24,190 nucleotides of DNA from a virus. The DNA lies in the IMG/VR virus record IMGVR_UViG_3300029787_000206, positions 7,657 to 31,846 of that record. One strand, given 5' to 3'. The translations under genes were made by a program, and so were the position numbers. The notes beneath the pieces are model-generated. The model was not told where the DNA came from. It saw nothing but the letters and a program-made list of their open reading frames with translations, and did no database searches. Positions within the stretch are counted from its first letter, which is position 1. Each line of letters starts with the position of its first letter. Shown here in pieces: positions 1 through 24,190 of this stretch.

Positions 1-190
1 TAGTTACATCTAATTCTGTTTCTATATTGCCAGCTAATTTGCTACCATATGGTTCTAAAGTATGTTTATTTTTTTCATAAATATTATTTAATTCATCGAT
101 TTCATCTAAAGGTAATTCATATTTTCTTATGATTTTTCCCATAACTATAGCTTTAGTTTTAATTTTTTTTCCAAGTTCCCATCCAGCCAT
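1..190 (-). CDS. Hypothetical phage protein, 3' part missing
   Basis: This is the first 63 codons of a leftward gene cut by the window edge. The ATG at 190-188 follows an AAGAAAGGA ribosome site at good spacing, which fixes the start. The visible protein begins MAGWELGKKIKTK and continues with a basic N-terminus and a helical, charged stretch (PLDEIDELNNIYEK). No catalytic motif is visible. A consensus-like promoter lies about 50 bases upstream, so the gene is probably transcribed apart from the operon to its right. I do not recognise the family. The helical basic character would fit a small DNA- or protein-binding phage factor, but this is a guess. Confidence 0.7.
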   Translation of the reverse strand, partial: MAGWELGKKIKTKAIVMGKIIRKYELPLDEIDELNNIYEKNKHTLEPYGSKLAGNIETELDVT

Positions 191-217
191 ATTTAATCCT
201 TTCTTATCTTATACTTT

Positions 218-246
218 ATTAATTTATAACACCAAATCGATGTCAA
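218..246 (-). promoter_or_regulatory. Sigma70-like promoter for the leftward gene at the left edge
   Basis: On the minus strand a perfect TTGACA (246-241) is followed after 17 bases by ATTAAT (223-218), a 4/6 match to the -10 consensus. The ATG of the leftward gene lies 27 bases beyond the -10 box. The -35 match is strong and the -10 is only fair. The rest of 191-334 is AT-rich and shows only a weak candidate for the rightward gene (TTGCAG at 270-275, TACATT at 292-297). Confidence 0.45.
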
Positions 247-334
247 GAAAACAATTTAAAATAATTATATTGCAGAACAAAAAAATATGCTTACATTAGG
301 TTCTCACCAAAATTAACAATCACAGGAGATAAAT

Positions 335-496
335 ATGAGCGAACAAGATTATTTAAAAGCTATTGCTGTCCTTGCTGACAAGGTGAGCAGATACCACGAA
401 AGACTACTAGCGGCTGAAAGGGACTTAGATCGTCACCTTAAAGATACTGCTACACACTGTAATGGTGACTGTGAATGTAAAAATCCTAAGACTTAG
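335..496 (+). CDS. 53-residue orphan protein with a C-terminal His/Cys cluster
   Basis: This is a short rightward gene, ATG at 335 and TAG at 494-496, with a clear AGGAG ribosome site eight bases ahead of the start. The product (begins MSEQDYLKAIAVLADKV) is an amphipathic helix of about 37 residues followed by HCNGDCECK, a group of one His and three Cys that could bind a metal such as zinc. It is the only rightward gene in the left 7.5 kb. Its last 11 bases overlap the end of the convergent leftward operon. The family is not recognised. The good ribosome site, the helical heptad-like pattern and the lack of any competing gene in this stretch support it as real. Confidence 0.65.
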   Translation: MSEQDYLKAIAVLADKVSRYHERLLAAERDLDRHLKDTATHCNGDCECKNPKT

Positions 497-740
497 GAGT
501 TTCACCCAACATATCTTTTAATGATGGAGCAAATACTTTTACATCACGTTTAATTTTTTCTGCGGTTGTAGAAGTGTTTGGATCATCTATATCTGCTTGC
601 ATAGCTTCTTCAGACTCGTATTCTTTACCCGTATCTACGTTAGTGATTGTCGTCTCTGTTTTTACATTGTATTTAGGAACAACTCTACCATCTTCTAATG
701 TTACTGTTCCAATTTGTTCAGCGTTTTTAACTATTGGCAT
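486..740 (-). CDS. Small acidic hypothetical protein, last gene of the leftward operon
   Basis: An 84-residue protein starting MPIVKNAEQIG. The start has a GGAGAGAG ribosome site located within the last codons of the upstream oxygenase gene, whose stop codon is one base away, so the two are probably translationally coupled. The N-terminal half looks beta-rich (alternating V/T/I residues around GTVTLEDGRVVPKYNV). The C-terminal half is acidic and helical, ending in a lysine-rich tail. No membrane segment, signal peptide or catalytic motif is visible. Being last in an operon with tail and modification genes, it may be a small virion or chaperone-like component, but the family is not recognised. 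Confidence 0.7.
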   Translation of the reverse strand: MPIVKNAEQIGTVTLEDGRVVPKYNVKTETTITNVDTGKEYESEEAMQADIDDPNTSTTAEKIKRDVKVFAPSLKDMLGETPKS

Positions 741-741
741 T

Positions 742-1320
742 TTACTCTCTCCATCTTAAATTAAAACTTAAAATAATTCTATCTTGGTTAGAATTATTTT
801 GTTGTACTTCATGTTGTAACCATGAAGGAAAAAAAATCAAGTTATTCTCCTTTGCCTCCCACTGCACACTATGTGCAAAATGAACTGATAAATCTTGGTT
901 TTTAGGGGGATCAAGCACTTCGGCTTGTGGTCTTGGCTCTATAAAAACAAGATTACCGCTATTTTTTGGAACTTTTAAATAATAGACTCCAGATAAAAAA
1001 TTAAGTGGGTGTGTATGAACTGTGTTTCTAGCACCTGGTGGGTTTATCATACCCCATAATCCAGTCATTTCTGGACCATATTTTTTTTCTACACTTAATG
1101 CATTAAAACATTGTTGCGCTTGAAACATTATGTCTTGAGTTATTTCTTTAAAGTTTTCATCCAAATACAAATTTTCTTTGCTGTGCCATCCCTTTACATT
1201 TGATTTTGGTGATCCAACTTTATCTTGTTCTTGTAAATTATAAAGTTTCTGTTCTAAATTATAATTGTTCTCTAACTCTGTGGTAAACACAGGAGTAATA
1301 AACATACCTTGTAATTTCAT
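742..1320 (-). CDS. 2-oxoglutarate/Fe(II) oxygenase-like protein, TIGR02466 type (copy 1)
   Basis: A 192-residue protein matching the layout of the TIGR02466 group of 2OG-Fe(II) dioxygenase-fold proteins. These use iron and 2-oxoglutarate and typically hydroxylate a substrate; that of the group is unknown. Visible features are an HTHP motif (H102, H104) before SGVYYLKVP, then FFPSWLQHEV with the distal iron-ligand His (H170), then RIILSFN whose Arg (R181) would bind the 2-oxoglutarate carboxylate. The reading frame also has an ATG at 1326, but the AAAGG ribosome site touches that ATG and sits six bases before the one at 1320, so I prefer 1320. It lies one base upstream of the next gene. It is one of six oxygenase-like genes in this operon. 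Confidence 0.85.
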   Translation of the reverse strand: MKLQGMFITPVFTTELENNYNLEQKLYNLQEQDKVGSPKSNVKGWHSKENLYLDENFKEITQDIMFQAQQCFNALSVEKKYGPEMTGLWGMINPPGARNTVHTHPLNFLSGVYYLKVPKNSGNLVFIEPRPQAEVLDPPKNQDLSVHFAHSVQWEAKENNLIFFPSWLQHEVQQNNSNQDRIILSFNLRWRE

Positions 1321-1331
1321 ATTCATCCTTT

Positions 1332-1694
1332 CTAAAGTTGACCTTTTGTAACCTCCATAAAACTTACAATTATATGAACTTGGTTAGCAGCGTTGGCCTG
1401 TGCTTTTAATACATCAGATTCTTGCAAGACAAGAGGTTGCGATAATAATTCTGTTGTAGTGTTTGTCGCTACACTTTTTTGTTTAAATACTTCAAAAGTA
1501 GCAGAAGATCTAACAATTTCTAAATCTACTAATGTTGTACTACCAGAATCATTACAAATTAAAATAGATTTAATAACATCTGTTGTAGGTGGAACAGGAG
1601 GTGTAGCACCAGGATTCGCTGTGGGCACTGTTAGTATGGTTGTTAAATCTGTTGATGTCATATCAACCATTGCGCTTTTAAATGTATTAGCCAA
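1332..1694 (-). CDS. Small virion-type beta-rich protein, TTG start
   Basis: A 120-residue protein that appears to start at a TTG (1694-1692). A strong GGAGG ribosome site lies nine bases upstream, while the first in-frame ATG (codon 9, GCA-ATG-GTT) has none. The protein has a Thr/Pro-rich linker (residues about 20-40), then beta strands such as VIKSILICND and a final pattern of LQESDVLKAQ then VHIIVSFMEV. This strand pattern recurs in small structural proteins of marine tailed phages and suggests a decoration or tail-associated protein. It overlaps the preceding 55-residue gene by eight bases and lies between the gp10-like gene and an oxygenase gene. The structural role is inferred from context and fold pattern only. 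Confidence 0.7.
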   Translation of the reverse strand: MANTFKSAMVDMTSTDLTTILTVPTANPGATPPVPPTTDVIKSILICNDSGSTTLVDLEIVRSSATFEVFKQKSVATNTTTELLSQPLVLQESDVLKAQANAANQVHIIVSFMEVTKGQL

Positions 1695-1854
1695 GGAAAA
1701 AACCCTCCGACTCTGATTCTTCTTTTATATCCTGTTGATAGTTCGTATTTAATAAAAATATTATTTGATCGAGTAATCTTATCATCTGATCAAACTGACC
1801 AGCATCATACTCTGGTGTAGCGTTAGGTAATCTAGTAATTGTAATTTTAGCCAT
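1687..1854 (-). CDS. 55-residue hypothetical protein
   Basis: A small gene filling the gap between two larger ones. Its ATG (1854-1852) shares one base with the TAA of the upstream oxygenase gene (TAATG), and its own TAA (1689-1687) overlaps the next gene's TTG start by eight bases. The product begins MAKITITRLPN and contains a hydrophobic amphipathic stretch (QMIRLLDQIIFLLN, residues 23-36), then an acidic tail ending ESEGFFLG. The GGAGG inside its last codons serves as the ribosome site of the next gene. Exact end-to-end packing with both neighbours is good evidence for a real gene. Function is unknown; the helix could mediate self-assembly. Confidence 0.65.
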   Translation of the reverse strand: MAKITITRLPNATPEYDAGQFDQMIRLLDQIIFLLNTNYQQDIKEESESEGFFLG

Positions 1855-2312
1855 TAATCTTTTTTCTTATACCAGCACGTTAAAGTGTATCTGGCACCCT
1901 TTATAACATTTAAAACAGCGTGCTTATACATTTTTCCGTCCATATAATAAGTTCTACCTTTAATGGGAGCAATTTGTACGCCCTCTATAATAGCCTCACC
2001 TCCAACAAAATCTTCATTTAAAAAAGTAACAGATGTACCTGTTGTTTTGTCTGAAGCATGATCTAAATGAAAATTTTTAGAACACCCTGTGTCATATACT
2101 ACTACTTGTGACCAATCTACTTCATTAAACAATGGCAGACTATTGTTAAAGTCAGAATTTACTGTGTTTTTTACTTTTTGCACAATATCATTTGTTTGAG
2201 GAACGGTGACTTGTAGTGATTGATCCCAAGACAACCATTCCTGTTGTTCAACAAAAGGTCTTAATTGGTCAATATCTTCGTTAGATAAAACATGGTCTTT
2301 AATATATATCAT
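1854..2312 (-). CDS. Prolyl-4-hydroxylase-like 2OG-Fe(II) oxygenase (copy 2)
   Basis: A 152-residue protein made almost wholly of one dioxygenase domain. The classical iron triad is complete: H82 and D84 in FHLDHASD, then H131 in YKHAV, and R141 in GARYTL as the 2-oxoglutarate anchor. GGEAIIEGVQIAPIKGR between them is the strand pair typical of prolyl-4-hydroxylase-like enzymes. Such enzymes hydroxylate a side chain, releasing succinate and CO2; the substrate here is unknown. The start codon overlaps the stop of the gp10-like gene (ATGA), so expression is probably coupled to that tail protein. It differs clearly from the TIGR02466-type copies in the operon because it has HxD, not HxH. Confidence 0.87.
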   Translation of the reverse strand: MIYIKDHVLSNEDIDQLRPFVEQQEWLSWDQSLQVTVPQTNDIVQKVKNTVNSDFNNSLPLFNEVDWSQVVVYDTGCSKNFHLDHASDKTTGTSVTFLNEDFVGGEAIIEGVQIAPIKGRTYYMDGKMYKHAVLNVIKGARYTLTCWYKKKD

Positions 2313-4153
2313 CTTCTACCATCTGGTCTAATTTCTAATTTCTGTGAACCAAGTCTCCAAGGTGTATCATTTATTGTATTAGTTGTGTACCTTATTTTAA
2401 CAGCTCTTCCTCTACCCCTAACGCTTACTTTTTCTGTCGTGCTAGTGATACTTGCGTTTGATGTAACATTAGAAGAGGATTGAGGGTATTGCTCCAATGT
2501 AAGTCTAGCAGTCATAGTATTTGTTAAATTATCAAAATCTGGTACTAATTTGCTAATAGACATTAATTGATCACCATCGGCTATTTCTACAGAACCAGTT
2601 TCTAAAAATGCTGTTATAGCTGTCCCGTCCGCCTGATTATTGCCTGACTCATGTTCATATATAAATGAAGCTCCGGCTGTCAATCCTAATATTGTAGATA
2701 TGTTAGCTGTAGCACTTGCATTATATTCAGTAGCTATTGGTTTTTCATATACGTAAGCACCGAGCCATGTAGTTCTGCCTAAACCTACTGTGTACCAAGT
2801 TCCCTCTAAATAATTATAAGCCACAGCTCTATCTATTTGTGTTGCATTAGCTGAAGGATAATACCAAATTATCTCATTATATGCTGTGTTTAATCCTACA
2901 GCTATGTCGTTTTTATTTGTGTAACTTAAATCATCAAAAACAAAATCTTGCACAGAACATGGCATTTTTTTAACAACACCATCGTAAAGGTAGAAGGCAT
3001 CATCAGACATCCAATAAGCTACACCATTGACCTCTATGGCTGCATGTTGAGCTATAAGACCAGCATTTGCGCCTAGTTGTCTAAGACCAAAAGTAAATGG
3101 TGTACCCACAAACTGTATGCCGTGTAATGAGGTATCGGTCCAAACAAGTATTTGTCCTGCCGATTTGACAGCACCTATAATTTTTGAGCCGTCTGTTATC
3201 CTTAAAGATCCGGCTTCATTCGTAGCAACTGGTGTATAATCTGTTGCATCTTCTCGATCTGAGAATCTAAAAAATAAATCATCTTGGGTGCCAGCGCTGC
3301 CAATTGTAGTCTCTGTGCCAAATATTAATAAATGTCTTGTATCCGTTGAAACAATACTAAATCTTGATGCAGTTGGAGCATTAGATAAAGCCGTAGCTCT
3401 TGTGCCTGTTCCTGCAGACGTGTCCCAAATAAATGTGCCACCATCTAAAGCAGTAGCAATTAAGTCCTCACCAAAATTATCTAAAGACCAGTTTCTACCA
3501 ACAAGAACTACATCCGATGAAGAACTTGCTGTGCCCCAAGTGCTACTACTCCAAGTATCTGTTCCCCATCCAAGTCCATATGTAGACGTCGCTGGTCCAA
3601 CATTAATTTGATATTTTGCGTTACCTGAGCCACCACCTCCAGATGTTGATCCAGATGCTGTGCTAGTGTGCGTTACTGTGTAATTATTTGCATCGGTTAT
3701 AGATGTAATTTCAAATTCTTGATTCATATCTAAGCCGTCAATTGATGAAAAAGAATCAAAAGTTACAAAATCTCCCTTGATTGCGTTATGAGTGCTATCT
3801 GCTACAGACACTGTAGTAGAACCATTAGTTGTAAATGGATTAGTTAGTGCTTGTGTCTCACGGATAGGTGTAATGTCGTAAACAGCTCCCTCGTTGTAAA
3901 TATACAGTTTTCTATCTGTGCCTAGGGCTAAATATCTTAAACCATCTAATCCTACCCATGAATGAGTATCTCTCACTACTCCTACAATTGTTTTGTTAGG
4001 ATTAGGTAGATTTGTCCATCCACCCCATCTTTCTGGTTTTCCGTAGTGAAATCTTACAAAATCAGAATCTATGTATTTACGTTCATCTCCTGCAGAGTAA
4101 GCTGTGTCTTGTTTATCTACGCCTGGGCGAAATTTAAGGTCTACTAATTGCAT
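2309..4153 (-). CDS. P22 gp10-like tail hub / packaged-DNA stabilisation protein
   Basis: A 614-residue structural protein. The N-terminus (LKFRPGVDKQDTAYSAG, then FVRFHYGKPERWGGW) matches the start of the large podovirus protein family related to P22 gp10. That protein is a tail accessory factor that plugs the portal after packaging and seats the tail needle or spike. Beta-propeller-like repeats follow (YLALGTDRKLYIYNEG; LLIFGTETTIG). A serine/glycine-rich insertion lies at about residues 165-180 and a Trp/Ser-rich stretch at about 195-215, both common in this family. No ribosome site is obvious before the ATG, which sits 15 bases after the glycosyltransferase stop, so reinitiation is likely. 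Assignment rests on the N-terminal pattern and overall architecture. Confidence 0.75.
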   Translation of the reverse strand: MQLVDLKFRPGVDKQDTAYSAGDERKYIDSDFVRFHYGKPERWGGWTNLPNPNKTIVGVVRDTHSWVGLDGLRYLALGTDRKLYIYNEGAVYDITPIRETQALTNPFTTNGSTTVSVADSTHNAIKGDFVTFDSFSSIDGLDMNQEFEITSITDANNYTVTHTSTASGSTSGGGGSGNAKYQINVGPATSTYGLGWGTDTWSSSTWGTASSSSDVVLVGRNWSLDNFGEDLIATALDGGTFIWDTSAGTGTRATALSNAPTASRFSIVSTDTRHLLIFGTETTIGSAGTQDDLFFRFSDREDATDYTPVATNEAGSLRITDGSKIIGAVKSAGQILVWTDTSLHGIQFVGTPFTFGLRQLGANAGLIAQHAAIEVNGVAYWMSDDAFYLYDGVVKKMPCSVQDFVFDDLSYTNKNDIAVGLNTAYNEIIWYYPSANATQIDRAVAYNYLEGTWYTVGLGRTTWLGAYVYEKPIATEYNASATANISTILGLTAGASFIYEHESGNNQADGTAITAFLETGSVEIADGDQLMSISKLVPDFDNLTNTMTARLTLEQYPQSSSNVTSNASITSTTEKVSVRGRGRAVKIRYTTNTINDTPWRLGSQKLEIRPDGRR

Positions 4154-4167
4154 AATTTTATAATAAA

Positions 4168-4950
4168 TTACTTATTGTTTTGAGGCAAGAATTGAGTTCC
4201 AACATTGCCTTTAAAAGCATAATTTCCGTAATGTGTCATACCAGATAGAATATCAGCGTATATTTTACCACCCATATTTTGCCATAAACGGCAGAAAGCG
4301 TAGTCTTCAGATAGATATCTTTTAGTTTGTGGCTCTATCATGGTGTCAAAAAAAGCATAGTTCCAATCAGATGTTTTATGGTAATCAAATTCTTTTTCAT
4401 GAGATTGGTTGATGTGCTGATCGGGTTTAAATTTAAGATCCGGATATATTCTTGCCATACGTTCAAATACTTGTCTTTTAATCATCATAAAACCTGTGGG
4501 TCCATCTAATACTTCAATAAAGCCTTTGTTTAACAATATTTTTTTGGGATCTTTTACATTTAAATTATATTGTAATGAAGCAGCCAAAAGCTCATCTTCT
4601 GACATGTCCGGGTTGTCTTTAAGTCTTTGTTTTACTTTTATCCAATCTATAGTTTTTCTTGGATAAATACCAGTAACAACATCTTTGTCATAATCTAACA
4701 TTCTTATAACTGAGTCTGGATTGAAACCTAAATCAGCATCAACAAATAAAAGATGTGTGTAGTCGCCATCCATAAATAATTGAACAAGAGTATTTCTTGC
4801 TCTGGTTATTAGTGATTCATTACCAATGGTTCCAAACTGTAATTCTATTTTGTTAGTGGATGCAAGAGATATAAGTTGCATACAGCTTTTAAAATACTCT
4901 GTTGTAATAAGTCCGCCATAACAAGGTGTTCCGATAAAAATTTTATTCAT
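4168..4950 (-). CDS. GT-A fold glycosyltransferase
   Basis: A 260-residue protein with a GT2-like Rossmann start (NKIFIGTPCYGG), a conserved SLITRARN segment, and the metal/nucleotide-sugar-binding DxD motif in LLFVDADLGF (DAD at residues 71-73). LDGPTGFMMIKRQVF and LSEDYAFCRLW further on are the acceptor-side motifs, with SED a candidate catalytic acid/base region. It would transfer a sugar from a nucleotide-sugar to an unknown acceptor in the cytoplasm. An in-frame ATG exists at 4986, but the fold begins right after the ATG at 4950, and that start overlaps the upstream gene by eight bases as its neighbours do. It lies between a tail gene and oxygenase genes, so sugar addition to hydroxylated virion proteins is a possible role. 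Confidence 0.85.
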   Translation of the reverse strand: MNKIFIGTPCYGGLITTEYFKSCMQLISLASTNKIELQFGTIGNESLITRARNTLVQLFMDGDYTHLLFVDADLGFNPDSVIRMLDYDKDVVTGIYPRKTIDWIKVKQRLKDNPDMSEDELLAASLQYNLNVKDPKKILLNKGFIEVLDGPTGFMMIKRQVFERMARIYPDLKFKPDQHINQSHEKEFDYHKTSDWNYAFFDTMIEPQTKRYLSEDYAFCRLWQNMGGKIYADILSGMTHYGNYAFKGNVGTQFLPQNNK

Positions 4951-5467
4951 GTTTAGGACCATAAATTTGTATGTTAGATGAAACAATTATTCTCTCTAAA
5001 TCTTCACTGTATGAAACGTAGTGCCACAATGTAGAAGGAAAAATAATTAATTTACCTAATATTGATTCTTCATCATATACTCTTTGGTTTGTTGTATTAT
5101 GCGGTGATAAAAATGTCGTAGCACCACCATTTGTTAAATAAAGTACAGTAGAAAAGTTTACACCCACTGAATCGTGTTGGTGCGCACCATGTATAGAATT
5201 ATTACCATAAACAGCCGTCCAATAATTTAAAAGATTCAATGTTAACCCTTCATTGGAATATTTATTTGCAACTTCATTGATTAATTTTTCATACTCATAA
5301 AGTTGTATTGGGTTTTTATAATCTGTAAAATAATTATGTGAGCTTGATGTTTTTGTAATTAAATTTTTTTTACTGTTCACTTCATCTACTAAAGGTTTTA
5401 TCTCTTCGTCATTAAATTGAAATATTTGTAATGTTGTTGCAAATAGATTTCTTTTATTTATTTTCAC
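4943..5467 (-). CDS. 2-oxoglutarate/Fe(II) oxygenase-like protein, TIGR02466-like (copy 3)
   Basis: A 174-residue protein. It has HGAHQHDS (H96, H98, D99) followed by a FSTVLYLTNGG strand region, then IIFPSTLWHYV (H149) and ERIIVSSN (R159). These are the iron-binding and 2-oxoglutarate-binding positions of the TIGR02466-like dioxygenase fold. The open frame extends to 5584, but its extra N-terminus only reads the preceding gene in another frame. I chose the GTG at 5467 (then AAAATAAATAAA), which gives the usual short start and a 14-base overlap with the upstream gene like its neighbours. The ribosome site there is weak (AGAG). Substrate unknown. Confidence 0.78.
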   Translation of the reverse strand: MKINKRNLFATTLQIFQFNDEEIKPLVDEVNSKKNLITKTSSSHNYFTDYKNPIQLYEYEKLINEVANKYSNEGLTLNLLNYWTAVYGNNSIHGAHQHDSVGVNFSTVLYLTNGGATTFLSPHNTTNQRVYDEESILGKLIIFPSTLWHYVSYSEDLERIIVSSNIQIYGPKHE

Positions 5468-5978
5468 TACTATTCTCTTTATAAAAAATATTAAGCGTGT
5501 ATCTTTCAGAACTATCACCAAAAGATTGTAAGTCGGAGTGTAATATTTTACTGCCATTAAAAAATAAAGCTCTGTTTTCAACAAAACCTATATGCGAAGA
5601 TAATTGATTATTGTAAATGAAACCAGTCCCATTATTTAACAGGGGCTTACCTTTTACATAAAATAAAAAATTGGCTACATTTCCCTTATTGGTATCAATA
5701 TGAAATAAAGGCTCTTTGTCATTCTGTCGTAAATGAGCACTAACTGATATAGGCTCTAAATTTCTATTAGGAAAAAAATAATTTTTAATTAATTTTAATA
5801 AAGGATCATTGTGAAAACTTTCTGGAAAAGTATGTCTATGGCCATAAACCTTACCATCTGGGTTTTTTACTTCCATGTAACCAATTTTTGTAAAGGTTTC
5901 TTGTAATGATTTTAATGTTTCAATTGATAAAAAATTATCAACATACATAACAAATTCTGTATTACTATTGTGTTGCAT
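5454..5978 (-). CDS. 2OG-Fe(II) oxygenase, HxD type (copy 4)
   Basis: A 174-residue protein. The N-terminal helix region (FLSIETLKSLQETF) is typical of prolyl-4-hydroxylase-like enzymes. The catalytic triad is readable as H93 and D95 in LFHIDTNKGN, H147 in KILHSD, and R159 in SERYTLNIFY. HVGF-like strands and GTGFIYNNQLSSHIGF form the double-stranded beta helix between them. It has no membrane segment. The ATG at 5978 overlaps the upstream gene by 14 bases without a clear ribosome site; Met11 is an alternative start. Substrate is unknown. Sequence similarity to the HxD copy at 1854 is low by eye, so the two are not a recent duplication. Confidence 0.82.
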   Translation of the reverse strand: MQHNSNTEFVMYVDNFLSIETLKSLQETFTKIGYMEVKNPDGKVYGHRHTFPESFHNDPLLKLIKNYFFPNRNLEPISVSAHLRQNDKEPLFHIDTNKGNVANFLFYVKGKPLLNNGTGFIYNNQLSSHIGFVENRALFFNGSKILHSDLQSFGDSSERYTLNIFYKENSSENK

Positions 5979-6486
5979 ATACGTTAAATGATAATGATAT
6001 TCTTCTTTTGTCTGAATCCATAACTCTGTGATGCAAATCTCCAGGCCAGAAATACAAATCTCCTTTTTTTGGTGTTAATTTTTTTGTATTATCTTCAGGG
6101 AAAGTAGCAAATTCTATATCTGAATTTTCATCATTAATATATAAAGTGCCTGCAGCAAATGCAGGTTTATGAGTGTGATAGTCCTGATATCCGTATCTAT
6201 CTAATAAATTTACCCATGATTCATTTATTAAAAAAGGTATATTTTGTTCATTTTTTTCAAAATAATTTCTAAGTTGTTCTTCTATTTCATTTTTAATGTC
6301 TTTAAAATCTACTACGTTATGCAAAACATTTTGAGATAAACTAAGAGATGTTTTTACGTTATCACCCCATGCTCTTTTTTTAAATTTACCTTCATACATG
6401 TTTACGTATTTTTCTATTAAATGTAATTTGTCGATGTTTATTTTAGTTTTAACAACTGATATTTTTTTAATTATTATTTCTTCCAT
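5965..6486 (-). CDS. 2-oxoglutarate/Fe(II) oxygenase-like protein, TIGR02466-like (copy 5)
   Basis: A 173-residue protein. The C-terminal half carries DYHTHKPAFAAGTLYI (H104, H106), then DLYFWPGDLHHRV (distal His H153), then RRISLSFN (R162). This is the TIGR02466-type arrangement, with WPGD where other copies have FPSW. The N-terminal half is helical and highly charged (lysine-rich first 40 residues, then DIKNEIEEQLRNYFEKNEQ), perhaps for substrate or partner binding. The gene overlaps both neighbours (20 bases upstream, 14 downstream). The ribosome site is weak, so translational coupling to the small gene upstream is likely. Substrate unknown. Confidence 0.82.
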   Translation of the reverse strand: MEEIIIKKISVVKTKINIDKLHLIEKYVNMYEGKFKKRAWGDNVKTSLSLSQNVLHNVVDFKDIKNEIEEQLRNYFEKNEQNIPFLINESWVNLLDRYGYQDYHTHKPAFAAGTLYINDENSDIEFATFPEDNTKKLTPKKGDLYFWPGDLHHRVMDSDKRRISLSFNVYATQ

Positions 6487-6754
6487 AACTTACTTCTAAA
6501 TACTCTATTTTTCTAACCCAACCACGAGGTATTGCTATTGCGCCACCACCATGATTATCGTCCCTGTCAACACACCATGACCTCATAATTACTATTTTGT
6601 CTTCATTGTCTACAACCATGTATCCTACTTCTTGGCACACGGCCAACGGAGCAGTGACAATATCTTTAATATGCACCCAACCAGTTTCTGTATCTTTTGC
6701 ATCATGCCATGTAATTCTTACCATGGGAAAGGGTGTATTAGAGCTCTTGTTCAT
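6467..6754 (-). CDS. Conserved small phage protein of unknown function
   Basis: A 95-residue protein that I associate with a recurring marine-phage family: VRITWHDAKDTETGW near the start, a central MVVDNEDKIVIMRS, then GGGAIAIPRGWVRKIEYL. The look is a small beta-barrel or SH3-like domain. No catalytic residues are evident. AGAAGG lies directly against the ATG at 6754, poor spacing, so the start could be Met11 (6724), where the conserved region begins. It overlaps oxygenase genes on both sides (17 bases upstream, 20 downstream), which ties its expression to them, but no role in their chemistry can be shown. Conservation is from memory of similar proteins, not from a search. Confidence 0.72.
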   Translation of the reverse strand: MNKSSNTPFPMVRITWHDAKDTETGWVHIKDIVTAPLAVCQEVGYMVVDNEDKIVIMRSWCVDRDDNHGGGAIAIPRGWVRKIEYLEVSYGRNNN

Positions 6755-7415
6755 CCTTCTCTTTTTTTCTTTTAACAGTTACATTGAAAGACACAGATCT
6801 TCTTTCTTCGTCCTTTGTCCTAAACGGGTAAACCATGTGCGAAAGCCAAGATGGAAACAAATATATGTCTCCTACCTTTGGTGTTGCTTGAAATGTATGT
6901 CCATTAAAAGTAGCAGCTTGTCCACACTGCCATTGAATATCTCCTACACAAGGAAAATGATCCTCCTCGTCATATTCTTTTTTTAAATTTGGAGGTATTC
7001 TTAAATATATTACACCAGAAAGATCACCATCATGTACATGTGATGGATTAAAATCACCTGACCACTGTGATACAACCCACATGCTTGTTATTAATATTTT
7101 TTCTACTTTGTCTGGAGAAATAGTATTGACCATAGGTGGGTGTTCTAAGTATTTGTGTATTATCATTTGTAAAGAATTACTCATTGGAGCAAACTCTGTT
7201 GATATCATCCAGGCAGGTGGATACCTAACTTCTTGTTTTACATTACCTGCAAGATGCATAGAGTGATCCCAATCCTTAGACATTTTTTCACTATCCATAA
7301 TATCAGATGCTTTGTCGTCTAATAATTTAATTAATGATTCAGGTAATGAACCTTTAAAAATAGTAGGACCAAAAGGCCTAAAAGCCTGAAATTCGTGTTT
7401 TAACTGCTCTGCCAT
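6738..7415 (-). CDS. 2-oxoglutarate/Fe(II) oxygenase-like protein, TIGR02466 type (copy 6), first gene of the operon
   Basis: A 225-residue protein, the longest oxygenase of the set. It has SGDFNPSHVHDGDLSGVIYL (H126, H128, D129), then YLFPSWLSHMVYPF (H193) and ERRSVSFNV (R205), the standard TIGR02466 layout. A cysteine-containing insertion between the halves (HFPCVGDIQWQCGQ, residues 153-166) is absent from the other copies. The tail is lysine-rich. The ATG at 7415 has an AAAGGA ribosome site at seven bases and lies about 60 bases downstream of a predicted leftward promoter, so this is the operon's lead gene and probably well expressed. The likely activity is hydroxylation of an unknown substrate. 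Confidence 0.87.
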   Translation of the reverse strand: MAEQLKHEFQAFRPFGPTIFKGSLPESLIKLLDDKASDIMDSEKMSKDWDHSMHLAGNVKQEVRYPPAWMISTEFAPMSNSLQMIIHKYLEHPPMVNTISPDKVEKILITSMWVVSQWSGDFNPSHVHDGDLSGVIYLRIPPNLKKEYDEEDHFPCVGDIQWQCGQAATFNGHTFQATPKVGDIYLFPSWLSHMVYPFRTKDEERRSVSFNVTVKRKKEKDEQEL

Positions 7416-7446
7416 TTAAATTCCTTTCTAACTTATTATTTATATG

Positions 7447-7475
7447 TTGTCATATATCAATATTTTGCCTATAAA
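7447..7475 (+). promoter_or_regulatory. Sigma70-like promoter for the rightward structural operon
   Basis: TTGTCA (7447-7452, 5/6) is followed after exactly 17 bases by TATAAA (7470-7475, 5/6). Transcription would start near 7482, giving a leader of about 70 bases before the ATG at 7552, which has an AGGAG ribosome site. This is the best promoter in the window by eye. Confidence 0.6.
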
Positions 7476-7503
7476 TATAGAATTAATTGGCTTTTTAATT
7501 CAA
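7474..7503 (-). promoter_or_regulatory. Sigma70-like promoter for the leftward tail/oxygenase operon
   Basis: On the minus strand TTGAAT (7503-7498, 4/6) is followed after 18 bases by TATATT (7479-7474, 5/6). Its -10 box overlaps the -10 box of the rightward promoter by two bases, so the two polymerases could not bind at once. The operon's first ATG is at 7415, with a leader of about 55 bases. Confidence 0.4.
7480..7501. repeat. 7-bp inverted repeat between the divergent promoters
   Basis: GAATTAA (7480-7486) and TTAATTC (7495-7501) form a perfect inverted repeat with an 8-base spacer. It covers the predicted rightward start site and touches the -35 box of the leftward promoter. This would suit an operator for a dimeric regulator. 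AT-rich DNA gives such repeats by chance fairly often. Confidence 0.3.
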
Positions 7504-7551
7504 GCGTAGCCTTCTTGCCGTAAACAATCACATAAATTGCAATAGGAGATT

Positions 7552-8487
7552 ATGTTCGGACTTAAAAGTATAGTAAATAGAGCTACAAAAGCTGTAAGAG
7601 ATATCGGTAGTTTTGCTAGTGGTAGCCCTTTAGCAACAGCGGCTCTCGCCTCACCATTTTTATTTAGCAAAGGTTTTCCTTCATTAGGTGCACAACAGTT
7701 TTTTGGTAACACAACAGCGGGAGGTATACCTGATCTTGCAAAGTTATTGTTAGGTGGCGGAGCTGGTCTTTTAGGCTATCAGCAGTTTCAAAGAGATAAA
7801 GACATGCAAATGAAAATCTATAATGACATGATCGAAAGATTAGAAGCTACAGACAGAAAATATGGATCAGAGTTTGGCGGTAGTCCTTTAAAAAGTGAAC
7901 AATTTGGAAAATTAATAGCCGACATAAGATCTGGTGAAACATTTGATAAGTTTGATGAAACAGGCAAACCAATAAGAACAGAAGCAGATGAAAGCGGAAA
8001 AGCTGTACCTGTAACTAGTAAAACAGGAGGTATAGCATCCTTAATGGCTGGTGGACCACCTGAACAAGAAATGGGGCAGTTTGGTTCATCTAGTAGCCCT
8101 ATGGGTGCATCTACAAAAAATCCGTTTGACAATATGAATATAATTTCTGGTATGATACCAGAAACACCATTAAGACAAGTTATGCCACCTACTATGAACA
8201 TGGGTGGACAAGCTACAGGCGTTCCAGGATTAACACCTGATATGTCAGGACCTGAAATGATGAACACCATTGAAGATAATCCAGGCATAACAGCATTTTT
8301 CCCTAGACAACTTGGTATGATAGATGGACCTGGTGGACCAAAAGATGACAAGATTCCTGCAATGTTGAGTGATGGTGAGTTTGTATTTACTGCTAAAGCA
8401 GTAGAGAACGCTGGTGGCCCACGTGCCATGTACAATATGATGAACAAATTAGACCCTGAGTCATCAAAGGGTAGAGGAATTATTTAA
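7552..8487 (+). CDS. Virion structural protein with a C-terminal IPAMLSDGEFV motif
   Basis: A 311-residue protein, first gene of the rightward structural operon, with an AGGAG site seven bases before the ATG. The N-terminal part has glycine/alanine-rich hydrophobic stretches (about residues 22-46 and 60-76) that could be membrane-interacting. The middle is low complexity, rich in Gly, Pro and Met. The C-terminal DDKIPAMLSDGEFVFTAKAV (residues 265-284), then a MYNMMNKLDP end, is a small motif that recurs in structural and tape-measure proteins of marine and other tailed phages. It is likely an internal or tail-associated virion protein. The next gene starts within its stop codon (TAATG). Confidence 0.7.
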   Translation: MFGLKSIVNRATKAVRDIGSFASGSPLATAALASPFLFSKGFPSLGAQQFFGNTTAGGIPDLAKLLLGGGAGLLGYQQFQRDKDMQMKIYNDMIERLEATDRKYGSEFGGSPLKSEQFGKLIADIRSGETFDKFDETGKPIRTEADESGKAVPVTSKTGGIASLMAGGPPEQEMGQFGSSSSPMGASTKNPFDNMNIISGMIPETPLRQVMPPTMNMGGQATGVPGLTPDMSGPEMMNTIEDNPGITAFFPRQLGMIDGPGGPKDDKIPAMLSDGEFVFTAKAVENAGGPRAMYNMMNKLDPESSKGRGII

Positions 8488-9521
8488 TGTCCACGTTTCA
8501 AGGATCAGGAATGCCTCCTTTCTTAGAGGATTTTACAAGAAGACTTTTACAAGGAGCTTTTGATAGAACGCAACAGCCATTACCTGGAGGTATACCTAAA
8601 CAACAAATCGTTGGCATGCAGCCATTACAAACTGGCACTATTGCAGAGATGGCTAAATCATTTGGCTTAGATCCAACTACAGGACAAAGAACAGGCACTG
8701 CATCTTTTGAACCAGCTTTTCAACGAGCTCAAGATTCCATTACAGATGCTCAAGACGCCGTTAAAGCAGGTTTGCAGACCACAACAATGGGCATACCATC
8801 ATTACAAGCAGCGCAAGCTCAGTTTGATCCAAGCACTAGTAATTACCAACAATTTTTTGATCAATATCAGAAAGATGTAACTAATGAAGCATTAAAACAA
8901 ATGGATGAGCAAGCAGCTGTAGCTCAATCAAACTTAGCGACTCAAGCTCAAAAAGCAGGTGCATTTGGTGGATCAAGAATGGGTGTGCAAGAAGCTGAGT
9001 TAGCAAAAAATTTACAAGACATTAAGTCAAGAAGAATATTTCAAGACTTATCGCAAAACTTCCAACAAGCGCAAGCAAAGGCAATGAATACTTTTGAAAC
9101 AGCTGCACAAAGAAGATTAAAAGCTGCACCACAGTTTGCTAACGTAGGACGTTTTCAAGCAGGTATTGGCGCTCAGGGTGCAGGGCTAGGTAATCAAGGT
9201 GCACAGCTTGCAGCTCAACAATTTGGTTTAGACCAAAGAGGTCTGGGAGCTTTATTTGGAATAGGTCAACAACAGCAAGCATTGGCACAAGCTGGAGCAG
9301 CTGAACAATTTAGACAAGATCAAGAAACTCAACAAGAAGGATTAAAACGATTAGGGTTCTTTAGTGATATACTAAGAGGAGTGCCTTCATCTGGTCAAGC
9401 ATTAACAATGCAACAACCTACATTTACAAATCCACTACTTGGTGCATTAGGTCTTGGTTTAGGGACATTTAATTTATTCGGAGGAGATACAAGCGGTTCA
9501 GGCTTTGATCTAATTAATTAA
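8487..9521 (+). CDS. Internal virion / ejection-type protein, Gln/Ala-rich
   Basis: A 344-residue helical protein, very rich in Gln and Ala. It holds a long probable coiled coil (about residues 115-270) including AGAFGGSRMGVQEAEL (residues 157-172). This motif recurs in podovirus proteins thought to be carried inside the capsid or tail and ejected with DNA. A hydrophobic glycine-rich stretch near the C-terminus (LLGALGLGLGTFNLFGG) could interact with membrane. The start overlaps the previous stop by one base and the stop overlaps the next start by one base (TAATG both times). The role is inferred from motif, composition and operon position. Confidence 0.65.
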   Translation: MSTFQGSGMPPFLEDFTRRLLQGAFDRTQQPLPGGIPKQQIVGMQPLQTGTIAEMAKSFGLDPTTGQRTGTASFEPAFQRAQDSITDAQDAVKAGLQTTTMGIPSLQAAQAQFDPSTSNYQQFFDQYQKDVTNEALKQMDEQAAVAQSNLATQAQKAGAFGGSRMGVQEAELAKNLQDIKSRRIFQDLSQNFQQAQAKAMNTFETAAQRRLKAAPQFANVGRFQAGIGAQGAGLGNQGAQLAAQQFGLDQRGLGALFGIGQQQQALAQAGAAEQFRQDQETQQEGLKRLGFFSDILRGVPSSGQALTMQQPTFTNPLLGALGLGLGTFNLFGGDTSGSGFDLIN

Positions 9522-11347
9522 TGGTAACAAATTACGAAACAATTTACGGTGACCCTCTTGCAATAGATGAAGAAGAGAATGTGCCTGCAGGTGCTTCTTT
9601 TCCAACTCAATTAAATTTTGGTTTACCTGAAAGACCAATTCAAAAAACTGTTAATGCTTTTGATTATTATGCTCCGTTTGTTTTAGATAAAGAATCTTAC
9701 ATGAGAGACTTTGCGACACCAGGTTTAACTGATGCTCAAATAGATGAGTTGTATAAACCAACGGACTTTAAAAGTGAAAGAAGAGGAGCATTAGCTAAAT
9801 TTGGTTTTGGATTATTAAGACCAACACCGATGGGTCGTATTGGTGATAGCTTGGCTGCTGCTGGAGCTCAACTATCAGCAGACATGAGTGCAATAAATAC
9901 AGCACAAAAACAAAGTGCTCAACAAATGAAGCAAGCAAAAGTAACGGCCAAATTACAACGTGATGCGAAAAGAACATTAGATAATAAATTTATTTTTGAT
10001 TCTAATAGAGCATTGTTCATGGACATAGCTAATAAGAATTACATGGCTGACCTACAAGCTAATGAAAAAGAAATGGAAGTATACAATCAATTAATGAAAA
10101 CAGCTCAAGCTAAATTTTTAGATCATGGTTTAGAGGTTACAACGCCAAAACAACTAACAGTGGCTAGAGTTCAAGAGGATGGAAGTTTAGGTAATGTTTT
10201 CACAGCATTTACTCTTCAACAAGATTTAGGTGACGGTAAATTTTCCGCTCCACAATATTACCGTCAAACAGATAAAATAGGAGCTGATGGTTTGCCTGTT
10301 ATGGAATTAATAACAGATCCAGCAAACATAGTTGCAATACCTGTTAGTATGACTGGTAAAAAATCTGATTATGGTAGCTCTACAGGTATGACAACATTTA
10401 GAGATATACTATCTACTATTCAAACAACAGACAGAGCATTGCTTACACTAGATGAATTAGAGCAATCTTTTAGAGAAGACCCATCTCGTGCTGGTTTTGT
10501 GGCTGGAATTAGGGGTAGAGTTCAAACATATTTAACGATATTTAGCGATTTATATAACTCACAGTTTAATGATTTTTTTTCAGAGAGCGATCTTGTGCAA
10601 TTTGATACACCATCAATACACTTGACAGGTGAGTATCAAGGTCAAGAAATGAAAAAGTTTCAAAGTTTGTCTACCTCACTTAATTTATACTTACAAGATC
10701 CACAAACTCAAGATGATATTCGCACGGGTAAAATAAGCGAAAATGATTTAAAAGCATTGCAATCAGCAAACGATGTTTTTGCACAGCTCTCTGCTCAAGG
10801 CTATGCTCAAATGAGAACAGAAGCTAGAGGTGGAACAAATCATCTTGGAGTGCCGTTGTTTGAAGCTAGTCCTGGTAGTGGTAGAACTGCAGATGAAGAG
10901 AGGCAATTAATTTTTAAAAAGCTTAGATTGTTTGATACCGAGCTTCCTGCAAACCAAGTAAGAGCAAACTCAATTATTTATGCGATAGCGAGAGCTCGTA
11001 AAGCCTCTGGGAGATTAAACTTAGATGATATTCAACGTGCTGCACAAGATTTAAATATATATGGTGATTCATCTGCCGATGTTATAGCCAAAATTGGAGT
11101 TTTAAGAGATCAACTAATGAGAGCTAGAAATGATAATTTAGCAGAGATTAAATTTATGTATGGAACGGGTAAAGATAATTTTTATGACAGACTGTTAGAT
11201 GCTGGGTATGGAAATTACGATAGAAGTTTGACGACTGGTTACGTTACAAATCCAAAAGCTGATGCATATCTCCCTACAGGTCAGGTGAATCCTGGCACAG
11301 TTGCAGATGCGAAGGGTAAGTTTGATTATAGCATAGGAGTAAATTAA
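9521..11347 (+). CDS. Large virion-type protein, probable ejection protein
   Basis: A 608-residue protein without a recognised enzyme domain. The N-terminus has FDYYAPFVLDKESYMRDF, then GFGLLRPTPMGRIGDSLAAAG, a motif seen near the start of internal proteins in marine podoviruses. A Gln/Lys-rich coiled-coil stretch lies at about residues 128-165, and most of the rest is helical and polar. Asn- and Asp-rich segments toward the end (DDIQRAAQDLNIYGD) suggest repeated helical hairpins. It is joined to both neighbours by one-base TAATG overlaps, so all these proteins are probably made in fixed ratios. No lytic transglycosylase or peptidase motif is visible. Confidence 0.6.
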   Translation: MVTNYETIYGDPLAIDEEENVPAGASFPTQLNFGLPERPIQKTVNAFDYYAPFVLDKESYMRDFATPGLTDAQIDELYKPTDFKSERRGALAKFGFGLLRPTPMGRIGDSLAAAGAQLSADMSAINTAQKQSAQQMKQAKVTAKLQRDAKRTLDNKFIFDSNRALFMDIANKNYMADLQANEKEMEVYNQLMKTAQAKFLDHGLEVTTPKQLTVARVQEDGSLGNVFTAFTLQQDLGDGKFSAPQYYRQTDKIGADGLPVMELITDPANIVAIPVSMTGKKSDYGSSTGMTTFRDILSTIQTTDRALLTLDELEQSFREDPSRAGFVAGIRGRVQTYLTIFSDLYNSQFNDFFSESDLVQFDTPSIHLTGEYQGQEMKKFQSLSTSLNLYLQDPQTQDDIRTGKISENDLKALQSANDVFAQLSAQGYAQMRTEARGGTNHLGVPLFEASPGSGRTADEERQLIFKKLRLFDTELPANQVRANSIIYAIARARKASGRLNLDDIQRAAQDLNIYGDSSADVIAKIGVLRDQLMRARNDNLAEIKFMYGTGKDNFYDRLLDAGYGNYDRSLTTGYVTNPKADAYLPTGQVNPGTVADAKGKFDYSIGVN

Positions 11348-14235
11348 TGGCGTCCGTAATTTATGAATATGATATGTCACAACACGGTGTTAATAAAGTC
11401 ATTAAACTACAGCTACGTGACGTGGTCAACGGACAAACACCACAAGATGGTTTTCCAAGAGATGAACAAGAAGTTCAAGCTTTACAACAAATTATTTTAG
11501 CTGAGCTACAAAAAAGTCAAGGTGAGACTGTAGCGGGTGCAATAGAACTTGGTAATGCTAGAAAAGAATTAATCGAAGATCCAATAGGAACGATGATTAA
11601 GAACAAAGCTAAAAATGCTTATGACAGTTCTGCAGGACCTGGTATTAATATTGGAACTACAATAGGTGAGTTAACAGAAATTTTACCTGGCGGTAAATCT
11701 CCTGAACCAGGTAAGATGATAGAAGGTATAATTAATTCAGGAGCAGCAATGTTATCTGGAGCTGGAGAACCTAAACAAGTAATTACTGACATGGGTGTTA
11801 TAGGAACGGATATGGCTATAGCTTCTAACATGGTGCAAGGATTACCTAACGGAAGTTACAATCTAAGAAACGCCATATTTGCAAACTTAAGACAAAATCC
11901 TGCCTTGGGATTTGCTACACTTGTGGGTGCAAACGTCGCTGCTAAGGGTGTTGGTAATCAAGTTTATGATTTAATAAATGAGGCAACTAGAACAATAATG
12001 CAATTGCCTGATCCTGAAGCCGCTTACAAAAATGATGAAGCAATGAGAAACCTTATGGACATGAGAGCAGAATTGCTTTGGTCTGGTGGTGCCATGGGTT
12101 TACAACACTTGTGGCCTGTCGTTAAACCTTACGTAGGCAAAAACATATTTGGCATATCAGATGATCTAAAAATTCAAACAGGCACTATGAAAGATGAGAT
12201 GGGTAAAGAAATACCTGTTAACCAAAACATGCTTGATTTAGCAAAAAAATATAACATTCCAATGAATGTATTTTCTACTTCACCTGTTGGTTTTGTAAAA
12301 GGATCAGCTTCTGTTGTAGGTTTATTTCCTTTTGTAGCAACAAAAGCACGAGCAGCACAGAATGCACAGCAGTTAGCAATAGGCAGAGAAATAAATAGCA
12401 CTCTTAATGATTTATCACCAATAGGATTATTTTCAGATTCTGCTGTTTTAGCAAATAAAAGTTTTAAAAACATGGTTAAAAATTTTACTTCAACTAAAAC
12501 GCTATTATACAAAAGAGCCTTATCAATCGCTGATGACATAGGTGACAGATTTATACCTGTGGAAAGGTTAAGAGAACAAGCACAAAATTTAGAGCTTGAA
12601 TATTATGGGGGCAAAAGACCTGCAAGAGGGGAAGGAGCTTTACGATTAAATCAACCTGACTACTCAAGACCACAAACAGTTGATGAATTATTACAAGGTT
12701 TTACAGGTAAGTCTGATGAGTTTGTCGACGCACTTATAGATCTACAATACATAGCAGAAGATTATATTACAGGTCGTGAATTTAAAAAATTACAAACTCA
12801 ATTAAATAATTTAAAAAAAGTCGCTGCAGCAGATGCAAAATTAGGCACAGAACTTGGCGGTGTTGACAACTTTACAAAAGCAATGATCGCTATGTTAAAT
12901 GATCACGATAATTTTCAAAGGTTTAATGATCCAGCTAAAATGTCTTTAGTAGCAGAATTTGCTGGTGCGATGGGTATAGCTAATGATTACTTCTTTGGTA
13001 ATGTGAACTATACAAAAGGTAGAGTCGCACAAATATTAGGTTTAGCTGACAAAAACATAGCAAAAGTCACAGATGATGTAGACCCTACTATGTTGACTGG
13101 TGAGCAGGTATTAAAAATTTTATTTAACGATGAAACTTTATATTCTCCTGCTGCAATAAAAGAAATGAAAACAGTTATGAAACCAGTTAAATTACCTAAT
13201 GGACAAGTGGTTGATCCAGTAAAAGCAGTTGCAAGATCATACATTGATGAGGGTTTGAGAAATGCAACAAGCTATATAACAGCTGATGTAAGTTTTCTTG
13301 ACAAAGGTAAATATTTTGGATCAGGTAAATCACCAATAGGTGACTTACCAAAAGAAGCAACAGCGAGTTTTAGCATTCCAATCATAGATACGAAAGCTTT
13401 AAGAAGCACATTTGGTTTAGATAATCCAAACAAAATGCAAAGCATGAAAGAAGTTTTTGGTGAAGAACAATATCAAAGAATAACAGATGTCATGGCATTA
13501 GCAGATCAAGTTCAACAAACAAGTTTTGGTGACGTATCTGCCTTTGTTAAACGTCGTGGTTTCTTAGGTGGTGTTAATGCAATTACAAACTTAGCGTTTG
13601 CAGGTTTTGTTGCTAACAATCCTTTTGGAAATATTGGTTTAGTTTTAGCAGCAAGATATGGTATGAGTAAAATGTCAGATCCTAAATTTATGGAAGGTCT
13701 AACTAAAGTTATGAACCCTGAATTAAGTGATTTAGCAAGGAGACAAGCTTTAATAAATACTATAGCTTTAGCACCTGAATTGTCTCTTGGTATTAAAGAG
13801 CAAAGAGAAGATTTACCGCAAGAATTACAAAAGTTAGATCCAGGTAATCCATATGACATGATGAAATACATGTTATTTTTAGCTGATAATAATGTAAGTT
13901 TCCCTGGTAGTGAAAGTATGAAACTTGAAATATCACCTAGTGGGTATGCTATAGGAACTAATATTGTAAAAGCTAATACTAAAAATGAATTTTCACAAGA
14001 TGCTCAAGGCGTAATAAATGATATGCAACAAGTTAATATTCAAGAAAAAGAAACTGCAGCTAGTGCAGCACCTGATCCATTCTTAGTTGATAATTTTCAA
14101 AATTTGATTAAAGAAACAGGAGTAGGTGTTGGCAGTGTGCAAGCAGCTTCAAAACAATTAAATGACGCTCAAAGAGTAGCTCTTGCTGGAGGTAATCTTG
14201 ATGAAGCCCTAGCTTTGGGAAATAGAAGAGTATGA
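11347..14235 (+). CDS. Largest virion-type protein (962 residues), probable DNA-ejection protein
   Basis: The longest gene in the window. It is largely helical with several hydrophobic, glycine/alanine-containing segments (for example around residues 190-205, 295-330 and 735-775) that could insert into or cross a membrane. That is as expected for an ejected core protein comparable in size to podovirus internal proteins. No zinc, lysozyme or protease signature is seen. The operon position (after two other ejection-type proteins, before a Pro-rich one) supports the call. The start shares one base with the upstream stop. The family is not recognised by sequence, so the function stays at the level of context. 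Confidence 0.6.
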   Translation: MASVIYEYDMSQHGVNKVIKLQLRDVVNGQTPQDGFPRDEQEVQALQQIILAELQKSQGETVAGAIELGNARKELIEDPIGTMIKNKAKNAYDSSAGPGINIGTTIGELTEILPGGKSPEPGKMIEGIINSGAAMLSGAGEPKQVITDMGVIGTDMAIASNMVQGLPNGSYNLRNAIFANLRQNPALGFATLVGANVAAKGVGNQVYDLINEATRTIMQLPDPEAAYKNDEAMRNLMDMRAELLWSGGAMGLQHLWPVVKPYVGKNIFGISDDLKIQTGTMKDEMGKEIPVNQNMLDLAKKYNIPMNVFSTSPVGFVKGSASVVGLFPFVATKARAAQNAQQLAIGREINSTLNDLSPIGLFSDSAVLANKSFKNMVKNFTSTKTLLYKRALSIADDIGDRFIPVERLREQAQNLELEYYGGKRPARGEGALRLNQPDYSRPQTVDELLQGFTGKSDEFVDALIDLQYIAEDYITGREFKKLQTQLNNLKKVAAADAKLGTELGGVDNFTKAMIAMLNDHDNFQRFNDPAKMSLVAEFAGAMGIANDYFFGNVNYTKGRVAQILGLADKNIAKVTDDVDPTMLTGEQVLKILFNDETLYSPAAIKEMKTVMKPVKLPNGQVVDPVKAVARSYIDEGLRNATSYITADVSFLDKGKYFGSGKSPIGDLPKEATASFSIPIIDTKALRSTFGLDNPNKMQSMKEVFGEEQYQRITDVMALADQVQQTSFGDVSAFVKRRGFLGGVNAITNLAFAGFVANNPFGNIGLVLAARYGMSKMSDPKFMEGLTKVMNPELSDLARRQALINTIALAPELSLGIKEQREDLPQELQKLDPGNPYDMMKYMLFLADNNVSFPGSESMKLEISPSGYAIGTNIVKANTKNEFSQDAQGVINDMQQVNIQEKETAASAAPDPFLVDNFQNLIKETGVGVGSVQAASKQLNDAQRVALAGGNLDEALALGNRRV

Positions 14236-15899
14236 TGAATAGATCGCAAATAGAAAAAATGCTTATGGCTAGTGGTGGTATCACAGGCGAGCCTGTGTTA
14301 AGTGCAAAATTTGGATCATATGCAGGATCAACAGGTAGTGGTCGCGGAGGTCCAGCGGGTATGACGACAACAGAGAGAAAGAGACAAGCACCTGTTGTAA
14401 AATCAAATACAGCAGACAGACAGCTTAATAATTTAGTCATTAAATCAAGAAACGATGAAAGATATAGAAATGAACAAGGTGCAGGTATGAACTATGGCAC
14501 CGCTTATGATTTAGCTCCAAAAAAAGCAAAAGATTTTGTAGATAGACAATTAGCTAAAACTGGTGGCAGATTAAACGAAGCAGCAAAGGCCAGATTAAAC
14601 TCTTACTTAACTGATAGAACACAGTATCAATTAGATCTTGATAAATTTAGAAAATCTAGTCCAGCTAACGAAGCAGCCTATGTAAAAAGATTTCCAAAGA
14701 CAGCGGCTTTTGAAAGAATTTTAAGACAAGGTGCAGAAGGGATAGTCGGAACGCCTGGTAAAATAATTAAAAAACTAACAGATACTTATCTTGATGGAGT
14801 AAAAAACATGGTAGAAAAAATTAGCGGTGTTGATGCTAAGAATGTTGAGATAGCGAAAGACAAAAATACCGACATAAATACTGTAGTTAACAACTTACAA
14901 AGAAAAGTGAAAGAAGAAAGAGATGATGGCAAAGCTAGAGGCATGAGTGAAGCAGATCTTACTGCTATGTATGGAGATCCGATAGATGTAGAAACAGGAG
15001 ATGACATATTTGGTGGTGATTTATTAGGCATGGATTTATTAGAGGATGATTCACCTTTAAGAACGGACAACGTACCAGGCACAAACGTACCACCTGAAGA
15101 TAGAGTACCGACACCAATAAGAGAAACAAGAACAGAAACACCAGGTGATAACGTACCAGGAACATATGTACCACCTGAAGATAGAGTACCAGGATTAGAT
15201 CTCACAGCGCCTTCTGATTCTGTAGATTTATCTGGTGCAGGCGGTAGGGATGATGCTGTAGCCACAGCAGAACAGGAATTTCAAGATACATATGGTTTTG
15301 ATTCTGCAAATTATCAGGCAGCATTAGACTCAGAAAAAAAACAAATAGCAGCGGATGAAGCAGCAGGTAATTATGTTTTTGATCACGATAGAACTACACC
15401 TGGAAATCAAGGTTTTTTAGAGGCAGAATTAAATGATTCTATAAACTTCCCAAATACATACAGAATGAGAGGTGCAGATAGAGACCGCGTAGTAAGAGGT
15501 ATTCAAGAAGAATTAGCAGGTGAGCCTTATTTCCGTGACGAGGATCAACTTCGTTTATCTGGTAGAAGATCAGATGTTTTAGATAAGAAAACTTTTCCAG
15601 TAACTGAACGACTTTCAGAAACAGACTATACCACTCCATCGGTTGTAGGGTCGTATGACACATTCCAAGATCCAGAAACACTCGGACCAGCAACCGTGCC
15701 AGAAAATTTTTTAGACGCTCCTTTTGAATTCCTCCCTTTGTTTTCAGGTCCATTAGATTTTAATTTTTCACCTGAACCAAGAAGAGAGCCTGAAGTATTT
15801 AATACTAGAGCAGATGGTGGAGAGATATTTGGTAATCAAAATATGTCTACGTTTGATAAACTTAAAGCGATCGCAGATGGTATTGCGGATAACAAATGA
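14232..15899 (+). CDS. Virion-type protein with a Pro-rich tandem repeat
   Basis: A 555-residue protein whose ATG overlaps the previous stop (ATGA). The first 230 residues are basic and helical. A linker follows with two copies of NVPGTxVPPEDRVP (about residues 280-320), separated by a Thr/Glu-rich spacer. Then comes an acidic region and finally NTRADGGEIFGNQNMSTF with a helical end. ADGGE-type C-termini are common in structural proteins of marine phages. The flexible repeat suggests a fibre, linker or unfolded ejection segment. The stop overlaps the next start by four bases. No domain of known activity is visible. Confidence 0.6.
   Translation: MMNRSQIEKMLMASGGITGEPVLSAKFGSYAGSTGSGRGGPAGMTTTERKRQAPVVKSNTADRQLNNLVIKSRNDERYRNEQGAGMNYGTAYDLAPKKAKDFVDRQLAKTGGRLNEAAKARLNSYLTDRTQYQLDLDKFRKSSPANEAAYVKRFPKTAAFERILRQGAEGIVGTPGKIIKKLTDTYLDGVKNMVEKISGVDAKNVEIAKDKNTDINTVVNNLQRKVKEERDDGKARGMSEADLTAMYGDPIDVETGDDIFGGDLLGMDLLEDDSPLRTDNVPGTNVPPEDRVPTPIRETRTETPGDNVPGTYVPPEDRVPGLDLTAPSDSVDLSGAGGRDDAVATAEQEFQDTYGFDSANYQAALDSEKKQIAADEAAGNYVFDHDRTTPGNQGFLEAELNDSINFPNTYRMRGADRDRVVRGIQEELAGEPYFRDEDQLRLSGRRSDVLDKKTFPVTERLSETDYTTPSVVGSYDTFQDPETLGPATVPENFLDAPFEFLPLFSGPLDFNFSPEPRREPEVFNTRADGGEIFGNQNMSTFDKLKAIADGIADNK
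15069..15190 (+). repeat. Two-copy direct repeat, 41 bases each, inside the Pro-rich protein gene
   Basis: Copies lie at 15069-15109 and 15150-15190, a period of 81 bases (27 codons, frame kept). They differ at only a few positions (for example AGGCACAAACGT against AGGAACATATGT). Both begin AACGTACCAGG and end AGATAGAGTACC. The high DNA identity points to a recent internal duplication or ongoing homogenisation. Confidence 0.8.
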
Positions 15900-16102
15900 T
15901 TGAGATAAATTTTAAAAACGCCGTTTGGTTCGGTATAATTCTCGTGTCCGCAGGTATATCCTACGGTATGGTTTCCCAGAAACTAGAGGCTCTAGAAACA
16001 AAGCAACTATTAATAGAAAAGGCAATAATGCAAGACATACCAGAAATAAAAGAACGAGTAATACGACTCGAAATATTGTTAGAAGAAGCATTAAGCAAAT
16101 AA
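15896..16102 (+). CDS. Small single-TM coiled-coil protein, holin- or spanin-like
   Basis: A 68-residue protein, last of the rightward structural operon, starting inside the previous stop (ATGA). One hydrophobic segment spans residues 9-26 (VWFGIILVSAGISYGMV). It is followed by a regular heptad helix to the end (QKLEALETKQLLIEKA and on to IRLEILLEEAL). A short cytoplasmic end, one membrane span and a coiled coil fit small phage membrane proteins such as a holin, i-spanin or tail-associated anchor. Lysis function is not provable because no endolysin is in the window. The stop overlaps the convergent helicase gene by 12 bases. Confidence 0.6.
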   Translation: MIEINFKNAVWFGIILVSAGISYGMVSQKLEALETKQLLIEKAIMQDIPEIKERVIRLEILLEEALSK

Positions 16103-17527
16103 AATTTTCTTTGGGTCTTCACCCATAACTTTACTAGCTAAATCAATTTTATTATTTAATGAATTAACAATCTTTTCATCGATTGTACCTTCAGTCATTA
16201 AATCAATATATGTAACTTTATCTTTTTGCCCTATCCTGTGTGCACGGTCCTCGGACTGCATGCGCACTTCTAGGCTGTAATCGTTAGAATAATACACAAC
16301 AGTGTGACTGCAAGTAAGAGTAAGGCCATAGCCCCCTGTCTTTGGGTTTCCGATAAAAAATCTAAGGTCACTGTCACTATCCATAAAACTGTCAACAATA
16401 GACTGCCGTATAGAATCCTTAGTATCCCCATAATAGCTTGCCACAGTCTCTTTACCATACTCATTCGCTATCTCCTTTTCTATAGTTTGTATGTCATGAC
16501 GGAACACGGCCCATATAATAACCTTACCATCTGTTTCTTCTAATACTTGTAATAATTCTTTTATCCTATTATTTTTTAATGTTCTAACTTCACCATCATC
16601 TGTTTTTACATGACCACAAACTATTTGATGTAGTCTTGTCATTTGTGTTAACACTGATGCCGCTGTCATTGGATTGTCTTCAAAGAAAGTCATAGCTTGT
16701 TTTTTCATCTCAACATATGCTTTCAATTGTTCTGGTGTCATTGACACAACTCTTTTAGTGTAAAGTTTATCTGGTAAATCTAAACAGTTTTCTTTTAATA
16801 TTCTTGTAGAAAAATTATGAAGGATGGCTGTAAGCTCATCTAATCGTTGATAACTAACGACGTGTTGAAAAGAATGTGAGCCTACGTTTCTCTGTTGTAT
16901 TACAGCATATCTTGCACGAAACGCGTAATAATTTGATTGCTCCAACAACCACGGCCCAAGGAACTCTACTTGTGAAAACAAATCTAAAGGAGATTTTGTT
17001 ACAGGAGATCCTGTCATGATGCGTCTATACTTTGCAAGATTAGCTATCTTCATAATATTTTTTGTTCTTCTAGCCGAATGATTTTTAATGGTGGTGGACT
17101 CATCAACAACCATGAAACAAAAACCAGGCAAAACAAAACTACGTGCAAAATCCAAACCTCTTCCTGTGGATAAAGCCTCTATATTCATAATTAGTATTTG
17201 TAACTTATCGCTCATTTGACATACATTCATGAGCTCTATCTGTTCTTTCTTTTTTGGTGAAGCCACCCAAACAGCATCCATATACTCTACGTGATCTGGC
17301 ATATGCACAGATAATTCCTTACGCCAGTTTCTTTTAATACCGTTTGGTGCAATAACTAATGCAGATTTTATCTTGCCTCTGTCATACAACATAGCAATAT
17401 TATCTATACAAACCTTGGTTTTTCCTGTGCCCATTTCCATAAACCAAGCCCACGCTTCTTTGTTCCAGCTTTTTTTAAGCGCCTGTAATTGATGCTTGAA
17501 CGGTTTTGTTTTAAATCTATAATCCAT
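16091..17527 (-). CDS. SNF2-type superfamily 2 helicase/translocase
   Basis: A 478-residue protein with all main SF2/SNF2 motifs. The Walker A is MGTGKTK (residues 32-38). The Walker B is VVDEST (140-145), where most relatives have DEAH or DExH. Motif III is MTGSP (171-175), and motif VI is QSEDRAHRIGQ (424-434), with the DRAHRIGQ core typical of the SNF2 family. The protein should use ATP to translocate on double-stranded DNA, for example to clear proteins or regress forks. The length is minimal for the family, with no added domains. It is read leftward between two rightward operons, and its end overlaps the small membrane protein gene by 12 bases. Confidence 0.9.
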   Translation of the reverse strand: MDYRFKTKPFKHQLQALKKSWNKEAWAWFMEMGTGKTKVCIDNIAMLYDRGKIKSALVIAPNGIKRNWRKELSVHMPDHVEYMDAVWVASPKKKEQIELMNVCQMSDKLQILIMNIEALSTGRGLDFARSFVLPGFCFMVVDESTTIKNHSARRTKNIMKIANLAKYRRIMTGSPVTKSPLDLFSQVEFLGPWLLEQSNYYAFRARYAVIQQRNVGSHSFQHVVSYQRLDELTAILHNFSTRILKENCLDLPDKLYTKRVVSMTPEQLKAYVEMKKQAMTFFEDNPMTAASVLTQMTRLHQIVCGHVKTDDGEVRTLKNNRIKELLQVLEETDGKVIIWAVFRHDIQTIEKEIANEYGKETVASYYGDTKDSIRQSIVDSFMDSDSDLRFFIGNPKTGGYGLTLTCSHTVVYYSNDYSLEVRMQSEDRAHRIGQKDKVTYIDLMTEGTIDEKIVNSLNNKIDLASKVMGEDPKKILFA

Positions 17528-17546
17528 ACTAACTTTCTAAAAATAA

Positions 17547-17575
17547 TATATAAAGGTTGCAAAGATAAAATACAA
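17547..17575 (-). promoter_or_regulatory. Weak sigma70-like promoter for the SNF2 helicase gene
   Basis: On the minus strand TTGTAT (17575-17570, 3/6) precedes TATATA (17552-17547, 4/6) with 17 bases between. The gap 17528-17598 is the only non-coding DNA between divergent helicase and replication genes, so promoters must be near, but neither direction shows a strong match. TATAAA at 17549-17554 could serve the rightward operon but has no recognisable -35. Confidence 0.25.
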
Positions 17576-17598
17576 GTGTAAAGGAGTTTACAGAAAGT

Positions 17599-17946
17599 AT
17601 GACAGATAAAGTAGTATATTTAGTTCAAGAAAACCCCTACATAAGTGTTTTAGCAGCAGAAGAATACGGTAAAATTGTTACGCTTTTTGAAAGTGGATCA
17701 CAAATAATGTTTAGTCCACAACCAGCAATTAGAAAACTTAAAAGAAAACTTAAAGATTTTAACGACAATGATCATCTACTAATGATGGGCGATCCTGCAG
17801 CTATGGGCATAGCTTGTTGCGTTGCAGCAGAAATGAACAGAGGCAAATTTAAAATATTAAAGTGGGACAAATTGCAAAAAAGATATTATTCTGTTAGTGT
17901 TAATCTTAATGAGAAAGGCGAAATAGATGAGCAAGATAAACTTTGA
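17599..17946 (+). CDS. Conserved small phage protein, first gene of the replication operon
   Basis: A 115-residue protein starting MTDKVVYLVQENP. It contains LLMMGDPAAMGIACCVAAEMNRGKFKILKWD, a segment I associate with small proteins near replication genes in many marine phages. There is a paired Cys (CC at residues 74-75) but no metal motif. AAGGAG lies 12 bases before the ATG, rather far. It is probably the first protein of the operon. The end overlaps the next gene by 20 bases. Function is unknown; a DNA-binding or regulatory role is possible from position only. Confidence 0.65.
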   Translation: MTDKVVYLVQENPYISVLAAEEYGKIVTLFESGSQIMFSPQPAIRKLKRKLKDFNDNDHLLMMGDPAAMGIACCVAAEMNRGKFKILKWDKLQKRYYSVSVNLNEKGEIDEQDKL

Positions 17947-18481
17947 AGAAGATGTAGTAAATATTGATCAAGAGAGCTTAGAATCTGTATCATCTTTATT
18001 ACAAGAACAACTTAAAATAGAAACAGAAATAGAAATAGCTGAATTAGAATTACAAAATAAAAAAGAAAAATTTAGAAAATTATCAGAAGAAATAATACCA
18101 TCTAAAATGACAGAGTTAGGCATGACATCTACAACGATGTTAGATGGATCTAAAGTTGATGTTGTAGAAAACATTTATGTTTCCATACCAAAAGATCCAG
18201 ATAAATCTAGAGCCTGTTATAATTGGTTAGAGGATAATGGACTTGGTGATATTATAAAAAACCAAGTAGGAATGAGTTTCGGTAAGGGTGAAAATGAAGA
18301 TGCTAAAAAGTTGGAAGATACTATTAAGGATCTTGGATTCATACCTGAAGTAAAAGTTTCAGTGCATCCGTCAACACTGAAGGCAACTGTTAGACAGTTG
18401 GTAAAAGACGGAAGATCTGTCCCAGACAATGTATTCAACTTGTTTATCGGGCAGAAGACTAAAATAACCAAGAAAAAATAA
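17927..18481 (+). CDS. Coiled-coil replication-associated phage protein
   Basis: A 184-residue protein. The N-terminal half is a long coiled coil (residues 17-55, many Glu/Lys/Leu heptads). The C-terminal half (SIPKDPDKSRACYNWLEDNG, later VSVHPSTLKATVRQLVKDGR then FNLFIGQKTKI) is a module I recall beside ssDNA-binding and polymerase genes in many podo- and siphophages. It lacks enzyme motifs. A role in bringing replication proteins together is plausible but not shown. It starts inside the previous gene and ends ten bases before the next ATG, which has its own AGGAG site. Confidence 0.65.
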   Translation: MSKINFEEDVVNIDQESLESVSSLLQEQLKIETEIEIAELELQNKKEKFRKLSEEIIPSKMTELGMTSTTMLDGSKVDVVENIYVSIPKDPDKSRACYNWLEDNGLGDIIKNQVGMSFGKGENEDAKKLEDTIKDLGFIPEVKVSVHPSTLKATVRQLVKDGRSVPDNVFNLFIGQKTKITKKK

Positions 18482-18490
18482 GGAGTATTT

Positions 18491-19273
18491 ATGGCAAATG
18501 CAGTAAAGAAAAAAGAAGAATCAAACGTGGTGGCTTTCGATCCGTCAATGTTTGAAGCAGATGCAAGCGACGGCATCGGACAATTAAGTCAGGAAGACTT
18601 AGCTATACCCTTCTTGCGTATTCTGAGTGATACTTCACCACAAGTGAAGAAAAGAGATCCAGAATATGTTGAGGGCGCTGAAGTTGGAATGCTATTCAAT
18701 ACACTAACTAGAGAAGTATATGATGGTGAGAAAGGTATTAAGGTCATTCCTTGTTCTTACACTCGTCAATATATTGAGTGGATGGATAGAGACAAAGGAA
18801 CAGGCGCACCTGTTAACATTTACCCCTCTGATAGTAACATTCTTAGCCAAACTACAAGAGACGATCAGAAAAAAGATAGGTTACCTAACGGTAATTATAT
18901 TGAAGATACTGCAAATCATTTTGTTTTATATCAAAACAATCAGGGTACATGGGAACAAGCACTTGTTGCTATGAAAAGTACACAAAGAAAAAAATCTAAA
19001 CGATGGAATAGTCTTATTGTTGGATTAAAATTGAAAGGCGCTAAGGGTTTGTTCACTCCTCCTAGCTACTCTCATGTGTACAGTATGCAAACTGTTGCTG
19101 AGTCTAATCAACTTGGCACATGGTTTGGATGGGATATATCTAGAATCGGGCCTGTAGAAGACCAAGACATTTATCAACAAGCGAAAGCATTCTCCGCGTC
19201 AGTAGCTGCTGGTGATGTAAAAGTTAAGCACGAAGAAGATAATCTTGACAACACAGAGCAAGCTCCCTATTAG
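18491..19273 (+). CDS. Putative ssDNA-binding replication protein
   Basis: A 260-residue protein with a good AGGAG site. After a charged N-terminus it has LSQEDLAIPFLRILSDTSPQ, then GMLFNTLTREVYDGEKGIKV, a pattern I recall from phage proteins predicted to bind ssDNA in replication clusters. The body is beta-rich (an OB-like layout). The C-terminal tail is acidic (HEEDNLDNTEQ), the usual partner-binding tail of ssDNA-binding proteins. Position just before primase, helicase and polymerase fits this. No experimental family was confirmed, so it is a prediction from pattern and context. Confidence 0.6.
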   Translation: MANAVKKKEESNVVAFDPSMFEADASDGIGQLSQEDLAIPFLRILSDTSPQVKKRDPEYVEGAEVGMLFNTLTREVYDGEKGIKVIPCSYTRQYIEWMDRDKGTGAPVNIYPSDSNILSQTTRDDQKKDRLPNGNYIEDTANHFVLYQNNQGTWEQALVAMKSTQRKKSKRWNSLIVGLKLKGAKGLFTPPSYSHVYSMQTVAESNQLGTWFGWDISRIGPVEDQDIYQQAKAFSASVAAGDVKVKHEEDNLDNTEQAPY

Positions 19274-19290
19274 GGCTCTTTGTTGACGCA

Positions 19291-19314
19291 GGGAGAGTGG
19301 GTAACCGCTCTCCC
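19291..19314 (+). promoter_or_regulatory. Strong GUAA-tetraloop hairpin ahead of the primase gene
   Basis: GGGAGAGTGG (19291-19300), GTAA loop, CCGCTCTCCC (19305-19314) makes a 10-base-pair stem with one U-G wobble, closed by a GNRA-type tetraloop. It lies between the stop of the ssDNA-binding-like gene and the primase ATG at 19330. There is no U-tract after it, so it is not a standard terminator. It could be an mRNA processing or stability site, or attenuate the primase relative to the gene before it. It stands out in very AT-rich DNA. Confidence 0.5.
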
Positions 19315-19329
19315 GACCAGGTATTAGAA

Positions 19330-20856
19330 ATGGATGAAAGAAAAAAATTTATAGAAATATTCTCGGGCTTGACCAGAGCTTATGGTCAAACGCAAAGCAG
19401 ACACAAAAATGAAGCTGGTAAACTAGAAGCTAAGTCTTGGATAGTAAAAGAAGATTTAACAGAACAAAGATGGACAGATCATTTAGATGGTAAAGAACCA
19501 TCACTTGGTATTATACCAATTAGAGATGATAATAGCTGTACATGGGGTGCAATTGATATTGATACCTACGATGGATTTGATCATAAAAAATTAGTTAGTA
19601 AAATAGTAGAGAAGAAACTACCGCTCGTAGTGTGTAAATCAAAGAGTGGCGGTGCGCATGTATTTTTATTCTTGCGACAAGCATGTAGTGCAAAAGATAT
19701 GCAGATGAAGTTGGCTGAGATAGCAGCATGGCTTGGTTATGGTGAGAGTGAAGTCTTTCCAAAACAAATTGAGTTAAATGCAAAGGGTACAGGTAATTTT
19801 TTAAACTTGCCTTACAACCATCCAGAATATCCAACCAGGTATGCCTTAAACGACGAAGGTAATGCATTAGATACATTAAAACTTTTTATAGAATATTACG
19901 AGACTAAAGTTTTAGAAACGATTACAGATGTAATTATTGATAAACCAGTCACAGAAAAAAAGAATGACGATTGGAAAGGTGCACCACCTTGTTTAGTTAC
20001 ACTTGCATCAATGGGCTTTGCTCAAGGCTCACGGAACCAATGCATGTTTCAATTGGGTGTGTATTTACGACAAAGATTTCCTGACGATTTAGAAGACAAG
20101 CTTGATTATTATAATTCTAAATATTTTGATCCACCATTACCAAGTAGAGAGGTACAAACAATATTTAAACAAGTAAGTGATGAAAAGTATTTTTATAAAT
20201 GTGAGGAACCTACATTTAAAATAGTTTGTGAGAAAATAAAATGTCGATCTAGAAAACATGGCATAGGTAATTCTGCAAACAATGACATACATAGTTTAAA
20301 GAAGTGGCAGTCAGACAATCCTGTATATGAAGTCACACATAATGGTAAAGTTATTATCTTATCATTAGATCAATTATCAAATCACGGTGACTATCGTAAA
20401 CAATGCATAGCTCAAGCGAATGAAAGCCCACGGCCCATGCAACCAGCCGTGTGGGCAGACATAGTAGATCAATTATTAAAAGCAATGACAGAGGGTGATG
20501 TAATTGTGTTGCCAGAAGAAGTTACTGCAAAAGGTCAATTTAGAGATTTATTAAAAACATTTTTAGAAAACAATGGCGGTGCAAAAGATAGACAAGATGT
20601 ACTACAAGGCATGGTTTATCAACATGAAACTTATTTATTTTTTAAGTCACAATCTTTTAAAGATTTTTTAAAAATGAAAAGATTTACAAAAGTATCTGAC
20701 TCACATCAATTTAAAATATTTACAGAATTTGGCGGAAATCTAACAAAATTTAAAGTAAATAACAAAGCTGAACATTGTTGGAAGATACCTGCTAATTTTA
20801 TCAATGTTGATTTTACTTTAATTAATAAAGACTTCACAGAAGAAGAGCCATACTAA
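19330..20856 (+). CDS. Archaeo-eukaryotic-type primase with a PriL-like cysteine domain
   Basis: A 508-residue protein. The AEP catalytic core has WGAIDIDTYD (D76 and D78, metal binding), then SKSGGAHVFLFL (residues 104-115, with the AEP His at 110), then a IELNAKGTGNFLNLPYNHP segment (residues 147-165). A second domain at about residues 217-313 starts GAPPCLVTLA (C221) and ends YKCEEPTFKIVCEKIKC (C291, C300, C305), resembling the Fe-S-binding primase large-subunit layout. It should make primers on ssDNA. A GTG at 19297 opens the frame earlier, but it lies within the hairpin stem. ATG 19330 has an AGG site, so I chose it. The C-terminal 170 residues are not recognised. Confidence 0.8.
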   Translation: MDERKKFIEIFSGLTRAYGQTQSRHKNEAGKLEAKSWIVKEDLTEQRWTDHLDGKEPSLGIIPIRDDNSCTWGAIDIDTYDGFDHKKLVSKIVEKKLPLVVCKSKSGGAHVFLFLRQACSAKDMQMKLAEIAAWLGYGESEVFPKQIELNAKGTGNFLNLPYNHPEYPTRYALNDEGNALDTLKLFIEYYETKVLETITDVIIDKPVTEKKNDDWKGAPPCLVTLASMGFAQGSRNQCMFQLGVYLRQRFPDDLEDKLDYYNSKYFDPPLPSREVQTIFKQVSDEKYFYKCEEPTFKIVCEKIKCRSRKHGIGNSANNDIHSLKKWQSDNPVYEVTHNGKVIILSLDQLSNHGDYRKQCIAQANESPRPMQPAVWADIVDQLLKAMTEGDVIVLPEEVTAKGQFRDLLKTFLENNGGAKDRQDVLQGMVYQHETYLFFKSQSFKDFLKMKRFTKVSDSHQFKIFTEFGGNLTKFKVNNKAEHCWKIPANFINVDFTLINKDFTEEEPY

Positions 20857-22469
20857 TGTATAGGAACATAGTCATTGGTCCACCAGGCACGGGCAAAACA
20901 ACTTTTCTTAAAAATAAAGTATTTGATATTTTAAAAGAAGCTAAAGCAACATCTAATGAAATAGCATATTTAAGTTTTACAGTTAAAGCAGCAGAAGAAA
21001 TAAGAGACAGAGTTAATTTAAAAGAGATGTCACAAGTCGAGCTTAAAAGATCTTATCCTTATTTTTGTACGTTACATTCTTTAGCCTATAAATGTTTACG
21101 ATTAGAACCAGGAGAGATTATGGATGAAGCAGACTACGAGAATCTTTGTTTGCTTACCGGTCGTAAGTTTGTCAATAAAATGAAAAAAGGTAACGGCATG
21201 GACATATCGATGCCCACGGCCCAGAGCCACTATCAAGACACAATTAATCTTGCATACGCTAAGTATCCAAACGATGAAGATAGATTACAGAAAATATTTA
21301 GAGAAGTAAAACTTTCTGATTACGGTGCAAGAAGAACAATAGAACAAATGGATGTTGATCTTGTTAATTATAAAAAAGATAGACACAAATTAGAATACGT
21401 TGATTACTTTAAAACATTTTTACAATGTAAAAACCCACCACCACTTAAATATTTATTTGTTGATGAAGCTCAAGATTTATCTGTGCATCAATGGATGGTT
21501 GTTGATATGATTCAAAAAATATCAAAGCCTATTGAAACTTATGTCGCTGGTGATGATGATCAGGCTATATTTCGTTGGGCAGGTGCAGACATAGAACACT
21601 TTATAGCCATGGCTAATAATGATGCCAACAAAATAATTCCTTTAACACAATCTTATCGTGTGCCTAAAAGTGTGCACACTCTTGCCACAAAAATGGCACA
21701 GTCAATTACCAACAGAATAGAAAAATCATATAGACCACGAGACGAAGAAGGTGAAAGAAAAGTATTAGCTTTCAGACCGTTAAACAAAAGTTTGGCGGAT
21801 GGTGAGTGGTTAATATTATGTCGTACACATGAGATTGTAAAACAAGTGTGTAATGCATTAGATTCTTTTGGTTGGTTATACAAATGTTATGGCAAGTCTA
21901 TTGTTGATGAAAAAATTATAGAGGCGATTAGAGCATGGACCGACTTACAAAAAGGTAGAAATATATCTGGTGCAAGAGCTGATACACTTTATAATTTTAT
22001 GGACAGCACAAGAATAAAAAGAGGTTACGGTGTATTCAAAGGTGATCATACAAAAACATACAACGTCCATGATCTTATTGGTAACTTTGGTTTACGCGAA
22101 AACATTTCTGATTTGTTTACTCCATCATTAAATTGGTATGATGTATTAAATGCTAAGGGTGTTAAAAAAAGAATAAATTATTTACGTCAAGTTATGCGTA
22201 ATAAAAATAAATTAGATGACAAACCACGTATTGAAGTCTCTACCATACACGCAAGTAAAGGTGGTGAGAGAGACAATGTTATGCTATTAACAGACTTATC
22301 GTATGGTCCTTACAGATCTTCACAAGATACATTGCAAGGACGTGATGATGAGGCAAGAGTTTTTTACGTGGGTGCCACACGCGCTAAGAAGAAGTTAGTA
22401 ATCGTGCATACAACGGAGGCGCAGTTTGAATACGAACCAATTTTCTTTCATGAGAGACAAGCCAGTTAA
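20856..22469 (+). CDS. UvrD/PcrA-like superfamily 1 DNA helicase
   Basis: A 537-residue protein, shorter than bacterial UvrD (about 700). The SF1 motifs are Walker A GPPGTGKTT (8-16), AYLSFTVKAAEEIRDRV (Ia region), Walker B VDEAQD (202-207), AGDDDQAIFRW (231-241), QSYRVP (265-270), STIHASKGGERD in the C-terminal half (motif V), and VGATRAKKKL (505-514, motif VI). It uses ATP to unwind DNA 3' to 5' in the family. Given the primase before it and the polymerase after, it is the likely replicative or fork-restart helicase, as no DnaB-type gene is in view. The start shares a base with the primase stop (TAATG). Confidence 0.9.
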   Translation: MYRNIVIGPPGTGKTTFLKNKVFDILKEAKATSNEIAYLSFTVKAAEEIRDRVNLKEMSQVELKRSYPYFCTLHSLAYKCLRLEPGEIMDEADYENLCLLTGRKFVNKMKKGNGMDISMPTAQSHYQDTINLAYAKYPNDEDRLQKIFREVKLSDYGARRTIEQMDVDLVNYKKDRHKLEYVDYFKTFLQCKNPPPLKYLFVDEAQDLSVHQWMVVDMIQKISKPIETYVAGDDDQAIFRWAGADIEHFIAMANNDANKIIPLTQSYRVPKSVHTLATKMAQSITNRIEKSYRPRDEEGERKVLAFRPLNKSLADGEWLILCRTHEIVKQVCNALDSFGWLYKCYGKSIVDEKIIEAIRAWTDLQKGRNISGARADTLYNFMDSTRIKRGYGVFKGDHTKTYNVHDLIGNFGLRENISDLFTPSLNWYDVLNAKGVKKRINYLRQVMRNKNKLDDKPRIEVSTIHASKGGERDNVMLLTDLSYGPYRSSQDTLQGRDDEARVFYVGATRAKKKLVIVHTTEAQFEYEPIFFHERQAS

Positions 22470-22599
22470 TAATAAATATTTAGATGATTTAGATAAAGCT
22501 GCTGCAAAGCATCTTGTTAAACTTGGTGTAGAAAAAAATTGGAAAGATGTTTTACGTCGTATGCAAAACAGAAGGAAGAAACGTGAAAGATCAACCTAA
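22450..22599 (+). CDS. 49-residue basic protein between helicase and polymerase
   Basis: A small gene starting inside the last codons of the helicase (ATG 22450) and running into the polymerase start (TAA at 22597-22599, a 17-base overlap). The product starts MRDKPVNNKYLDDLDKAA, then has a helix HLVKLGVEKNWKDVLRRM, and ends in a very basic tail (NRRKKRERST). Its own ribosome site is not clear (tight coupling). The polymerase's AAGGA site is inside it. A DNA- or polymerase-binding accessory peptide is possible. The overlap at both ends and helical make-up support it, but the gene is short. Confidence 0.55.
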   Translation: MRDKPVNNKYLDDLDKAAAKHLVKLGVEKNWKDVLRRMQNRRKKRERST

Positions 22600-24190
22600 T
22601 TGGTTTCCTAAAGTACATCGCATGCCTAGTGAATGGGTTATGCCTGATAGTTTTCCAGATTTATCTGGTTATGATGAAATAGCGATTGATTTAGAAACAA
22701 GAGATCCAGGTATCAAGGACAAAGGACCAGGTTACATTCGTAAAGATGGAGAAGTTGTCGGTATTGCTGTAGCAGTAGAAGGGTGGTGTGGTTACTTTCC
22801 CATCGCCCACGAAACACCGCCCAACATGGATAAAGGTATTGTATCAAAATGGTTAAAAAAACAATGTAGTTACGAAGATAAAAATTATATTTTTCATAAC
22901 GCTTTTTATGATGTAGGTTGGTTAAAGACGCTTGGTGTTGACATAAAAGGTAAAATAATAGACACTCTTATTGCTGCACCACTCGTAGATGAGAATAGGT
23001 TTAGATTTGATTTAAACACATTAAGTAAAGATTATCTACAAGAGTCAAAATCTGAAGCCCAACTTTACGAGGCAGCAAAGATGTGGGGATTAGATCCCAA
23101 AGGAGAGTTGTGGAAGCTACCAGCTTCTCATGTCGGAGAGTATGCAGAGCAAGATGCAGCTGTTACCTTAAAACTTTGGAATCACTTACGCACAGAAATA
23201 TTAAAACAAAATTTATCTAACATTTTTGAACTAGAAACGGACCTTTTTCCAGTTTTATTTGACATGAAACAAAAGGGCGTTAGAGTCGATTTAGACAAAG
23301 CAGATATAATAAAAAAAGATTTACAAAAAAAAGAAAATGAAATCCTTCGATCCATTAAAAAGCTTGCTGGCATTGACGTCGAAGTCTGGGCTGCCGCTAG
23401 CGTTGCAAAAGCATTCGATCGTCTTTCGTTGCCATATGATACTACACCAACAGGGAAACCAAAGTTTGACAAGAACTTTCTTGCGACTCATGATAGCCCG
23501 CTTGCTAAAATGGTTGTCGAGTGTCGTGAGATTAACAAAGCGCGAACGACTTTTATCGATACCATCCTCAAGCATTCGCACAGAGGGAGGATACACGCTG
23601 AGATCCACCAAATGCGCTCCGACCAAGGTGGAACGGTAACAGGTAGATTTAGTTACAGTAATCCTAATTTACAGCAAATTCCTGCACGACACGCGATTCT
23701 CGGCCCACTGATCAGAAGTATATTTATTCCTGAAAAAAATTGTGAGTGGGGTATATTCGATTACTCGCAACAAGAACCAAGACTCGTTGTGCATTATGCA
23801 AGTTTAAAAAATTATTTAGGTGCAAACAAATTTGTTGATTCATATCTCAATGATGACAGTACAGATTTTCATAAAATGGTATCTGAGATCGCAGACATAC
23901 CTCGTAAGTTAGCTAAGACAATTAACTTAGGTTTATTTTATGGTATGGGTAAGGGTAAACTTATGTCACAACTTGGGGTAAACTTAGAAGATGCAACAGA
24001 GATGCTTGCTAATTACAATGAACGCGTTCCATTTGTTAAACAATTAATGAATGATACGATGAGTAGAGCAGGTAAAAAAGGTTTTCTATCTACGATCGAA
24101 GGTCGCAGGTGTCGGTTTGAAGAATGGGAACCAATTAATGAATGGGGTAAAAAATCATTACCACTTAAAGAAGCACAACAAGAATACGGT
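22583..24190 (+). CDS. polA: Family A DNA polymerase with proofreading exonuclease, 3' end beyond the window
   Basis: 536 codons are visible. The N-terminal 3'-5' exonuclease has AIDLETRD (D36, E38), NYIFHNAFYDVGWL (D110) and YAEQDAAVTLKLW (D191). The polymerase palm shows motif A, FDYSQQEPRL (D393), and motif B, RKLAKTINLGLFYG (R441, K445, L449, Y453). The residue aligned with E. coli Pol I Phe762 is Leu here. No 5' nuclease domain is present. The GTG at 22583 follows AAGGA at six bases; ATG 22622 is a shorter alternative. It lacks its C-terminal end in this window. It copies the phage genome from primers made by the neighbouring primase. Confidence 0.92.
   Translation, partial: MKDQPNWFPKVHRMPSEWVMPDSFPDLSGYDEIAIDLETRDPGIKDKGPGYIRKDGEVVGIAVAVEGWCGYFPIAHETPPNMDKGIVSKWLKKQCSYEDKNYIFHNAFYDVGWLKTLGVDIKGKIIDTLIAAPLVDENRFRFDLNTLSKDYLQESKSEAQLYEAAKMWGLDPKGELWKLPASHVGEYAEQDAAVTLKLWNHLRTEILKQNLSNIFELETDLFPVLFDMKQKGVRVDLDKADIIKKDLQKKENEILRSIKKLAGIDVEVWAAASVAKAFDRLSLPYDTTPTGKPKFDKNFLATHDSPLAKMVVECREINKARTTFIDTILKHSHRGRIHAEIHQMRSDQGGTVTGRFSYSNPNLQQIPARHAILGPLIRSIFIPEKNCEWGIFDYSQQEPRLVVHYASLKNYLGANKFVDSYLNDDSTDFHKMVSEIADIPRKLAKTINLGLFYGMGKGKLMSQLGVNLEDATEMLANYNERVPFVKQLMNDTMSRAGKKGFLSTIEGRRCRFEEWEPINEWGKKSLPLKEAQQEYG

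Follow-up and report, generated by a model that had tools for sequence, protein, structure and literature searches.

A four-cysteine PriCT-1 module in a one-chain primase of a bacterial-phage family

Known relatives of the phage primase

Primases that unite PriS-like and PriL-like parts in one chain have been reported from the Thermococcus plasmid pTN2, from Nanoarchaeum equitans and from the Bacillus provirus phBC6A51 (PMC3973330). The initial annotation of the phage DNA described here had called a one-chain version in a bacterial phage notable; given these precedents, it is less exceptional than that. The phBC6A51 protein is a PriS-PriL fusion in a bacterial provirus, and its activity, PMC3973330 states, is unconfirmed in vitro. 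The pTN2 enzyme, PolpTN2, resembles the phage primase in having four cysteines (PMC3973330) and an adjoining helicase gene; a C-terminal winged helix has also been reported for it (PMC5862659). However, it is approximately 920-945 aa long, with a fuller PriL-like region behind PriCT-1, and when the two proteins are compared by Pfam domains they have none in common.

Human and yeast PriL and PriX are separate subunits, whereas the phage primase is one chain. PriCT-1 is homologous to the larger Fe-S half (Fe-S_N) of the PriL C-terminal domain (PriL-CTD); PriCT-2 and PriX are also related (PMC5862659). This earlier link between PriCT and PriL was drawn from compared structures and from two alignable cysteines in PriCT-2. 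The design itself, a one-chain PriS-PriL enzyme and the kinship of PriCT with PriL, is already published (pTN2 and phBC6A51 in PMC3973330; PMC5862659).

The nearest solved AEP core is that of MpCAPP and MsCAPP (7nqf, 7p9j), which also have a CTD/PriCT with conserved cysteines (PMC8211822). CAPP differs from the phage primase in its N-terminal TPR. In all 29 covering sequences among the CAPP proteins L115, L116, L119 and L134-L163, the CAPP CTD has three invariant cysteines and a near-invariant PLLH-like motif, which suggests that it has a metal site of its own; hhalign found no similarity between the phage PriCT module and this CTD.

Full-length homologues of the phage primase, of the PHROG 21866 type, are found in Phage DSL-LC04, phage 023Pt_psg01, Salmonella PMBT28, Acinetobacter DMU1 and Pelagibacter HTVC023P. 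They have approximately 23-39% identity to it, and their motifs and four cysteines are alike; the records say only 'primase' or 'hypothetical protein' and mention no metal site. In the open-access literature, no phage AEP with a described Fe-S site was found beyond PMC5862659 and PMC3973330. Within that literature, a four-cysteine PriCT-1 domain in a widespread phage family, and the joint occurrence of its cysteines across bacterial AEPs, seem to be undescribed.

Catalytic core and four-cysteine module

The window analysed is a 24,190-nucleotide stretch of the IMG/VR virus record IMGVR_UViG_3300029787_000206. The primase gene and its catalytic core are as follows; the conservation given for the motifs refers to the homologue sets described below.

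19330-20856, + strand: primase gene, 508 aa; ATG at 19330, stop at 20854-20856 (open reading frame and translation)
19330-19914, + strand: AEP (PriS-like) catalytic core, approximately residues 1-195; AEP-TOTE PF22548, E = 5e-14
19555-19563, + strand: motif I, D76-I-D78; acidic residues invariant in both homologue sets
19645-19659, + strand: motif II, S106-G-G-A-H110; S and H invariant in relatives
19750-19764, + strand: motif III candidate, E141-V-F-P-K145; E invariant and aligned to that of EIFPKQ in CAPP

Translation could also begin at an in-frame GTG (19297); near relatives begin at the methionine of the ATG at 19330. The reading frame matches PHROG 21866 'primase' (E = 4.9e-84). Homologues are carried by 25 phage records, and there are at least 600 matches in IMG/VR; a phmmer search of PDB sequences with the whole primase gave nothing useful. 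A DnaG-type or helicase-fused primase was ruled out, as no such domain was found with Pfam or PHROGs. The protein is probably the replicative primase of the phage, a one-chain AEP enzyme in which the PriCT-1 module would do the job of PriL-CTD (probability about 0.7).

The core had been annotated as AEP/PriS-like, and this is confirmed. PF22548 spans residues 25-164 above its cut-off, motifs I-III are invariant, and the predicted fold matches CAPP (Foldseek E approximately 1e-9); together these place the protein in the AEP superfamily, in the AEP-TOTE/CAPP branch. The closest solved structures are the CAPP prim-pols 7nqf and 7nqd from Marinitoga (profile E = 8e-20). E141 is consistent with what would be E260 of MsCAPP (PMC10345425).

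The core is followed by the helical module and its conserved residues:

19966-20268, + strand: PriCT-1 domain with four-cysteine site (PriL-CTD-like start module), approximately residues 213-313; PF08708 and AF2 domain model
19990-19992, + strand: C221, first cysteine (PPC), within helix 220-228 where the bundle begins, preceded by two prolines (conservation, AF2)
20032-20034, + strand: R235, the arginine of GxR[ND], in the first turn of helix 232-249; probably contacts the initiating NTP (conservation, AF2, analogy)
20200-20202, + strand: C291, second cysteine (Y-x-Y-x-C), after the bundle (conservation)
20227-20229, + strand: C300, third cysteine, between short helices 294-299 and 302-306 (conservation, AF2)
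20242-20244, + strand: C305, fourth cysteine, inside short helix 302-306 (conservation, AF2)

The reading frame, DID, GGAH, the four cysteines and the PPC at the first of them all lie where the initial annotation had put them. PriCT_1 (PF08708) matches residues 230-283 with 24.6 bits (E = 1.8e-5) in the whole chain and 28.1 bits (E = 1.6e-6) in the domain alone; both exceed the curated cut-off of 21.1 bits, and 68 of 74 family members match the profile. The AF2 model of the domain has a core pLDDT of approximately 90. Compared with viral models by Foldseek, it matches PriCT-1-type primases only, and a profile search of PDB sequences with the domain alone gave no match.

Two homologue sets, together spanning approximately 23-79% identity to the primase, were used to judge conservation. 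All 83 IMG/VR homologues spanning the region, at 36-79% identity, keep C221, R235, C291, C300 and C305, and the spacing 14/56/9/5 is the same in 79 of these. The wider phage alignment contains 19 proteins; all four cysteines are found in 18, each of which also has the arginine (18/18). The sole exception, L016, is without a PriCT-1 domain. C359 is likewise invariant in the 83 rows but not in the wider set, so invariance in the nearer set alone is not telling.

The same cysteines occur as a set outside the phage family. Bacterial genome contigs were scanned with the CAPP core as query, and PriCT-1 domains were gathered from genomes of three bacterial phyla; approximately 46 were read. A cysteine ahead of the GxRN arginine (C1) is present in eight, and all eight also have the cysteine after the bundle (C2), in an aromatic-x-x-C or similar setting. 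Seven of the eight have all four cysteines and one (L220) has three; three of the eight are themselves members of the phage family (from genome G142). Neither C1 nor C2 is found in at least 30 domains, and a lone stray cysteine lies near the C2 position in two. The co-occurrence of C1 and C2 has a Fisher p of 6e-7, a value that ignores kinship and so overstates independence. As C1 and C2 are present together or absent together, bar the two strays, they appear to behave as one metal site.

The four-cysteine form is also found in small bacterial AEPs (L100, L126-L128), which hhalign aligns with the phage module at 90% (E = 2e-6). In a further three proteins (L192, L195, L223) the set accompanies an AEP core that looks different. 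With the full set around PriCT-1 in a large phage family and in several bacterial AEPs, there is a small one-chain protein on which the disputed role of the primase cluster could be tested directly; the cysteine-free PriCT-1 primases are its natural contrast.

Two minor observations may be added. One PriCT-1 domain with all four cysteines (L227) is encoded in an open frame of 286 residues in which no AEP core is obvious. Three full-length members of the primase family (L130, L132, L133) occur in one bacterial assembly (G142); these are perhaps prophages or phage contigs.

Likeness to PriL and the probable metal centre

The protein had been annotated as a PriS-like core joined to a PriL-like domain with cysteines spaced as in primase large subunits. 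Part of this stands: an AEP core is fused to PriCT-1, cysteines flank the module, and an arginine is in the matching place. The C1-Arg-C2 order is common to the phage module and to human and yeast PriL-CTD (3l9q, 3lgb), and the spacing is near (14 and 56 residues, against 19 and 61 in human PriL). The C2-C3-C4 spacing is different (9 and 5, against 17 and 40), and no direct match to PriL appeared. The PriL profile PF04104 (DNA_primase_lrg) matched neither the whole chain nor the domain. In hhalign, the PriCT-1 module gave 1% against two eukaryotic PriL-CTDs, human and yeast, whereas archaeal PriL would be the most suitable partner; the human query was identical to the PDB sequence letter for letter, and the yeast residues came from the PDB alignment. 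Foldseek with the domain model found no significant match in the PDB and no PriL. The only sensible match was PriX (4wyh), which has a PriL-CTD-like fold, and it is weak (TMt 0.48, rmsd 3.0, E = 8.4). A PriL-like fold is nevertheless expected in the phage module from the published kinship of PriCT-1, PriCT-2, PriX and PriL-CTD (PMC5862659). A PriS-like core and a PriL-CTD-like start module in one chain is well supported as a way of working. Assignment to the PriL family is not supported; with no direct link to PriL and with a differing C2-C3-C4 spacing, the module is not filed there.

The missing PriL match, by sequence or by fold, is also what would be seen if the cysteine pattern were a chance resemblance, made up of unrelated, unpaired cysteines in a fast-evolving phage protein. 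This is very improbable, and it was rejected on conservation: the cysteines are invariant in all covering homologues and recur as a set in other AEP lineages, which is far beyond chance. The four cysteines probably hold an Fe-S or zinc centre, judging from their pattern of conservation. By analogy with PriL, a 4Fe-4S cluster may be placed slightly ahead of zinc. Two cysteines flank the PriCT bundle and two are in the cap, an arrangement that recalls PriL. A structural zinc that stabilises the PriCT-1 cap, and is not equivalent to the PriL cluster, is a serious competitor at somewhat under even odds. The C-x8-C-x4-C after the bundle is unlike the PriL spacing, and the shortness of the cap (helices 294-299 and 302-306) favours zinc somewhat. 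AEP enzymes often have zinc sites close to the active site (PMC4434180), and PriCT and zinc-binding domains alternate behind the AEP cores of PrimQH proteins (PMC5862659). Against zinc, C1 lies 70 residues ahead of C2, at the first PriCT helix; PriL has a similar long reach, a local zinc knuckle does not. The placing of two cysteines at the bundle and two in the cap resembles the sharing of the PriL cluster between two subdomains (PMC4434180). The nearest tested fusion, the four-cysteine PolpTN2, is light brown when pure (PMC3973330).

R235 is likely to contact the initiating NTP. By sequence position and predicted helix, it would be the counterpart of R72 in PriX, R306 in the human and R355 in the yeast protein, where the central helix begins; these arginines are required for primer start (PMC5700102). 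Its position suggests that the module holds the start nucleotide and works together with the AEP core as part of one chain. The GxR[ND] arginine is common in cysteine-free PriCT-1 domains too. The metal is not necessarily functional, since Sulfolobus primase starts primers with the cluster-free PriX, which supports priming in the absence of the PriL Fe-S domain (PMC5700102). It is also conceivable, though rather unlikely, that the module is mainly an accessory for template binding or DNA opening and that the AEP core starts primers alone, as in CAPP. The core is closest to that of CAPP, which in isolation, without the CTD, is an efficient primase in vitro (PMC10345425), so that the phage module may assist rather than be essential; ColE2 Rep unwinds DNA with PriCT-1 plus HTH (PMC5862659). 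However, the arginine of GxR[ND] is invariant in the phage family, at the place of the PriX/PriL initiation arginine, and models of full-length CAPP also place the CTD at the initiating nucleotide (PMC10345425).

A further and more speculative reading is somewhat less probable than its opposite. The family would have kept a PriL-type 4Fe-4S start module in a bacterial-phage prim-pol, and the metal-free PriCT-1 domains of plasmids and phages would have descended from it by loss of the entire cluster. On this reading, PriL-CTD and PriCT-1 would be connected through this family, as a missing link.

C-terminal domains, neighbouring genes and proposed mode of action

Two further domains follow the module, and two replication genes follow the primase:

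20284-20484, + strand: small alpha/beta domain, approximately residues 319-385 (AF2 secondary structure)
20512-20799, + strand: probable C-terminal winged-helix domain, approximately residues 395-490; H-H-E-E-H-H-E-E order (AF2)
20856-22469, + strand: UvrD-type SF1 helicase; PF00580, E = 7e-30; start codon overlaps the primase stop
22547-24190, + strand: family A DNA polymerase; PF00476, E = 1e-45; truncated where the contig ends

A stretch of 100 residues in the primase model matches TcpK, a DNA-binding protein (5vfx; TMt 0.65, probability 1.0), and this stretch appears to be the C-terminal winged-helix region. A UvrD-like or ATP-dependent helicase comes next after the primase in six relatives (L006, L007, L011-L014). 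The primase-helicase-PolA order recurs in relatives; a helicase and a family A polymerase directly downstream fit a replicative role.

A mode of action can be proposed for the one-chain enzyme. The core (D76, D78, E141; S106/H110) would link the first nucleotide to the second along a single-stranded template. R235 of the helical module would hold the first nucleotide, the later 5' end of the primer, by its triphosphate. The four cysteines would pin the ends of the module around one metal centre: C221 at the first helix, C291 past the bundle, and C300 and C305 in the cap. The C-terminal winged helix may add a DNA contact. The adjoining family A polymerase would then take over the primer, and the UvrD-type helicase would open the duplex.

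Some other genes in and near the window may be mentioned. Upstream of the replication genes, 16091-17527 on the - strand encodes a SNF2-type helicase; in Phage DSL-LC04 this place is taken by a HepA-type helicase. By Pfam, one phage region contains six genes that resemble 2OG-Fe(II) oxygenases: five at window positions 742-7415 (- strand) and one just upstream of the window, at L201:7191-7646 (- strand). Within this region, 4168-4986 encodes a possible glycosyltransferase (sub-threshold scores), and the reading frame at 5454-5978, which has no Pfam match, resembles another 2OG-Fe(II) oxygenase.
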